NCBI GenBank assembly: GCA_012520945.1 | Contig: JAAYNH010000010.1 | Coordinates: forward strand, 57,752 to 121,751 | Direction: 5' to 3' | Length of the DNA stretch: 64,000 bases | Origin: Treponema sp. | GTDB lineage: Bacteria; Spirochaetota; Spirochaetia; Treponematales; Treponemataceae | Shown here: positions 1 to 64,000 of the stretch, in pieces | Position numbering within the stretch: the stretch's first letter is position 1 | How the letters are laid out: the number at the start of each line of letters is the position of its first letter | The notes under the pieces: generated by a model | Told to the model about the DNA's origin: nothing | Database searches by the model: none | What the model saw: the letters and a program-made list of their open reading frames with translations, nothing else | Made by a program: the position numbers and the translations under genes

Positions 1-11
1 TGTAAAAATGG

Positions 12-17
12 TATAAT
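12..17 (+). promoter_or_regulatory. Probable -10 element of the polA promoter
   Basis: A perfect TATAAT lies 31 nt upstream of the polA start. The matching -35 would fall outside the window. A Shine-Dalgarno AGGAGA follows at 38-43, so this transcript should have an ordinary short leader. Confidence 0.4.
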
Positions 18-48
18 AATTTTAGTGCATTTTTTTTAGGAGATTATT

Positions 49-2913
49 TTGATATATATTCTCGATTCCTACGGCTTAATTTTTCGTTCATATTATGCTT
101 TTGTTTCTCGTCCTCTCATAAATGAACAGGGGCAAAATATTTCTGCAGTTTTTGGTTTTTTTAGAAATTTACTTAGTGTTCTTAAAAATGAACGACCGAA
201 TTTTTTCGTTGCTGTATTTGATCCTCCTACACCTACTTTCCGTCATATAATGTATCCTGAATATAAAGCGAATCGTGATGAAACTCCGAAAGATTTACAT
301 GCACAAGTTCCCATAATTGAAGAAGTGTTGGCGGCATTGGGAATTAAAAAAATGTGTTTTGATGGATTTGAAGCAGATGATGTTATTGCTACATTAGTTA
401 AAAATTGTGAAAAGTCCGGAAAGTCTTGTCGCATTCTTTCAAATGATAAAGACTTGATGCAATTAGTTTCCGATAATACATATATTTTAAGGCCTTCAAA
501 AATGGGTGGTTGGGAAACCGTTGATTCAAACGTCGTTGAAGCAGAGTGGGGGGTAAAGCCACAAAAAATGCTTGATATTTTGTCATTGATTGGTGATTCG
601 GCAGATAATATTCCTGGAGTTGTAGGCGTTGGACCTAAAACTGCAATAAAATTATTAACACAATATAGCAGTCTTGATGAAATTTATGAAAATGCACAAG
701 AAATTGGCGGTGCAATCGGTGAAAAAATACGTAATGGAAAAGAAAATGCATATTTTTCGCAAAATTTGATTAAACTTCGATACGATGTACCAATTTCAGA
801 AACCTATGAAGGCTTATGCTGTCAAGAATTGAATTTTGTTGAAGCTGCAAAAATTTTATATAAGTATGGTGTAAGACAAGTTGCTAAAGAATATGCTGCA
901 ATGGCAGAAACAAAAATTGCCGACGTGGTTAATAAAAATGATTTTTCTAATGATGAAGCAGACGAAAGAAACATCTTTGCAAAATCATTAGAAAATGAAT
1001 CTTTAGAAAATGATGAAATACAAAATGATATTATTGAAAATAATATTTTTGTTTCTGATATTGAACAGGGAATTCCTTTGAAAAAAAATGAAGGAAAATA
1101 TTATGCAATAACAGATTTGCCTTCGTTGACAAAAATAGTAGACAAAATTTTGGACATAGGTTCGTGTGCGTTTGATTGCGAAACTGACGGACTGGAGACA
1201 TGGAAATGTCAAATAGTCGGTTTCAGTTTATGTTACACGAAAGCTGAGGCTTACTATGTTCCTCTGGGAAGAGGTATGGATTTATTCAGTACGGAAGGTA
1301 TATCAAAAAAAGAAGCATTTGAGCAGTTGCGAAGGATTTTTTGCATAAAAAAAGATATGAAAATAATTATGCATAATGGAAAATTTGATTTAAAAGTTCT
1401 TTCGGCACACGGAATGTTCCAAAATGCACATGGTGAAAAAATACCGTTAACTGCTCAAATTATAGATACGATGGTTGCGTGTTGGCTTTTGGAAAGTGAT
1501 AGAACATCTTTTTCTTTAGATAATTTATCGGAACGTAAACTGGGTATCGAAACAATTCCATACAAAGAAATTGTGCCAAAAAATGCAACTTTTTTTGATG
1601 TACCACTTGAAATTGCAACAAAATATGCGGCAGAAGATGCTGATTTGACTTGGCAGCTTTGGCAACTTTTTGAACCTGCATTGAAAAAATCCGGTCTTGA
1701 TAAATTATTTTGGGAACTTGAAATGCCCATTTTGTTAATTTTGGCAAATATGGAAGAAAATGGTATATATATCGAAAAAGACGAATTGTCAAAATATTCA
1801 TCTGAGTTATCAAGTCAAATTGAAAAGTTGCAAAATCAAATATATGAAATGGTTGGTTATGAGTTTAATATCGCATCTCCAAAACAATTACAGGAAGTGT
1901 TATTTGTTGATCGTAAATTACAAACGTCCAAAAAAATAAAAACAGGTTTTTCCACAGACACTAGTGTTTTGGAAGAACTTGCTTTAATTGATGAAGTACC
2001 TGCAAAAATTTTAGATTATCGAGGCGTGACAAAGTTGCTTTCAACTTATGTAGACGCTTTACCCGTTCTTGCCGATAATAATTCGCGTATCCATACGAAT
2101 TTTATACAAACAGGAACCGCCACAGGACGACTTTCAAGTCGTGAGCCGAATTTGCAAAATATTCCTGTTCGAAATGAAGCAGGACGAAGAATTCGTATGG
2201 CATTTTCTGCACCTAAAGGCAGAGTTCTGGTTAGTGCGGACTATAGCCAAATTGAGCTTGTGATTTTAGCACATTTGTCGCAAGATGTTGCTTTGTGCAA
2301 TGCATTTAATTCCGGTATCGATGTTCATAAATCAACGGCGAGTTTAATTTTTGGCGTTGATATGGAAAATGTTAGTGCCGATATGAGACGTACGGCAAAA
2401 ACAATTAATTTTGGTGTAATGTATGGCATGAGTGCTTTTCGTTTGGCAAAAGAATTAAAAATTACACGTACACAAGCAACTGATTTTATAAAAATGTATT
2501 TTGCTACATATTCCGGTGTACGTACATTTTTGGATACAACGATATCGCATTGCGAAAAAAACGGTTTTGTTGAAACTATTATGAATCGTCGTCGCTATAT
2601 TGCACATATAAACAGTCGCAATAAAATAGAAAAAGCCACTGCCGAAAGAATTGCTATAAATACTCCTATTCAGGGAAGTGCTGCAGATATTGTGAAAAAA
2701 GCTATGATTGCAGTTTACGATAACTTGAGTCAAAAATTTCCAAGTGCAAAAATGTTGCTACAAGTCCATGATGAACTTATTTGTGAGTGCAATGAAAAAG
2801 ACGGTGAAAAAGTTGCACAATTGATAAAAGAAAGTATGGAAAAAGTAGTTAAATTGAATATTCCGCTTAAAGCTAGCGTGGAAGTCGGTCAACGTTGGGG
2901 ACAATTTCACTAG
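49..2913 (+). CDS. polA: DNA polymerase I
   Basis: DNA repair and Okazaki-fragment polymerase, 954 residues, full length for the family. Three domains can be read. The N-terminal 5'-3' exonuclease domain (about 1-290) ends near the helix-hairpin-helix GVVGVGPKTA. The 3'-5' proofreading domain has the DxE motif at about 375 (FDCETDG), the Exo II motif HNGKFD and Exo III motif YAAEDAD, so proofreading looks intact. The polymerase domain shows motif A DYSQIE (about 731), motif B with RRTAKTINFG, and motif C VHDE (about 907). The start is TTG at 49, chosen because AGGAGA sits 5 nt upstream. coaE follows after 9 nt, suggesting co-transcription. Between the 5' nuclease and proofreading domains is an acidic, Asn/Glu-rich linker (about 300-350). 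Confidence 0.97.
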   Translation: MIYILDSYGLIFRSYYAFVSRPLINEQGQNISAVFGFFRNLLSVLKNERPNFFVAVFDPPTPTFRHIMYPEYKANRDETPKDLHAQVPIIEEVLAALGIKKMCFDGFEADDVIATLVKNCEKSGKSCRILSNDKDLMQLVSDNTYILRPSKMGGWETVDSNVVEAEWGVKPQKMLDILSLIGDSADNIPGVVGVGPKTAIKLLTQYSSLDEIYENAQEIGGAIGEKIRNGKENAYFSQNLIKLRYDVPISETYEGLCCQELNFVEAAKILYKYGVRQVAKEYAAMAETKIADVVNKNDFSNDEADERNIFAKSLENESLENDEIQNDIIENNIFVSDIEQGIPLKKNEGKYYAITDLPSLTKIVDKILDIGSCAFDCETDGLETWKCQIVGFSLCYTKAEAYYVPLGRGMDLFSTEGISKKEAFEQLRRIFCIKKDMKIIMHNGKFDLKVLSAHGMFQNAHGEKIPLTAQIIDTMVACWLLESDRTSFSLDNLSERKLGIETIPYKEIVPKNATFFDVPLEIATKYAAEDADLTWQLWQLFEPALKKSGLDKLFWELEMPILLILANMEENGIYIEKDELSKYSSELSSQIEKLQNQIYEMVGYEFNIASPKQLQEVLFVDRKLQTSKKIKTGFSTDTSVLEELALIDEVPAKILDYRGVTKLLSTYVDALPVLADNNSRIHTNFIQTGTATGRLSSREPNLQNIPVRNEAGRRIRMAFSAPKGRVLVSADYSQIELVILAHLSQDVALCNAFNSGIDVHKSTASLIFGVDMENVSADMRRTAKTINFGVMYGMSAFRLAKELKITRTQATDFIKMYFATYSGVRTFLDTTISHCEKNGFVETIMNRRRYIAHINSRNKIEKATAERIAINTPIQGSAADIVKKAMIAVYDNLSQKFPSAKMLLQVHDELICECNEKDGEKVAQLIKESMEKVVKLNIPLKASVEVGQRWGQFH

Positions 2914-2922
2914 GAGAAAAAT

Positions 2923-3525
2923 ATGAAACTTTATGCAGTTACAGGTCCCATGGCTGCAGGAAAAAATGTTGTTTGCTCAATTTTGGAAGAAGCAGGATTT
3001 GCTTGCGTTGATGCTGATGTGTTAACTCATAAAGCGGTGGAAATTAGTAAAGATAAAATCATTGAAACTTTTGGCACAGAGGCCAAACAAAAAAATATAT
3101 CTCTTTTGAATAAAGATGGAAAAATTAATCGAAGGTCTCTTGGGCAAATTGTTTTTACTTCGCCTGAAAACATAGCCAAACAAGAACAAATTATTCATCC
3201 TATAATTTCTAAAATGATGGATGAATTTATAGAAGAAAATTTTGCACAAGGCAAGAATGTAGTCCTTAATGCAACAGTCTTATATAAAATTGAAACAATA
3301 AAACGCGTTGATACAATAATCTTTGTTACAGCCTCTTTTTGTAAGCGATTTTTTCGTGTTTTAAAACGTGATAATATAAAAGTTAAACAAATTTTACAAA
3401 GATTTCATGCTCAAAAAAATTTATTTACTAAATATAAATTTTTAAATACCGATATTTATAAAGTAAACAACAATGTTTCAATTAAGAGACTGCGAAAAAA
3501 AATTCTTAAAATTGTTCAAAAATAA
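2923..3525 (+). CDS. coaE: Dephospho-CoA kinase
   Basis: Last step of CoA synthesis: ATP-dependent phosphorylation of dephospho-CoA at the ribose 3' position. 200 residues, normal length. The N-terminus has a P-loop read as GPMAAGKN followed by the DADxLTH motif (DADVLTHKAV) typical of CoaE, and the lid region has a Lys/Arg-rich stretch (FFRVLKRDN). Odd point: the P-loop ends GKN where most kinases have GKS or GKT. The start ATG is preceded by AGGAG 6 nt upstream, just behind the polA stop. A second CoA gene, coaX, lies at 54023-54820. Identification rests on length and motifs; other P-loop kinases are unlikely given the DADxLTH motif. Confidence 0.88.
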   Translation: MKLYAVTGPMAAGKNVVCSILEEAGFACVDADVLTHKAVEISKDKIIETFGTEAKQKNISLLNKDGKINRRSLGQIVFTSPENIAKQEQIIHPIISKMMDEFIEENFAQGKNVVLNATVLYKIETIKRVDTIIFVTASFCKRFFRVLKRDNIKVKQILQRFHAQKNLFTKYKFLNTDIYKVNNNVSIKRLRKKILKIVQK

Positions 3526-3561
3526 TTCGCAGATTTTACTAATGCTTTAAGGATTTAGTTT

Positions 3562-4515
3562 ATGGATCAAAAAAGAATATTATGGATTGTTGCTGCTGTA
3601 GGTATTTTTCTGTTGGTAGTTGTGGGAGCTGCTTTAATTCTTTATGCTCCTCCTAAACAGAATGCAACTCAAATTGCAAAAAATGAAAGAATTTTTAAAA
3701 AAGATGAGCTATCTCAACCAAATTTTATAGAAAGTAAAACACCTCAAACAAATTTTTTACATAATGAAGGCAAAATTCCTACAACAGTGAAAGAGTTGAC
3801 CGTGATTGCGGAAAATGCAACTATAATTTCCGATAAGACTGTTGATGGGAAGACAAACTTACAAATTATTCCGGAAAAAAAATCTACGCCTGCTTTAGGG
3901 CAAACAGATGAAGTGACATTTCAGTCAATTCAAAATGACACATCAAAAGATATTCTTTCAAAAAATGAAAATAATATGCCTCAAGTTGGGGAGCGTTTTC
4001 CGCAACAAGTACAAATTGAAGTTAAGCCGATAAAAATTGAAACTGTTGCCGGTGCAAAAGAAAGTGCAGTTACTGTTGTAAATGTAGCTCCTCCTCAAAA
4101 AATGCCGATTGTTGAAAAAAAAGAACCAAAGCCTGTAACGAAAGTTACACCTGCAACGAGTGCAAAAAAAGAGACAAAAACTGAAAGTCCAAAACCTGTT
4201 GCAAAGCAAACGGCAAAAGGAACAACAAGTTCGTCCGCACCAAAAATTACTCCAAAATATTGGGTTCAAGCGGCATCTTTTACAAATAAGAAAAATGCTG
4301 AAGATGCACGAAAAATTTTGACACAGGAAAAAATTGAAAGCGAATTATTTACATATACCGCTGCAGATGGCAAACTATATTACCGTGTTCGCGTTGGTCC
4401 GTATTCAACAAAAAGTGAAGCGGAATATTGGCGAGTGAGAATTTCACAGGTAGAACAGTTTAGTAAAACTTCAAGTTATGTAACAAACTCAAGTGAGCCA
4501 ATTGCAAAAAAATAA
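3562..4515 (+). CDS. SPOR-domain membrane protein
   Basis: 317-residue single-pass inner-membrane protein. A short cytoplasmic N-terminus is followed by a hydrophobic segment (about 6-28), a long low-complexity Lys/Pro/Thr/Glu-rich periplasmic linker (about 30-230), and a C-terminal SPOR domain (about 232-305; YWVQAASF at its start and YRVRVGPYSTKSEAE near its end). SPOR domains bind denuded glycan strands of peptidoglycan at division sites, so a role in septation or cell-wall handling is likely but inferred. It follows coaE by 36 nt with an AAGGA site upstream, and a bidirectional terminator follows it. It may be the distal gene of a polA-coaE transcript. Confidence 0.85.
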   Translation: MDQKRILWIVAAVGIFLLVVVGAALILYAPPKQNATQIAKNERIFKKDELSQPNFIESKTPQTNFLHNEGKIPTTVKELTVIAENATIISDKTVDGKTNLQIIPEKKSTPALGQTDEVTFQSIQNDTSKDILSKNENNMPQVGERFPQQVQIEVKPIKIETVAGAKESAVTVVNVAPPQKMPIVEKKEPKPVTKVTPATSAKKETKTESPKPVAKQTAKGTTSSSAPKITPKYWVQAASFTNKKNAEDARKILTQEKIESELFTYTAADGKLYYRVRVGPYSTKSEAEYWRVRISQVEQFSKTSSYVTNSSEPIAKK

Positions 4516-4540
4516 CATCTTTTTGTTGTATGTTTTGCAC

Positions 4541-4580
4541 AAAAAAAGCCCGCGGAAAATCCGGGGCTTTTTTTATTTTT
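4541..4580. terminator. Bidirectional intrinsic terminator between the SPOR gene and folE2
   Basis: Stem AAAAAAAGCCC/GGGCTTTTTTT continued by CGG/CCG with one bulged G, and an AAAAT loop. The T run follows on the plus strand and, by symmetry, on the minus strand. It sits between convergent genes and overlaps the folE2 stop codon. Confidence 0.8.
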
Positions 4581-5358
4581 CAACGTAAGCATATGCATTA
4601 TGATTATGAATGCTTTCATAATTTTCGGCTTCAACACTAAACCATGAAAATTCACCATCAAGGTTATATTTTTCAGGCATATTTTGCAGTGCAATATAAA
4701 CTTCACGAGCAACATCTTCAACAAAACGCGGATTTGCATATGCTTGTTCGGTAACAAATTTTTCATCATCTCGCTTTAAAATAGAATAAAGTGCACTTGA
4801 AGCGGAATTTTCAACTTCAGCAATAATATCTTCTATCCAGAAAAAATGAGTATTTCGCACTTTAACGCGAACAATACCACGTTGATTATGTGCACCGTTT
4901 TTACTGATTGCTTTTGAGCATGGACATAAAGTTGTTACCGGCACTTCCACAGTTACGTAAAATTCTTTTGAGTTTTCAGTAACCGTTCCCTCATAAGTGC
5001 ATTCATAGCACATCATGCCGGCATTTTTTGAAACCGGAGCCGTTTTTTCCATAAAAAATGGAAACCTCACCACAGCAAAAGCACGTTCTGCTTTTAGTTT
5101 AATACGTACTTCATTGAGCATATTTAAAAAACCTTTCATGCTTAAGTCTCTGTGGTGAGCGTGGAAAATTTCCACGAAACGGCTCATGTGCGTTCCTTTG
5201 TAATGATGGGGCAAATTTACAAAAAGGTCTGCATTTGCAGTTGTGGTTTGCACTTTGTTTTTTTTATCCAAAACTTTTACAGGGTAGCGTAAACCGCGAA
5301 CACCCACTTTTTGTAGCGGAATTTCACGATTGTCAGCCTGGTTTTGTATATCTATCAT
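4573..5358 (-). CDS. folE2: GTP cyclohydrolase I type IB (FolE2)
   Basis: First committed step of folate synthesis: GTP to 7,8-dihydroneopterin triphosphate, by the metal-promiscuous type IB enzyme. 261 residues. The N-terminus (DIQNQADNREIPLQKVGVRG) is characteristic of FolE2, and the metal-binding cysteine motif TLCPCSKAIS is present, followed by HNQRGIV. It begins 4 nt after the folD stop, so the two form a folate operon. The FolE2 type does not depend strictly on zinc; whether a zinc-dependent FolE also exists cannot be judged here. The ribosome site is weak (AAGG about 10 nt upstream), consistent with coupling to folD. Confidence 0.93.
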   Translation of the reverse strand: MIDIQNQADNREIPLQKVGVRGLRYPVKVLDKKNKVQTTTANADLFVNLPHHYKGTHMSRFVEIFHAHHRDLSMKGFLNMLNEVRIKLKAERAFAVVRFPFFMEKTAPVSKNAGMMCYECTYEGTVTENSKEFYVTVEVPVTTLCPCSKAISKNGAHNQRGIVRVKVRNTHFFWIEDIIAEVENSASSALYSILKRDDEKFVTEQAYANPRFVEDVAREVYIALQNMPEKYNLDGEFSWFSVEAENYESIHNHNAYAYVEK

Positions 5359-5362
5359 AATT

Positions 5363-6232
5363 TTATTTACCTTGAGCGGCTTCCAATGTATTTTGCATTA
5401 ACATGGCAATTGTCATTGGACCCACACCACGAGGAACAGGTGTTATAAAAGACGCAACTTTTTTTGCCGCTTCAAAATCTACATCTCCTACAAGGCGAAA
5501 ACCGCTTTTTTTAGTTGAGTCGGGAATACGATTTACTCCCACATCAATTACCGTAGCACCCGGTTTAATCATATCTGCAGTAATTACACCGGCTTTACCA
5601 ACTGCCGCAATTAAAATATCTGCTTGCCGGGTATGTTCGGCAATATTTTTTGTACCGGTGTGACAAATTGTTACTGTTGCATTTATGTCCTTACGAGATA
5701 ATAAAATAGAAAGCGGTTTTCCGACAATATTAGAACGTCCGACAACAACAGCATGCATTCCATTTGTCGGGATATTCATTTCTCGGAGTAAAACTAATAC
5801 TCCATGTGGAGTGCAAGGTAAATAAGATTTTTTTCCTATTACCATATTGCCCACATTTATGGGATGAAAGCCGTCAACATCTTTTTCAGGATTAATAGCC
5901 ATAATTACTTTTTCTTCGTTAATATGTTTAGGCAGAGGCAATTGAACTAAAATTCCATGCACGGTTTTATCATCGTTAAGTTCGTCAATAATATTAAGTA
6001 AATCTTGTTCTTTTGTATCTGCCGGTAGACGAATTGATTTATCGGTCATACCTACTTCTGCTAAAGCTTTTTCTTTACCTGTAACATATGAAATACTAGC
6101 CGGGTCCTCTCCTACAAGAATTACAGCTAAGCATGGACAGATACCTTTTTTTTTCAATTCCGAAACTTGTTTTGCCACACGACCTCGAACATTTGCCGCA
6201 ATTTGGAATCCGTCAATTATCGTTGCACTCAT
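5363..6232 (-). CDS. folD: Bifunctional methylenetetrahydrofolate dehydrogenase/cyclohydrolase
   Basis: Interconverts 5,10-methylene-, 5,10-methenyl- and 10-formyl-THF for purine and formyl-Met synthesis. 289 residues from the ATG at 6232, chosen over an upstream in-frame start at 6304 because AGGAG sits 5 nt before it and because the protein then begins MSATIIDG like other FolD proteins. Seen motifs: YVTGKEKA (catalytic Lys region), QLPLP, the DVDGFHPIN loop, the nucleotide-binding [11 protein letters not shown], and the C-terminal [10 protein letters not shown]. First gene of the folD-folE2 pair, divergent from the outer-membrane protein gene at 6378. Confidence 0.95.
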
Positions 6233-6294
6233 AAAAACTCCTAAAAAAATTGTAACTTTAGTATTGCCTTTATTGTTTACAAAATATAAAGGCG

Positions 6295-6323
6295 TTGAAA
6301 TCAATCGAAAAATAAGATATATT
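6295..6323 (+). promoter_or_regulatory. Promoter of the 6378 outer-membrane protein operon
   Basis: TTGAAA (6295-6300) and TATATT (6318-6323), each 5/6 to the sigma-70 consensus, separated by exactly 17 bp. Transcription should start near 6330, giving a leader of about 48 nt that contains the GAGG ribosome site at 6370-6373. Confidence 0.55.
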
Positions 6324-6377
6324 TATTATACAAAATTTAGCTACTTTTATCTATGACTTAGCTCAATGTGAGGATTT

Positions 6378-6968
6378 ATGAAAAAAAAATTAACACTTAT
6401 TTTGTTATGTTTTTTTGTTTTGGGTTTTGTTTTTGCCCAAACAGAAAATGAAGTTCAACCTGAAGAAGATGATGAATATGAATATGTATACAAAGCAAAT
6501 CAAGGTGGAGATTCATATATTCGCATGAGTTTAGCAGTGGATATTCCGTTAAAGCCTGAAATTCCTAAAATGAAAGTAGGAGGTTCCGGTACTTTGGGTT
6601 TTGCACAATATTTGAACAGTTGGTTTGCATTAGGAGGAGATTTCAGTTTTGCTTATTCGGAAACAATTGGAAGTAATGTTTATTATTTTGTACCGATAAT
6701 GTTCAGAGCCACTGCTCAATTAACGTTGGATAAATTCGAGCTTCCTTTAACGATAGGTTTGGGCGGAAGTTTCCAAAACTATGTTGACCGGCTATATTTT
6801 GGTTTGACAATTCAGCCGGAAGTGGGCATCTTTTATCGTTTCCGCCCGGATTGGTCAATTGGTGCCATGTGTGGACTTTATATTTTGCCGCAATGGTATA
6901 AAAATCAAACGTATAATTACATCGGCTATATTCTTACGGGAACGATAGGTGTTCGCTATCACTTTTAG
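6378..6968 (+). CDS. Small predicted outer-membrane beta-barrel protein
   Basis: 196 residues. A clear signal peptide (MKKKLTLILLCFFVLGFVFA, cleavage before QTE) is followed by an acidic stretch (EEDDEYEYVY) and then alternating hydrophobic/polar strands rich in Gly and aromatic residues, ending in YHF. A terminal aromatic after beta-strands is typical of outer-membrane barrels. Treponemes carry small 8-stranded-barrel-like proteins of this size (for example the TP0733 and OmpW-like families); I cannot tell which. It is followed after 9 nt by a lipoprotein gene, so the two probably form an envelope operon. Function unknown. Confidence 0.6.
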   Translation: MKKKLTLILLCFFVLGFVFAQTENEVQPEEDDEYEYVYKANQGGDSYIRMSLAVDIPLKPEIPKMKVGGSGTLGFAQYLNSWFALGGDFSFAYSETIGSNVYYFVPIMFRATAQLTLDKFELPLTIGLGGSFQNYVDRLYFGLTIQPEVGIFYRFRPDWSIGAMCGLYILPQWYKNQTYNYIGYILTGTIGVRYHF

Positions 6969-6977
6969 GAGTTAAAA

Positions 6978-8102
6978 ATGAAAAAAACTATAGTTTTGTT
7001 TGCTTTAATTTGTTTGATTTTTTCTGCATGTACAAAAGAACCAATGCTTTATGATGTTGCTAGGGAAACAAAATTATTAAGCCAAACTGTTCTTGGTAAC
7101 ATTTATAATATAGTGCAATTTAAAGATATGCTTTTTGCCGTAAATGGTAATGTGCTTTCAAAAGATGTTAACACATTACGTACTGCTAATGCTTCCGTTT
7201 GGAAAAATAATGTAAAGCCTGTTGTAAATAATAAAAAACTTCAGGTTGTTCGTGTTGCTGTAGGCGATAACGGCAATGCACTTTATGTAATGACCATTGA
7301 AAATAATACGGTCGATGAAGATATTCCGGGTACTTTTTGTATACATAAAGCAAAATTTGATGAAGATGGTATTTCCGGATGGATAAAAATAGAAACACCT
7401 GAAAAAGCTGTATTGCGTGAAATGATTAGCGACGGGAAAAATTTATATGGCATTTTAAATTTTGGCACAGAAGATGAACATGATAGAAAAGATGAAGCAT
7501 TTTTGGTAAACGATGACAGTTATGCTGAAGAAGCAAGTTTTGTAAGTGAAAATGACGGATACAAAGGTTTAGGCACCGATTATCCGTCGCGTATTCAAGG
7601 TGTTGCAACTTGTGGAGACAAACCATTTTTTCATATAACACCTTTTGTTGTGGCAAATAATGACAATACAATAATTTATAAAGTAGAATCCGGCATGGTT
7701 TCTTATTATTCTAAAGACGGTTTAGAGTGGAAAGATATTCCAAATTCTGCATTTTTAATGCCTGTATCATTAACATATTATGAAGACGTGAATGATGCAA
7801 AAAAACTTTTAGTAGGTTGTTCTTCAGGCTATTACGAAGTTTTGTTAAATGATGACGGCACTGTGCCTACAGATGCAACTAAAGCAACGCCTAATAATAA
7901 TTATGCGGTAACTTTTGGCACTAGTCGTGTTATAAGTATTTTTGCACCGAAAACTGAAGGTGCCGGAAAAGCATCAATTTATGTAGGCATATTAAAAAGC
8001 GATGATGAATCCGGCTCTAAATATTCAGGAATGTGGAGTTATTATCCTGAGCGTGATACGATTGATGAATATGGTAATCGTAATGGATGGAACTGTGAAT
8101 AA
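6978..8102 (+). CDS. Lipoprotein of unknown function
   Basis: 374 residues with a lipoprotein signal peptide (MKKTIVLFALICLIFSAC, lipidated Cys at 18; lipobox IFSAC). The rest is beta-rich with repeated short hydrophobic strands such as MLFAVNGNVL and ISIFAPKTEG, which suggests a beta-propeller-like fold, but no family is recognised. AGGAG lies 7 nt before the ATG. It is downstream of the barrel protein at 6378 and probably functions with it in the envelope. The C-terminus (YGNRNGWNCE) is short and carries one Cys. Confidence 0.7.
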   Translation: MKKTIVLFALICLIFSACTKEPMLYDVARETKLLSQTVLGNIYNIVQFKDMLFAVNGNVLSKDVNTLRTANASVWKNNVKPVVNNKKLQVVRVAVGDNGNALYVMTIENNTVDEDIPGTFCIHKAKFDEDGISGWIKIETPEKAVLREMISDGKNLYGILNFGTEDEHDRKDEAFLVNDDSYAEEASFVSENDGYKGLGTDYPSRIQGVATCGDKPFFHITPFVVANNDNTIIYKVESGMVSYYSKDGLEWKDIPNSAFLMPVSLTYYEDVNDAKKLLVGCSSGYYEVLLNDDGTVPTDATKATPNNNYAVTFGTSRVISIFAPKTEGAGKASIYVGILKSDDESGSKYSGMWSYYPERDTIDEYGNRNGWNCE

Positions 8103-8119
8103 TAAAAGTGCAAAAAAGT

Positions 8120-10453
8120 ATGGATTTGTTTGACTCTGGAATACGAGCAAAAACAAATGAAGGTCCTCTTGCTGCAAGAATGCGTCCGCGAAATTTAGAT
8201 GAATATATTGGGCAAGACCATATAGTTGGGAAAGGTAGACTTTTGCGTCGGGCAATTTCTGCTGACCAGCTTTCTTCAGTAATTTTTTACGGTCCTCCGG
8301 GAACGGGAAAAACAACTTTAGCAAAAGTCATTGCCAATCATACTAAAAGTAATTTTATCACACTTAATGCTGTTTTAACCGGTGTTCAAAATATTCGAGA
8401 CGCAATTGCACAGGCAGAAAATTATCGTAAACATTACGGCACCAAGACTATACTTTTTGTTGACGAAGTACATCGATGGAATAAAAGTCAACAAGATGCA
8501 CTTTTACCATGGGTTGAAAATGGAACCTTTATTTTAGTAGGTGCAACTACTGAAAATCCTTTTTTTGAAGTAAATAAAGCTTTAGTTAGTCGAAGTCGAG
8601 TTTTTCAATTGAAACCTTTGACAAAAGATGATTTAAAAAAAGCTGCACTGGTAGCAATTAATGATATTGAACGCGGTTACGGAAGGTGGAATGTTGTTTT
8701 TGAAGAAGGTGCTTTGGAGCATTTAATTGAAACTGCTAACGGAGATGCAAGAAGTCTGCTTAATGCGTTGGAATTAGCAGTGGAAACAACTCCTGAGGTT
8801 TGGCAACCTGATGCAAGCCCTTGTGTTCCGCCTGAAAGTAGTGAAATTTATATCAGTAAGGAAACTGCAGAAGAAAGTATTCAGAAAAAAATTGTGCTTT
8901 ATGATCGTGATGGAGATTATCACTATGATATTATCAGTGCATTTATAAAAAGTTTGCGTGGACGCGACCCCGATGCTGCAATGTATTGGCTTGCAAGAAT
9001 GGTTCGTGCAGGAGAAGATCCTCATTTTATTTTTCGGCGTATGTTAATTTCTGCTTGTGAAGATACTGGTTTGGCAGATCCGTATGCACTTTCAGTTGTG
9101 GAGTCTTGTGCAGCGGCATTTGATAGAGTAGGTTTACCTGAAGGAAGATATCATTTGGCACATGCGGCATTATATCTTGCCACTGCACCAAAATCCAATT
9201 CTACAATGGCATTTTTTGACGCACTTGCAGCAGTTGAAACCGAAGACGCTGAAGTGCCGAATCATTTACGTGATGCTAGTCGCGATGCAGAAGGTTTTGG
9301 GCATGGTTCCGGCTATATGTATCCGCATGCATACAGGGATCATTGGGTAGCTCAACAATATTTGCCTGACACTTTGGCAGGGCGAGTTTTTTATACGCCT
9401 ACAGAACAAGGTTATGAACGCACAATTAAGGCCGATGTGTTGAGCCGGCGGGAAATGCAAATAGCTGCAATGTTTGAACATTATTCAGACGCACCGGACA
9501 TTATAGGTGTTATTCCGGATTGTCATAATTTTGGAACAAAGCAGACCGATGAAAATTTGACATATTCTCCGGGTGACAAAAATCGAAGTAGTTTTCAAAA
9601 ACGTCTTGACTCAAATCGTTCTGAAGTTTTACTTGAAATGCGTAACTATGCAATTGAAAAAGCAGATATTAAAAGACATCATAGAAATTTAATTTTTAGT
9701 GCAGATGACGGATTGTTTTTGTGGGAAGTATGGCGTAAAACTCCGGAAGGAATTACTTGTGGCATTTGTGATACGGGAAAAGGAAAAGCAAGCTTAACAC
9801 AATATGGCAGTACGTTGACGGAATTGGACAAGCCCGTTTTAGCAGAAAGTTTTGACGCACTTTACACAATGTTTTTAGATAACGGTGGAATAAAATTTGA
9901 TAATATTTTTATACGAAATGGTATTTTTAAGAAAAGTGAGTTGGAAAATTTTGCACAAGATTTAGCTCAAAAATGTAATTTAGCTTTGGCAGAAAAAGGT
10001 AAAATTATTATTATGCAAAAAGTGCCAAGTGCAACACATAGATTAGCACGTTTACTTTTGGATTCTGAAAAAAGTGAAATTAAACAAGTAGATGAACATA
10101 TTTTGGAAAAAATGCTAGTTGTCGAAAATGATTTTTATAGCGGGAAATGTAACGAAACTTCGGATATTTTTTCATGGAATTCACAAGATTTGTTTTTAGC
10201 ATTACAAAAAGAAAACTTTGTTGTTTCAAAAAATGAACAAACGATGAAAGGAAATCGTCGAATAAAAAAAGATGATATTGATAAATGGTTTAATGAAACA
10301 CAATCTGTTTATGCAAAATATATGTATGAAAAATTAGGAAAAAATGATTTTGCAATATTAAAAGCGTTGTTTGAAAAATCTTGTATAAATAAAACATTTA
10401 ATTGGCCGGATAAAATTTCATTTTTTACTGTTTTTTTAACGGAGGTGCGATAA
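8120..10453 (+). CDS. rarA: RarA/MgsA AAA+ ATPase with a C-terminal methyltransferase-like domain
   Basis: Replication-associated recombination ATPase acting at stalled forks. Residues about 1-430 are RarA: PLAARMRPRNLDEYIGQ, Walker A GPPGTGKTT (about 58-66), Walker B FVDEVH, sensor GATTEN, then the helical clamp-loader-like part (LRGRDPDAAMYWLARM, LATAPKSN). Residues about 440-777 are extra: they include LFLWEVWRKTPEG, FDNIFIRNG and GKIIIMQKVPSATHR, which by eye resemble the domain fused to RarA in cyanobacteria and described there as methyltransferase-like. Usual RarA proteins are about 430-450 residues. ATG at 8120 is preferred, but GTG at 8108 is possible; neither has a Shine-Dalgarno site. 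The stop abuts the DtxR gene. Confidence 0.88.
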   Translation: MDLFDSGIRAKTNEGPLAARMRPRNLDEYIGQDHIVGKGRLLRRAISADQLSSVIFYGPPGTGKTTLAKVIANHTKSNFITLNAVLTGVQNIRDAIAQAENYRKHYGTKTILFVDEVHRWNKSQQDALLPWVENGTFILVGATTENPFFEVNKALVSRSRVFQLKPLTKDDLKKAALVAINDIERGYGRWNVVFEEGALEHLIETANGDARSLLNALELAVETTPEVWQPDASPCVPPESSEIYISKETAEESIQKKIVLYDRDGDYHYDIISAFIKSLRGRDPDAAMYWLARMVRAGEDPHFIFRRMLISACEDTGLADPYALSVVESCAAAFDRVGLPEGRYHLAHAALYLATAPKSNSTMAFFDALAAVETEDAEVPNHLRDASRDAEGFGHGSGYMYPHAYRDHWVAQQYLPDTLAGRVFYTPTEQGYERTIKADVLSRREMQIAAMFEHYSDAPDIIGVIPDCHNFGTKQTDENLTYSPGDKNRSSFQKRLDSNRSEVLLEMRNYAIEKADIKRHHRNLIFSADDGLFLWEVWRKTPEGITCGICDTGKGKASLTQYGSTLTELDKPVLAESFDALYTMFLDNGGIKFDNIFIRNGIFKKSELENFAQDLAQKCNLALAEKGKIIIMQKVPSATHRLARLLLDSEKSEIKQVDEHILEKMLVVENDFYSGKCNETSDIFSWNSQDLFLALQKENFVVSKNEQTMKGNRRIKKDDIDKWFNETQSVYAKYMYEKLGKNDFAILKALFEKSCINKTFNWPDKISFFTVFLTEVR

Positions 10454-10831
10454 ATGGCAATTCATAAATCCGGAGAAGATTATCTTGAAGCTATATATAT
10501 TCTAAAAAACAAAAATGGTATTGTAAAATCTGCGGATGTGGCATCTTTTTTAAACTATTCCAGAGCTAGTGTTTGTAATGCCGTTAATCTTTTGCAAAAA
10601 GAAGACTTACTCTTAATGGATGAAAAAAAACATCTTGAACTTACAGAAAATGGATTGCAAATTGCTCAAAAAATGTATGATCGTCACTGTTTCTTGAGTA
10701 ATTTTCTCATATCTATTGGTGTTGAAAAAAAGATAGCCGAAGAAGAAAGCTGCCAAATAGAACATATTCTTTCAGAAAAAACATATGAGCTTTTGAAAAA
10801 ACATGTTGAACAAAATAGCAAGCGAATTTAA
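10454..10831 (+). CDS. DtxR/MntR-family metal-dependent repressor, short form
   Basis: 125 residues. An N-terminal winged helix (GEDYLEAIYIL, then SADVASFLNYSRASVCNAV) is followed by the dimerisation/metal domain (YDRHCFLSNFL, ESCQIEHILSE). There is no SH3-like third domain, as in MntR. Metal ligands are mixed: Asp in the first helix as in MntR, but C-x-x-E-H in the second cluster as in the iron sensor DtxR. It could sense Fe or Mn. The start is fixed by a strong GGAGGTG at 10440-10446 inside the end of rarA. It converges on smsBC, which makes iron-sulfur assembly a candidate target, by inference only. Confidence 0.85.
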   Translation: MAIHKSGEDYLEAIYILKNKNGIVKSADVASFLNYSRASVCNAVNLLQKEDLLLMDEKKHLELTENGLQIAQKMYDRHCFLSNFLISIGVEKKIAEEESCQIEHILSEKTYELLKKHVEQNSKRI

Positions 10832-10844
10832 GATAATATTTAGT

Positions 10845-10898
10845 TTGAAGGATTGTTATGTAATAAATTTTATTTTAAAAATCCTTCAATAATTTTTT
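10845..10898 (+). terminator. Probable terminator of rarA-dtxR
   Basis: A perfect 10-bp inverted repeat, TTGAAGGATT (10845-10854) and AATCCTTCAA (10880-10889), with a 25-nt loop, followed by TAATTTTTT. It lies partly inside the 3' end of smsB. The loop is long, so strength is uncertain; an operator role is the alternative. Confidence 0.45.
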
Positions 10899-11793
10899 GT
10901 TCTGCCTCTTCTTCAGTTAAACCTAAGGTACGCAATTTTAAAATTTGTTCGCCTGCAATTTTGCCTATTGCAGCTTCATGAATTAATTGTGCATCCTGGC
11001 AAGCGGCTGTTAATTCCGGGGCAGCAGAGACAATTCCTTTGTCAGCTAAAATGGCATCGCATTCTGAGTGTCCGTAGCATCTGGCATTTCCAATAATATT
11101 TGAATAATATGTTTGACGTGAGTTGCCTTTTGCAACAGAGCGAGAAATTAAGCTAACGCTTGAATCATCGCCATTTAATTCAACTTTAAAAGCCGTTGAA
11201 GCGGTTTGATCGCCTTCGGTTAAAATATTTTCCTTGATAATCAATGTCGCATTGGTAGCTAAAGTTCCTTCTGTTTTTCTGTCGGATTTATCTACACCGC
11301 CAATTTGACTTGTGTGCATTTCAAGATGGGCACCTTCAGACAGTTCAAATTCTGTGATTGGGTCAATTGTGCGTTTGCCGAATTTTGCACCAATTCCAAT
11401 ATGCTTTTCTTCATATATAACGCGGGAATTTTTTTCAAGAAAAAATCTGTGTATTCCGCTATGTCTAGCAGGTTCTTCATTTTCTGTGTGAATACCACAG
11501 CCAGCAATTATTGTAACATCAGCGTTTTCGCCTATGTAAAAATCATTGTAAACCAAGTCATCAACGTTTTCATGAGTAATACAAGCAGGAATAGAAACTA
11601 TTTCGTTTTTCGTATTTGCTTTCACAACAATTTTTAATCCTTTGTTTTCAGGTAATGAAACAATTTCAACATTTTCCGTAGAAGCACGGGAAACACTTTT
11701 GCAGTTTACACGAACATTATGTGCACCAGAAAATTTACCTTTCCAATTTGCAACAGCTTGTAATAATGTGTCTGTAATTTCCGAATCTTTCAT
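10870..11793 (-). CDS. smsB: SufB/SufD-like Fe-S scaffold subunit (SmsB type)
   Basis: 307-residue beta-helix scaffold protein for iron-sulfur cluster assembly, working with the adjacent SufC-like ATPase. Much shorter than E. coli SufB (about 495) or SufD (about 420), and the right size for the single scaffold of the minimal two-gene SUF system (SMS). The core shows the parallel beta-helix pattern, and the C-terminal part has the family signature region HSECDAILADKG, APELTA and IHEAAIGKI with conserved His and Glu. It overlaps the smsC stop (TAATG) and has GGGAG upstream, so the pair is translationally coupled. No cysteine desulfurase or SufD paralogue is beside it. Confidence 0.85.
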   Translation of the reverse strand: MKDSEITDTLLQAVANWKGKFSGAHNVRVNCKSVSRASTENVEIVSLPENKGLKIVVKANTKNEIVSIPACITHENVDDLVYNDFYIGENADVTIIAGCGIHTENEEPARHSGIHRFFLEKNSRVIYEEKHIGIGAKFGKRTIDPITEFELSEGAHLEMHTSQIGGVDKSDRKTEGTLATNATLIIKENILTEGDQTASTAFKVELNGDDSSVSLISRSVAKGNSRQTYYSNIIGNARCYGHSECDAILADKGIVSAAPELTAACQDAQLIHEAAIGKIAGEQILKLRTLGLTEEEAEQKIIEGFLK

Positions 11794-12518
11794 TATACAT
11801 TCTCCCGTCCCTTAGGACATTTACAACAAGCACGATTATGACCCAATATTCGTGGCATAATACAACCGGTTATTCCTTGTGCTTGAATTTTTCCATCTTC
11901 AATTAAAACAACTTCATCAGCAATATTAATTATTCTTTCTTGATGTGAAATAATAATCAGAGAGCCGTTTAGAGATTCACGCAAATTTTTGAAAATATTA
12001 ATAAGATTTGCAAAACTCCACAAATCAATCCCAGCTTCAGGTTCGTCAAAAATTGTGAGTTTTGTATGTCGAGCAAAAACAGTTGCAATTTCAATGCGTT
12101 TGATTTCACCACCGGAAAGGCTTGAATTAATTTCTCTGTCCAAATAATCACTAGCACGTAAACCTATATGTTCTAAAATATCAGCCATTGTGTCTTCAGT
12201 TAACGGCCTTGGAGAAGCAAGATTTAACATATCACGAACTGTAATGCCTTTAAAGCGAACCGGTTGTTGAAAAGCATAACTCATACCCATTATTGCACGT
12301 TCGGTTACATTTAAATTTGTAATGTCAGTTCCATTTAGATAAATTTGGCCGGATTTAGGTTTTTCCAATCCGGCAATTATTTTTGCCAAGGTTGTTTTGC
12401 CGGAGCCATTTGGTCCGGTAATTACAATGAATTTATCATTTGAAATAGTCAAATTAATGCCTTTGAGAATAGGCGTTCCGTCAGGTGTATCCCAAGTAAT
12501 ATCTTTTAATTCAATCAT
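11793..12518 (-). CDS. smsC: SufC-like ABC ATPase (SmsC type)
   Basis: 241-residue cytosolic ABC ATPase that powers the SufB/D-like scaffold encoded next. Motifs: Walker A GPNGSGKTTLAK, Q-loop FQQPVRFKG, signature SLSGGEIKR, Walker B TIFDEPEAGIDLWS (the EPEAGID form is typical of SufC), and switch His in SHQER. ATG at 12518 is chosen; a TTG at 12533 is also in frame but would overlap the promoter. No Shine-Dalgarno is present, and a -10 element ends 6 nt before the ATG. The C-terminal tail after the ATPase core carries four cysteines (GC, then ACCKC), which is unusual for SufC. Confidence 0.9.
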   Translation of the reverse strand: MIELKDITWDTPDGTPILKGINLTISNDKFIVITGPNGSGKTTLAKIIAGLEKPKSGQIYLNGTDITNLNVTERAIMGMSYAFQQPVRFKGITVRDMLNLASPRPLTEDTMADILEHIGLRASDYLDREINSSLSGGEIKRIEIATVFARHTKLTIFDEPEAGIDLWSFANLINIFKNLRESLNGSLIIISHQERIINIADEVVLIEDGKIQAQGITGCIMPRILGHNRACCKCPKGRENV

Positions 12519-12524
12519 TAAATA

Positions 12525-12553
12525 AGTATACAAATTTTTTTATATAAATTCAA
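12525..12553 (-). promoter_or_regulatory. smsCB promoter predicting a leaderless mRNA
   Basis: Reading the minus strand: TTGAAT (12553-12548), 17 bp, TATACT (12530-12525), then 6 nt to the ATG at 12518. The predicted transcription start coincides with the A of the start codon. Confidence 0.6.
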
Positions 12554-12663
12554 CATAACAAATAACGCATAATATATAGTTAAATAAAAAGAAAAGAAGG
12601 TAAAAAAAATTTAAAATAACATTTATCTTCTATAAAATATAATTATTTATAATTATTTAACTA

Positions 12664-12693
12664 TGGACATAATTTAAAAATATATAGTAAAAT
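12664..12693 (+). promoter_or_regulatory. Promoter of the HAD hydrolase gene, predicting a leaderless mRNA
   Basis: TGGACA (12664-12669), 18 bp, TAAAAT (12688-12693), then 6 nt to the ATG at 12700. No Shine-Dalgarno site. The 181-bp divergent region shared with smsC also holds a perfect 10-bp tandem duplication (TATAATTATT twice, 12639-12658). Confidence 0.55.
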
Positions 12694-12699
12694 AGATAT

Positions 12700-13374
12700 A
12701 TGAAAAAAATTAAAGCTGTTGCATTTGACATCGATGGTACATTATATTCTAATTTTCAGTTATACTCAAAAATATGGTTTTATTTTTTGCGTCATTTACG
12801 ATTTTTTATATCTTTTAATCGAGTTCGAAAAATTTTACACAAAACGGCACCTTTGCCTGATTTTTATGAATATCAAAGAAGACTTCTAGCAAAAGAGATG
12901 AAAATTTCCGTTGAAGAGGCAAAAAATAAAATAAATACGATTGTGTATGAAGGCTTTAAGCCGTATTTTAAAAAGATAAAAACTATCCCTCATGTTGAAG
13001 AAACTTTTGTTAAATTTAAAAAGTGCGGATTAAAAATTGCACTTTTATCGGATTTTCCGCCGGAACAAAAAGGCGACATTTGGAATCTTGCACAATATTG
13101 TGATGTTATTTTAGGTAGTGAAGCGTTAGGAGCACTAAAACCGTCAAAATATCCGTTTGGCATTTTAGCAAAAAAACTTGATTTGCCTGCCGAGCAAATT
13201 TTATATGTAGGAAATAATGTTCGTTGCGATGTAAAAGGTGCAAAGAATTTTGGTATGAAATCTGCGTATTTATTGCCTTTTTGGAGAAAAATTTTCAATA
13301 AAAAACATAATCTTGCAGATATTTCATTTAAAAACTATCGCCAATTGCAAAAGATTGTGTTACAATATACTTAA
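12700..13374 (+). CDS. HAD-superfamily hydrolase
   Basis: 224 residues, soluble. All four HAD motifs are visible: motif I FDIDGTLY (nucleophile Asp and acid/base Asp), motif II LLSDFP, motif III Lys in ALKPSKYPFG, and motif IV VGNNVRCDVKGA. The cap lies between motifs I and II, as in phosphoglycolate-phosphatase-like or nucleotidase-like members. The substrate cannot be predicted. It lies 25 nt ahead of the giant coiled-coil gene and may be co-transcribed with it. Confidence 0.88.
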   Translation: MKKIKAVAFDIDGTLYSNFQLYSKIWFYFLRHLRFFISFNRVRKILHKTAPLPDFYEYQRRLLAKEMKISVEEAKNKINTIVYEGFKPYFKKIKTIPHVEETFVKFKKCGLKIALLSDFPPEQKGDIWNLAQYCDVILGSEALGALKPSKYPFGILAKKLDLPAEQILYVGNNVRCDVKGAKNFGMKSAYLLPFWRKIFNKKHNLADISFKNYRQLQKIVLQYT

Positions 13375-13399
13375 AGTTTTTATTTTGGGTGGGACCTAA

Positions 13400-16300
13400 A
13401 TGATTTTAAATATTATAACACTTATTCTGTGCGTTGCACTCGTTTTTGTATTTCGTTACATGGATAAAAATAATAAGTCCATGGATAAAGTGCGTCGTTT
13501 CGCTGATAAATCAAAAGAAGAATTAGATGAATATTTTAAGGAACGAGTTTCACTTTTGCAAAATTCCGGTGTTGAGTTAGATACAAAACAGTCTGTTTCT
13601 GTAGCAACCGTTATACGATTAGAGGAATTATATAACAAATTTTCTAAAGAAGCAAAAGCAATTGAAGAAAAAATCGCACTTATTGACAAAATGGAAGAAC
13701 GCATCGTTTCATATGATAAATTAATGCAAGATCTTGCCAATATGACAACACATGTTGAAACTAATCTTCTGCGTATAAAAAAAGAAAGTAATATTATTGA
13801 TAAATTAGATGAAAAACTGTCAAGTCAAAAGAAAAATATTGATTTATTAGTTGCGAAAATTCCTCAAGTGGAAGCTGAATTTTCAAAAACGAATGCCGAA
13901 CAATTAAAAAAAGTCGGTGAAAATCTTTTAAAAGTATATAAAGAAGAAGCTCAAAAAATTGAAACTTCTACTAATATGGCAGTACAAAAAAATGATGAAA
14001 TTCTTGCAAGTATTCGAAATGAATTTGCTCGTGCGTTTGAAGAAGCTGCCACTCATGCGGATAAGCTTGAAAAAACTTCGTTCCAAAATTTGCAAGTTAA
14101 AGCTGATGAAAGAATAAAAAAACATCAGGCTGTTGTTGAAAATCTTGTTGCACAATTAAAAAATCATTTACAAAGTGAACAAGTGGCTTTACAAGAAAAA
14201 GCAAAAAAATCTCAACAAGAATTTTTGCGTTTGGAAAGTGAAACTTCACATTTTTCGGAAAAAATTTCTGCAACTGTTTTAAAATCAAAAGCAGTGTTAG
14301 AAAAACTTGTTGGTGATCTTGTTGAAACAAAGGAAAAAATTGCTAAAGAACTTTCCGACGTAATTGAAAAACACGATTTTCAAATTGCAGAATTTACAGA
14401 AAAACATGAGTTGGATATTACACAACTTAAAGAAAAACAAGAATCGGATATTGCACAATTGAATGAAAAACAAGAATCGGATATTACACAATTGAATGAA
14501 AAACTTTCCGGTAATATTATCGATACGACAGAAAAACTTTCAGGCGACTTTAATTTAACAACGCAAAGACTTTCCAGCGAACTTGCCGATGCAATTGAAA
14601 AATATGATTTACAAATTGCAGAATTTACAGAAAAACAAGATACGAATTTTTCGGAACTTACTGAAAGATATGATGCTCAAATTGTAATTTTGCGAGATAG
14701 ACTAAATGGCAATATTGGTGAAATGGAAGAAAAATTGGATTCATCAATTGTGCAAATGGAAATGAAGTTAAATAGCGAAATGAGCAATGTTAGTAGTAAC
14801 TTGGAAAAATCTGTTGAAGAAGTGACTGAAAAAATTAGTGGGGAAAAATCAAAGCTTGCTAGCATTTTTGGAAATAATATATCTGAAATTCGTAAACATT
14901 TTGAAGCAGAAATGATAGATGTAAACAGTCATATTAATTCCGAAGCAACAAAAATGCATGAGCAGTTAAATAACGAAGTTAAACGACTTGAAAATCAAAG
15001 TGAGGAAATTGTAAAAAAACTTTTGTCAGCTCATGAGCAAAAAGCTGTTGATTATTTTGAAAAACTTGATTCACAACTTGATGATTATAAAAATGATGTT
15101 TTGTATAGATACCAAAGTTTTGAAAATATTATTTCAGATACAGATGAACTGGAAAAATCTTTGCGTAATGTTATGGAAGATATTTCAAGTCGTGTTGAAA
15201 ATCAGTTTACAATTTTTACACAAGGCCAAGAAAAAAAGCAAAACGAATTTTCTCAACAATTACTTGAAAGTGCAGATGAGTTATCTGAAAAAATGGCTAG
15301 CTTGGAAGGTGAATTGAACGAATTAAAACAGCGTGCATACGATAATGTTTCTGAAAAACTAGTTGGCTTTGAGGATAGTTTTTTTGAAGATTTGGCTAAA
15401 CGTGCAGATGAAATTACCGTAAAAATGGAACAATGGCGAAGTGACTTTGATGATAAATTGGATGAGCTTTCCATCTCTGTTGAAGACGCACGTAAAGAAT
15501 CTGAAAATACTTGTATGGAAGACATAAAGGAAAGATTGGCTTTAATTTCAGATAAGCTGTCGGAAAACTGTGAGCGTATGGAAGAAAGTATTAGTGCAAA
15601 AGATGAATCATTGCGAGAAAAAATTGAAGGCTATGATACTCAATTGCAAATGTTTACAGAAGAATACAGAGCTGAACTTGAGCGTACAAAACAAACGATG
15701 AATAACTATGTTCATGATGAGTTTGACAGTTTTGTTGCATTTTCAAAAGAAACAATTGTGAAAGGCGAAAAACAAATTGCAGATAAACTTGCAGATATTG
15801 AAAAAAATTTGAGTCATACTCGTGAAAATGCAGAGTTGGAAATTCAATCTGTCCGTGATGATTTTGCTTTGTGGAAAGAAAGGCTTGATTCTCAATTGGA
15901 TGAAATCAATGAAGTTTTCGAAACAAAAGCAAATGGATTAACTCAAAAAGCATCGGAGCTTATTTTAGAAATAGAAAACGTTTTCAAAAATGATGTTAAA
16001 TCTTTTAATGATAGGACGCGTGAACAACAAAATAAAATCATCGAAGAACTACAAAATGTTTCTATGGAACATAGTGAAACTTTAGTAACGTATCAAAAAA
16101 CGGCAGACGAATATATTGCTGATTTTAAAGCTGCATATGAACAGATGCTTGTTGATAATCAAAATAAGATAAAAGAACAAACACAAGATTTGGACACAAA
16201 GTTGAGAGCTGTAAAAACATCAATTCAAGAGTTGTCAAATAAAAATGATAAAGATCAACAAAAAATGATTATGAAAATGCAAAATGATGCAAATTCAATT

Positions 16301-17230
16301 AATGAAACAATTGATAAAATTAATGAGCGTATTAAAAACTTTGAAAAGCAAACTCAACTTTTTACAAAGGCTGATGAACTAAAAGATGAGTTGTTAAATG
16401 ACATTGAACTTTTAAATAATGATATTCAAAAAATAGAATCGTTTCAAAATACTTTTGATAATTTGCAGTCTCAAGTGAAAAAACTTCGTGATGCGGAAGA
16501 GGAAGTGAGCAAAAAACTTTTGAAATTTAATTCTGAAAAAAAACAAATTGATTCAATGGAAAAAGATTTTAATAAATTGCTTTTTCTTTCAAATACAATT
16601 GATTCGCGCATGACTGAAATGCAAATAGCAAGTGATGAGCTTGAGTCTTTGCAAATTGAAGTTAGAATTTATAATGAGCGTTTGAATGATGTTTCAACTC
16701 GATTTGAAAGGCTTGAAAAAAAAGTACCTGTTTTAGATTCCACAATGGAAGGTGTAAGCAAAACATTTGAAGATTTGCAATTAATTGAAAAGCGTTTGGA
16801 AAAATGTAATGAAGATTTTCAGGAGTTGCCGGAACAAGTTGCAGGTTTACAACAAAATGTAGAAAAAATAATGATTAATTCGGATAAAATAAAAAATGCT
16901 GTAGAAAAACTTGATAGTCTAGAAACTTTGGTGATGCAAACGGGTGCGCAAATTCAAGATTTGCAGGAGCAAAAAAAATTGATTGATGAAACTGAAGAAC
17001 ATTTAACGGAAATGAAAAAAGAAGCAGACAAGGGAATAAAGCTAATTCAAAGAATTACACAGAGTAAAAAGCTAACAGATGAATATTCAAAACATGCACC
17101 TTCCGTTTCTGAAGTTGAAAATGTACGCAACTTAAAAAATAATTATGGTTATTCAAATGAGCAAATTGCAAAGAGTTTGAATATGCCTTTGGCTATTGTA
17201 GAGCTAATTTTGAATCTGCCCCCTCAGTAA
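13400..17230 (+). CDS. Giant spirochaete coiled-coil protein (SpiroCoCo-like)
   Basis: 1276 residues. A short N-terminal hydrophobic anchor (about 1-20, ILNIITLILCVALVFVFRY) precedes more than 1200 residues of almost uninterrupted charged coiled coil with no Pro-rich breaks. It ends in a small HTH-like domain (about 1235-1272; NYGYSNEQIAKSLNMPLAIVELIL). This layout matches the coiled-coil proteins annotated as SpiroCoCo in spirochaetes. Residues 317-481 consist of 15 back-to-back 11-residue units. A structural or cytoskeletal envelope role is likely but inferred. GGTGGGA lies 5-6 nt before the ATG. It converges on ispF with 8 nt between stops. Confidence 0.85.
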   Translation: MILNIITLILCVALVFVFRYMDKNNKSMDKVRRFADKSKEELDEYFKERVSLLQNSGVELDTKQSVSVATVIRLEELYNKFSKEAKAIEEKIALIDKMEERIVSYDKLMQDLANMTTHVETNLLRIKKESNIIDKLDEKLSSQKKNIDLLVAKIPQVEAEFSKTNAEQLKKVGENLLKVYKEEAQKIETSTNMAVQKNDEILASIRNEFARAFEEAATHADKLEKTSFQNLQVKADERIKKHQAVVENLVAQLKNHLQSEQVALQEKAKKSQQEFLRLESETSHFSEKISATVLKSKAVLEKLVGDLVETKEKIAKELSDVIEKHDFQIAEFTEKHELDITQLKEKQESDIAQLNEKQESDITQLNEKLSGNIIDTTEKLSGDFNLTTQRLSSELADAIEKYDLQIAEFTEKQDTNFSELTERYDAQIVILRDRLNGNIGEMEEKLDSSIVQMEMKLNSEMSNVSSNLEKSVEEVTEKISGEKSKLASIFGNNISEIRKHFEAEMIDVNSHINSEATKMHEQLNNEVKRLENQSEEIVKKLLSAHEQKAVDYFEKLDSQLDDYKNDVLYRYQSFENIISDTDELEKSLRNVMEDISSRVENQFTIFTQGQEKKQNEFSQQLLESADELSEKMASLEGELNELKQRAYDNVSEKLVGFEDSFFEDLAKRADEITVKMEQWRSDFDDKLDELSISVEDARKESENTCMEDIKERLALISDKLSENCERMEESISAKDESLREKIEGYDTQLQMFTEEYRAELERTKQTMNNYVHDEFDSFVAFSKETIVKGEKQIADKLADIEKNLSHTRENAELEIQSVRDDFALWKERLDSQLDEINEVFETKANGLTQKASELILEIENVFKNDVKSFNDRTREQQNKIIEELQNVSMEHSETLVTYQKTADEYIADFKAAYEQMLVDNQNKIKEQTQDLDTKLRAVKTSIQELSNKNDKDQQKMIMKMQNDANSINETIDKINERIKNFEKQTQLFTKADELKDELLNDIELLNNDIQKIESFQNTFDNLQSQVKKLRDAEEEVSKKLLKFNSEKKQIDSMEKDFNKLLFLSNTIDSRMTEMQIASDELESLQIEVRIYNERLNDVSTRFERLEKKVPVLDSTMEGVSKTFEDLQLIEKRLEKCNEDFQELPEQVAGLQQNVEKIMINSDKIKNAVEKLDSLETLVMQTGAQIQDLQEQKKLIDETEEHLTEMKKEADKGIKLIQRITQSKKLTDEYSKHAPSVSEVENVRNLKNNYGYSNEQIAKSLNMPLAIVELILNLPPQ
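14414..14512 (+). repeat. 33-bp in-frame tandem repeat (3 units) inside the coiled-coil gene
   Basis: Three consecutive 33-bp units at 14414-14446, 14447-14479 and 14480-14512, each starting GATATT and encoding DI(T/A)QL(K/N)EK plus four more residues. They are the most DNA-similar part of the larger 11-residue protein repeat and could change copy number by slippage or recombination. Confidence 0.8.
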
Positions 17231-17238
17231 AAAAATAT

Positions 17239-17715
17239 TTAGTATCGTGATAAAAGGCAAATTGCTTGGCAGGCTACTGCATTGCTTTGTCCTATGTCAC
17301 CGAGTTTTTCTCCTGTTTTTGCTTTTACAAAAATATTATCGATTGTGCATTCTAAAATTTGTGCAATCGATTTTCGCACTTCATCACGGAACGGCAAAAA
17401 CTTGGGGGTTTCTAAGTGTATGATACAATCGATGTTTTCAATTTGCCAACCATCTGCTTTTACTTTTTGCCAAGCAGTTTTTAGTAAAAGCTTTGAGTCA
17501 GCATTTTTCCATTTATGGTCTGTGTCAGGAAAAAAAGAACCTATGTCTCCAAGACAACTTGCACCTAGGAGAGAGTCGATGATAGCATGTAAAAGCACAT
17601 CTCCGTCAGAGTGACCGTCTTCTCCTTTGTGAAAAGGAAGAATCACACCGCCTAAAACGAGAGGACGGTTTTCAACTAATCTATGCAAATCATAGCCCAA
17701 ACCAATTCTGAGCAT
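17239..17715 (-). CDS. ispF: 2-C-methyl-D-erythritol 2,4-cyclodiphosphate synthase
   Basis: MEP-pathway enzyme that cyclises CDP-methylerythritol 2-phosphate for isoprenoid (undecaprenol, quinone) precursors. 158 residues, normal length. Zinc ligands are seen in GYDLHRL and HSDGDVLLHAIIDSLLGA, followed by DIGSFFPDTD. The C-terminal GDIGQSNAVACQAICLL is the region that binds the cytidine and isoprenoid parts. It stands alone, not fused to IspD, 3 nt downstream of carD, so CarD and IspF are co-transcribed. Confidence 0.95.
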   Translation of the reverse strand: MLRIGLGYDLHRLVENRPLVLGGVILPFHKGEDGHSDGDVLLHAIIDSLLGASCLGDIGSFFPDTDHKWKNADSKLLLKTAWQKVKADGWQIENIDCIIHLETPKFLPFRDEVRKSIAQILECTIDNIFVKAKTGEKLGDIGQSNAVACQAICLLSRY

Positions 17716-17718
17716 TTA

Positions 17719-18342
17719 TTAATCTTTATCTCCATCATCGTCAAAGTCATCATTTTCTGAGTCATTTGAATCATCGATAAAATCATCATCATCGTCATCG
17801 TCAAAAACTTTGCTAGTTGATTGAGACTTTGAATATACAACGCCAAAGGGTTCAAGTTTTGCATGAATCATAGCTTCAATTTCAGACATTGGTTTATCTA
17901 ATGAAAAAGAAAGTTCATCTTCTAACAGTTTTTTGGCAGAGTCGTAAAGTTTACGTTCCATAATCGGTAATTCTTTGATTTTACTACGATGATATAAACA
18001 ACGAACAACTTTTGCTATGTCATTAACACTACCACTTTTGAGTAAATCCAGATTCATTTGATAACGTAATTTCCAGTCGCTTGTAATCGGTTCGAAATTT
18101 TCGCCAAGCACGTCAATTGCTTGTAGCGCTTCTTCGGGAGAAACTATGGCACGAATACCCAATTCGTCACATTTTTCAACAGGGACCATGATTACCATAT
18201 CGGTAACTTCAATGTAAATTACGTAATATAAAAGAGTTTGTTCTCTGAATGTTTTCTCTTTAATTTCTGTGATTTTACCAACACCTTGAGAAGGATAAAC
18301 AATTTTTTGGTTAACCTTATATGCGGTTTTTGCTGTTTTCAT
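17719..18342 (-). CDS. carD: CarD/CdnL-family RNA polymerase-binding regulator with acidic tail
   Basis: 207 residues. The N-terminal CarD/TRCF-RID domain (KIVYPSQGVGKITEI, then YYVIYIEVTDMVIMVPVEK) contacts the RNA polymerase beta subunit. The C-terminal helical domain (about 70-165; ITSDWKLRYQMN, LYHRSKIKELPIMERKLYDSAKKLL) binds promoter DNA just upstream of the -10. The last 30 or so residues are almost all Asp/Glu/Asn/Ser, an acidic tail not found in short CarD proteins. CarD stabilises open complexes and often controls rRNA and growth genes. First gene of carD-ispF, with its own promoter. Confidence 0.92.
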   Translation of the reverse strand: MKTAKTAYKVNQKIVYPSQGVGKITEIKEKTFREQTLLYYVIYIEVTDMVIMVPVEKCDELGIRAIVSPEEALQAIDVLGENFEPITSDWKLRYQMNLDLLKSGSVNDIAKVVRCLYHRSKIKELPIMERKLYDSAKKLLEDELSFSLDKPMSEIEAMIHAKLEPFGVVYSKSQSTSKVFDDDDDDDFIDDSNDSENDDFDDDGDKD

Positions 18343-18350
18343 ATGTCATT

Positions 18351-18379
18351 ATTGTATCATAGAAATTCGTTTTTGACAA
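18351..18379 (-). promoter_or_regulatory. carD promoter inside the 3' end of the upstream gene
   Basis: Minus strand: TTGTCA (18379-18374, 5/6), 17 bp, TACAAT (18356-18351, 5/6), then 8 nt to the carD ATG. No Shine-Dalgarno, so the mRNA should have a leader of 0-2 nt. The -35 lies in the last codons of the OppA-like gene. Confidence 0.6.
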
Positions 18380-19916
18380 TTATCAAATTTTGTTCACTTT
18401 CTTTAAAAAACATATATTTAAATGGATGTATGTCCAAAGAATTATTGTACCAGCCGTCTAAAACAGAATAGTCAACAAAATTTAGTGAAACCGGATGAGA
18501 AATTGGTATAATTACACCCTTGTTTAACAGTTCTTCTTCCGCTTCGGCTAATTTTTCATATCGTTTTGCTTCGTCGGTAATTTCTTCAGCTTCTTTAATT
18601 AAATTATCAAAAGTAGTTGAGTCCCATTTTGATTCATTCAAAGTAGAACCGCCGCGAAATAATTCTAAAAAAGCCATTGGATCAGGGAAGTCGCCAATCC
18701 ATGTATATGTAAAAATATCAGCATTCCAGCCTGAAATGGAATCAAGATAGCGATTTATGGGAGTTTTTTGAATCATAAAATTAATATTAAGCAATTCACA
18801 TGCTTCTTGCAAAACTTTTGCTTGTTTACGCATATATTCATTTTCTGAAATTGCAAATGTAAGTGTAATATCTTTATTAGTTAAATTTAATTCTTTTTTA
18901 GCATTTTCAAGCAAAGTTTTTGCATATTCAATATCGGTATCTCCTATTTCTGCAACATCAGGATAACCGAAAAGAGGAACCAAAAGTGTGCCGGCGGGAA
19001 CTAAACTTCCGCTTCGTAATTCATTCCAGTTTAGTGCATAAAGTAAGGCATTGCGTGCATTTTCATTTGTCCAAGGTTGGTTTTGTGCTTTGAAAAATAA
19101 ATATTCGGTGCCAAATTGTGTTCCAATTGTTATTGTGCTTTTATCGATTATTTGTTCTATATTTGCAGTGCCGTCAATCCAATCTACTTTTCCTGCATTA
19201 AGCAAAAAAACATTTTCTTCTTTGTCAGAAGAAAGCATAATGGAAATTCCGGGCAAAGCAACATTTTTTTCGTCCCAATAATGCTCATTTTTTTTCAATT
19301 CAAAACCTGTTTTAGTTTGACTTTCCAGTTTGAAAGCTCCGCTGTAAACATTTTCTTTTGTGCTAACAACAGAAAATGCATGATGACACAATATTTTAGG
19401 TAGATGCTTTGTCGGTTTTTTTAATCGTAATACAAGTGTATTTTCATTTGGAGTCGATATGCCTAAAATTGATTTATCTTTTTTTCCTGTTCGAAATTCT
19501 TCAGCCCCAACAATGCAATCCAAAAGTGAGGCAAAAGGAGCATTTGTTGACGGCATCAAAAGCTTTGTCCAGGATTCTAATATGTTATTTGATGTGATTT
19601 TTGAGCCGTCAGAGAATTTTGCATCGGAACGTAATGTAAATGTCCATGTTAATTTATTTCGCGAAACTTTGTAATTTTCTGCAATGGCGTCCACAGGTTG
19701 AAGTGTTTCAGGATGATATGAAAACAAACCTTCGTATAAGGCATTCATTAACTGTGCTTCACTACTATAATTAGATGTATGTGGGTTCATATTATATTCA
19801 AAGTCTGCACAAATCATGTTCAAATTACGTTGTAAATTTTTATCGAATTGTGCAAAAAGAAAATAATTGCCAAAAAATATAGATAAAAAGAGAATAGATA
19901 TAATTTTTTTATACAT
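18357..19916 (-). CDS. Peptide/nickel ABC transporter substrate-binding protein (OppA-like)
   Basis: 519 residues with a non-lipidated signal peptide (MYKKIISILFLSIFFGNYFLFA, cleavage before QFD). The family 5 solute-binding signature is present: LMNALYEGLFSYHPETLQPVDAIAENY, then WTFTLRSDAKFSDGSKIT. Such proteins capture oligopeptides in the periplasm for an ABC importer. No permease or ATPase gene is nearby, so its partners are elsewhere. Its start overlaps the end of the unknown gene upstream by 8 nt, which indicates translational coupling with that gene. Confidence 0.9.
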   Translation of the reverse strand: MYKKIISILFLSIFFGNYFLFAQFDKNLQRNLNMICADFEYNMNPHTSNYSSEAQLMNALYEGLFSYHPETLQPVDAIAENYKVSRNKLTWTFTLRSDAKFSDGSKITSNNILESWTKLLMPSTNAPFASLLDCIVGAEEFRTGKKDKSILGISTPNENTLVLRLKKPTKHLPKILCHHAFSVVSTKENVYSGAFKLESQTKTGFELKKNEHYWDEKNVALPGISIMLSSDKEENVFLLNAGKVDWIDGTANIEQIIDKSTITIGTQFGTEYLFFKAQNQPWTNENARNALLYALNWNELRSGSLVPAGTLLVPLFGYPDVAEIGDTDIEYAKTLLENAKKELNLTNKDITLTFAISENEYMRKQAKVLQEACELLNINFMIQKTPINRYLDSISGWNADIFTYTWIGDFPDPMAFLELFRGGSTLNESKWDSTTFDNLIKEAEEITDEAKRYEKLAEAEEELLNKGVIIPISHPVSLNFVDYSVLDGWYNNSLDIHPFKYMFFKESEQNLIIVKNEFL

Positions 19917-21327
19917 TTGTAATTCCTAATTTTTTAAGTTGATTTTGTTCATCAACAAAAGCCGAATATTCAGCTTTTCTTTGGTTTGATTTTATTAAAA
20001 TATTTTTGACAGTGGTAATTTCCATTTTTATACCTTTCACTTTTACGCGATTTAAAGGCATTGGTGTATTTTTAAAATATTCATCTAAAGCATTTAATGT
20101 AATTAATAGACGTTGGCATTCACTTAAATGTTTTGTTAAGAATTCCAATATCTTTTCATCTTGTAATGTTTTAATTTTTTGATAATTAGGTGAATTTTTG
20201 ATAGTCAAGGAAGCATAATAGCGAGTACGTTTTACAAGGTTCGTTGCAAATTCATGGTAATCGAGTGATTCAACTCTTTGTGTTTGTGTCATTGATTCGG
20301 AAATTGTGATTTTATAAATCACCGGTGGTTCACTTTTGTTAAAGGCTTTGCGCATAAGAGCCTTAAATTTATCCCAAAAAGAGTTATGTTCACTATCCAG
20401 GAGTTTTTTATTTTCTTCAATTTTTGCAGAAATTTGCTCCAGTTGAGGATAAATGCTTGCTAACGTTCTGATTGCATCCATCAAATAGTTTTTAGTATTT
20501 ATTTTGCGTTCTTTCTTTTTAACAACTTCTTGTTTTACAGCCATTTTATTTAAAATAGCTTGACGTAAAGTTTCTTTTTCACTGCTAAAATCTTCTTGGA
20601 TTATTTCTTCAATTAATTCTGAATAATATGATGTTTTACGCATTGCAGTAGGAAAATGCTTGCGAATAAATATTACAGCATCATCCGGTGAGCCACCGTG
20701 ATTACCCGGATAGTCCGGCATAACTAAAATATTTTTACGGACATTTGCTTTGTAAGCTTCTTTTTGAAAATCCGTTAACTCTTTTAGGATGCCATTAATG
20801 GTTGTAAGGCTTTTTGAAGCGTGGCTTAAACTGTCATTGATAATACTAACGGAAATGGTGTCGCTACCTAAACGTATACTATGAAGCATTTCTGCTAATC
20901 CACGTGTGTTTGGTCGTGAGGAAGTAGGTACCATAGCAGTCCATTGAAAAGAATTATTTAGTGCTAATAATTTTTTGATTTTGTCAACATTAATTGATGA
21001 AACTGAAAATTTCATATAATTTGAAATAAAGTCCAACATGCTGTCGTAGTCTGAAAGACGCGAGCCGATTATTAATGAACGTTCATTATCTGCAAAAGGA
21101 GTTTCGTCCGGAATGGCAATGTCGGAAATTTTTTTATCATGTTTGTATGGATCTTCTAAAATGGAACCTTTTTTGAGTAAAATTTTTGCTAAGTTTTGTA
21201 CATATGACTGTAAATCGCGATATTCGGTTAAAAGTCGTGGAAGCTCCACGTTATCATACCATTGCGTTTTTATTTCTATGGCAGTTAGTAAATCAGTCAA
21301 GAATGTATAATTTTCAGTTTCGGACAT
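19909..21327 (-). CDS. Conserved-looking protein of unknown function
   Basis: 472 residues, mostly alpha-helical, no signal peptide or membrane segment, so cytoplasmic. I do not recognise a family. Visible features: a Ser/Thr-rich central part, the segment MPDYPGNHGGSPDDAV (about 240), a Lys/Glu-rich helical stretch (about 270-300) and a C-terminal helical bundle. ATG at 21327 (MSETENY) is preferred over the ATG at 21333 because a promoter -10 lies 6 nt before it. It is coupled to the OppA-like gene by an 8-nt overlap, so the two products are likely to be related in function. Confidence 0.7.
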   Translation of the reverse strand: MSETENYTFLTDLLTAIEIKTQWYDNVELPRLLTEYRDLQSYVQNLAKILLKKGSILEDPYKHDKKISDIAIPDETPFADNERSLIIGSRLSDYDSMLDFISNYMKFSVSSINVDKIKKLLALNNSFQWTAMVPTSSRPNTRGLAEMLHSIRLGSDTISVSIINDSLSHASKSLTTINGILKELTDFQKEAYKANVRKNILVMPDYPGNHGGSPDDAVIFIRKHFPTAMRKTSYYSELIEEIIQEDFSSEKETLRQAILNKMAVKQEVVKKKERKINTKNYLMDAIRTLASIYPQLEQISAKIEENKKLLDSEHNSFWDKFKALMRKAFNKSEPPVIYKITISESMTQTQRVESLDYHEFATNLVKRTRYYASLTIKNSPNYQKIKTLQDEKILEFLTKHLSECQRLLITLNALDEYFKNTPMPLNRVKVKGIKMEITTVKNILIKSNQRKAEYSAFVDEQNQLKKLGITNV

Positions 21328-21333
21328 ATCCAT

Positions 21334-21362
21334 ATTATGAAATATAATTGAAAATTTATCAA
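21334..21362 (-). promoter_or_regulatory. Promoter of the unknown-OppA operon, predicting a leaderless mRNA
   Basis: Minus strand: TTGATA (21362-21357, 5/6), 17 bp, CATAAT (21339-21334, 5/6), then 6 nt to the ATG at 21327. No Shine-Dalgarno at normal spacing. Confidence 0.6.
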
Positions 21363-21460
21363 CTGAAAAGTATTAATATAATATTAATTTATATGTATAA
21401 GAAGGTTTGTAAAAGTATTGTATAATGTAAAACCTGTAATTGCTAAAAATGTTAAAAAGT

Positions 21461-21484
21461 TGTATACTTTTTTAAAAGTATGCG
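21461..21484 (+). promoter_or_regulatory. Hairpin in the thrS leader
   Basis: ATACTTTT (21464-21471) and AAAAGTAT (21474-21481) form a perfect 8-bp inverted repeat with 2 nt between, extendable by three pairs including G-U. It lies 33 nt before the thrS start, downstream of a TATAAT at 21421-21426. It may be an operator or an mRNA hairpin. No T-box sequence is visible. Confidence 0.35.
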
Positions 21485-21517
21485 CAGGTTGTAACTGTGA
21501 TACTAAAGGAAGTTATT

Positions 21518-23278
21518 ATGTTAAAAGAAAATCAAAATGAAATTTCTAAAATAGAGTTAATTCGTCATAGTACTGCCCACGTTATGACAGAAGCTGTTAT
21601 GAAATTGTTTCCGGGAACAAAAATTGCCATAGGGCCTGCAATCGACACAGGTTTTTATTATGACTATGAATTAAGTCGTCCTATTAAAGAAGAAGATTTA
21701 GCTGAAATTGAAAAAGAAATGAGACGAATAATTTCAGGTAATCACGATTTTATTCGTAAAGAGCTTTCAAAAGAAGAAGCATTGAAATTTTTTGCCGATC
21801 AGCCTTATAAAATTGAGTTGATTAACGATTTACCGGAAGGTGAAACAATCTCAACATATACGCAAGGTGGTTTTACAGATTTGTGTCGCGGTCCGCACGT
21901 TGCAAATACAAAAGAAATAAATGCACAGGCTTTTAAATTGATGAAAACTGCAGGAGCATATTGGAGAGGTGATGTTTCGCGTCCAATGCTTACTCGTATT
22001 TACGGAACGGCTTTTGAAAAACCGAACGAACTAAAAGATTATCTAAATATGTTAGCCGAAGCGGAAAAGCGTGATCACAGAAAACTAGGAAAAGAATTGG
22101 ATTTGTTTCATATTGATGATGAAAATCCAGGTGAAATTTTTTGGCATCCGAATGGTTGGATGATTTATTCTATAATAAAAGATTATGTTCGTGATAAAAT
22201 TCGCAACGATGGATATGTTGAAGTAAATACACCTTTTGTGATGCCGCGTTCTTTGTGGGAACGAAGTGGTCACTGGGAAAAATATAAAGAAAATATGTTT
22301 GTTACGGAAAGCGAAAAACGTCTTTTTGCTTTAAAACCAATGAATTGTCCGGGACACGTTGAAATTTTTAAAAATCGTTCCCGTTCATATAAAGATTTGC
22401 CACTACGTATGGCTGAATTCGGTTCGTGTACACGTAATGAAGCAACAGGTGCTTTACATGGAATTATGCGTGTACGTGGTTTTGTTCAAGATGATGCTCA
22501 TATTTTTTGTATGGAAGAACAAATTTCCGATGAAGTTGAAAAATTTTGTAAACTTTTAATAGATATGTATAAAGACTTTGGCTTTAATGAAGATAAGATC
22601 ATTGTAAAGTTTTCAACACGACCGGAAAAACGAATTGGTAGTGATGAAGATTGGGATAGAGCTGAAGCCGCACTGGCAGATGCATGTAAACAAACGGGTT
22701 TGGATTATGAACTTCAGTCGGGTGAAGGTGCATTCTACGGTCCAAAACTTGAGTTTACTTTGATAGATGCGTTGGGACGTCAATGGCAATGTGGAACGAT
22801 TCAAGTCGACTATCAGTTACCGAGTATTCAAAGATTGAATGCGGAATATGTAGGAGATGATAATGCAAAACATAATCCTGTAATGCTTCATAGAGCTGTT
22901 TTAGGTTCTTTGGAAAGATTTATCGGTATTCTTATTGAAAACTATGCAGGAGCATTTCCTACATGGTTGCATTATCAACAGGTTGTTGTTGTTCCTGTTG
23001 CACCGAATTTTAATGATTATGCACAAAAAGTCTGTGAGCAGCTAAAAGTATCCGGTATTCGTGTTAAAGCAGATTTAAGTAATGACCGCATGAATGCAAA
23101 AATTCGTGTTGCACAATGTGAAAAAATTCCATATATGTTAGTTGTAGGCCAAAAAGAAATGGATGACGGCACAGTTACGGTTCGTTTCCGCGATGGTAGG
23201 CCTCAAAGTGTTTTGTCCATAAGTGATTTTATTGCGTATGTGCAGGAAAAAGTTGCAACACACTTTGTAGGAATATAA
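21518..23278 (+). CDS. thrS: Threonyl-tRNA synthetase lacking the N-terminal TGS domain
   Basis: Class II aminoacyl-tRNA synthetase, 586 residues. Editing domain: [12 protein letters not shown], then CRGPHV. Catalytic domain: MNCPGHV with the zinc Cys, motif 2 region [23 protein letters not shown], motif 3 [16 protein letters not shown]-terminal anticodon-binding domain follows. The protein begins directly at the editing domain; E. coli ThrRS (642 residues) has about 60 more residues (TGS domain) first. The ATG at 21518 is chosen over a GTG at 21497 because AAAGGAAG lies just upstream. Confidence 0.95.
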
Positions 23279-23297
23279 AAAAAAATCGATTTTTTTT
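23278..23297. terminator. Weak palindromic A/T hairpin after thrS
   Basis: Eight A residues, TCGA, eight T residues directly after the thrS stop codon. All-A/T pairing makes it weak as a terminator, but its position and T run fit termination before the promoter at 23317. Confidence 0.3.
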
Positions 23298-23316
23298 GAA
23301 GAATTATTGTAAAAAA

Positions 23317-23345
23317 TTGACAAATAAAGCAATGCGTGCCATAAT
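23317..23345 (+). promoter_or_regulatory. Strong consensus promoter of the LPP20-like lipoprotein
   Basis: Perfect TTGACA (23317-23322), 17 bp, CATAAT (23340-23345, 5/6). Transcription should start near 23352, giving a leader of about 80 nt with a hairpin at 23399-23416 and AAGGAG at 23421-23426. Suggests high expression. Confidence 0.7.
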
Positions 23346-23398
23346 TATAGTGGTGCATTAGAAAGAAGGTTGCATCATTAAAATATAACCATAATTAA

Positions 23399-23416
23399 TT
23401 CAAGTTATTACTTGAG
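23399..23416 (+). promoter_or_regulatory. Leader hairpin just upstream of a ribosome binding site
   Basis: TTCAAGT, TATT loop, ACTTGAG: a 7-bp stem (one G-U) ending 4 nt before the AAGGAG of the lipoprotein at 23433. Could stabilise the mRNA or tune translation. Confidence 0.4.
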
Positions 23417-23432
23417 TTTTAAGGAGATTTTT

Positions 23433-24026
23433 ATGAAAAAAACATTGGGAATTTTGTGTTTACTTTTAATAGCATTCACAATTATCGGTTGTGGTTCAAA
23501 ACCAGCAAAGGAACAAGTTATTCTTGGTAAAGATGGAACACCTCGTCCGGATTGGGTTAAAATAATGAGCAAGGCGGGTACCGACATTCACTATGAAGTT
23601 GGATACGGTAAGCTTTCAAATTTTGCAACATCACAAAAGAAAGCAGAATCGGATGGACGCAATAAAATTGCATTGTGGATTCAAGCAGATGTTAATTCAG
23701 TTCTTAAAACATATACTCAAGATTCGGGAATTGGTGATCAGCGTGAATTAATTGAATTTATGGAAGAAGTTTCAATGCAAACTGCAAAAGCATCAATTTC
23801 CGGGGCCACAATTGAAGATAACTGGGAAGACAAGGAAGGCGGAGTTTATGTTCTTATGTCATATGATGTAAACAAAGCTGCAGTAAACTTTGAAAATCAA
23901 TTAAAATCATATCAACGCAATGAATCAGCAGCATTTGCAGAATTTAAAGCACAAGAAGCATTCAAGCAGTTCCAAGTTCAAAATGCAGAAAAAGCTGCCG
24001 ATGAAGAAGCAAAAAATCTTTTTTAA
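23433..24026 (+). CDS. LPP20-like lipoprotein
   Basis: 197 residues with a lipoprotein signal peptide (lipobox IIGC). The mature part begins with a short linker and PRPDWVK, then YEVGYGKLSNFATSQKKAESDGRNKIALWI, the pattern of the LPP20/FlgT-N-like fold seen in many periplasmic lipoproteins. The C-terminal 40 residues are Ala/Glu/Gln-rich helix. The ATG at 23433 is chosen over 23412 because AAGGAG lies 6 nt upstream and the signal peptide then starts properly. It has its own strong promoter and terminator, so it is a single-gene, probably abundant, transcript. Function unknown. Confidence 0.75.
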   Translation: MKKTLGILCLLLIAFTIIGCGSKPAKEQVILGKDGTPRPDWVKIMSKAGTDIHYEVGYGKLSNFATSQKKAESDGRNKIALWIQADVNSVLKTYTQDSGIGDQRELIEFMEEVSMQTAKASISGATIEDNWEDKEGGVYVLMSYDVNKAAVNFENQLKSYQRNESAAFAEFKAQEAFKQFQVQNAEKAADEEAKNLF

Positions 24027-24050
24027 TATTCTTTCAGTTTGATAAAATAG

Positions 24051-24087
24051 ACGCACCTTGCAAAAAAATGCCCGGTGCGTTTTTTTT
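24051..24087. terminator. Intrinsic terminator after the LPP20-like gene
   Basis: ACGCACC (24051-24057) pairs with GGTGCGT (24074-24080), with an inner GCA/TGC, followed by TTTTTTT. It separates convergent genes. Clear on the plus strand; on the minus strand the trailing T run is poor. Confidence 0.85.
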
Positions 24088-24107
24088 GTATAATTTGATA
24101 AAGCAAT

Positions 24108-24755
24108 TTATTTAAATTTTGGAAATTCAATTTTAAAAGCAACGGAAAGCATGGAATTTTGAAGTGGCGAAGGAGAGTTTTCATGTAATAAATCGCCAAG
24201 TGAAAGTAAGGCTTTAATTTCAGGTCCTGCTTTCCAACCGTTATTTAGTTCATAAAGCCAGGCAAATGAAACACTTGGTAATAAAAAATTGCATTTTTCA
24301 TAAAATAGGCTGTTAATTTTTTTTATATCTTCTTGTTCGCTTTGTGTTACACCTTGTGATAAAAATCCGTAACGAAGTAAAAAGGCAAGTCCAACACCTG
24401 CAGAAAATGTTGATTTTCTTGCATAAAAATTAAATATTATCGGTAAGTCAACAAGACAGTTAAGTGCTAAAGCAGTTCTGTGTTCAATTTCAGCAGGGAA
24501 AATGTAATTTTCATTTTCGTCATAAAGCCAATAATTTGTAAAAAATTGTAATTGAGGTGAAAATGAAAACAATGGAGTAAATTTAATATTTGTACCTCCT
24601 CCAAGGGAAAACATAATTGGAGAAGGAGCACTGTTTTTATAAGTATTGAGAGAAGAAATTAAACCGATGTTTGCAAAAAAATCAGCACTAAAAGCAAAAA
24701 TGTGTAAATTTGCCATTGAGAATAATATAAATGTAAAAAGAATTTTTCTTTTCAT
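24108..24755 (-). CDS. Secreted beta-rich protein, possible outer-membrane barrel
   Basis: 215 residues. Signal peptide (MKRKILFTFILFSMANLHIFA), then alternating hydrophobic strands with Gly-rich turns (FSLGGGTNIKF, GVGLAFLLRYGF) and a terminal strand VAFKIEFPKFK. The pattern suggests a small barrel or periplasmic beta protein. One Cys pair (C in LNCLVDL and EKCNFLL) could be buried. No family recognised. AGGAAG precedes the ATG. Last gene of a three-gene envelope cluster with the lipoproteins at 24773 and 25956. Confidence 0.6.
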   Translation of the reverse strand: MKRKILFTFILFSMANLHIFAFSADFFANIGLISSLNTYKNSAPSPIMFSLGGGTNIKFTPLFSFSPQLQFFTNYWLYDENENYIFPAEIEHRTALALNCLVDLPIIFNFYARKSTFSAGVGLAFLLRYGFLSQGVTQSEQEDIKKINSLFYEKCNFLLPSVSFAWLYELNNGWKAGPEIKALLSLGDLLHENSPSPLQNSMLSVAFKIEFPKFK

Positions 24756-24772
24756 TGACTTCCTAAAATATT

Positions 24773-25909
24773 TTAGTACAAAATTTCTTCTAAATCAACT
24801 GTAATAAAGCCGGTACGACGAATTTTGAAAAATTCTTTTTCTTCAAAACCGCAAACTAAAATATTTTTGCATACTGCAATTTCCGTATAAAAAAAGTTTT
24901 TGGGTAATTTTGGCAATCTAAATGCAATTGTTTCGCCTGAGTTTAAAATGTATTTTTCCGGTAGACTTCCTGCAAAAAAAGTTGTGCCATCGGAAAAAAT
25001 AGCAATGGAAAAATTATCTTGTAAAATAGCTTTGCAAACGACAGGAAATGTGTTTGTCGCTTCTTCATCTAAATTATGGTTAATAAAACATGCAACTGTA
25101 TTTTCGTCATTTAATTTGCAATCAATTTGAAAATTTAGTGTTGAAGGCAAACGTTCAAGTAATTTTTTTAGTCTTAACGGTGCCTCATTAAAACTTTTAG
25201 GCATTAAAAGATTTCTAAAAACATCACAGCCAATAGATTCTATTTGTGCAGAAAAATCTTTACTAATTAAACCTACAGGAAATTTAATATATGAAAAAAT
25301 TATTTTTTCATTTTCATATGATTTTATATTTGCAAAAAAAACATTATCTTTGTGAACAAGTGAAATAATTTGAGCATCATTTGAAAGATTAAGTTGTTTT
25401 TTTTCTAATAAAGGATAAAAAATACCATTATCTATTTTAAATTGATACATAAAAGTGTTTGTGTTTTTTATTTTTGTTTCACTGAAAAAATCATTATGGT
25501 AAACAGAAAAAATGGTTTTATCATTAAGTATAAAAAGAGAATCAACGGTTGAATTTGAAAAAATTGTTTCATCTTTAAAAAGCTTTATGTCATTTGTGTT
25601 TGAGTCAAATAATAAAAAACCAAGACGATTAACAGCAAAAATACTGTTTTGACCACTTTGTATTGCTTTTGAAATTCTAGTGGCTTGTGACCATGGTTTG
25701 TCAAAAACTTCAGGAATGTTTTTAACTTCAGTTATTGGTAAAAAATTGTCTTTTGTAAAATAATACCATCTATGATTTTGCAATTTTTTTTCAGAAAATT
25801 TTGCATTTAACGACGTAGTTAAATTATCGTTTTTTTTGCAAGAAGAAAAAATTGCAATCATTAAAAAAGAAATTGTAAAAATTGATTCAAATGTTTTTTT
25901 CAGTTTCAT
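24773..25909 (-). CDS. Lipoprotein of unknown function, beta-propeller-like
   Basis: 378 residues from the ATG at 25909, where a lipoprotein signal (MKLKKTFESIFTISFLMIAI, Cys in FSSC) begins. A longer in-frame extension upstream would overlap the preceding gene and lacks a signal sequence. The mature protein repeats short beta segments with NxxFAVN and FxxSVYHND, suggesting a propeller, but no family is recognised. No Shine-Dalgarno is seen; GATAAT lies 9 nt upstream of the start. 17 nt separate it from the barrel-like gene. Confidence 0.65.
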   Translation of the reverse strand: MKLKKTFESIFTISFLMIAIFSSCKKNDNLTTSLNAKFSEKKLQNHRWYYFTKDNFLPITEVKNIPEVFDKPWSQATRISKAIQSGQNSIFAVNRLGFLLFDSNTNDIKLFKDETIFSNSTVDSLFILNDKTIFSVYHNDFFSETKIKNTNTFMYQFKIDNGIFYPLLEKKQLNLSNDAQIISLVHKDNVFFANIKSYENEKIIFSYIKFPVGLISKDFSAQIESIGCDVFRNLLMPKSFNEAPLRLKKLLERLPSTLNFQIDCKLNDENTVACFINHNLDEEATNTFPVVCKAILQDNFSIAIFSDGTTFFAGSLPEKYILNSGETIAFRLPKLPKNFFYTEIAVCKNILVCGFEEKEFFKIRRTGFITVDLEEILY

Positions 25910-25955
25910 TGTATTTAAATTATCGACAAAAAATAAAAGGTGGTGAGGAGATTTT

Positions 25956-26486
25956 TTATTTAAGAACTTTAATTGAATAAACTGAAAAATTTTTACTTGC
26001 AATATGTTGAACAATTTTATCTTGGTCAATTTTTGCAATTTCTTCATCGCTAAATTGTGTAATTTTTTCATAAAGTTTTTGCCAATTAAAAAGCGAACAG
26101 TGATGCAAAACATCGCTGACAGATTCATTGCTTTGACAAACTACGCGTATAAAAACTTGTGCACAAAATCCGCCTGCTGCATCGTTAGATTTTATTTGTG
26201 GAAAAATACATCCGGTAACTGTGCGAGAGTTTTGTTGTATATTTGGAATAAAGAAAACAGGATTTTGTTTTTTTTCACATAAAAGAGAAAAATTTTGTTG
26301 AGCTACAGTTTCAAGACATTGTAAATTATTATGTTTGTCAAAATAAAAGTATGTGCCGGCTACAGAATTTTTTAAGTTTAATATATGTGTTGTAAATTCT
26401 TGTGAACATGAAGAAAAAAATAAAAATCCCGAAAAAGTGAAAAATATAATTATTTTTTTTATCTGACTAAAATAATATTGAGCCAT
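25956..26486 (-). CDS. Small lipoprotein of unknown function
   Basis: 176 residues with a lipoprotein signal (lipobox FSSC, residue about 27). The mature part has a beta segment (VAGTYFYFDKHNNLQC) and ends in helices (SDEEIAKIDQDKIVQHI). Cys-rich for its size (CSQ, CLE, CEK, CIF, CAQ, CQS, CSL), which hints at disulfides. GGAGGG 3 nt before the ATG supports the start. First gene of the envelope cluster that continues with 24773 and 24108. No family recognised. Confidence 0.6.
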   Translation of the reverse strand: MAQYYFSQIKKIIIFFTFSGFLFFSSCSQEFTTHILNLKNSVAGTYFYFDKHNNLQCLETVAQQNFSLLCEKKQNPVFFIPNIQQNSRTVTGCIFPQIKSNDAAGGFCAQVFIRVVCQSNESVSDVLHHCSLFNWQKLYEKITQFSDEEIAKIDQDKIVQHIASKNFSVYSIKVLK

Positions 26487-26505
26487 CTTCCCTCCAAATA
26501 ATTTG

Positions 26506-26526
26506 CAAGTTTGTAATTTAAACTTG
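26506..26526. promoter_or_regulatory. Inverted repeat upstream of the 26486 lipoprotein
   Basis: CAAGTTT (26506-26512), 7-nt spacer, AAACTTG (26520-26526), a perfect 7-bp palindrome about 20 nt upstream of the lipoprotein start on the minus strand. Shape fits an operator for a dimeric repressor, or a 5' UTR hairpin. Confidence 0.35.
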
Positions 26527-26628
26527 ATTATGAGTAGCGAGTCGTTATTATTGCCGAACTGCTATATTTTTTTTAACTTAAAGTTTTTCATGCAGTTATT
26601 TAATATATGGAAAAAAAATGTAATTTTT

Positions 26629-26635
26629 GGGGGGG
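26629..26635 (+). repeat. Homopolymeric G7 tract upstream of cmk
   Basis: Seven consecutive G residues in an otherwise A/T-rich intergenic region, 53 bp before the cmk -10 element. The 26487-26699 region otherwise contains only the inverted repeat at 26506 and the cmk promoter; I see no gene in it. Confidence 0.8.
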
Positions 26636-26687
26636 AATTTATAAACTATCTTTATGTTTTTCCATTCCATAAATTTTTGTTTTACTG

Positions 26688-26693
26688 TACAAT
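26688..26693 (+). promoter_or_regulatory. cmk -10 element predicting a leaderless mRNA
   Basis: TACAAT, then 6 nt to the ATG at 26700. No good -35 at 16-18 bp and no Shine-Dalgarno. Confidence 0.45.
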
Positions 26694-26699
26694 GAAGTT

Positions 26700-27332
26700 A
26701 TGATTATAGCTATTGACGGACCTGCAGGAACAGGAAAAAGTACAGTTGCAAAAATTATTGCACAGCATTATGGTATTGTTTTTTTAAATTCAGGAAGTTT
26801 TTACAGGGCAATTACATTGGCACTTTTACGAGCTGAAAAAGATTTATCTAATGTTGATGATGTTTGCAATTTTGCTTCTGAACTAAAAATGGAATATGTA
26901 AACGGTCGTGTTGTATTAAATGATGAAGATGTTGAAGATTTACTTCATTCTCCGGAAATTGACTTGAATGCGTCTAAGGTTTCTTCTATTGTGCCTTTAC
27001 GTGATATAGTTAATAAAAAATTACGTAAAATTGCTCAGCGTGAAAGTATTGTCTGTGAAGGTCGAGACATGACAACTGTGGTTTTCCCGAATGCAGATTA
27101 TAAGTTTTATTTGGATGCTTCCATAGATGTTCAAGCTATGAGACGTTTTAAACAAGGTGTTTCAAATCTTTCATATGAGGAAGTAAAGGCACAAATAATT
27201 CAAAGAGATAAGATGGATAAAGCAAAGATTGTCGGGGCATTAAAGATAGCAGAAGATGCAACATACATCGATACTTCCGACTTGACGATTGAGCAAGTTT
27301 GTGCAATAATATATAACAAAATTCATTCTTAA
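26700..27332 (+). CDS. cmk: Cytidylate kinase
   Basis: Phosphorylates CMP and dCMP to the diphosphates. 210 residues, slightly short for the family. P-loop DGPAGTGKSTVA at the N-terminus, FLNSGSFYRA (the Ser/Arg CMP-binding region; usually DTGAMYRA), and CEGRDMTTVVFP (usually GRDIGT.VFP). The substrate-binding GRDxxTxVFP loop is clear. It is followed by rpsA after 11 nt, the classic cmk-rpsA pair. Confidence 0.93.
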   Translation: MIIAIDGPAGTGKSTVAKIIAQHYGIVFLNSGSFYRAITLALLRAEKDLSNVDDVCNFASELKMEYVNGRVVLNDEDVEDLLHSPEIDLNASKVSSIVPLRDIVNKKLRKIAQRESIVCEGRDMTTVVFPNADYKFYLDASIDVQAMRRFKQGVSNLSYEEVKAQIIQRDKMDKAKIVGALKIAEDATYIDTSDLTIEQVCAIIYNKIHS

Positions 27333-27343
27333 AAGGAATTTCT

Positions 27344-29062
27344 ATGGATAAGATGGAAGTGGAAGTGAATGAAACTCTTAATACAAAAGAGGACATTCAA
27401 ACACAATTTATGGAAGAGTACATGAAAAGTTTTGAGTCTTTGGAAGAAGGCCAGCTTGTTGAAGGTACTGTAGTTCAAGTTACACCTGAACATGTGTTTA
27501 TTGATGTTGGTTATAAATCCGAAGGTAAAATTCCAACATCCGAGTTTTCAGAATTGCCGAATATTGGCGATGTTGTTAGTGTTGTTCTCATTCAAAGAGA
27601 AAATAAACATGGCGAAGTTATTGTTTCAAAGTCGAAAGCTGATGTAAAAGCTCTTTGGAAAAATCTTCGAGTTGCATTTCAAGAAAAAACTCCGGTTGAC
27701 GGCACAATCACTAAGATAATTAAAGGTGGTTATGAAGTTAATTTGGGTAGCGATATAAAAGCTTTCTTGCCAATTAGTCAGTCAGACAGTACAAAAATTG
27801 AAAAGCCGGAAAAGCTTATCGATGTGGAAAGTAAATTTTACATTGAACGCCTTTATTCTGATAATAAAGCAAATGTTGTTGTAAATCGTCGCAAATATAT
27901 TGAAAAAATGATTGATAAAAATCGTGAGGAATTTTTCAATAATGTGGAAATCGGTGCAACAGTTAAAGGCACTGTAAAAAGTTTTACAAGTTTTGGTGCA
28001 TTTATAGATTTGGGCGGTTTTGACGGTCTTCTTCATATTAATGATATGAGTTGGGGACACGTAACACGACCGAAAGATTTTGTAAAAAAAGGACAAGAAC
28101 TTGAACTTAAGGTTATTCGTTTGGATCCTAATGAAAAGCGTATTAATCTTTCTTTGAAACATTTTACGGAAGATCCGTGGTTACATTTTGAAGACAAGTT
28201 TAATGTAAATGATGTTGTAAAAGCCAAAGTTACTAAACTTACGGAATTCGGTGCATTTATTGAATTGGAAGAAGGCATTGAAGGACTTGCACATATTAGT
28301 GAATTCAGTTGGGTTAAAAAAATTAATAAACCGGCAGATATGGTTACAGTCGGTCAAGAAGTGGACTGCATGATTCTTGGTTATGATATTCAGGCTGGTC
28401 GCGTATCTCTTGGTCTCAAGCAAGTTACGGAAAATCCATGGGATTCTGTTTTGGAAAAATATCCGGTAGGAACAAAGCTCACAAAAAAAGTTGTTAAACT
28501 TACAAATGCCGGTGCATTTATTGAATTGGAAGAAGGTATTGATGCATTCTTACATGTAGATGATATTTCATGGACAAAGAAAGTTAAACATCCCGGTAGT
28601 GAATTGGAAGTTGGCAAAGAATATGAAGTTGTTATTATTGAAACTGATGCGGAAAATCATAAAATCCGTGTAGGTATTAAACAACTTACAGAAGATCCAT
28701 GGGGAAAATTCCTTGACGAGCATCCTGTAGGTTCAACTTTAGAAGGTGAAGTTGTTTCAATTACGGATTTTGGTTTGTTTGTTCGTGCTCAGGGTGGAAT
28801 TGAAGGTCTTGTAAATAAACAAAATCTTTTGGAAAATAGAGATGATGTTTTTGAAGAAGTTATCAAAAAATATAACGTTGGCGATAAAATTAATGTTTTT
28901 GTAGCAGATGTTAAACCTAACAAACAGCAAGCGGCTTTCAGTGTGCGTGAATTTAAACGAAAACAACAACGCGATGAAATTTCTCAGTATATGACAGCAT
29001 CAAGCGGTGATGATGAAAGTGCATATAATCCTTTTGCAGATTTGTTAAAAAAAGGCAAATAA
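27344..29062 (+). CDS. rpsA: 30S ribosomal protein S1
   Basis: 572 residues with six S1 OB-fold repeats at about 35-100, 115-185, 203-270, 288-357, 375-445 and 462-535. Repeats 3-5 keep the strongest consensus (GAFIDLGGFDGLLHINDMSW, GAFIELEEGIEGLAHISEFSW). S1 binds mRNA leaders on the 30S subunit and helps unfold them. AAGGAA lies 7 nt before the ATG. The gene follows cmk. If many mRNAs here are leaderless as proposed, S1 dependence of initiation would differ between transcript classes. Confidence 0.95.
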   Translation: MDKMEVEVNETLNTKEDIQTQFMEEYMKSFESLEEGQLVEGTVVQVTPEHVFIDVGYKSEGKIPTSEFSELPNIGDVVSVVLIQRENKHGEVIVSKSKADVKALWKNLRVAFQEKTPVDGTITKIIKGGYEVNLGSDIKAFLPISQSDSTKIEKPEKLIDVESKFYIERLYSDNKANVVVNRRKYIEKMIDKNREEFFNNVEIGATVKGTVKSFTSFGAFIDLGGFDGLLHINDMSWGHVTRPKDFVKKGQELELKVIRLDPNEKRINLSLKHFTEDPWLHFEDKFNVNDVVKAKVTKLTEFGAFIELEEGIEGLAHISEFSWVKKINKPADMVTVGQEVDCMILGYDIQAGRVSLGLKQVTENPWDSVLEKYPVGTKLTKKVVKLTNAGAFIELEEGIDAFLHVDDISWTKKVKHPGSELEVGKEYEVVIIETDAENHKIRVGIKQLTEDPWGKFLDEHPVGSTLEGEVVSITDFGLFVRAQGGIEGLVNKQNLLENRDDVFEEVIKKYNVGDKINVFVADVKPNKQQAAFSVREFKRKQQRDEISQYMTASSGDDESAYNPFADLLKKGK

Positions 29063-29085
29063 ATAAGGAAAGTTGAGCGTATTCA

Positions 29086-30603
29086 ATGCCGTCGAAGACT
29101 ATCGATGTTGAAAAGTTAAATACTCTCATTGAAATCAACACACTTATAAGTTCAAGTTATTCTGATGTAAATGCATTGCTTGTTTATATTCTTGAATCGG
29201 CAATGCGACTTGTTGAGTGTGAATCATCTTCTTTGTTGCTTTTGCATGAGGGAGAAGATGATTTACGTTTTGAAGTTGCTCTTGGACCAAAAGGTGTTGA
29301 GTGTTTGGGAATTCCTGTAAGTCGAGAAGGTAGCATTGCCGGTTGGGTCGTAAAGAATAACAAAAGTTTAATCATTGATGATGCTGTTACTGATGAAAGA
29401 TTTTACTCTGCTGTTCAGGATAAAACAGGTTATGTAACCAAAACGATGATAGCTGTTCCGATGCGAGTTCATAATAAATGTGTTGGTGTTATTGAGCTAT
29501 TGAATAAAAAAGGCAATCAAAGATTTACGCACAGTGATTTGGAAATTATTGAGCTGTTGAGTAATCAAGCAAGTATTGCATATCAAAATGCTGACACTTA
29601 TCAACGAGCACGGAATGAAATTCGTGTTTTGCAAAATAAAATTACTGCCGGTAGCGAATATCATACTTTTATTGCTGAAAGTTCAAAAGTAAAGGATTTG
29701 GTTGAAGTAATTGATAAAGTAGCAATAACGAATTCTTCTGTTTTGATTCTTGGAGAAAGTGGTGTCGGAAAAGAATTATTTGCTGAACAAATTCATTTGA
29801 AAAGTTTGCGTAATAAAAAACCTTTTGTTAGGGTGAATTGTGCGGCACTTTCTCCGACATTGCTTGAAAGTGAGCTTTTTGGGCATGTTAAAGGTGCATT
29901 TACAGATGCACACAGTGATCGCAAAGGTCGTTTTGAAATGGCAAATGGCGGTACGCTGTTCTTAGATGAAATAGGTGAGTTGCCACTTGATTTACAAGTA
30001 AAACTTTTGCGTGTAATTCAGTCGCGCAGTTTTGAAAAAGTCGGTTCAAGTGAAACACTAACTGTTGATGTTCGTATTATTGCGGCAACAAATCGTGATA
30101 TTGAACAAATGGTTGCTGAGGGCAAATTCAGAAGTGATTTGTATTACCGACTGAATGTTTTGCCACTTTATGTGCCACCTCTAAGACAACGCAAAGAAGA
30201 TATTATGCCTTTAGCAATGTATTTTTGTAGTAAATTCAGTGCGGAAACAAAAAAAGATTTTATAGGATTTACCCAAGATACTATTGATACTTTACATACG
30301 TATTTTTGGCCGGGTAACGTTCGCGAACTGGAAAATTCAATTGAACGTTCGTGTGTTTTGGGTAAACCTCCGTTGATTACTGCGAAAGATTTGCGTTTAA
30401 ATGTAAAAAATGACAATGAAATGGAAGAAGAATTAATGGACGGTGATGATAAGACTTTGAAAGCCGCTTTGTTTCGTTTTAAAAAAGCATATGTTACGAA
30501 GGTTTTAGCAGATGCAAATTGGAATCAAACAGAAGCGGGAAAAGTTTTAGGAATACAAAGAACATATGTTTCAAGGCTTATGAATGAGTTGGAAATTCGC
30601 TGA
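29086..30603 (+). CDS. Sigma-54-dependent transcriptional activator with GAF domain
   Basis: 505 residues: an N-terminal GAF sensor (about 10-165), a central AAA+ sigma-54 interaction domain (about 195-430) and a C-terminal Fis-type helix-turn-helix (about 470-505; WNQTEAGKVLGIQRTYVSRLMNELEI). Walker A is GESGVGKE, Walker B FLDEIGELPLD. The sigma-54-contacting loop reads GAFTDA instead of GAFTGA. There is no receiver domain, so it senses a ligand or redox/gas signal directly (NifA/FhlA-like layout). AAGGAAA lies 13-14 nt upstream, further than usual. The target genes are not evident; I saw no clear -24/-12 promoter. Confidence 0.93.
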   Translation: MPSKTIDVEKLNTLIEINTLISSSYSDVNALLVYILESAMRLVECESSSLLLLHEGEDDLRFEVALGPKGVECLGIPVSREGSIAGWVVKNNKSLIIDDAVTDERFYSAVQDKTGYVTKTMIAVPMRVHNKCVGVIELLNKKGNQRFTHSDLEIIELLSNQASIAYQNADTYQRARNEIRVLQNKITAGSEYHTFIAESSKVKDLVEVIDKVAITNSSVLILGESGVGKELFAEQIHLKSLRNKKPFVRVNCAALSPTLLESELFGHVKGAFTDAHSDRKGRFEMANGGTLFLDEIGELPLDLQVKLLRVIQSRSFEKVGSSETLTVDVRIIAATNRDIEQMVAEGKFRSDLYYRLNVLPLYVPPLRQRKEDIMPLAMYFCSKFSAETKKDFIGFTQDTIDTLHTYFWPGNVRELENSIERSCVLGKPPLITAKDLRLNVKNDNEMEEELMDGDDKTLKAALFRFKKAYVTKVLADANWNQTEAGKVLGIQRTYVSRLMNELEIR

Positions 30604-30620
30604 AAAAGGAGCAATAAATA

Positions 30621-31313
30621 ATGGCAAAAGAAAAAGATATTGTTGAAAAAAAGACTTTATCTGAAAAACTAAATGTTTTTCTTACAAAATATGGAAAGGT
30701 TTTTGTTATCGTAGTATTGATAATGATTGTGTCTGCTATAGCAATAGGTGTTTTTAATTATGTGCAAAATAAAAAAATACAATCCGGTTTTGCTATATTC
30801 GATGAAATTACGTTTGCATTTGAAAATGCACGTAAAGATTTATCGGGTGAAGAATTAAAGGTAAAAGAAACTGAGCTTTTGACAAAGGCCTTAGAATTGG
30901 CAGATAAAAATGCAAAAAATGGTCTTGGTGCCCGTGCTTATATGTTTGCCGCTGATATTGAATTTCAAGCAAAGAATTTTGAAAATGCTGTTTCAAATTG
31001 GATAAAAGCTGCACAGGCCAATAAAAAATCATATACGGCAGCTTTAGCATATTATAATGCGGCAGTTGCTTCAGAAGAACTGAATGATAATGAAGGAGCC
31101 ATAAAATATTTTGGTTTGGCAGTTAATAATGAAGATTTTGCGCTTGTGAACAAAGCATTGTTCAATCTTGGTCGTGTGCAAGAAGCAAATAATGCTTTTG
31201 CTGATGCTGTTGTAACGTATAATAAATTGTGTGATGCAAGTCCTGACAATTCATATGCACAACTTGCAAAATCAAGAATTATAGCTTTACAGGCTGAAGG
31301 AAAAGTAGAATAA
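30621..31313 (+). CDS. Membrane-anchored TPR protein
   Basis: 230 residues. A cytoplasmic N-terminus (about 25 residues) and one transmembrane helix (about 28-52; VFVIVVLIMIVSAIAIGVFNYV) precede tetratricopeptide-like helices (about 75-225; ARAYMFAADIEFQAKNFENAVSNWIKAAQANKK, ALAYYNAAVASEELNDNEGAIKYFGLA). The layout resembles YfgM-type inner-membrane TPR proteins that assist secreted proteins, but similarity by eye is structural only. GGAG lies 10 nt upstream of the ATG. Confidence 0.75.
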   Translation: MAKEKDIVEKKTLSEKLNVFLTKYGKVFVIVVLIMIVSAIAIGVFNYVQNKKIQSGFAIFDEITFAFENARKDLSGEELKVKETELLTKALELADKNAKNGLGARAYMFAADIEFQAKNFENAVSNWIKAAQANKKSYTAALAYYNAAVASEELNDNEGAIKYFGLAVNNEDFALVNKALFNLGRVQEANNAFADAVVTYNKLCDASPDNSYAQLAKSRIIALQAEGKVE

Positions 31314-31333
31314 ATCTACATTTTTAATTGGAA

Positions 31334-32095
31334 ATGACAAAAGGCAGTTCCCAATTATTTGAAATTATTTTAATTATATCATTATGTTTTTCCTTGTGTA
31401 CTTGCGGTTTGGAAGTATATGAGGAAAATATGTTATATGCACCACGAGATTCAGGTTACCGTGCAGGAGAGCCGGACCCATCTTTTCGTACATTTATCTT
31501 TACAACATCTGAAGACTATAAAGACTCATATTTGGAATATCCTAATAATGAAAATGTTTATTTGAATTTTCAAGGCACAAAAGTTTTTTATCGCATTTAT
31601 AATAGCTTGACTGCATTAAATAGTGATAGATATAGTATCGAATCGGTAAATGCTGAATTTTCAAGTGCCGGTGCGAATAGAGCTATTACTTTGGGTTTTA
31701 AGGAAATTTCTAAATTTACGCCTAAGACGAGTAAAGTTTCGTATTTTAAAGTTGCAAATTCAGATAAGGATAAAAATGTTGAAATACGTGTTTATCCTGA
31801 AGCTGAATATCAAGTGGGCTTTTTTTTAGGAAAAGAACCAATGTGTGATTATGAAAATAATATTATCGTTCCGTATAGAAGTTTGGGTTCTGCACAAAAA
31901 GATTTTAATTTTTTTGAAGATACAGATAAAAATCCTAAAAAAGAAGACGAAGATGTTAATTTTAGTGAAAATTCAGATGTTACTGAAGGTGCTTGGTACA
32001 TTGCGGCATATGCAGCCAGCTATGCAATAAATGTGTCATTTAATAATGTTTATAGCCAACTTTTGGATTTGGGTTACATTAAAATTGAGGAATAA
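31334..32095 (+). CDS. Putative lipoprotein of unknown function
   Basis: About 253 residues. The N-terminus is a signal peptide ([17 protein letters not shown]) with a spirochaete-style lipobox; either of the last two cysteines could be lipidated. The mature protein has many Tyr/Phe/Ser strands and an acidic patch near the end ([15 protein letters not shown]). The start is uncertain: ATG at 31334 is taken, TTG at 31328 is also in frame, and neither has a Shine-Dalgarno. It ends 2 nt before uvrA, so it is co-transcribed. No family recognised. Confidence 0.65.
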
Positions 32096-32097
32096 TT

Positions 32098-34917
32098 ATG
32101 GCTGATAAATTAATAATTAAAGGTGCCAGGGAACACAATTTAAAAAATATCGATGTAATATTACCGCGTGACAAACTTGTTGTTGTTTCGGGACTTTCCG
32201 GTTCCGGAAAAAGTTCTTTAGCTTTTGATACGATTTTTGCTGAAGGACAACGTCGTTATATGGAAAGTTTGTCTTCATATGCTAGACAATTTCTTGGTCG
32301 TATGGATAAACCGGATGTAGATTATATTGAAGGTTTGTCCCCGGCAATTTCAATTGAACAAAAATCTACGAATAAAAATCCGCGTTCAACTGTTGGTACA
32401 ATAACTGAAATTTATGATTATTATAGGCTTTTATTTGCACGAATTGGAAAGCCACATTGTCCTGAATGTAATAAAGAAATTCAGGAGCAAAGTGTAGATC
32501 AAATTATAGACACAATTATGAGCTGGGAGGAAGGATCTAAAATTCAAATTTTGGCTCCAGTTGTTAAAAGCAAAAAAGGCGAACATGTAAAAATTATTGA
32601 GGATGCAAAAAAAGCAGGATTTTTACGTGCAAGAATTGACGGACTAATGGTGGAGCTTGAAGATGAAATTAAACTGGACAAACAAAAAAAGCATACCATT
32701 GAATTAATTGTAGATAGATTAAAAGTTAGTGCAGAAATTCGTAATCGTTTGGCGGATTCAGTTGAGTTAGCATTGAATAGTGCTAATGGTATAATAATGG
32801 TTATTCATAATAATAATGAAATAATTTTTTCTCAAAAAAATGCTTGTTCTGAATGTGGTATTTCAATTCCTGAATTACAACCACGGCTTTTTTCTTTTAA
32901 TAATCCCTTTGGTGCTTGTCCTGAGTGTACCGGATTGGGTGAAACTATGGAATATGATGAGGATCTAATTATTCCTGATAAATCATTATCCTTTAATGAC
33001 GGTGCATTTAAGTGGTATAATCCTGATTCAAATTGGAATAGAGTTCGCTTTGAAGCAATAGCGGAAATTTATGATTTTTCTTTGGATACGCCCGTTGAAA
33101 AACTTACTAAAAAGCAATATAACGCAATTATGTATGGAACAAAGGAAAATATACAATTTGTATATGAAAAAAGAGACGGTTCGGGTTATTCATCGTATAA
33201 TCAAAAATGGATAGGTGTTTTTGCAGACTTACGTCGTCGTTATCAAGAAACATATTCTGAATCACAAAGAGAAAGTTTACAAAAATTAATGGTTCATAAA
33301 AGATGCGAAAGTTGTAAAGGAATGCGTTTGAAAAAAGAAGTGCTTGCCGTTACTGTATGCGGCAAAAACATATATCAATTAACAGAGCTTTCCGTAAAAG
33401 ATAGCATAGAATTTTTTGAAAAAGCAAAATTTACAAAAACGGAAAAAGAAATTGCTTCACAAATTTTGAAAGAAATTATAAATAGGTTGAATTTTTTGAA
33501 AAATGTAGGCCTTGATTATTTGACTTTGGAAAGACAAGCTGCAACACTTTCAGGAGGTGAAGCACAGCGTATCCGTTTGGCGACTCAAATAGGTTCCAGT
33601 TTACAAGGTGTTTTGTATATTTTAGATGAACCGTCAATTGGTTTACACCAAAGAGATAATCAAAAACTTATAGATACGCTTTTATATTTGCGTGATTTGG
33701 GAAATACACTTATTGTAGTTGAACATGATGAGCAAACTCTTCGTACAGCAGATTATTTGATTGATTTGGGGATCGGTGCCGGTGTGCATGGTGGAAAAAT
33801 TGTTGCACAAGGAACACCTGAAGAGGTTTCGCAAGTAAAAGAAAGTTTGACCGGTCAGTATCTTGCCGGCACTTTGCGCATGGAAATTCCTAAGACACGT
33901 CGCAAAGGGAATGGAAACTTTCTTGAAATTTCAGGTGTTAGTGAGCATAATTTGAAAAATATTAATGTAAAGTTTCCTTTGGCGGCGTTTACTTGCATTA
34001 CAGGTGTTTCAGGCTCGGGAAAAAGCACTTTACTCAATGATGTATTATTTCCTGCAGTTAGTAATAGAATAATGCGATCGTCATTATCTGTGGGTGCTTA
34101 TAAAAAACTTGAAGGTTTAGAAAATATTGATAAAGTGATAAATATCGATCAAAGTCCTATCGGTAGAACTCCGCGTTCTAATCCTGCAACTTATGTTGGT
34201 GTATTTAATGCTATTCGTGAGCTTTTTGCCGGTTTACCGGATGCTAAAGTACGCGGTTTTAAAGCAGGTAGATTCAGTTTTAATGTTAAAGGCGGTCGTT
34301 GTGAAAATTGTCAAGGAGCCGGAACTATTACCATAGAAATGAATTTTTTACCTGATGTGTATATTACTTGCGATGTTTGTCGTGGTTATCGATTTAATTC
34401 TGAAACTTTGGAAGTGCGTTATAAAGGTAAAAATATTTATGACGTTTTGAATATGACCGTTGAAGAAGCATGTACTTTTTTTGAAAACATTCCAAGTATT
34501 TTTAATAAATTAAAAACGATGCTTGATGTAGGCTTGGGATATATTAAACTTGGACAATCGGCATTGACACTTTCCGGCGGAGAAGCACAGCGTGTAAAAC
34601 TTGCAAATGAATTATCAAGACGGTCAACGGGAAAAACTCTTTATATTTTAGATGAGCCTACAACAGGATTGCACTTTGCAGATGTAAAACAACTTATGCA
34701 AGTTATTCAACGTCTTGTGGACAGTGGCAATACTGTTATTATGATTGAACATAATTTAGATGTAATTTTGCAAGCGGATAATATTATTGATATGGGACCT
34801 GAAGGTGGTTTTCGTGGAGGGCAGGTGATTGCAAGTGGAACTCCCGAAGATGTTGCAAAAGTAAAAGAAAGTTTTACAGGTTTTTATATTAAAGAGATGT
34901 TGGAAAAAAAAAATTAA
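32098..34917 (+). CDS. uvrA: Excinuclease ABC subunit A
   Basis: Damage-recognition ATPase of nucleotide excision repair, 939 residues, full length. Two ABC modules are seen: Walker A1 [13 protein letters not shown] with signature [14 protein letters not shown] and Walker [12 protein letters not shown], and Walker A2 [13 protein letters not shown] with signature [12 protein letters not shown] and [11 protein letters not shown]. Zinc fingers are visible as CSECG with CPECTG, and CENCQ with [18 protein letters not shown] near the start is typical. Its stop is 27 nt before the LptD-like gene, the same neighbour order as in T. pallidum. Confidence 0.97.
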
Positions 34918-34944
34918 TATTTTTGATGCAGGATATAAAATAGA

Positions 34945-37900
34945 TTGAATAAAATTTTTTATGCGAAAGTTTTTAAGATTCTCTTTTTGAATATTATTTT
35001 TATTTGTGCGATAATTTTATCCGCAGAAAATTTATATGCAAATACTGATTTAAAAATAAAAAAAACAGATAGTATAGAACAAAATGAAAAAAAAGAAGAT
35101 GTTGAGCAGGAAGAAAAGATAATTGAAAAGGCTGAAAAAGAGGAAGAAAAAGAAAATATAAGTGAGACAGTTATCGTTCAAGATGAAAAGCCATTAGCGA
35201 AAACGGAACAATCTGAAAAAAATGATAAAGAAAATAAATCTAAAAGTGAAAAGAAAAAACAGTCTACTACAGTAGTAATTGAAAAAGCCCAAAGAACGGA
35301 ATATCGTAAAAATTTGGAAACAGGAAGTAACATTATTGTTTTGGAAGGAGATGTAAAACTTTCAGTAACGCAATCGAATTCTAAAACCGTCATCACGGCA
35401 GATTTGATTAATTTTGAAAAAGATAGGCAAATGCTTTATGCTGAAGGCAATGTGAAATTACAATCTTTGTCAAATGATAAATTGAGTGAAACGCTTACAG
35501 CAACTACTTTACTTTTCAATGTGGAAACTTTGGAAGGAATTTTTGATGCAGGGCGTGTTGTTCAAGAACAAACAGATGCACTTAATTTGCCTTCAGGTTC
35601 AACATTAGTTGTGGGTTCTGAGATTTTTGGTCGTGATGATTCCGGTACAATTGCTTTTAAAAATGCCGCTTTAACTTTTTGTGAGGATCCTGATCCGCAT
35701 TGGAAAATTAAAGCAACACGTATTTGGCTTTTACCGGGAAATGAATTTGCTTTTTTTAATGCTCTTTTGTATGTTGGAAAGTTGCCTGTTTTATATTTGC
35801 CTTTTTTTTATTATCCTAAAGATGAAATGATTTTTAATCCGGCATTTGGTTTTGATGCACGACGCGGATATTATGTTCAAACTTCAACGTACATAGTTGG
35901 ACGAAAACCTTTAGAAAGCAAAAAGGACGATGATAGTTTTTTTGATTTTATGCGTCCTACTCAATTGAAAAAGCAAATTCGCGAAGGGTTGTTTTTGCAT
36001 AATTTGGAAGAAAATGATTCTAACCCGGATAAATATTTAAAAGTACTTGCTGATTATTACAGCAGTTTGGGTGGATTAGTTGGTGTTACCGGTGTTTTTA
36101 AACCGGGAAAAATATTAACTAACGTTGAGTTTTCTGCAAACCTGGGTTTTAGTCGTACTCTTTTTTATGATAACTATTCTGATAGTTACATTCCATATTA
36201 CAATCATAAAACGTATTATGATTCGTCGGCTTTGTTTGGAATAAAGTTGCCTTTTCGATATACAGCAAATTTTAATGCATCAATTTCACACAGTATTGGA
36301 AATCTTACATTATCTATGCCATTTTATTCAGATGCATATTTTGATTCCGATTTTTTAACAAATAGAAAAGAAACTATGGACTGGATCGATTTTTTGACGA
36401 ACAATCCGGTGCTTTCTCCGAATGAGACATCAACTTCGGAAACATCATCATACACATGGTCATTGACAGGTAATTTGCGTCCGCCTGTTACTAGGTTTTC
36501 TCCGTTTATTAGTTCATTATCTCTTTCTTCGATTAATTCATCAATCACATTTTATTCAAAGCAAACTTCAATGGAAGCCTTTAAATCTATGTTTGATAAT
36601 TCCGATTTAGCACAAAAGATGTATTATACAAGCCCGCAAAGAAAATTTTATTATCCGTCACAGATTGTACCTTTTAAGGCAACACTTAACTTTGCAGGAA
36701 CTATTGTTTCTGTTCCTAAAGTTTTAAAAAAAGAAAATAAGATTGTAGATGAAAAAACAAAAATAAATTTTATAAAACCCGATGATTTAAAATCCGATGA
36801 AGAAGTGGCAAAAGAAGTTGATGGTATAGCTGAAACTAATAATGAAGAAAATAAATTAACAAAAGAAGATGTTGTGCAAAAAGAAATTATTATACCGGAT
36901 TCTGTTTTACCGGAAATTCCCGTTGCCTTTCCAAGTGTCACAAAAAACACAAGTAGTGGAGTTCGTTATAATTTGACATATTCAATTGTACCCGTTTATT
37001 CTTCACTTATTAGTTATGATTCTGCAAAAGTTTTAAAAGTGGAAGATATAGATTTAACTAAAGTGCTTTCTTCTTTTTATTCAATTTCCGTTCCTGTTGA
37101 ATTAAAAAGTGCTTTAAATTTGAGTAGTAGTTTTACACTTTCAAACAGTATAAAGTTTTCTGCATTCAATCAAGCACATCCTATTATGAGTGAAGATGAA
37201 AATGGATATGTAGGTTCTAACTTAAAGTCTACAATTATGTTGAATGACTATAGTGCAAGAAAACTTGATGTTCAAAATGTAAATAGCATGAGCTGGAAAC
37301 CGTTTCAAAATAATAAATATTTTTCTGAAACTTCATTTTCATGGAATTCAACCTTAAAAATTTTGCGTACAAGTTTTGATGGAACATATGATGAACCGTC
37401 TTGGAAATACGATGTTGTCGGTTGGGATGAAGATACTTTTTCTGCTCATAATTTAAGTTTTGTTTTTTCAGCAAAAGAAAAAACAAACGTAATACAAAAG
37501 TTTACATTACAAGCAAACTTACCACCTAGAGATGATTCATATATGGGACAAGTTTCTTTGACTTTTCCTTTTGTGAATTTTAATGCAAAGACTACGTTTA
37601 AAAAAATAACTGACACTGATGAAAATGTTGAGTGGAAATGGGAACCGTTTACTCAAAGCTCTACATGGAGTTTTTTCAAAAAAAAATTAAATATAAATCA
37701 GTCTTTTAATTATGAAATTGAAGAAAAACAATCGACTGCTTTTACATTCGGCATATCGTTTAAAAATTTTACATTGAGCTATTCTCATCAAAACACATAT
37801 GGGTACAATTTAACGGATGTGGGTTGGGAAATTAAAGAAGAAAAAAAATTCATTCCTTATTCTGTCAGCTTGAATTATTCTACTCCAACTAAAACTTTTA

Positions 37901-38427
37901 AGATGTTTAAGGGAAAAGGCAGTTTGTCACCATATTTTTCTACTAGTATTACTGCAGATATGATTAGACCAACAAACTCATATTTTACTTTTTCACCAAC
38001 ACTAAAATTTAGTATTACGAATTTTATCGATATAAGTTTTTCAGCAGAGTCTCGCAATGATGTTATTTTTAGATATTTTCAACATTTTTTTAATTATGAA
38101 AAAAAGGTTCCAGGCGAAACAAATATAATAAAAGATTTATGGGATTCATTTTCATTTTGGAGTGTTGAAGCACGAAGGGCATCCGGATTTAAAATGAAAA
38201 GTTTAAATTTTAAAATAGAACATAATTTGCACGATTGGGATTTAACTTTGGAAGTGAAAATTCAGCCTACATTGATTACATCAAAATTACCATATAAGTA
38301 TAATTTTGATCCGTATATTTCGCTTGCAGTTTTATGGCGACCGATGAGCAGTATGAAAACTGCAATCGTTTCAGAGTATGATGCAACGGTTGATGACATT
38401 GTTATTCAATTGAATTCGGGAGACTAG
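34945..38427 (+). CDS. lptD: LptD/OstA-like outer-membrane protein
   Basis: 1160 residues. A signal peptide (about 1-33) is followed by a Lys/Glu-rich linker (about 35-110), an OstA/LptA-like beta-jellyroll (about 120-225; VLEGDVKLSV, MLYAEGNVKLQS, FGRDDSGTIAFKNAALTFC) and the LptD domain with a predicted barrel (LLYVGKLPVLYLPFFYYPKDE). A second charged insert (about 595-650) interrupts the barrel. The mature protein seems to have a single Cys, so the two disulfides that hold E. coli LptD together cannot form. In LPS bearers LptD inserts LPS; treponemes are usually considered to lack LPS, so the substrate is open. Start TTG at 34945 with AGGA at 34930. Confidence 0.85.
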   Translation: MNKIFYAKVFKILFLNIIFICAIILSAENLYANTDLKIKKTDSIEQNEKKEDVEQEEKIIEKAEKEEEKENISETVIVQDEKPLAKTEQSEKNDKENKSKSEKKKQSTTVVIEKAQRTEYRKNLETGSNIIVLEGDVKLSVTQSNSKTVITADLINFEKDRQMLYAEGNVKLQSLSNDKLSETLTATTLLFNVETLEGIFDAGRVVQEQTDALNLPSGSTLVVGSEIFGRDDSGTIAFKNAALTFCEDPDPHWKIKATRIWLLPGNEFAFFNALLYVGKLPVLYLPFFYYPKDEMIFNPAFGFDARRGYYVQTSTYIVGRKPLESKKDDDSFFDFMRPTQLKKQIREGLFLHNLEENDSNPDKYLKVLADYYSSLGGLVGVTGVFKPGKILTNVEFSANLGFSRTLFYDNYSDSYIPYYNHKTYYDSSALFGIKLPFRYTANFNASISHSIGNLTLSMPFYSDAYFDSDFLTNRKETMDWIDFLTNNPVLSPNETSTSETSSYTWSLTGNLRPPVTRFSPFISSLSLSSINSSITFYSKQTSMEAFKSMFDNSDLAQKMYYTSPQRKFYYPSQIVPFKATLNFAGTIVSVPKVLKKENKIVDEKTKINFIKPDDLKSDEEVAKEVDGIAETNNEENKLTKEDVVQKEIIIPDSVLPEIPVAFPSVTKNTSSGVRYNLTYSIVPVYSSLISYDSAKVLKVEDIDLTKVLSSFYSISVPVELKSALNLSSSFTLSNSIKFSAFNQAHPIMSEDENGYVGSNLKSTIMLNDYSARKLDVQNVNSMSWKPFQNNKYFSETSFSWNSTLKILRTSFDGTYDEPSWKYDVVGWDEDTFSAHNLSFVFSAKEKTNVIQKFTLQANLPPRDDSYMGQVSLTFPFVNFNAKTTFKKITDTDENVEWKWEPFTQSSTWSFFKKKLNINQSFNYEIEEKQSTAFTFGISFKNFTLSYSHQNTYGYNLTDVGWEIKEEKKFIPYSVSLNYSTPTKTFKMFKGKGSLSPYFSTSITADMIRPTNSYFTFSPTLKFSITNFIDISFSAESRNDVIFRYFQHFFNYEKKVPGETNIIKDLWDSFSFWSVEARRASGFKMKSLNFKIEHNLHDWDLTLEVKIQPTLITSKLPYKYNFDPYISLAVLWRPMSSMKTAIVSEYDATVDDIVIQLNSGD

Positions 38428-38430
38428 AAA

Positions 38431-39393
38431 ATGAAGACGGAAAATTATACAATTGTTGTGGAGGATATGAATTTATTCGCAAAAGTTTGCGGATGTAATG
38501 ATTGTAATTTGAAAATTTTAGAAAACATTTTTAATGTTGAAACGTTTGTTCGTGGAAATGAACTTTCTGTTAAACCTAAGCAAAATGCTGAAAAAAATGT
38601 TTTAGAAAAATTTGCATTTATTTTTGATCGTTTGATGGATGAAGCAAAAGAAGGAAATTTTCCTTGTGAAGACATGATAAAAGCGATTGTTTTACCTGAA
38701 GGTGGAACATCGGCGGACTTAAAAAAATGTAGCATTCGTATTCCCGGTGGGGTGCAAACGGTTTTTGCAAAGTCAACGCATCAGGCTCTGTATGTAAAGT
38801 CGATGCAAACAAAAGATATGGTTTTTGCAGTTGGACCGGCAGGGAGTGGAAAAACCTTTTTAGCTGTGGCTCAAGCGTTAAAACTTTTGTTAGAACATAA
38901 GTGTAGGAAAATTATTTTGACACGGCCTGTTGTGGAAGCAGGTGAAAGTTTGGGTTTTTTGCCCGGTGATTATGAGCAAAAAATAAATCCATATTTGCGT
39001 CCTTTATATGATGCCATGGAATTATTGTTAAATCGTGAAGTGTTGCGTAAATTGCTTGAATCGGGGATAATAGAAGTTGCGCCACTTGCATATATGCGAG
39101 GGCGGACGTTGAGGGATTGTGTTGCCATTTTAGATGAAGGGCAAAACACAACTTGTGAACAAATGAAAATGTTTTTGACGCGTTTGTCAGAAGGCTCAAA
39201 AGCATTTATCACCGGCGACATTACTCAAATTGATTTGCCAAAAAAAACGACCAGCGGTCTTGTGCAAGCAATTGGTATTTTAAAAAATATAGATGACATT
39301 GCAATTCATCATTTGGATGCTAGCGATGTTGTCAGGAGTGCGTTGGTGAAAAAAATAATACAGGCGTATGAAGATGGAGAAAAACAAAGCTGA
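38431..39393 (+). CDS. phoH: PhoH-family ATPase (YbeZ-like)
   Basis: 320 residues, cytoplasmic. The N-terminal part (about 1-110) has the KH-like domain of the YbeZ group; the PhoH ATPase follows, with Walker A GPAGSGKTFLAVA, LTRPVVEAGESLGFLPGD, Walker B ILDEGQNTT and TGDITQIDLP. YbeZ works with YbeY in 16S rRNA maturation and ribosome quality control, and ybeY lies two genes downstream. GGAGA precedes the ATG; the start is 3 nt after lptD. Its 3' end overlaps pgpH by 26 nt. Confidence 0.93.
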   Translation: MKTENYTIVVEDMNLFAKVCGCNDCNLKILENIFNVETFVRGNELSVKPKQNAEKNVLEKFAFIFDRLMDEAKEGNFPCEDMIKAIVLPEGGTSADLKKCSIRIPGGVQTVFAKSTHQALYVKSMQTKDMVFAVGPAGSGKTFLAVAQALKLLLEHKCRKIILTRPVVEAGESLGFLPGDYEQKINPYLRPLYDAMELLLNREVLRKLLESGIIEVAPLAYMRGRTLRDCVAILDEGQNTTCEQMKMFLTRLSEGSKAFITGDITQIDLPKKTTSGLVQAIGILKNIDDIAIHHLDASDVVRSALVKKIIQAYEDGEKQS

Positions 39394-41023
39394 AAAAGCG
39401 AAAAAAAAGTTTGCATTTTCTTTAATTAAAAATAATTTGTCTAGAATTTTAATTATGTTTGTAAGTTTTCTTATAATGCTAATTATTGCATTATTTGATG
39501 TTGCTAGTTCTGAATTTGTAATGTCTTTTAAAATTTCAGAATATGAAGTAGGGCAAATTGCAGATAAAACAATCGTTGCAGAGAAAAACTTACCAAGCAC
39601 ATTAGAAAATCCTATTTCTATAGCTAAAGGCGAAAAAATTACACGTAAAGGCTTTCCGATAACTCAACTTGATTTTGAAAAAATGAAAAAGATGGTTGAG
39701 ACTCCTGAATATATTGACTTTCGTTCTTATGCTAATTCTATTTTATTTTTCTTTATGCTTTTAGGATTGAGCAGTTTTATGTTTTCTGAGTTTCTTTTGA
39801 AGCGTAAATTAAAAATTTCAGAATTAATTTTTATTGCTGTCCTATTTGTTATCTGCTATGGTGCTACTGTTTTCGGAACAAAACTTTTATTTTTTGAAGA
39901 ATCTTTTAATATTCCGGCTGTAGTACCTTCAATTTTTTGTGTAATGTTTGTGGCACTATTAGTCGGAAAAAATGTGGCTGTAAGTTTTGCTTTTTTACTA
40001 TCGATTGCGATATTAAATGCAACATCATTTGACATTGCTTCTTCCTTAGTTATTTTATGTACATCATTAATTTCTTCAAGAATTGTTGTAAAATTGGAAA
40101 AACGTATGGATTTTATTTGGACTGCAATGTTGATGGCATTATTGAATGTAGTTTTATCCATGGTTTTTCTTGTAATATTTAATTCCGAATCTTCAGTAAC
40201 AGTTAGTGGAATTTTTGCGTTAGCTTTAAATGGTTTTGTTTCCGGCGTTTTAGTTTTGGGTTTTTTGACTCCCTTTGAACTAATGATGAATACCGCAACG
40301 GTTTTTCGCTTGCTAGATTTATCGGACACGAATACACCAATTTTGCAACGCCTTTTGCTTGAAGCATCAGGAACATATAATCATTCAATGATGGTTGCAA
40401 CTTTGGCAGAATCAGCTTGTCGTGAAATAGGTGCAAATGCTTTGTTAGCACGTGTTGGAGCAATTTATCATGATATAGGAAAAGTTGAGCAACCTGAATA
40501 TTTTACGGAAAATAATTCAACGGGAGAAAACAAACACATAGATTTAAATCCTAATTTATCTATTTCCATTATTCGTCAGCATGTAAAAAAAGGAGTAGAG
40601 AAAGCTACACAAATGCGTTTTCCGCGTGAAGTAATCGATATTATTGCAGAGCATCATGGAAATGATATTATTCACTATTTTTATAATAAGGCAAAAGAAC
40701 AAAATGAAAATGTTATTGAAAGAGATTTTTCATATTTAGGAAATCCTCCTTCAAGTCGTGAAGCTGCTGTTGTAATGTTAGCGGATACAGTAGAGGCTGC
40801 TTGTCACAGTTTAGAAAATCCAACTTCTACGCGAATAAAAAAATTTGTGCACCAGTTAATTTTTACAAAACTTGAAAGTGGCCAGTTAGATAAATGTTCT
40901 TTGACATTTAAAGATTTAGCAACAATAGAAAAAAACTTTGTTACGATTTTGACCGGATATTATCATAAACGAATTAAATATCAAAATCAAGAAATTGAAC
41001 AAGATGAAAGTGAACAAAAATAA
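39368..41023 (+). CDS. pgpH: PgpH-like HD-domain membrane phosphodiesterase
   Basis: 551 residues. One N-terminal membrane helix (about 23-45) precedes a short extracytoplasmic segment (about 46-117). A multi-helix membrane domain follows (about 122-310, about seven helices), then a cytoplasmic HD domain (about 330-540). HD ligands are seen: YNHSMMVATL, YHDIGK, AEHHGND, and LADTVEA. PgpH proteins hydrolyse cyclic di-AMP. The extracytoplasmic part is much shorter than in Listeria PgpH (whole protein about 720 residues). The phoH-pgpH-ybeY order is widely conserved. ATG at 39368 overlaps phoH; ATG at 39374 is an alternative start. Confidence 0.88.
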   Translation: MKMEKNKAEKAKKKFAFSLIKNNLSRILIMFVSFLIMLIIALFDVASSEFVMSFKISEYEVGQIADKTIVAEKNLPSTLENPISIAKGEKITRKGFPITQLDFEKMKKMVETPEYIDFRSYANSILFFFMLLGLSSFMFSEFLLKRKLKISELIFIAVLFVICYGATVFGTKLLFFEESFNIPAVVPSIFCVMFVALLVGKNVAVSFAFLLSIAILNATSFDIASSLVILCTSLISSRIVVKLEKRMDFIWTAMLMALLNVVLSMVFLVIFNSESSVTVSGIFALALNGFVSGVLVLGFLTPFELMMNTATVFRLLDLSDTNTPILQRLLLEASGTYNHSMMVATLAESACREIGANALLARVGAIYHDIGKVEQPEYFTENNSTGENKHIDLNPNLSISIIRQHVKKGVEKATQMRFPREVIDIIAEHHGNDIIHYFYNKAKEQNENVIERDFSYLGNPPSSREAAVVMLADTVEAACHSLENPTSTRIKKFVHQLIFTKLESGQLDKCSLTFKDLATIEKNFVTILTGYYHKRIKYQNQEIEQDESEQK

Positions 41024-41025
41024 AT

Positions 41026-41526
41026 ATGATGAGGGTAAATGTTAACATAATTGAAAATATTAAAATTCCTATTTGGTTTAATCAAATTGAAAAATTTGTT
41101 AAACAAGTTTTAAAAAAACTAAAAAAATATCGTGGTGAAATTTCTGTCGTGTTTTGTGACGATGAATATATGAAAACTGTAAATAAACAATACAGAAATA
41201 TTGATGAGTCAACTGATATTTTATCTTTTGAAAGCCAAATGGAAGCTAAGTTTTTTTTGCAAAAAATTTATGAAGCTATTTACGGAAAATACTTAGGAGA
41301 TATTTTTATTAGTTTGAATATGTTAAAAATAAATGCAAAATATTTTGAAGTTTCTGAAATAGAAGAACTACAACGACTTTTAATTCACGGTATTTTACAT
41401 TTGTGTGGTTATGATCATGAAGATGAACATCTTGTAAACGGTGTTGAACCGAATTGTGAAATGTTAAAATTACAGGAAAAACTTTTGAAAGAGTTTTTAC
41501 CTAAAAAAATTATAAAGGAAAAATAA
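41026..41526 (+). CDS. ybeY: Endoribonuclease YbeY (rRNA maturation factor)
   Basis: 166 residues. Zinc-dependent endoribonuclease of 16S rRNA 3' processing. The zinc motif is LLIHGILHLCGYDHEDEH, matching H-x3-H-x5-H; DESTDILSF is the other conserved block. It starts 2 nt after pgpH and its TAA overlaps the next ATG (TAATG), so it is coupled to the CorC-like gene. No Shine-Dalgarno; initiation probably by coupling from pgpH. It has an insertion (about 75-92) relative to short YbeY proteins. Confidence 0.93.
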   Translation: MMRVNVNIIENIKIPIWFNQIEKFVKQVLKKLKKYRGEISVVFCDDEYMKTVNKQYRNIDESTDILSFESQMEAKFFLQKIYEAIYGKYLGDIFISLNMLKINAKYFEVSEIEELQRLLIHGILHLCGYDHEDEHLVNGVEPNCEMLKLQEKLLKEFLPKKIIKEK

Positions 41527-42335
41527 TGGGATTATTTGACAAATTATTTGGTAAGAAAAAAGAGGAGGAACCTCACAGTAATAGTGCCGGACAAGACCGG
41601 TTACAAGAAGCGGAAATTCTTAAAGAAGAAAAAAAAGACATGATACGTGGCATTGAAGATTTGTCTGAAACTTCCGTTAAGGAAGTAATGATTCCGCGTA
41701 TTGACGTTGATTTTTTGTCAACGGATACTCCGCAAGATGAATTGTTAGAAAAAATTGCTGAAAGTGGACATTCGCGTTTTCCTGTATATTCGGAATCAAT
41801 AGATAACGTAATAGGTGTTCTCTATGTAAAAGATTTAATAAAAACAATTTCCCGTAAAGAAGATATTGAGTTGGATAAACTTTTACGTAAGGCTTTTTTT
41901 GTTCCTGAATCAAAACGCATTGACAGTTTATTGCGTGAATTTAAAAGAAGGCATGTTCATATTGCTATTGCAATTGATGAATACGGTGGAATTTCCGGTA
42001 TCGTTTGCATGGAAGATATTATTGAAGAAATTGTTGGTGATATTCAAGATGAATTTGATAATGAACGTGAAGATATTTTGAATATTGGTACTAGTGTTTG
42101 GCTTTGTGATGCTCGTGTAAACTTAGATGATTTGAATGAAACATTAGAAACAAATTTTCCAAATGAAGAGTTTGATACCCTCGGTGGTTTTGTATTTGAT
42201 TTATTTGGAAAAATTCCTGTAAAATATGAAAAAGCTTCATGGAACGAATATGATTTTATTATTCAAAATATGGAAGGTCATAGAATTAATTTAATTAAAG
42301 TTATAAAAAACGAATCAACCGAAACTGAAAATTAG
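41526..42335 (+). CDS. CorC/TlyC-like CBS-domain protein
   Basis: 269 residues, no membrane segment. Two CBS domains (about 60-185; MIPRIDVDFLSTD, SRFPVYSESIDNVIGVLYVKDL, then AIDEYGGISGIVCMEDIIEEIVGDI) are followed by a CorC/HlyC transporter-associated domain (about 195-265; DTLGGFVFDLFGKIP). The soluble form, without the DUF21 membrane part, is known as CorC (Mg/Co efflux) or, in spirochaetes, TlyC; hemolysin activity has been disputed. It is coupled to ybeY. The gene order ybeY-tlyC matches T. pallidum as I recall it. Confidence 0.9.
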   Translation: MGLFDKLFGKKKEEEPHSNSAGQDRLQEAEILKEEKKDMIRGIEDLSETSVKEVMIPRIDVDFLSTDTPQDELLEKIAESGHSRFPVYSESIDNVIGVLYVKDLIKTISRKEDIELDKLLRKAFFVPESKRIDSLLREFKRRHVHIAIAIDEYGGISGIVCMEDIIEEIVGDIQDEFDNEREDILNIGTSVWLCDARVNLDDLNETLETNFPNEEFDTLGGFVFDLFGKIPVKYEKASWNEYDFIIQNMEGHRINLIKVIKNESTETEN

Positions 42336-42438
42336 GTTTGAAATATAATTGAATATAATATAATATTGAAATTATTAAATTAATTTATTTGTTCGTTAAA
42401 GATTATATATGCCTATTAAATATAGAAGGATTGAGAAT

Positions 42439-44505
42439 ATGAAAAAATTATTTACATTTTTTATCTGTATAGTTTTGACTGTAGGTTTGTTTTCTCAAGA
42501 TGTTTTTAAAAATCCGATACAGCTTTTTGAAAAAGCACAACAGTTACAATCTCAAGAAAAATATTATGAAGCAATAGAACTTTATCAACAAGCATTATAT
42601 TATAATCCTTCATATGGCAGTGTGTGGTTTGCTTTGGCAGAATGTACTTATGCTATTGAAGAATATGATTTAGCAATGACATATATTAAAAAAGCTAAAG
42701 AATTTTTATCCGATGAGCCAAAAATAATTAATATGCAAGGTTTCATAGAAATCGGTTTAGGAAATCTTTCGCAAGCACGCACTACATTTTTAAGTGTTCT
42801 GGCAAAATTTCCAAATGATGTTGATGCACGTTTTGGTTTAGCTGAGCTTGAATTATTTGAAGGGAAAATTAGTGGTGCAGAGTATTGGTATGAGGCTGCT
42901 CTTCAAAGACAAAATACAAATAGACGAGCTTTGCTTTCCCTTGCTTTAATTAGTTATGAACTTGGCAAAATAGAAAATACAAAAAAATATATTGAGCAAG
43001 CATTGAATTTTCATTCAGGGCGCAGTGAAGTTTATTATTTTGCGTCATATTTACAAATGCTTGAGGGAAATTTGGAAAATGCGGAAGGAAAAGTTCGTAG
43101 TGCAATTGCGTTAAATAAAAATTATGATGCTGCATATGAATTACTTTCTATTATTTTATTTAAGAAAAAAAGATTTGATGAAGTAATAAATATATGTGAT
43201 ATACGCATTGAAAAAAAAAGAGATGCACAAAGTGCTTGGTATATGAAGGCATTAAGTTTGGAAAAAATAAAGCAAGTTGATTTAGCTTATGATGCATTTG
43301 CTATGGGGCTTGAAATTGCAAAAGACAATGAAGTGATGAGAAGTGCGTTTGAAAAATTTCTAGAAAAAAATTTTGCAGTTGAAAATTCTAAACGTCAAAT
43401 GTGGGCAAAGTATCATACGGAAAAAGCAATAGAAAAGGCACAACGTTTTATTTCAAATGTTGCCTTGTATGAATTTCAGCGTTCTCTTAGAATAAATCCT
43501 TTGGACAATGATGTTAGAATGAAATATGCTGATTTGGTTTTACGTGAAGGATATAAAGAAAATTATTTACAACAAATTAAATTTATTCAAAAAACAAATA
43601 ATACTCGAAACATAAATGAAATTATTGAATCTTATGAATCTTCTTTACGTGGCAGTTTAGCAAATAGATGGAAAGTAAATAATTTACTTTTAGAAAAAAA
43701 CAGAATTAAACTAGGTATTTATCCTGTTGCATTGAATCCACAATTAATTCATATTGAAAATGAAAAAATAGCTTCTTGGCTTTTAGCAGATTATTTTACA
43801 TCGTTTCAATATTTCAGTGTAAATGTTAATGAAGATTATGTTACAGGTTATACTCAAGCTTTTTCAACGGCTCGTAAATTACAACAAGATTATTTTGCTT
43901 TGTTAAGTGTAGAAGAAAGTGAAAGAGAAATTACCGTTACATTAAATTTGTATTCAGGGCGTACGGGAAATGAAGCGGGAAAATTTAAAGTGTATCGAAC
44001 CGGAAATTATAGATTTGCTTCTTGCTTACAAAAAATTGCAGAACAAGTTAAAGAACAGTTTCCAATACGTGGAAAAATAATCGACAGAAAAAATGAAATA
44101 GTTTTAGTTGATGTTGGTCTTTTAGATGGTGTAAAAATTGATGATGTTTTTACAATTGTAAAAAAAGATAGATTAAATACTGCTGATACAGGTATTGGTT
44201 TAAGTTGTAAAACAACTGATATTTTTGGTACAGTGACTATTACAAATATTGGTGAAGAAATTTCACAAGGAGTTTTTAAAACTAAAGGTTTCTATGATAG
44301 GATAAATATAGGAGATGAAGTTTTTTTGGCGACATATGTTGATGAAATAAATGATGAAGAAAGTGCAGAATTGCAAAAAAAAGGTTTGTCCTTATTCAAA
44401 AAAAAGAAAACGGAAGAGTTGGAAAAGAAACCTTCTTTACTTGAAGATTTCGAGCTTGAGTTGAAAAAACCGTTGTTGTTGCAGTTGATACAAAATGTAA
44501 ATTAG
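42439..44505 (+). CDS. Exported TPR-repeat protein
   Basis: 688 residues from the ATG at 42439, chosen over 42409 because AAGGA lies upstream and the signal peptide (MKKLFTFFICIVLTVGLFS) then starts cleanly. About eight to nine tetratricopeptide repeats fill residues 30-390. The C-terminal 280 residues contain mixed alpha/beta segments (RGKIIDRKNEIVLVDVGLLDGVKIDDVFTIV) that look like a small beta-barrel domain. Likely periplasmic, or tethered to the outer membrane. Treponemes have a TPR gene next to tlyC. Function unknown. Asn/Lys/Glu-rich composition matches neighbours. Confidence 0.75.
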   Translation: MKKLFTFFICIVLTVGLFSQDVFKNPIQLFEKAQQLQSQEKYYEAIELYQQALYYNPSYGSVWFALAECTYAIEEYDLAMTYIKKAKEFLSDEPKIINMQGFIEIGLGNLSQARTTFLSVLAKFPNDVDARFGLAELELFEGKISGAEYWYEAALQRQNTNRRALLSLALISYELGKIENTKKYIEQALNFHSGRSEVYYFASYLQMLEGNLENAEGKVRSAIALNKNYDAAYELLSIILFKKKRFDEVINICDIRIEKKRDAQSAWYMKALSLEKIKQVDLAYDAFAMGLEIAKDNEVMRSAFEKFLEKNFAVENSKRQMWAKYHTEKAIEKAQRFISNVALYEFQRSLRINPLDNDVRMKYADLVLREGYKENYLQQIKFIQKTNNTRNINEIIESYESSLRGSLANRWKVNNLLLEKNRIKLGIYPVALNPQLIHIENEKIASWLLADYFTSFQYFSVNVNEDYVTGYTQAFSTARKLQQDYFALLSVEESEREITVTLNLYSGRTGNEAGKFKVYRTGNYRFASCLQKIAEQVKEQFPIRGKIIDRKNEIVLVDVGLLDGVKIDDVFTIVKKDRLNTADTGIGLSCKTTDIFGTVTITNIGEEISQGVFKTKGFYDRINIGDEVFLATYVDEINDEESAELQKKGLSLFKKKKTEELEKKPSLLEDFELELKKPLLLQLIQNVN

Positions 44506-44541
44506 TATTGCAAAAATTAATTAAGAGTTTTACTTGTGGTT

Positions 44542-44613
44542 CAGTCCCTACGGGAATTGAACCCGTCTTTTGACCTTGAGAGGGTCACGTCCTAACCGAT
44601 AGACGAAGGGACC
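44542..44613 (-). tRNA. tRNA-Glu (CUC anticodon)
   Basis: 72 nt, cloverleaf readable: acceptor GGTCCCT with AGGGACT (first pair G-U), anticodon stem TGACC/GGTCA with loop CTCTCAA (anticodon CTC), T stem ACGGG/CCCGT with loop TTCAATT, discriminator G. CCA is not encoded. It lies 20 nt downstream of tRNA-Gln on the same strand and probably shares its transcript. Confidence 0.93.
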
Positions 44614-44633
44614 AAAACAAATTTAATACTCTT

Positions 44634-44704
44634 TTCCCCAGGAAGGATTCGAACCCTCACAAGCAGAACCAGAATCTGCGGTGCTACCGTTACACAACCG
44701 GGGA
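44634..44704 (-). tRNA. tRNA-Gln (CUG anticodon)
   Basis: 71 nt: acceptor TCCCCGG with CTGGGGA (U1-A72 pair, typical of tRNA-Gln), anticodon stem GCAGA/TCTGC with loop TTCTGGT (anticodon CTG), T stem GAGGG/CCTTC with loop TTCGAAT, discriminator A, no encoded CCA. First gene of the tRNA pair. Its promoter ends 10 nt upstream. Confidence 0.93.
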
Positions 44705-44714
44705 GTGTTTTTCT

Positions 44715-44743
44715 AATATACAAAAGTACTAGAAAAATGTCAA
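44715..44743 (-). promoter_or_regulatory. Promoter of the tRNA-Gln/tRNA-Glu pair
   Basis: Minus strand: perfect TTGACA (44743-44738), 17 bp, TATATT (44720-44715, 5/6). Predicted start near 44708, about 4 nt before the mature tRNA-Gln 5' end. A good internal check of the sigma-70 spacing used elsewhere in this window. Confidence 0.75.
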
Positions 44744-44758
44744 TTAGCAGTGTATAAT
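44730..44758 (+). promoter_or_regulatory. rsgA promoter, predicting a leaderless mRNA
   Basis: TAGAAA (44730-44735, 4/6), 17 bp, perfect TATAAT (44753-44758), then 6 nt to the ATG at 44765. It overlaps the tRNA promoter on the other strand (44715-44743). Confidence 0.55.
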
Positions 44759-44764
44759 TATATG

Positions 44765-45727
44765 ATGATTGGAATTGTTTTAGCGGGAAGCAATAATATT
44801 TTTGAAGTTGAATGTGAAGATGATGTTATTCGTCATTGTACAATAAAAGGAAAAAAGTTAAAGTCAGTTGAAGGATATTACAATCCTCTTGCACCCGGTG
44901 ATAAAGTAGAAATTCTTTGTGATGAAGAAACTGAAAATCAAGGACAAATTTTAGAATTAATAGAGCGTAAAAATGAATTTGTTCGTTGGAATGTTAAAGG
45001 ACGAGCACCTCAACTTCTTGCTGCAAATCTTGATTATATTTTAATCGTTACAACTCCGAATGAACCGCCCTTTCGTCCGCGTTTTGTTGACAGAGCTTTA
45101 ATCCAAGCAGATGCTGCAGGTATTGAACCGATTATAGTTTGTAATAAATGTGATTTATTAGCAAAAGATGATTATGATTTTATAAATAGAATGTCTGTTT
45201 GGGAAAAAATTGGGTACACGGTTATGCAAGTTTCTGCAAAAACCGGTGAAGGACTTACTCATTTGTCAGAGTTTTTGATAGATAAATTATGTGCATTTGT
45301 TGGACAAAGTGGAGTAGGAAAATCAAGTATAATAAATAAATTAGACTCAAGTTGTGTTTTAAAAACGGGAAGCCTTTCAGAAAAATATGGTCGTGGAACT
45401 CATACAACTACAAAAGGTACATTATTACGTCTTACATTAAATGAAAGTTTAGTTGGCGGTCGCATTGGTGTTAAAGCATCAATTATTGACACCCCGGGTG
45501 TTCGACGTTTTGTTTTGCATGATATTCCTTCAAATGAGTTAGCATTATATTTTCGTGAAATGCATAACTTGATTGGACAATGTAGTTTCGGTATGTCATG
45601 TACACACACACATGAAGCAGGATGTAAAATTTTAGAAGCTGTACATGCAGGTATTATTAGTGAGGAGCGTTATGAAAGTTGGCAACGCATCTGTGATGAA
45701 ATATTGACAGACAGTTGGGCTGATTAA
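44765..45727 (+). CDS. rsgA: Small-subunit biogenesis GTPase RsgA
   Basis: 320 residues. Circularly permuted GTPase: an OB-fold domain first, then G4 NKCD, then G1 GQSGVGKSS, then G3 DTPGV, ending in a zinc-knuckle (CSFGMSCTHTHEAGC). It checks the decoding centre of nascent 30S subunits. ATG at 44765 is preferred to ATG 44762 and GTG 44750, because the TATAAT promoter element would otherwise lie inside or touch the coding region, and because MIGIVLAG is a normal RsgA start. mutS2 follows after 2 nt. Confidence 0.93.
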   Translation: MIGIVLAGSNNIFEVECEDDVIRHCTIKGKKLKSVEGYYNPLAPGDKVEILCDEETENQGQILELIERKNEFVRWNVKGRAPQLLAANLDYILIVTTPNEPPFRPRFVDRALIQADAAGIEPIIVCNKCDLLAKDDYDFINRMSVWEKIGYTVMQVSAKTGEGLTHLSEFLIDKLCAFVGQSGVGKSSIINKLDSSCVLKTGSLSEKYGRGTHTTTKGTLLRLTLNESLVGGRIGVKASIIDTPGVRRFVLHDIPSNELALYFREMHNLIGQCSFGMSCTHTHEAGCKILEAVHAGIISEERYESWQRICDEILTDSWAD

Positions 45728-45729
45728 AA

Positions 45730-48192
45730 ATGGATAAAAACACATTAGAACAATTAGATTATTTTAAAATTCAACAAATTGTTTCCGGTTTTGCTATGAC
45801 AGTTGAAGGAAAAGAAAAATTGTTACATCGTTTACCTTTGACTGATGAAAAAATAATCGAAAAGAAAAAACAAGAAGCAAAAGAAAGTTTATTATATCTA
45901 CAAACCGGTCGTCCTAACGCGATTTTAAGATTTGAACCTGTTTACTATTTATTTTCTAAAATTAAAACGGAAGGGGTTATTCTTGAGCTTGAAGAATTAT
46001 ATAAACTTGGAAAATTTTGTAAAAGTGTAATTAATGCAAAAAAGAATTTATCAATTGACGCTGAAAAAGAATTTGAAAGAAAACAAATGTTTAGATTAGA
46101 AATTGTTGCATTGAATAAAATTTCAGAAAAATTACCAAACCTGGACGACGCAGAAAAAAAAATTTTTAGAGTAATTGATGAAAACGGAATATTAAAAGAT
46201 TTACCGGAAATAAAAAAAATTCGTATAACAATTCAAAAAATTAAAAAAGAAATTGATTTATTGATTCATTCTTATACATCAAATAATTTTTTAAAAGATA
46301 TTTTACAAAGTAACGTTCCTGTTCTTTGCGGAGAAAGACAAGTGCTTGCTGTAAAATACGGAAGTAGAAATAAAATTAATGGTATTGTTCATGATTTGTC
46401 ACAATCCGGACAAACTGTATATCTTGAACCATCGGATGTAGTTAAAAAAAACAATGATTTAGTTCAAGAAGAATTTCGTTTGCAGCAAGAAATAAAAAAA
46501 ATATTAAAAGCACTTACAAATGAACTTTCAGTTTTTATAAATGATTTTTATGAAGCACATAAAATAATTTTGACTCTTGATTGTGCTTTTGCTGTTGCAA
46601 AATGGTGTTTAGAAACAAATGGAACTTTTGTTTTGCCATGTAATAAAAATTCACAAACAATTATTTTAAAAAATGCTCGTCATCCATTAATTGAGAAAAA
46701 TGTTGTTCCTATTAATGTTGAGTTTTTACCAAACTGTCGTCAGCTAATTATTTCCGGACCAAACACAGGAGGAAAAACGGTTACAATAAAAACTATTGCG
46801 TTATTTGCTTTACTTAATCAAAGTGGATTTTCAGTACCATGTGATGAAGGAACAACTCTTCCGGTGTTTGAAAATATTTTTGTAGATATTGGTGATGGAC
46901 AATCTTTAAATGAATCGCTTTCTACTTTTTCAGCACATATGAAAAATATTGCGTTAGCAATTAATGGAGCTAATGATAAATCTTTAGTTTTGCTTGATGA
47001 ACTTGGAAGCGGAACTGATCCGGAAGAAGGCGGTGCAATTGCAATGGCTGTTTTGGATGAATTAATAGAAAAAAAATCTTTTGTATTAGTAACAACACAT
47101 CATGGTATTTTAAAAAATTATGCGTATACTCACAATTCGTGTACAAATGCAAGTGTTGAATTTTGTGAAAATACTTTATCTCCAACGTATAAAGTTTTAA
47201 TGGGTGTACCAGGAGAAAGTCATGCTATTGAAATTGCATTTCGTTCCGGTTTAAATGAAAATATTATTAATAAAGCAAAAAATTATTTGATAAATGAAAA
47301 AGTAGACGTCTCTGAATTAATTAAAGGTCTTACACAAAAGTATGAAGAATTAAATTTACTTGAAAATGAATTAGATGTAAAGAAAAAATATATTGCAGAT
47401 AAATGGCGTAAAGTAGATTTAAGAGATTTACGGATAAGACAAAAAGAAAATGAGTTACGTCAGCAAGGATATAAAAAAAGTAAAAATTTTATTGATGAAA
47501 ACAGAGTAATGCTTGAAAATCTTGTTCGTGAATTAAGAGAAGGTGAAATTACTAGAGAAAAAACAAAAAAAGTTAAAGAAACTATCGCTTTGCTTGAGTC
47601 AGAAGTTGAAAAAGAAAAAAAAGAATTAATTTTACAAAAAGAAAGTATATTTGAGAATCAACTAAAAATTAATGAAGATTTTAAAACCGAAAAAAAAGAT
47701 TTTAAAATTGGAGATGAAGTTTATGTTGGTAGTTCGCGACATAGAGGAAAAATTGTTGATAAAGGAAAAAATTATACATGGCAAGTGCAATTAGGTTCAA
47801 TGAAAATATTTATAAAAGAGAATGAAATGATTCATGCACCAAAAAACGATGTACAGGTTTCTGTTAGTGTTGAAATGATTAATGAAAGTGATAATATGGT
47901 TTTGGGTAAAACAGAAACAAGAGTAAATTTTAATTCAAAGTTATCAGACAAACCGGTTTTTGAATTACGACTTTTAGGAATGAGATATGAAGAAGCAATG
48001 CAAGCCTTGCAACGACAATTAGATTTGTGTGCTTTAAATAGCGTTAGAAGTTTTTCTGTCATTCATGGCAAAGGCTCCGGTGTTTTACAAGATGGCGTGC
48101 ATAAAATTTTAAGTAGTTATCCAGGTGTTGTTAGTTTTAAATTTGCACGCCCTGAAGATGGTGATACCGGTAAAACATATGTTGAAATGTAA
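45730..48192 (+). CDS. mutS2: MutS2 ATPase with C-terminal Smr domain
   Basis: 820 residues. MutS core ATPase with Walker A SGPNTGGKTVTIKT, Walker B VLLDELGSGTDPEEG and a coiled-coil region (about 510-650), then a KOW-like patch (VGSSRHRGKIVDKG) and the Smr domain at the end with HGKGSGVLQ. MutS2 suppresses homologous recombination and/or rescues collided ribosomes; it lacks the MutS mismatch-binding domain. Odd point: the Smr LDLR motif reads LRLL here (ELRLLGMRYEEA), losing the Asp linked to nuclease activity. It converges on metH with 3 nt between stops. Confidence 0.94.
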   Translation: MDKNTLEQLDYFKIQQIVSGFAMTVEGKEKLLHRLPLTDEKIIEKKKQEAKESLLYLQTGRPNAILRFEPVYYLFSKIKTEGVILELEELYKLGKFCKSVINAKKNLSIDAEKEFERKQMFRLEIVALNKISEKLPNLDDAEKKIFRVIDENGILKDLPEIKKIRITIQKIKKEIDLLIHSYTSNNFLKDILQSNVPVLCGERQVLAVKYGSRNKINGIVHDLSQSGQTVYLEPSDVVKKNNDLVQEEFRLQQEIKKILKALTNELSVFINDFYEAHKIILTLDCAFAVAKWCLETNGTFVLPCNKNSQTIILKNARHPLIEKNVVPINVEFLPNCRQLIISGPNTGGKTVTIKTIALFALLNQSGFSVPCDEGTTLPVFENIFVDIGDGQSLNESLSTFSAHMKNIALAINGANDKSLVLLDELGSGTDPEEGGAIAMAVLDELIEKKSFVLVTTHHGILKNYAYTHNSCTNASVEFCENTLSPTYKVLMGVPGESHAIEIAFRSGLNENIINKAKNYLINEKVDVSELIKGLTQKYEELNLLENELDVKKKYIADKWRKVDLRDLRIRQKENELRQQGYKKSKNFIDENRVMLENLVRELREGEITREKTKKVKETIALLESEVEKEKKELILQKESIFENQLKINEDFKTEKKDFKIGDEVYVGSSRHRGKIVDKGKNYTWQVQLGSMKIFIKENEMIHAPKNDVQVSVSVEMINESDNMVLGKTETRVNFNSKLSDKPVFELRLLGMRYEEAMQALQRQLDLCALNSVRSFSVIHGKGSGVLQDGVHKILSSYPGVVSFKFARPEDGDTGKTYVEM

Positions 48193-48195
48193 TGA

Positions 48196-50670
48196 CTATG
48201 CAAAATGTTTTTGTGCAAAGCGAACTGTATCCATAGCGTCTTTGCCATAAAAATCTGCACCAATCATATCTGCATACTCTTGTGTAAGAACGGCACCACC
48301 CACACAAATTTTGCACTGTGGACATTTGTTACGAAGTTGTTTTATAGTTTTTTCCATTGAAGGAACAGTAGTTGTCATTAATGCACTTAAACCAACCATA
48401 GTTACATTTTCAGCATTACATGCTTTAACAATTTTTTCAGGTGGAACATCTTTGCCCAAATCAATCACTTCATAGCTATAGTTTTCCAACAAAACTTTTA
48501 CAATATTTTTTCCAATGTCATGAATATCGCCTTTTACTGTAGCTAAAATAATTTTTCCTTTTGATTTTTCTTTTTTTCCTTTTTTTATCATGTGTTCACG
48601 AATTTCATTAAAAGAAAATTTTGCAGCTTCTGCACACATTAGAAGTTGCGGTAAATAAATTTTTTTATTTTCAAAATCCTTTCCTGCAATGTCTAGAGCA
48701 GGTATTAATTCATTATCAATTATTTGTAAAGGTTCAACAGTTTGTAAAAGATTAATTGTAATATCTCTTGCTTCTTTTTTTAAGCCGCGTAATACAGCAT
48801 ATTGTAAAGTTTCAGGAGAAGATGGTTTAAGTTGTTCTTCTTGATGTGATGAATTATTTACTGAATTAGTTTGTGCAACAACAATATTTTCCGTTAACTT
48901 TGTTGCGTATTCAATATATTCAATGCATTGTTCATCATAGTTAGATAATGTACAAAAACATCTATATGAATTCATCATATCATGAGAAAGCGGATTCATA
49001 ATAGCTGCACTTAAACCGTTTTGCATTGCCATTGTAAAAAAAGTTGAATTGATAAGTTCTCGACGCGGTAATCCAAAAGATATATTTGAAACACCTAAGC
49101 TGGTTTTGCATTTTAATTCTTCTGTAATAATTTTAATTGATTCTAATGTAGTCTTACCGGAACTTGTATCCGTGCTAATAGCCATTGCAAGAGGGTCGAT
49201 TATAATATCTTTTTTTTCTATGCCATATTTTTTTGCTTCGTTAATTATTTTTTTAGCAATGGCTACTCTTTCTTGTGCAGTTGTTGGAATACCTTTTTCA
49301 TCTAATGTTAAAGCAACAACCATACCACCATATTTTTTAACTAAAGGAAAAAATGTATCCATTATTTCTTGTTTGCCGTTAACGGAGTTAATTAATGGTT
49401 TGCCGTTATAAAGTCGTAATGCTTTTTCCATTGTTTCAACATTTGTAGTATCAATTTGTAATGGTAAATTTGTTACGCTTTGTAATTCTTTTAATACAGT
49501 ACACATTGTTTTTGTTTCATCAATTTCCGGCAAACCAACATTTACATCAAGAACATGACAACCTGCTTCTTCTTGTCTTAAGCCTTCGTTAATAATATAT
49601 GAAATGTTATTGTCGCGTAATGCTTGCTTAAAAAGTTTTTTTCCGGTTGGATTAATTCTTTCACCTATTAAAATAGGTTTGTCGGAAAATTGTACAAGGT
49701 GGCTACTTGAACATATTGTAGATTCATTAATTTGTTTTAAAATTTTTTCTTCACTGGAAATACATTTTTTATTTTTGCATTCTTTTACTAATAGTTCAAT
49801 ATGTTTCGGAGTTGTTCCACAGCATCCGCCTACAACAGTTGCACCGTCATCAACAAAAGATGCAACAATTTTTGCAAATTGTTCTGCAGAAACATCGTAA
49901 ATAGTTTTGCCGTTTTCGCTACGCGGTAGTCCTGCGTTTGGATTAACAATGACCGGTAATTTTGATGATGAAACAAGTCGTGGAATAAGTGGTTTCATTT
50001 GTTCAGGTCCTAAACTGCAGTTTATTCCGAATGCATCAATTTGTAAACTTTCTAAAATACTTCCGACAATTTCGGGAGTACTTCCTGTTAACAGATTACC
50101 ACTTTCATCGAAAACAGTTGTTGCAAAAATTGGAATTGATTTTTTACAAATTTCCATCGCTTCTTTTGCAGCAATAATTGCAGCTTTAGCTTCGTAAATG
50201 TCATTCATTGTTTCAATTAAAATTAAATCAACACCTTCGTTAAGTGCAATTAAAATTGATTTTTTAAAAAGTTCAACAGCATTATCAAAACTTAAATCTC
50301 CAAGAGGCTCAAGAAGTTTTCCACATGGACCAACATCATAAGCAATTAAAAAAAGATTATCTTTGTATTTATTATTTTCATTTTTAATTTTTGCAATAGC
50401 ATTTTTTGCATTATTAATCGATGCATTAATAATTTCATTTAAATTATTTGGAAATTTTGTTTCATATGCACCAAAAGTATTTGTTTTTAAAATATTTGCA
50501 CCGGCACATAAATATTCATAATGAATTTTTGAAATAATATCACTATGAGTAATATTCCATGTTTCAGGAAGTTCTCCGGGTTTTAATCCCAATTCTTGTA
50601 AGAGAGTACCCATTGCTCCGTCAAAAAATATAATTTCTTTTCCAAAGAGGTTGTTAATTTTTTTGATCAT
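48196..50670 (-). CDS. metH: Cobalamin-dependent methionine synthase, without reactivation domain
   Basis: 824 residues (E. coli MetH is 1227). Homocysteine-binding domain (about 1-300) with zinc Cys residues in NCSLGPEQM and VGGCCGTTPKHIE. Pterin-binding domain (about 320-590; GERINPTGKKLFKQAL, DPLAMAIST). B12 cap and binding domains (about 610-824) with KGDIHDIGKNIV, the His being the lower cobalt ligand, and VGLSALMTTT. The activation domain is missing here and is supplied by the upstream gene, whose stop overlaps this start (ATGA). It transfers methyl from methyl-THF to homocysteine. A B12 importer lies just across the divergent promoter. Confidence 0.95.
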   Translation of the reverse strand: MIKKINNLFGKEIIFFDGAMGTLLQELGLKPGELPETWNITHSDIISKIHYEYLCAGANILKTNTFGAYETKFPNNLNEIINASINNAKNAIAKIKNENNKYKDNLFLIAYDVGPCGKLLEPLGDLSFDNAVELFKKSILIALNEGVDLILIETMNDIYEAKAAIIAAKEAMEICKKSIPIFATTVFDESGNLLTGSTPEIVGSILESLQIDAFGINCSLGPEQMKPLIPRLVSSSKLPVIVNPNAGLPRSENGKTIYDVSAEQFAKIVASFVDDGATVVGGCCGTTPKHIELLVKECKNKKCISSEEKILKQINESTICSSSHLVQFSDKPILIGERINPTGKKLFKQALRDNNISYIINEGLRQEEAGCHVLDVNVGLPEIDETKTMCTVLKELQSVTNLPLQIDTTNVETMEKALRLYNGKPLINSVNGKQEIMDTFFPLVKKYGGMVVALTLDEKGIPTTAQERVAIAKKIINEAKKYGIEKKDIIIDPLAMAISTDTSSGKTTLESIKIITEELKCKTSLGVSNISFGLPRRELINSTFFTMAMQNGLSAAIMNPLSHDMMNSYRCFCTLSNYDEQCIEYIEYATKLTENIVVAQTNSVNNSSHQEEQLKPSSPETLQYAVLRGLKKEARDITINLLQTVEPLQIIDNELIPALDIAGKDFENKKIYLPQLLMCAEAAKFSFNEIREHMIKKGKKEKSKGKIILATVKGDIHDIGKNIVKVLLENYSYEVIDLGKDVPPEKIVKACNAENVTMVGLSALMTTTVPSMEKTIKQLRNKCPQCKICVGGAVLTQEYADMIGADFYGKDAMDTVRFAQKHFA

Positions 50671-51266
50671 AATTTTACTAATCCTATAAAAGCTGTTACT
50701 GATTTTTCCGGCGACATAACTAAACTGTCATTTAATGTCAACGCAATTTGTTGTTCGCATTTTAGGATATCAAAAATTTTTCTTTGATATTTTAATGTTA
50801 AATCTCCAAAGCCAGGAGAAAAACGTGGTTTTAATTTAAAGTTTTTTTTAGAAGCTTCTTCTTTACAATAGTCACGAAATTTATCAACTAATGATTCAAT
50901 AAACATTGCTCCGGTTGTTTGCATTATAAGTGATTTTGCAATATCTAATTTTTGAGTTTGCAAAAGTAATTTATCCACTAATGGTCCTATTGTCGCTGCA
51001 AATAATATAAAGTGTGAACAATTTCTTAAGTTAATATTTAAATCTTTACTTTCAAGTTCAATTTCTTTTAAAAATTCAATTGGGAAAATTTCATATACTA
51101 ATTGTGGTTTTAATACATTTTGCATTTCATCAATGCATTCTAAAACTATTTGTTTTATTTCATCAGGTATATCATACTTCCGTGAGGATGTTTTTTTATA
51201 ACCTAAATATCTATATACTTCATCTTTGTATGGTATTATTGTTTTTGCATCAAAAATTAATTTCAT
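50667..51266 (-). CDS. Stand-alone methionine synthase reactivation-domain protein
   Basis: 199 residues from ATG 51266 (an ATG at 51281 is in frame but the shorter start follows the promoter and gives MKLIFDAK). The C-terminal block RFSPGFGDLTLKYQRKIF, then LTLNDSLVMSPEKSVTAFIG, is the signature of the B12-dependent methionine synthase activation domain (AdoMet-binding), in its separate form known from Thermotoga. It would reductively remethylate inactive cob(II)alamin on MetH. It overlaps metH by 4 nt (ATGA), so the two are made together. No Shine-Dalgarno. Confidence 0.85.
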   Translation of the reverse strand: MKLIFDAKTIIPYKDEVYRYLGYKKTSSRKYDIPDEIKQIVLECIDEMQNVLKPQLVYEIFPIEFLKEIELESKDLNINLRNCSHFILFAATIGPLVDKLLLQTQKLDIAKSLIMQTTGAMFIESLVDKFRDYCKEEASKKNFKLKPRFSPGFGDLTLKYQRKIFDILKCEQQIALTLNDSLVMSPEKSVTAFIGLVKL

Positions 51267-51273
51267 ATTTGAT

Positions 51274-51279
51274 ATTATC
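51274..51279 (-). promoter_or_regulatory. -10 element of the metH operon
   Basis: GATAAT (minus strand) 7 nt before the ATG at 51266, no Shine-Dalgarno, so a leaderless mRNA is likely. The only -35-like hexamer is the self-complementary TTGCAA at 51295-51300, 15 bp away and shared with the divergent btuF promoter. Confidence 0.4.
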
Positions 51280-51294
51280 ATTTATATGTTTTTC

Positions 51295-51323
51295 TTGCAA
51301 CATTCACTAAAAAATTATAAGAT
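51295..51323 (+). promoter_or_regulatory. btuFCD promoter, predicting a leaderless mRNA
   Basis: TTGCAA (51295-51300, 4/6), 17 bp, TAAGAT (51318-51323, 4/6), then 6 nt to the ATG at 51330. The metH-btuF gap is only 63 bp, too short for a cobalamin riboswitch. Confidence 0.45.
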
Positions 51324-51329
51324 ATATAT

Positions 51330-52220
51330 ATGAAAAATTTAAAACAAACTATTTTTTCACTTGTATTTTTATTTGTTATATCAAACATATTTTCTCAAAT
51401 ATACGATTCAAGTTTTCATAATAAATTAATTGAAAAAAAGTATTTGCGTGTTGTTTCTTTATCTCCTGCAATTACAGAAATTATTTTTTCATTAAATGCA
51501 AATCACTTATTATTTGCACGAACAGATTTTTGTGATTTTCCTGAGGAAACAAAAAATATTCCAAGTTGCGGTGGTTTTGATGGTAAAACATTAAGTTTGG
51601 AAAAAATAATTTCTTTTTCTCCTGATTTGGTTTTTGTTGTTAGAGGAATGCATGACCATTTAATTAAACCTTTGCAAAAAATGAAAATAGCTGTTTATGT
51701 TTCTGAAGTTAACACAATTGAAAATTTGTTTTATGAAATTTTATCTGTTGGCAAATTATTAGGAAATGATGAAACTGCAGTTAATTATTGTAATGATTTG
51801 AAAAGTAGAATTAGAATTGTAAAAGATAAAATTTCAAAAATTACATTAAACGAAAAAAATATAAATAAACCAAAAATATTTTGGCAGGTAGATTATTCTC
51901 CATATATAACGGTTGGAAAAAATTCATTTATAAATGAAATGATTGAATGTGTTGATGCAAAAAATATTTTTAGTGACATAAAAAATGCATATCCGATTGT
52001 TAGTGAAGAAAGTATAGTTGTTAGAAATCCAGATGCAATTATTATTCCTAATTATGAAGAATTAAAAATTGTTTTCCCTAAATCATGGAATAATATTAAT
52101 GCTGTAAAAAATAATAAAATAATTTTTATAGATGCAAGTATATCAACTCGTTCATCGGGTCGTTTTGTTGAGTGTATTGAAATAATGGCAAATCAATTAT
52201 ATGGAATTGAAAACAAATGA
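51330..52220 (+). CDS. btuF: Periplasmic B12-binding protein, BtuF-like
   Basis: 296 residues with a signal peptide (about 1-22, cleavage before QIYD; no lipobox). The class III binding-protein start RVVSLSPAITEIIFSL and the block TDFCDFPEE match BtuF closely; iron-siderophore binders usually differ there. It would capture cobalamin for the BtuC/D pair that follows. Overlaps btuC by 4 nt. The neighbour across the promoter is the B12-dependent methionine synthase, which supports B12 over iron as the substrate (inference). Confidence 0.85.
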   Translation: MKNLKQTIFSLVFLFVISNIFSQIYDSSFHNKLIEKKYLRVVSLSPAITEIIFSLNANHLLFARTDFCDFPEETKNIPSCGGFDGKTLSLEKIISFSPDLVFVVRGMHDHLIKPLQKMKIAVYVSEVNTIENLFYEILSVGKLLGNDETAVNYCNDLKSRIRIVKDKISKITLNEKNINKPKIFWQVDYSPYITVGKNSFINEMIECVDAKNIFSDIKNAYPIVSEESIVVRNPDAIIIPNYEELKIVFPKSWNNINAVKNNKIIFIDASISTRSSGRFVECIEIMANQLYGIENK

Positions 52221-53245
52221 CTAATATAAAAACTAAATTTTTTTTGAATCGTAAAATTTATCTTACGATAATTTTTTTTATAATCTTGATTATTTCATTT
52301 ATTTTATCTTTAATATTAGGTGCTGAAAATTTATCAATTCAAAAAATTTATAATAATGATATTTTGAAAAATATATTGTTAGTTTTTCGTCTTCCTCGTT
52401 CTTTTTTAGTTTTAATTTCCGGTGCTTTACTTGCTGGAAGTGGTACGGTGTTTCAAGGATATTTTAGAAATTCATTAGCAGATTCAGGAATAATTGGTGT
52501 TTCAAGCGGTGCAACACTAGGAGCAGTTTTGTCGAGTTTCTTGCCGATTACATTTTTTTCTTTTTTAAATTTTCTTATTAGTCCAATTGTTTTGTTTGCT
52601 TTTTTGGGTGCAGTTGGTAGTGCTTTTTTAATTTATTTAATTTCAAAAATAACAAATAATTCTTTCCAACAAAATTCTTCCGTAAATTTATTGCTTGCAG
52701 GAAGTGCATTAGGTTCTTTTTTTTCTGCATTAACTTCAGTTATAATTTTATCTAGAGATAGAGAATTACATAAAATGTATGTTTGGACTCTTGGAAGTTT
52801 TAATGGCAAAACATTTGATGATTTGTTTTTTATTTTAGTTCCATCAGTTTTTGCAGTTTACTTGTTGTTTTTATGCACAAAAAAATTAGATTTAATTTCA
52901 TCAGGAGAAAAAACTGCAACAAGTCTTGGGCTTGATGTAAAAAAATTTCGATTTTTAGTTTTATTTTCAGGAAGTTTAGCAGCAAGTTGTGCTGTATGTT
53001 CCGGAGGTACAATTGGTTTTGTCGGTTTGGTAGCTCCTCATATTGTTCGTAATGTTGTCTCTCCAAATCATAAAACACTTTTACCGCTTTCTATGTTAAT
53101 TGGTTCATCTTTACTTTTAATTTCCGATACTATTGCAAGAACAATAATTGCTCCTGCGGAAATTCCCGTTGGTGTAATTACATCGCTAATTGGTGCACCC
53201 TTTTTCATTTATATAATTTTTTCAAGCAAAGGAAAAATACAATGA
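52217..53245 (+). CDS. btuC: FecCD/BtuC-family ABC permease
   Basis: 342 residues, about ten transmembrane helices. Typical FecCD markers: FRLPRSFLVLISGALLAGSG, then QGYFRNSLADSGIIGVSSGA, and near the end FVGLVAPHIVRN. Functions as a homodimer through which B12 (or a chelate) passes. It overlaps both btuF and btuD by 4 nt (ATGA), a fully coupled transport operon. Confidence 0.88.
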   Translation: MTNIKTKFFLNRKIYLTIIFFIILIISFILSLILGAENLSIQKIYNNDILKNILLVFRLPRSFLVLISGALLAGSGTVFQGYFRNSLADSGIIGVSSGATLGAVLSSFLPITFFSFLNFLISPIVLFAFLGAVGSAFLIYLISKITNNSFQQNSSVNLLLAGSALGSFFSALTSVIILSRDRELHKMYVWTLGSFNGKTFDDLFFILVPSVFAVYLLFLCTKKLDLISSGEKTATSLGLDVKKFRFLVLFSGSLAASCAVCSGGTIGFVGLVAPHIVRNVVSPNHKTLLPLSMLIGSSLLLISDTIARTIIAPAEIPVGVITSLIGAPFFIYIIFSSKGKIQ

Positions 53246-54072
53246 GTGAAATGAAAAATGATTTTTTGCAAATAAATAATTTAACTGTATATTACTCTAA
53301 TGCAAAATATAAATATATATTAAATAATATTAATTTTAAAATAAAAAAAGGTGAATTTATTTGTTTGTGTGGTCCGAATGGAAGCGGAAAGTCAACAATG
53401 ATTTCTACAATTGCAAAAAATTATTTTTCAAATTTATGTATAAAAAAAGAAAGTGATTTTTATTTTAATGATACAAAACTTACAAATATTAAACATAATA
53501 AGTTTGCAAAAATTGTCAGTTGCCTTGTGCAAAATGAAAACACAGTTTGGAATTATTCTGTAGAAGATTTTATTTTATCAGGAAGATTTGTTCATTCGAA
53601 CGGCTTTGCAAATTATTCTAAAGAAGATAAAATAATGGTTGATAATATTTTAAATGAACTTTCAATTACAGAATTAAAAGGAAAGACTGTACATAATTTG
53701 AGTGGTGGAGAATTTCAAAAAATTAGAATTGCTCGTACGCTTATTCAGGATACACCTATTGTTTTGTTAGATGAACCGGCTGCAAGTTTGGATTTTGCTT
53801 TTCGTTTTGAACTATTAAACATTTTAAGAAATTATGCAAAGAAAAAGAATAAAATTTTTTTATGTAGTATTCATGAATTAAATCTTGCAACAATTTTTGC
53901 AGATAAAATTATGCTTTTAGGCAATGGTAATTTTTATTTTGATAAAGCAGAAAAAATAATTAAACCGGAAATTTTACAACAAGTTTACAAAATAAATTTT
54001 GGAGTTTTTATGCATCCGGAATTTAATTGTTTGCAAGTATATCCGAAATTCTCTTTAAGCCGCGAAGTGTAA
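53242..54072 (+). CDS. btuD: ABC transporter ATPase, BtuD/FecE-like
   Basis: 276 residues. Walker A GPNGSGKSTMIS, Q-loop LVQNENTVW, signature NLSGGEFQKIRIA, Walker B VLLDEPAASLD, switch His in SIHELNLA. Energises the BtuC permease. Coupled to btuC (4-nt overlap). Its last 50 nt overlap the convergent coaX gene, and both C-termini look authentic. Confidence 0.88.
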   Translation: MSEMKNDFLQINNLTVYYSNAKYKYILNNINFKIKKGEFICLCGPNGSGKSTMISTIAKNYFSNLCIKKESDFYFNDTKLTNIKHNKFAKIVSCLVQNENTVWNYSVEDFILSGRFVHSNGFANYSKEDKIMVDNILNELSITELKGKTVHNLSGGEFQKIRIARTLIQDTPIVLLDEPAASLDFAFRFELLNILRNYAKKKNKIFLCSIHELNLATIFADKIMLLGNGNFYFDKAEKIIKPEILQQVYKINFGVFMHPEFNCLQVYPKFSLSREV

Positions 54073-54820
54073 GTTGTTTATCTACTTCTTGAAGAACATC
54101 GGTGATAGGTTTAAGTACACTATTTAAGCCACCGGTTGCAACAACTTTAATTTCTGTTTTTGAACAATTTGTTATCTTTATTAAATCATTTTTAATTTGT
54201 TCAATTAATGATTCAACTAATCCTTTGTAACCTAAAACAATTCCGGCTTGAATTGCGTGTGTTGTATTTTTTCCTAATGCATTTTGTGGTGCAATGAGCG
54301 GAACGGAAGGAAGTTGTGCAGTATTACTAAATAATGAATTTACTGCTGTTCCAAGCCCTGGAGTAATTGCAACGCCTTGAATATTGCCCTTTCCGTCAAT
54401 TGCTGTAAAAGTTAAAGCGGTACCAAAGTCAACAACTATTACTGGTTTTTTCCAGCGACAAAATGCTTCAACGGAATTGCAAACTAAGTCCGTACCAATT
54501 TCGTGATATGCAGTTGCAGGAATTGTGATTGGTAATTTATCATAAATATCTGTGCTAACAATGACAGGTTTTTTACCAATCATTTTTTCGGTTAATCGAA
54601 TAAAAGGTCCTAAAAGTGCAGGAACGACAGTAGATAAAACTGCATTTTTTATTGATGCAACAGTAACACCGTGATCTCTAAAAAGAGAAGTTAATATGGA
54701 AGAGTATTCATCGGCAGTGCGTTTTGAGTCAGTATGAATTCTCCATTCGTGAATAATTTCATCTTTATGAAAAAGTGAGGCAACTATACTTGTGTTGCCA
54801 ATATCTATTGCTAATAACAT
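54023..54820 (-). CDS. coaX: Type III pantothenate kinase
   Basis: First step of CoA synthesis, the ASKHA-fold enzyme that is not feedback-inhibited by CoA. 265 residues. Phosphate-1 motif DIGNTSIV at the N-terminus, pantothenate motif region EIGTDLVCNSVEAF (usually GxDR; here Leu replaces Arg), phosphate-2 VVDFGTALTF, then ITPGLGTAVNSLFSNTAQLP and ATGG near the end. The end, LTLRGLKRI, is normal for CoaX, so the overlap with btuD is not a misread stop. No Shine-Dalgarno; TATTAT lies 7 nt before the ATG. Divergent from hisS. Confidence 0.92.
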   Translation of the reverse strand: MLLAIDIGNTSIVASLFHKDEIIHEWRIHTDSKRTADEYSSILTSLFRDHGVTVASIKNAVLSTVVPALLGPFIRLTEKMIGKKPVIVSTDIYDKLPITIPATAYHEIGTDLVCNSVEAFCRWKKPVIVVDFGTALTFTAIDGKGNIQGVAITPGLGTAVNSLFSNTAQLPSVPLIAPQNALGKNTTHAIQAGIVLGYKGLVESLIEQIKNDLIKITNCSKTEIKVVATGGLNSVLKPITDVLQEVDKQLTLRGLKRISDILANN

Positions 54821-54827
54821 GAGATTA

Positions 54828-54856
54828 ATAATATCATATGTGTAGAATTTTTTCTA
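54828..54856 (-). promoter_or_regulatory. coaX promoter, predicting a leaderless mRNA
   Basis: Minus strand: TAGAAA (54856-54851, 4/6), 17 bp, TATTAT (54833-54828), then 7 nt to the ATG at 54820. Interleaved with the hisS promoter in a 57-bp gap. Confidence 0.5.
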
Positions 54857-54871
54857 TATTTTTAGTAAAAT
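54843..54871 (+). promoter_or_regulatory. hisS promoter, predicting a leaderless mRNA
   Basis: TAAAAT (54866-54871), then exactly 6 nt to the ATG at 54878. The -35 at 17 bp is TAGAAT (54843-54848), a weak 3/6 match. No Shine-Dalgarno. Confidence 0.45.
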
Positions 54872-54877
54872 TATTTT

Positions 54878-56227
54878 ATGGAAATTATACAACCTAAAGT
54901 TTTAAAAGGCTTTCGTGATTTTTTACCTGAAAGTGAAATTCATCGTTCATTATTGATTGAAAAATTAACAACAGCATTTCGTAGTTATGGATTCGTTCCA
55001 ATTGATACACCTGTTCTTGAGTATTCTGAAATACTTCTTCGTAAAAGTGATGGTGAAACTGAAAAACAAGTTTTTCGTTTTGAAGATAATGGCAAGCGCG
55101 ATGTTGCTATGCGTTTTGACTTAACTGTTCCTTTTGCTCGTTTTATTGCTTTGCATAAAGAAGAATTATATTTTCCATTTAAGAGATATCACATAGCAAA
55201 AGTTTGGCGTGGTGAAAAACCCCAAGCCGGTCGTTATAGAGAATTTGTACAATGTGATTTTGATATGGTTGGTTCCGATAGTGCCTCCAGTGATTATGAA
55301 ATTTTAAGTTTAATGAAAACAGCACTTGAAACAATTGGTGTAAAAAATTTTACTATTCGTATAAATCATCGTGGTATATTTAATGCATTTTTGGCTAAAC
55401 TCGGTGTATCGGATAAAAGCGAAGATATATTACGTATTGTTGATAAATTGGCAAAAATCGGTGAAGATGAAGTAAAAAATCAACTGAAGGATTTTTGTAC
55501 AGGAGGGGAAAAACCTTCCGACAAAATAGCTGAAGAAATTTTAACTTTTATTGCAGGAAGTGATTCATTTGAAAATACTTTAGACTTAATGAAAAAATTG
55601 ACTGGTGCAAATGAAGAAGCTCAAGAAAACAGTGCTGAAAAAAAAGCATTTGATTCAATTATTCGTCTTAAAGAAATTCGTGCTATGATGGAGGCAAGTG
55701 GCATTCAAAATACTTTTGTTCTTGATCCATCAATTACTCGCGGTCTTGATTATTATACAGGTTTAGTTTATGAAACATTTTTAAATGATTTGCCATCCAT
55801 TGGTTCTGTTTGTTCCGGAGGTCGCTACGATAATCTAGCAGGACTATATATGAAAGATAAAATTTCAGGCGTTGGCTCTTCAATAGGATTGGACAGGCTT
55901 ATTGCTGCTTTGGAGCAACTTGGAATGATAGATGAAAAAGGTAGTTTCCTTGATGTAGAAATTTTTTGCTTAGATTCAGATTTAACAATTCATTATCAAA
56001 GTGTTGCTTCAAAATTACGTAATGCAGGTGTTGCTGTTGAAGTTTTTCCTGAAGTAAAAAAAATGAATCAACAGTATAGTGTTACGGAAAAAAAAGCAGT
56101 TAAATGGGGAATTTTAATTAAAGTAGAAGATGCAGAAAATAATGTACTTACTCTGAAAAACTTAAAAACGCGTGAGCAGTTTGAAAAAATTTCAATCGAA
56201 CAGGCAATAAAAATAATTAAAAATTAA
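54878..56227 (+). CDS. hisS: Histidyl-tRNA synthetase
   Basis: Class II synthetase, 449 residues. Motif 1 region GFRDFLPE, motif 2 WRGEKPQAGRYREFVQCDFD, the histidine-specific GLDYYTGLVYE (HisA motif type), and motif 3 region GVGSSIGLDRL. A C-terminal anticodon-binding domain follows (about 360-449). An acidic insertion with EEAQENSAEKK (about 245) is typical of longer HisRS forms. It converges on the SH3-like lipoprotein with 5 nt between stops. Confidence 0.96.
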   Translation: MEIIQPKVLKGFRDFLPESEIHRSLLIEKLTTAFRSYGFVPIDTPVLEYSEILLRKSDGETEKQVFRFEDNGKRDVAMRFDLTVPFARFIALHKEELYFPFKRYHIAKVWRGEKPQAGRYREFVQCDFDMVGSDSASSDYEILSLMKTALETIGVKNFTIRINHRGIFNAFLAKLGVSDKSEDILRIVDKLAKIGEDEVKNQLKDFCTGGEKPSDKIAEEILTFIAGSDSFENTLDLMKKLTGANEEAQENSAEKKAFDSIIRLKEIRAMMEASGIQNTFVLDPSITRGLDYYTGLVYETFLNDLPSIGSVCSGGRYDNLAGLYMKDKISGVGSSIGLDRLIAALEQLGMIDEKGSFLDVEIFCLDSDLTIHYQSVASKLRNAGVAVEVFPEVKKMNQQYSVTEKKAVKWGILIKVEDAENNVLTLKNLKTREQFEKISIEQAIKIIKN

Positions 56228-56232
56228 AAAAA

Positions 56233-56589
56233 TTATTTATTGCTGAAAAATTCCGCTTGTAGTTTATTTGAAAAAATTCGAATTGATTTTTCCGGTAACC
56301 AACCATTTTCAAGTTTATACCATATGTCGTTTTTGTTTTTTTCAGTTGAAACAATTTTATTTCCTTTAATTTGAAAAATATCACCTTTGCGTGCATGTGA
56401 AATAATTGTGCCGGAATTTCCCGCATCTGCTTTGAGTGCGACATATGAATCTGTAACTACTGCCCATTTTTCAATACTTGAAATTTGTTCGGCTTGAGAA
56501 ATGTCAATTTCCTTATTTTTGTCTTTAAAAAAACAACCGGAAAAAAACAATGGAATAATTAATATAAGGAAAAAAAAATTAAGTTTCAT
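56233..56589 (-). CDS. Small lipoprotein with SH3-like domain
   Basis: 118 residues. Lipoprotein signal (MKLNFFFLILIIPLFF, Cys in SGC at about 19). Residues about 42-105 look like a bacterial SH3 domain (WAVVTDSYVALKADAGNSG, then ISHARKGDIFQIKG, then IWYKLENGWLPEKSIRIF). Such domains bind peptidoglycan peptides or mediate envelope contacts. It starts 2 nt after mutT, in a minus-strand run of five genes (59199 to 56233). Confidence 0.75.
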   Translation of the reverse strand: MKLNFFFLILIIPLFFSGCFFKDKNKEIDISQAEQISSIEKWAVVTDSYVALKADAGNSGTIISHARKGDIFQIKGNKIVSTEKNKNDIWYKLENGWLPEKSIRIFSNKLQAEFFSNK

Positions 56590-56591
56590 AT

Positions 56592-56990
56592 TTATCCTTC
56601 GAAATATTTTTTTACGCTGTCATAAATTTTCATATCGGAATCTACAAAGCATAACTTGGGTATTTCATCAAAAGTAACCCATTTTATCTCACTATGTTCT
56701 GTTAAAATAAAATCATTAGAATTATCTTTTATAAAAACCTCAAAAGCATGCAAACCAATTTTTTTATCGTTGTGGTAAAAAAAACTTTCAGTAATGTGTT
56801 TTCCAATTTTAACTTCTACGCCAAACTCTTCCAAAAATTCTCGTTTCAAAGTTATTGTAAAGTCTTCACTGTTTTCTACTTTACCGCCGGGAAATTCCCA
56901 CCGATTACCCATTTGCCCAACAGGTAATCGATGTGCAATTAAGACTTTACCGTTTTTATATACAATACCGGCGACAGAATTTTTGTCCAT
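56592..56990 (-). CDS. Nudix hydrolase, MutT-like
   Basis: 132 residues from the ATG at 56990, which overlaps the upstream stop (TAATG). A perfect Nudix box is seen: GKVENSE, then seven residues, then REFLEEFGV (G-x5-E-x7-REUxEExGU). Together with AHRLPVGQMGNRWEFPGG near the start, it resembles MutT/8-oxo-dGTPases and related (deoxy)CTP pyrophosphatases, which clean oxidised nucleotides. The exact substrate is not decidable. A start further upstream (57044) would lie inside the membrane-protein gene and is rejected. Confidence 0.88.
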   Translation of the reverse strand: MDKNSVAGIVYKNGKVLIAHRLPVGQMGNRWEFPGGKVENSEDFTITLKREFLEEFGVEVKIGKHITESFFYHNDKKIGLHAFEVFIKDNSNDFILTEHSEIKWVTFDEIPKLCFVDSDMKIYDSVKKYFEG

Positions 56991-57391
56991 TAAATTAAAA
57001 TCACCTTTGGAAATAAAAAATGTAAAATTGAAATGATAATACAAGCGATGCCTAAATATTTTTTTCCTTTAATAAATAATTTTTCTAAAAACTGTCCCGG
57101 TACAATTTCAACGGAAGTATTTTCAACAAAATATGAAAACATTAGTGCGGCTCCACCAACTATACCTGCAAGGGAAGGAAATAAGTCGCCAATGACATAA
57201 ATATCGCCGGGAATTACATTAAGAAGTTTTAAAATTCCCGTTAAAATAGCTAATACACTCACAATGATTTTTATGACACTGTCTTTTTTTTCTATAACTT
57301 TTTTTTCGTCTTCTTTTATTAGACTATCTCTTATGAGAATTAATCCGACAAAAAAATTTAGCGCAATGGAAAGAAAATAAATTTGCATCAT
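56990..57391 (-). CDS. Small multi-pass membrane protein of unknown function
   Basis: 133 residues with four probable membrane helices (about 3-20, 42-62, 70-90, 113-131). A short acidic/basic loop follows the first helix (IKEDEKKVIEKKD). No family recognised. GGAGG lies 8 nt before the ATG. It is coupled to the Nudix gene by TAATG and lies 16 nt after the 57408 gene. Confidence 0.6.
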   Translation of the reverse strand: MMQIYFLSIALNFFVGLILIRDSLIKEDEKKVIEKKDSVIKIIVSVLAILTGILKLLNVIPGDIYVIGDLFPSLAGIVGGAALMFSYFVENTSVEIVPGQFLEKLFIKGKKYLGIACIIISILHFLFPKVILI

Positions 57392-57407
57392 TGTTTTACC
57401 TCCGAAA

Positions 57408-57959
57408 TTATTTTTTTAAAACAGAACATTTTGCAGTTTTTGTTTGTCCGCTTAAAGTAACTGTAGCTTCACTATATATTATATCATAGTCTGTAAATGT
57501 TGTGCGAAAAAAATTTTCTTTTAAATCAAATTTTATTTTTTGTTCTTTTGTATTAATAATATTGAAATCTTTATCTAAAACATTTATAACAACATTTGCA
57601 TCGATAGGATTTTCATTTTTGTTTTCGGTCTTTATGCTTATAAAAATCGTATCTTCAAAACTAAAAGCACTAAGTTCCACTTTTACATTTTCAAAAGTTA
57701 TGATATTTTCTTTTGAATTTATCATCATCATTAATATGGAAATTGCTAAAACAAAACAAAGAGTTGCAAAAATAAATCTAGAACTTTTAGTATGTACCAG
57801 TGCTTTAAAAAGTCCTTTTGGCGGTCCAATCCATTTTCCACTGTAATAATCTTGTACTTCTTTTGGAGCATTTTTTAATCTTTCGCTTCTGTCATAATAA
57901 AAAGTGATGTTTTCAATATTGTCTTTTTCATCAGGATAAATTATATCAGGTTTGTCCAT
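57408..57959 (-). CDS. Single-pass membrane protein of unknown function
   Basis: 183 residues. Cytoplasmic N-terminal 58 residues (YYDRSERLKNAPKEVQDYY), one membrane helix (about 62-80), and an extracytoplasmic beta-rich domain (about 85-183) of Ig-like strand pattern (VELSAFSFEDTIFISIKTEN, NVVINVLDKDF). No family recognised. GAAGGT precedes the ATG, 10 nt after the lipoprotein gene, so part of the same envelope operon. Confidence 0.65.
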   Translation of the reverse strand: MDKPDIIYPDEKDNIENITFYYDRSERLKNAPKEVQDYYSGKWIGPPKGLFKALVHTKSSRFIFATLCFVLAISILMMMINSKENIITFENVKVELSAFSFEDTIFISIKTENKNENPIDANVVINVLDKDFNIINTKEQKIKFDLKENFFRTTFTDYDIIYSEATVTLSGQTKTAKCSVLKK

Positions 57960-57969
57960 TTTTACCTTC

Positions 57970-59199
57970 TTATTTCAAAAGAGACTCAATTAAATTATCG
58001 GTACGCCACCACGAAACTTTTGCATTATCTTTTAATATTTGAATGGCACTTATAATGCCTTCATCAGATAAATTAAAATTATAATACTTTGTATTTTCAA
58101 AATCCATATTAATGCGTCGATTTAAAACACGTTGTCCGTTTAATTGAACAAGTTGAACTAAAAAACCATTTTCATCGGCAAGCATAAAAAATAGCCAACC
58201 GTTTTCTGAAACGCCAAAAAAATCATAAGGAATATTTTGTGTTGATTTTGAAAATCCTTCTGTAATTGTATATTCATGTGCCGGTATTAAAAGACTATCT
58301 GCATAAAATCCTTTTTCAATATCTAACGGATATAGATATGTAGCAACAAATTTTATTCCTGCAACTGCTTTTGTAGAAGTGTCAAATGTTCGGCGTTGAT
58401 AGTCAACTTTAATATAAAGTATTTGTTCTTTTCTGTCAGGTATAATTGTATCTAAAGAAATAAATAAATCTTCTGTGGGAATGTCTGCAAGTTTTGGTAA
58501 GTTTTCAATTTCAACCGGAATTGTATATTTTAAAAATCCTGCATCGGAAAACCAGTAGGCTATTTGTCCGTTTGTGCTTTGAGAAATAACTACTAATTCA
58601 TTGTTAAGTGTTGTATAAATTTCACGAATAAATGGAAACGGAGTGCCACCTGGACCCTCTTGGCCAAAATAGTCTATAAAATTACCATCTTCTGAAAATC
58701 TTAAGACAACTTGACGCAAAGCAAGTTTTGATTTTTCATCAAATTCTTGACGTTCAGGAGGCAGGGAATCTACAACGAACCAGTTTTTCTTTTTATCCGC
58801 ACAAATTTTTCCTAATTTATTAAACGGATATTTTAATATTTGCTGTGTTGAAGTTTGTATATTATTTTCTGTAAGAAAAATTTCGTTTCCGAGATTTGGT
58901 GTTGGGTTAGATTCTTCATTGTAATATATTCCAATAATATCGCCGTAGGAAGTAAATTGCATTACTTTTTTTGCTTCACCGTTCGCTATGAAAAAAAAAC
59001 CGTCTTGCATTGTAATATGTGTATTAATATTGCCTGAATTTTCTACAGGAAACATATTTAGTTCATTTTCAAAGCTACCATAATTTAATGTGAAAAGTTC
59101 TTGTTGTTTTAGATTTAAAAGACGTTCATTATTACAGCTAAAAAAAAATAATGAAAATACAAATAAAAAAGTAAAAAAATTATATTTTATAAACTTCAT
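57970..59199 (-). CDS. Spirochaete lipoprotein, propeller-like, unknown function
   Basis: 409 residues with a lipoprotein signal (MKFIKYNFFTFLFVFSLFF, Cys in FSCN). The mature protein has repeated segments such as GFFFIANGEAKKVMQFTSYGDIIGIYY and LALRQVVLRFSEDGNFIDYFGQEGPGGTPFPFI, the pattern of NHL-type or six-bladed propellers. Similar lipoproteins occur across treponemes and Leptospira; function unknown. AAGGAT lies 7 nt before the ATG. First gene of the 59199-to-56233 minus-strand run, divergent from secA. Confidence 0.7.
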   Translation of the reverse strand: MKFIKYNFFTFLFVFSLFFFSCNNERLLNLKQQELFTLNYGSFENELNMFPVENSGNINTHITMQDGFFFIANGEAKKVMQFTSYGDIIGIYYNEESNPTPNLGNEIFLTENNIQTSTQQILKYPFNKLGKICADKKKNWFVVDSLPPERQEFDEKSKLALRQVVLRFSEDGNFIDYFGQEGPGGTPFPFIREIYTTLNNELVVISQSTNGQIAYWFSDAGFLKYTIPVEIENLPKLADIPTEDLFISLDTIIPDRKEQILYIKVDYQRRTFDTSTKAVAGIKFVATYLYPLDIEKGFYADSLLIPAHEYTITEGFSKSTQNIPYDFFGVSENGWLFFMLADENGFLVQLVQLNGQRVLNRRINMDFENTKYYNFNLSDEGIISAIQILKDNAKVSWWRTDNLIESLLK

Positions 59200-59265
59200 A
59201 AATTATCCTTTTTATAATTATTAAACAATCATACGGCGTTTTAAATATATTAGATAAAAATATAC

Positions 59266-59294
59266 TAGTCAATAACTAAAAAAAATAGTATCTT
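59266..59294 (+). promoter_or_regulatory. secA promoter, predicting a leaderless mRNA
   Basis: TAGTCA (59266-59271, 4/6), 17 bp, TATCTT (59289-59294, 4/6), then 6 nt to the ATG at 59301. No Shine-Dalgarno. Confidence 0.4.
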
Positions 59295-59300
59295 ATATAT

Positions 59301-62081
59301 ATGTTATTGGATTCGATTTTAAAGATATTTTTTGGAACAAAAAATGAACGAGATGTGAAGGCACTTTTGCCGATAGTTGATAAAATTAATGAAAAAGAAA
59401 AATGGGCAAAGTCTTTAGATGCAGACGGTTTTTTAATGCAAACTGCTAAATTTAAAACGCGACTTGAAAAAGGCGAAACTTTAGACGATATTTTACCGGA
59501 AGCTTTTGCTTTAGTTCGTGAAGCTTCATTTAGAAAATTAGGTGAACGTCATTATGATGTTCAGTTAATGGGTTCTTTAGTTTTACATAGCGGTCGCATT
59601 GTTGAAATGAAAACAGGAGAAGGAAAAACCCTTATGTGTGTTGCTGCCGCTTATTTGAATAGTTTGGTAGGAAAGGGTGTTCATATTGTTACTGTAAACG
59701 ATTATTTGGCAGAACGTGATGCAAATTGGATGCGACCTGTTTATGAATATCTTGGTGTGACAGTTGGAATTATTGTTGCAAAAATGGATAATGATGCAAG
59801 AAAACGTGCGTATGCATGTGATATTACTTATGGAACAAATAACGAGCTAGGGTTTGATTATCTGCGCGACAATATGCAAATATCTTTATCTGAAAAAGTT
59901 CAACGCGGTTTTCCTTTTTGTATTGTTGATGAAATTGACTCAATTTTAATCGATGAAGCTAGAACTCCTTTGATTATTTCCGGTGCGGGTATAAACGATA
60001 CTGCAAAATATTATGAAGTAAATCAATTTGTTGGATATTTGGAAGAAGTGCAAAAGTTGCCTGATTTGGATATTTATCCTGATGAAGTACAAGGTCAAGA
60101 AGTTATAGGTGATTATAAACTAGATGAAAAAAACAGAAAAGTTTCCTTTACAGATGCGGGTATGTTAAAAATAGAACAACTTTTGCAACATAAAAATATC
60201 ATACAAGGTAGCTTGTTCGAAGAAAATAATTTTGAATATGTACATTATGTTACGCAAGCAGTTCGAGCTCATAAACTTTATCATATAAATGTTGATTATC
60301 TTGTACAAGATAAAGAAATAAAAATTGTAGATGAGTTTACAGGTCGCGTTTTGGAAGGACGCCGTTACGGAGATGGGTTGCACCAAGCTATAGAAGCTAA
60401 AGAAAATATTAAAGTTGCACAACGCAACAGAACAATGGCAACAATCACGTTTCAAAATTTTTTCCGTATGTATACAAAACTTTCCGGCATGACAGGAACG
60501 GCAGATACAGAAGCAGTTGAGTTTAATAAAATTTATAATTTAGATGTTGTTGTTATTCCGACAAATAAACCAATAGCACGTGTTGATGAAAATGATGAAG
60601 TTTTCTTAAATGAAACTGACAAATGGAATTCAATTTGTAAAGAGATTGTGGAAGTAAATAAAAAAGGTCAACCGATTTTAGTTGGTACAGTTTCCGTTGA
60701 AAAATCTGAGCTATTATCTAATTTTCTTACAAGACGAGGTGTTCGCCATGAAGTTTTGAATGCAAAAAATCATGCAAGAGAAGCATTAATTATTGCTGAA
60801 GCTGGAGCAAAAGGTTCTGTAACGATTGCAACAAATATGGCGGGTCGTGGAACAGATATTAAGCTAGGTGGTAATCCTGAATTCCGAGCAACAAAACGTT
60901 GTGGAACAGATGCAACGCCGGAAGAGTTTGAAGCAGCTTTTGCAATTGAAAAAGAAAATTGGAAAAAAGATTATGAAGAAGTAAAAAGTTTGGGCGGTTT
61001 ATACGTTATTGGAACGGAAAGAAATGAAAGCCGTCGCATTGATAATCAGCTACGCGGCCGTTCAGGGCGTCAAGGTGACCCTGGTCGAAGTAAGTTTTTT
61101 ATTAGCATGGATGATGATTTGATGCGATTGTTCGGTGGTGAAAAAATGAAAGCCGTTATGGGACGCATCGGTATGAGTGACGGAGAACCGATTTATCATC
61201 CTATGCTCACAAAAGGCATAGAAAAAGCTCAATCTAAAGTTGAAGAACGTAACTTTGAAATTCGTAAACATTTGCTTGATTATGATGATGTTTTAAATGA
61301 ACAACGTAATTTTATATATTCTCAACGTGATGAAATTTTAGCGGATACAAAATTAACGGAGCGTGTTTTAAATGCAACATTAGAAACTTTAGATGATGCT
61401 ATTGATATATGGAAAGATGGTGCAAAAAAAATATCAACAAAAGACGATGCAGATAAAAATTTTGCTGAAACATTAAAAAATATTTTTTCAATTTCTCAAA
61501 ATAAAATTTCAGAAATTATTACAAATGGACAAAAATATTTGAATAAAGATGACATACTAAAAAACGAACTTTTTGAAAGCTTAAAAGATGAATTAGCCGA
61601 AAAAGAAAGTTTGGCAGGTCATGAAAACTTTAATATGTTTATTCGTTATCAATATATTCAAGCAATTGATAAAGCATGGCTTAATCATTTGGAAGTTTTG
61701 GAAGGATTACGCGAAGCTGTTCATTTGCGTTCATATGGAAGTAAAAATCCGTTGACTGAATATAAAATTGATGGCTACAATATTTTTTATGATATGATTG
61801 AATCAATTCGTCTTGTTCCGATGCGAAGTGTTTTTCATGTAAAAGTACAACGTGAAGAAGAAGGTAGAAAAGTGACACGTGGTCGTCCTATTGCACAAAC
61901 TAATGCACAACATATTGCATTTGATGCACAAGCTGCTGTTAGAGCCGCAGCAAGTAGTCCTTATGCCGCACATAGACAAGGTGAAGGTGTAACGATTGTT
62001 CGCACGGGCACAAAAGTTGGCCGTAATGATCCGTGTCCATGTGGCTCCGGCAAAAAATATAAACAATGCTGTGGAAGATAA
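59301..62081 (+). CDS. secA: Preprotein translocase ATPase SecA
   Basis: 926 residues, full length. Motor of Sec export that pushes lipoproteins, barrel proteins and binding proteins, such as those encoded in this window, through SecYEG. Walker A MKTGEGKTLM, DEAD-type VDEIDSILIDEARTPLIISG, motif region ATNMAGRGTDIKLGG, IGTERNESRRIDNQLRGRSGRQGD. The C-terminal zinc tail CPCGSGKKYKQCC binds SecB/lipids. The nuclease gene overlaps its last 11 nt. Confidence 0.97.
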   Translation: MLLDSILKIFFGTKNERDVKALLPIVDKINEKEKWAKSLDADGFLMQTAKFKTRLEKGETLDDILPEAFALVREASFRKLGERHYDVQLMGSLVLHSGRIVEMKTGEGKTLMCVAAAYLNSLVGKGVHIVTVNDYLAERDANWMRPVYEYLGVTVGIIVAKMDNDARKRAYACDITYGTNNELGFDYLRDNMQISLSEKVQRGFPFCIVDEIDSILIDEARTPLIISGAGINDTAKYYEVNQFVGYLEEVQKLPDLDIYPDEVQGQEVIGDYKLDEKNRKVSFTDAGMLKIEQLLQHKNIIQGSLFEENNFEYVHYVTQAVRAHKLYHINVDYLVQDKEIKIVDEFTGRVLEGRRYGDGLHQAIEAKENIKVAQRNRTMATITFQNFFRMYTKLSGMTGTADTEAVEFNKIYNLDVVVIPTNKPIARVDENDEVFLNETDKWNSICKEIVEVNKKGQPILVGTVSVEKSELLSNFLTRRGVRHEVLNAKNHAREALIIAEAGAKGSVTIATNMAGRGTDIKLGGNPEFRATKRCGTDATPEEFEAAFAIEKENWKKDYEEVKSLGGLYVIGTERNESRRIDNQLRGRSGRQGDPGRSKFFISMDDDLMRLFGGEKMKAVMGRIGMSDGEPIYHPMLTKGIEKAQSKVEERNFEIRKHLLDYDDVLNEQRNFIYSQRDEILADTKLTERVLNATLETLDDAIDIWKDGAKKISTKDDADKNFAETLKNIFSISQNKISEIITNGQKYLNKDDILKNELFESLKDELAEKESLAGHENFNMFIRYQYIQAIDKAWLNHLEVLEGLREAVHLRSYGSKNPLTEYKIDGYNIFYDMIESIRLVPMRSVFHVKVQREEEGRKVTRGRPIAQTNAQHIAFDAQAAVRAAASSPYAAHRQGEGVTIVRTGTKVGRNDPCPCGSGKKYKQCCGR

Positions 62082-62535
62082 ATTTCAAACGTTAATATTC
62101 TTTTTGGAACAATTAAGTAAAACTCAGCTAATTTTTTTTGCCGTAATATTTGCCTTTTGCGTTCTGTTATTGTTTTTGATTTTTTATTCTTTAGGCAGGA
62201 AAGTCGGAAAATTGGAAGTTTTAAAAAAACAAGACAAGCTTTTAAAAACAGAACGCGCAGATGCAGTGAAGCGTTCTCGTGCTGTTATTAGCGGACAACT
62301 TTGTGAACAAATAGCGCCTTTTTTGCCTGATTTTCCATGCTCACCCGACGATGTGCGTTTCATAGGAAAACCTGTGGACTTTATCGGCTTTGTTGGTTTA
62401 GCAAATGATATAGTGGAAGAGATTTTGTTCATTGAAGTAAAAACGGGAGAATCAAAACTTTCTTCCAGAGAAAAGTCAATTAAAGAAGCCGTAATGGCAA
62501 AAAAAGTGCGTTATGTAGAATATTACAAAAATTAA
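62071..62535 (+). CDS. Membrane-anchored Holliday-junction-resolvase-like endonuclease
   Basis: About 154 residues. An N-terminal membrane helix (about 18-42; FFAVIFAFCVLLLFLIFYSLG) is followed by GRKVGKLE and a domain with KRSRAVISGQLCEQIAPFLPDFPCSPDDVRFIGKPVDFIGF and ILFIEVKTGESKLSSREKSIKEAV. This is the pattern of the family called endonuclease related to archaeal Holliday junction resolvase, with the PD-(D/E)xK-like core (VDF, then EVKTG). The start is unsure: GTG at 62071 overlapping secA is taken; TTG at 62104 is an alternative; no Shine-Dalgarno is seen. Function in vivo unknown. Confidence 0.75.
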   Translation: MEDKFQTLIFFLEQLSKTQLIFFAVIFAFCVLLLFLIFYSLGRKVGKLEVLKKQDKLLKTERADAVKRSRAVISGQLCEQIAPFLPDFPCSPDDVRFIGKPVDFIGFVGLANDIVEEILFIEVKTGESKLSSREKSIKEAVMAKKVRYVEYYKN

Positions 62536-62551
62536 GCATCAACAAAAAATA

Positions 62552-64000
62552 TTACATTGTTTCCAAAAAAGGCACAAGAATCATTTCCATACCGTTTTGT
62601 AAAACAGTGCGAGTACATCTTGCCAACGTTAAACGTGCTGTTGCCAGTTTTTTATCTTCTGCAGAAATGATAGGGCATTCATGATAAAATTTGCTAAATT
62701 GTTTTGCAACTTCATATAAATAAACGGCAACAGAAGAAGGGTCTAAACTGTCGGCAGCTTTTTCCAAAACGCTGGGAAGTTCACCTAGTAATTTTATGAG
62801 AGCCCACTCTTCTTCACTTGACAAAAGAGCTAGAGTATTTTTGTCCGTTGTACAATCAAGACCGATTTCTTTTGCTTTGCGTAAAATTGAACAAATTCGT
62901 GCACCCATATATTGTAAATACGGACCTGTGTTTCCGTTAAAACTTAAAGATTCTTTTGGATTAAAAATCATGTCCTTTGTTGGCGAAACTTGTAATAAAT
63001 AATAGTGAAGTGCACCTAGTGCAATTTTTTCTGCAACTTCATTTACGTCTCCCACAGCATCTTGGCGACCTTTCTCAGCAATTTCCGCCAAAACATCATC
63101 ACGCAAGTTATCTATTAAATCATCTGCATCTACAACAGTACCTTCACGACTCTTCATTCGTCCTTCCGGTAAATTAACCATGCCATAGGAAAGATGAAAA
63201 AGTTTGTTTGCCCATTCATAGCCTAGTTTTTTTAAAATATAAAAAAGAACTTTGAAATGATATATTTGTTCAGAGCCGACTACATAAACAAGATTATTAA
63301 AATTCCAGTCGTTGTGGCGTGAAACTGCAGTACCAATGTCTTGTGTCATATAAAGTGCAGTACCATCTTTTCGCAATAGAACCTTTTTGTCCAAATTGAT
63401 TTCCGCCAAGTCTACCCAAACCGAACCGTCTTCTTCTTTATAAAAATGACTGTCTTTTAATCCTTGTAAAATAATTTCTTTACCAACAAGATATGTTTCA
63501 CTTTCATAATATAATTTGTCAAAAGAAATACCTGTTCTTTCATACGTTTTTTTTACGCCGTCAATTGCCCATTTATTCATTCTTTTCCAAAGGCAGCGAA
63601 TTTCTTCGTTGCCTTTTTCCCACTCAATGAGCATATTTTGTGCTTCTTCTTCAGCGGCTTTTTTTTCTGCTTCGATAATTGTGCCGTCAGCTTTACGTCC
63701 AATATTATTAAATTCAACGTAACAATCACCAACAAATCTGTCGCTTTTAATTCCTAAACTTTCAGGTGTGTCACCTTTTTCTTCATGAAATTTTTTATAT
63801 GCTAACATTGATTTGCAAATATGCACACCACGATCATTTATAATATTAACTTTGAAAACTTCGGCTCCACATTTTCTAAGCATACGTGAAACCGACTCTC
63901 CTAAAGCATCGTTTCTTAAATGTCCTAAGTGTAAAGGCTTGTTTGTGTTTGGGCTTGAAAACTCAATCATAACACGTCGTCCTTTCATGGGAGCAACTTC
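62552..64000 (-). CDS. argS: Arginyl-tRNA synthetase (5' end outside window)
   Basis: Class I synthetase; about 482 residues of the C-terminal part are present and the reading frame runs on past the window edge (EVAP precedes MKGRRV), so roughly the first 110 residues are missing. HIGH motif HLGHLRN in SSPNTNKPLHLGHLRND, KMSKS-like GRMKSREGTVV, and a C-terminal helical anticodon-binding domain with QYMGARICSILRK and LASVALYLYEV-like helices. It converges on the nuclease gene with 16 nt between stops. Confidence 0.95.
   Translation of the reverse strand, partial: EVAPMKGRRVMIEFSSPNTNKPLHLGHLRNDALGESVSRMLRKCGAEVFKVNIINDRGVHICKSMLAYKKFHEEKGDTPESLGIKSDRFVGDCYVEFNNIGRKADGTIIEAEKKAAEEEAQNMLIEWEKGNEEIRCLWKRMNKWAIDGVKKTYERTGISFDKLYYESETYLVGKEIILQGLKDSHFYKEEDGSVWVDLAEINLDKKVLLRKDGTALYMTQDIGTAVSRHNDWNFNNLVYVVGSEQIYHFKVLFYILKKLGYEWANKLFHLSYGMVNLPEGRMKSREGTVVDADDLIDNLRDDVLAEIAEKGRQDAVGDVNEVAEKIALGALHYYLLQVSPTKDMIFNPKESLSFNGNTGPYLQYMGARICSILRKAKEIGLDCTTDKNTLALLSSEEEWALIKLLGELPSVLEKAADSLDPSSVAVYLYEVAKQFSKFYHECPIISAEDKKLATARLTLARCTRTVLQNGMEMILVPFLETM

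Follow-up and report, generated by a model that had tools for sequence, protein, structure and literature searches.

In gamma-proteobacteria, the polar flagellum factor FipA combines a transmembrane segment, a coiled region and a DUF2802 domain; its gene lies directly downstream of flhA-flhF-flhG-fliA, and its binding to FlhF requires G110 and L129 and dispenses with E126, as described in the accessible part of the report (PMC11620751). The single-pass membrane protein SwrB of Bacillus subtilis activates flagellar export with FliG, according to the accessible part of its description (PMC4526659). Here we analyse a window of 64,000 nucleotides (the whole stretch of DNA examined) from a Treponema species that holds a gene of the SpiroCoCo family, the tail of which is related to a known flagellar polarity domain and which bears on how spirochaetes position their periplasmic flagella near the poles and set their number.

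The SpiroCoCo gene and its hendecad rod

The gene is the sole locus over the SpiroCoCo_C cut-off in a genome-wide profile search of its own genome, and its product matches both NCBIfam end domains above their curated cut-offs: SpiroCoCo_N (NF047514) with 182.3 bits against 75 over residues 5-231 and SpiroCoCo_C (NF047515) with 252.2 bits against 125 over residues 959-1271. Membership of the SMC/Rad50 proteins was rejected, since PRK03918.1 scored 31.1 bits against a cut-off of 700 and SMC_prok_B 29.9 against 567, both far too low. SpiroCoCo is a named family only, with no function paper found for comparison: searching the literature by the names SpiroCoCo, LA3659 and BB0512 yielded no relevant publication, and nothing on the family was found among the papers listed for bacterial hendecads, spirochaete filaments, Treponema and Brachyspira. 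The parts of the locus are as follows.

12700..13374, + strand: HAD-type hydrolase gene (Pfam HAD_2), ending 25 bp upstream of the rod gene
13400..17230, + strand: SpiroCoCo family gene, an open reading frame of 1276 residues with both NCBIfam end domains over cut-off
13400..13456, + strand: predicted N-terminal transmembrane anchor (about residues 2-18), then a basic stretch (hydrophobicity, flanking K/R, FRxxDK/R)
13457..14090, + strand: heptad-like neck or SpiroCoCo_N domain, to about residue 231 (period 3.50, NF047514, AlphaFold)
14091..16273, + strand: hendecad-type rod, about residues 231-958 (phase-coherent period)
14348..14842, + strand: 15 back-to-back hendecads, residues 317-481 (unit positions, periodicity power)
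14366..14504, + strand: 33-bp tandem array of 4.2 copies (TRF, 83% matches)
16274..17061, + strand: conserved SpiroCoCo_C coil of left-handed type (NF047515; one continuous predicted helix in AlphaFold)
17105..17227, + strand: three-helix C-terminal tail of DUF6115/DUF2802 type (AlphaFold; DUF6115 in family tails)

The gene sits between the HAD-type hydrolase gene, with which it is possibly co-transcribed, and ispF; carD is a further neighbour, and no flagellar cluster was found among the neighbouring genes examined. A same-strand HAD gene also lies upstream of SpiroCoCo at 19 neighbouring loci in 7 families, a tally that leaves out the window locus, whose HAD gene was compared separately. Gene-neighbourhood comparison found this one broadly recurrent neighbour and no other.

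The original prediction had read residues 317-481 as 15 hendecads, and these residues do divide without remainder into 15 units of 11 residues each, in which one of the residues ILMVF occupies position 2 in 15/15, position 5 in 12/15 and position 9 in 8/15 (a 3-4-4 hydrophobic spacing) and 'EK' stands at positions 7-8 in 10 of the 15. In the Fourier check proposed with it, these residues gave a power of 18.4 at 11/3, which none of 20,000 shuffled sequences reached (maximum 9.4), and since the power at 3.5 was merely 0.5, the heptad alternative named there as refuting was not seen. The spacing also continues past residue 481, as had been supposed, with eight 150-residue segments from 130 to 979 peaking at 3.62-3.67. 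The ends of the protein are heptad-like, the peak being 3.50 at residues 30-179 and 3.42-3.47 after residue 930, and the rod is flanked at both ends by left-handed heptad coil. Taken alone, the rod (721 residues) is phase-coherent with a peak at 3.648 and a power of 61.8, and rods across the family have a median period of 3.641 (IQR 3.638-3.644, n=65). The hendecads of the original prediction are thus supported. Its slight right-handedness needs correction: the mean period over the rod, about 3.64-3.65, is near that of an alpha-helix free of distortion, and 'almost straight' describes the rod better than 'right-handed'. To our knowledge, SpiroCoCo rods are among the longest phase-coherent hendecad coils. 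For the N-terminal part, AlphaFold predicts two helices (residues 2-129 and 137-299), interrupted at 129-138 by a stretch of low confidence. At the DNA level, three units at residues 339-371 share 22-29 of 33 bases with one another, and a 77-residue (7-unit) duplication joins residues 317-338 to 394-415 with 27 and 29 of 33 bases identical.

The membrane anchor suggested for the N-terminus is likewise predicted here from hydrophobicity (Kyte-Doolittle 3.0) and flanking charge, with no K/R before it and six in the 15 residues after it, which would place the rod in the cytoplasm. Among the 61 extracted proteins, K/R after the anchor outnumber those before it in 52 of 53 intact N-termini, with one tie, by our reading of the table, and family comparison reveals a conserved FRxxDK/R motif behind the anchor. 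The sequences predict a topology with the N-terminus outside and the rod in the cytoplasm, held by a single N-terminal transmembrane segment as in FipA.

Distribution and the link to flagella

One plan of N-terminal anchor, predicted cytoplasmic rod and C-terminal three-helix tail recurs in the 61 extracted proteins; family, periodicity, common plan and length variation are established by computation. The family is near-universal among the flagellated spirochaetes sampled. SpiroCoCo_C exceeds its cut-off in 42 of 43 FliG-bearing genomes (own, same-family, same-order and same-class kinship) and in 0/20 FliG-lacking relatives. We relied on curated cut-offs because SpiroCoCo_C matches at E<=0.001 are unspecific, occurring in 7 of 14 control genomes with none over cut-off. 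The FliG-lacking lineages belong mostly to one family and so represent few independent loss events, and in them the effect of losing flagella cannot be told apart from that of losing the helical shape. Since FlhF-like frames occur in 17/20 of these genomes (read from frame lengths, nearly all below cut-off), loss of the tail tracks flagella and not FlhF. Co-occurrence with FlhF, which is matched in 14/14 controls as well as in most FliG-lacking genomes, is non-discriminating and counts against FlhF as a specific partner.

The tail is linked by computation both to flagellated genomes and to a flagellar-cluster gene. The flhA-flhF-flhG-sigma-28 cluster of this genome contains a 171-residue transmembrane protein with a DUF6115 tail (L204:8897-9409), and it is this short paralogue, not the window gene, that takes the FipA-like position directly downstream of flhF-flhG. 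We favour, at not quite an even chance, a reading in which an anchored, length-variable cytoplasmic rod carries at its free end a FipA-like dock for the flagellar machinery, where it would meet a candidate partner. We infer oligomeric state, topology, docking partner and spacing role as follows. A single N-terminal helix would fix the protein in the inner membrane, and its chains would associate, parallel coiled coils being the likeliest arrangement, in which a left-handed neck would lead into the nearly straight hendecad rod and on into the conserved left-handed coil, with a flexible linker carrying the three-helix DUF6115/DUF2802-type tail beyond it. This tail would dock not on DNA but on a protein of the machinery that places or assembles the flagellar basal body, either FlhF or the FliF/FliG/export complex. 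The rod would set the reach from anchor to dock, and this reach may evolve by gain or loss of whole 11-residue steps, so that the hydrophobic stripe stays in phase. With a helical rise of about 0.15 nm per residue, the rod would measure about 0.1 micrometre in this Treponema and exceed 1 micrometre in the largest protein. Counting against the favoured reading are the DUF6115 score of the window tail, which is under the cut-off and is accompanied by no listed DUF2802 match, the non-flagellar neighbours of the gene, the persistence of the N-terminal module in FliG-lacking genomes and the minority of tails in which all three FipA residues occur together.

The strongest competitor, possible if doubtful, is a general scaffold of cell shape or envelope, that is, a filament under the inner membrane that makes the cell stiff or curved, with the flagellar link being secondary. 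In other bacteria long coiled coils such as crescentin form part of the cytoskeleton, the family is found across the phylum, and the N-terminal module is kept without flagella: SpiroCoCo_N is found at E<=0.001 in 20/20 FliG-lacking genomes (5 over cut-off), in shorter proteins that in one family mostly end in an acidic tail instead of the HTH, and this persistence argues for a role of the N-terminal half where flagella are missing. Against a scaffold, the conserved C-terminal domain is absent from the genomes examined that lack flagella, DUF6115 reaching E<=0.001 in just 2/20 of them, and the tail matches proteins of flagellar operons.

Length variation, the tail and further alternatives

The extracted proteins, alike at both ends, vary in length between 713 and 9124 residues, and related species differ by rod insertions, often in multiples of 11 (26 indels kept from 10 disjoint pairs that we chose from 75, leaving aside indels of fewer than 4 residues and two of more than 250, namely 1269 and 728). 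Repeat-driven length change, which the original prediction had expected among strains, is thus supported between related species. Such phase-preserving indels, together with a 99-bp tandem array of 10.8 copies in one borrelia-like species, would also suit a molecular ruler whose rod length, adjusted genus by genus, sets how far the flagellar motors lie from an anchor site. A strict ruler is poorly matched by the spread of more than 4000 residues among Brachyspira-like species of one genus, and we consider the ruler reading distinctly improbable. For the spacing or tethering hypothesis, near-universality in the flagellated members sampled, a polarity-related tail, C-terminal loss without flagella and a more than 10-fold length range make it directly testable.

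In the AlphaFold model of the C-terminal 320 residues, a helix runs to segment residue 264 (mean pLDDT 83.1) and is followed by helices at 280-291, 297-303 and 308-316, a three-helix tail that agrees with the HTH-like domain foreseen in the original prediction. Pfam DUF6115 is matched in 30/32 family tails (best 8.4e-11) and DUF2802 in 21/32 (best 1.2e-7); in the window tail DUF6115 scores 17.0 bits, under the cut-off of 27, and DUF2802 is absent from the hit list. The fold, the N-terminal anchor and weak hits to HTH families, for example HTH_23 in 23/32 tails, would be compatible with a membrane-to-DNA tether in which the tail binds the chromosome. However, the tail departs from a typical DNA-binding HTH: the last helix, which would read the DNA, is net positive in 0/79 tails (mean charge -2.0; whole tail -0.5), and DUF6115 and DUF2802 match better. 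The tether is therefore rejected as the main reading and retains very little probability. DNA or, alternatively, another protein had been offered as the target of the rod; the protein was the better half of the guess, since FipA, the studied DUF2802 member, binds FlhF (PMC11620751, accessible part). A search of solved structures with the tail profile returned designed helical proteins and generic HTHs, and no informative relative.

Equally slight is the probability that the rod is an amphipathic helix on the membrane surface, like those of apolipoproteins, with an 11/3 period because it lies flat on lipid: an 11/3 stripe does fit a helix on a flat surface, and the rod shares the 11-residue periodicity of the apolipoprotein A1/A4/E repeats, but its match to Pfam Apolipoprotein (PF01442, 78.3 bits) is under the gathering cut-off of 90, and a narrow, acidic-flanked stripe of about 100 degrees with few Lys/Arg beside it, in a proline-free rod of net charge -64 over 733 residues, suits helix-helix packing better than anionic lipid.

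Comparison with FipA, SwrB and the short flagellar-cluster protein

Among the known systems, DUF6115 is also matched in the B. subtilis genome, presumably by SwrB, which is a short protein. The 171-residue protein of the flagellar cluster resembles SpiroCoCo in its N-terminal hydrophobic segment and its kind of tail; it differs in lacking the FipA-signature G, and its length makes a hendecad rod impossible. SwrB, too, spans the membrane once and belongs to the flagellar system; it differs in that no rod is reported in the accessible part of its description (PMC4526659).

FipA resembles the SpiroCoCo proteins in having an N-terminal transmembrane segment with a short outside part, a cytoplasmic coil and a C-terminal DUF2802-type tail (PMC11620751, accessible part). 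The FipA-signature positions recur in SpiroCoCo tails at the spacing seen in FipA, with G in 84/89, E (+16) in 63/89 and L (+19) in 50/89, and all three occur together in 35/89 tails and in 8/51 outside the Spirochaetia-type set; many members thus preserve the G-L spacing of the FlhF-binding residues, as does the window tail, which has the G and the L and lacks the E. That SpiroCoCo is a giant FipA-like protein, in which a short coil has been replaced by a straight whole-hendecad rod linking anchor to placement machinery, with its length retuned by 11-residue steps as a genus-specific spacer of periplasmic flagella, is a fuller version of the favoured reading that we regard as unlikely. FipA and SpiroCoCo differ in location and size: the FipA gene lies beside flhF/flhG and the window gene elsewhere in its genome, and FipA has 163 residues, of which about 28 form the coiled region, as given in the accessible part of its report (PMC11620751), against 713-9124 residues in SpiroCoCo.

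Family membership and periodicity of the rod

The rod gene and its upstream neighbour lie as follows:

12700-13374, + strand: HAD-type hydrolase gene, separated by 25 bp from the rod gene downstream
13400-17230, + strand: SpiroCoCo rod gene, an ORF of 1276 residues

NCBIfam models identify both ends of the predicted protein as SpiroCoCo family members: SpiroCoCo_N scores 182.3 bits (cut-off 75) over residues 5-231, and SpiroCoCo_C scores 252.2 bits (cut-off 125) over residues 959-1271. The rod gene is the only place in its own genome exceeding the SpiroCoCo_C cut-off. The SpiroCoCo name is present in NCBIfam, and a literature search for publications naming 'SpiroCoCo' or 'LA3659' found none. 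Judged from the sequence, family membership, the hendecad rod, the membrane anchor and length variation are all well supported.

Residues 317-481 divide into 15 units of 11 residues, with I, L, M, V or F at position 2 in 15/15 units, position 5 in 12/15 and position 9 in 8/15, the 3-4-4 spacing expected of hendecads. Fourier analysis of this stretch gave a power of 18.4 at 11/3, above the maximum of 9.4 among 20,000 shuffles, versus 0.5 at 3.5. The hendecads of the original prediction are thereby confirmed, as is its suggestion that similar spacing continues beyond them, with period peaks of 3.62-3.67 in windows spanning residues 130 to 979. Residues 30-179 peak at 3.50, windows after residue 930 at 3.42-3.47, and the rod alone (721 residues) at 3.648 with a power of 61.8. 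An alpha-helix has ~3.6 residues per turn, and because the rod average lies near this value, the rod would be almost straight rather than markedly right-handed, flanked by two left-handed ends. Of the predicted slightly right-handed coil, the non-heptad rod therefore stands, heptad-like only at its ends, and marked right-handedness does not. The hydrophobic stripe is ~100 degrees wide, and such a narrow stripe on a proline-free, acidic rod (net charge -64) would fit packing between helices.

Repeats and rod length across the family

The rod gene DNA contains a 33-bp tandem array of 4.2 copies and encodes an internal duplication of 77 residues, or seven units (317-338 versus 394-415). For comparison, 61 family proteins including the window member were extracted, and 28 more brought the set to 89. 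For the 84 not flagged as cut off at the edge of a region or contig, the median length is 1364 residues and the extremes are 713 and 9124; in a few of these the N-terminus cannot be used, one being masked and others having misplaced starts. We take the genomes bearing the giant proteins to be Brachyspira. Intra-genus rod differences are often single blocks of 55, 22, 33, 99, 132 or 231 residues. In 10 disjoint pairs chosen by hand out of 75, 10/22 indels of at least 10 residues were multiples of 11. Indel phases (26 indels of 4-250 residues) cluster at a period of 3.64 with a mean cosine of 0.54, matched by 1 in 100,000 random draws. As tandem duplication of 11-residue units alone would yield such a pattern, the route of change is shown; the clustering agrees with selection for phase without proving it. 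Across 65 proteins of 1000-3200 residues, the period of the rod taken alone is constant (median 3.641, IQR 3.638-3.644, range 3.46-3.678); in the shortest relatives (~710-840 aa) the heptad part is often dominant, with a peak near 3.46.

Further variants were seen at individual loci. The rod gene of a presumably borrelia-like genome carries 10.8 copies, at 92%, of a 99-bp unit that spans three hendecads (L254:5273-6332). Two further families within the phylum (L051 and L066) have SpiroCoCo genes in tandem pairs, a long gene of 2774 or 3005 aa with a short one of 1300 or 1371 aa. In a Treponema-type genus, an in-frame stop near position 8303 of L211 breaks the gene in one genome, and the gene is intact in relatives.

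Membrane anchor, neighbourhood and flagellar association

The predicted N-terminal membrane anchor is supported by sequence: in the window member, K/R residues are absent ahead of the hydrophobic segment and number six behind it, and K/R after exceeds K/R before in 52/53 members with an intact N-terminus, the remaining one being a tie (read off the table). Given this excess, the rod should be cytoplasmic. Single-chain AlphaFold models of the first 300 residues (mean pLDDT 85.1, pTM 0.29) show two long helices on either side of a low-confidence break at 129-138, where the chain could form a hairpin. In the model of the last 320 residues (mean pLDDT 83.1, pTM 0.27), a continuous helix runs to position 264, and a disordered linker joins it to three short helices.

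In a neighbour survey of 51 loci under 33 family labels (one locus being an empty window record), the only broadly recurrent neighbour was the same-strand upstream HAD-type hydrolase, found at 19 loci of 7 families, a recurrence that makes a conserved operon with the rod gene possible. Elsewhere in the window, a 1160-aa ORF (34945-38427) has no Pfam match.

FliG was undetected in 59/248 genomes of the class sample, and 20 of the 59 were examined. SpiroCoCo_C exceeded its cut-off in 0/20, and DUF6115 was found at E<=0.001 in 2/20. SpiroCoCo_N was found at E<=0.001 in 20/20, five over cut-off, in proteins of ~195-724 residues, the 195-residue one running off its contig. In the main FliG-lacking family (f53; L222, L228-L241) the N-terminal membrane module is kept, and most proteins have an acidic end in place of the HTH-like tail; in members of f48, f49 and f59 the end is still tail-like. 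SpiroCoCo_C exceeded its cut-off in 42/43 FliG-bearing genomes (own, same-family, same-order or same-class kinship; phylum sample) and in 137/198 genomes of the whole phylum sample. Flagellar docking, the direction in which the tail points, is the best-supported function of the rod protein, a tentative reading that we place slightly short of probable; a putative spacer role is an attractive extension of it.

The tail and its resemblance to FipA

The original prediction envisaged a rod from membrane to DNA or to another protein, with an HTH-like C-terminal domain. Three short helices are indeed modelled there, but the family tails fit a DUF6115/DUF2802-type end better than a DNA reader. The last tail helix is never net positive (net charge <=0 in 79/79 tails, these being the ones out of 89 in which the motif could be parsed), which argues against DNA reading and leaves membrane-to-DNA tethering unlikely. 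With tails scanned singly at E up to 1, DUF6115 matches 30/32 family tails (best 8.4e-11) and DUF2802 21/32 (best 1.2e-7); for the window tail the DUF6115 match is weak, at 17.0 bits against a cut-off of 27.

FlhF-like frames are kept in 17/20 FliG-lacking genomes (read from frame lengths), which argues against FlhF as sole partner and hints that FlhF also has a non-flagellar role. In genomes without FliG such as G269, G292 and G305, these frames measure ~370-460 aa.

The rod gene's own genome also encodes a TM protein of 171 aa that ends in a DUF6115 tail (L204:8897-9409, contig C8), its gene preceded by flhA, flhF, flhG (MinD-like), a sigma-28 gene (FliA/WhiG) and one more ORF. By visual inspection of gene order, similar short genes lie near a like flagellar cluster in L205, L206 and L208, and no flagellar neighbours were seen in L207. 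The 171-aa protein is a candidate spirochaete counterpart of FipA/SwrB.

FipA is described as a DUF2802 membrane protein that recruits FlhF for polar flagella, with G110 and L129 needed for FlhF binding and E126 dispensable (PMC11620751). SpiroCoCo tails have the corresponding G in 84/89, E at +16 in 63/89 and L at +19 in 50/89, and G and L are present in the window tail. All three residues occur together in 35/89 tails, 27/38 in the Spirochaetia-type set versus 8/51 elsewhere.
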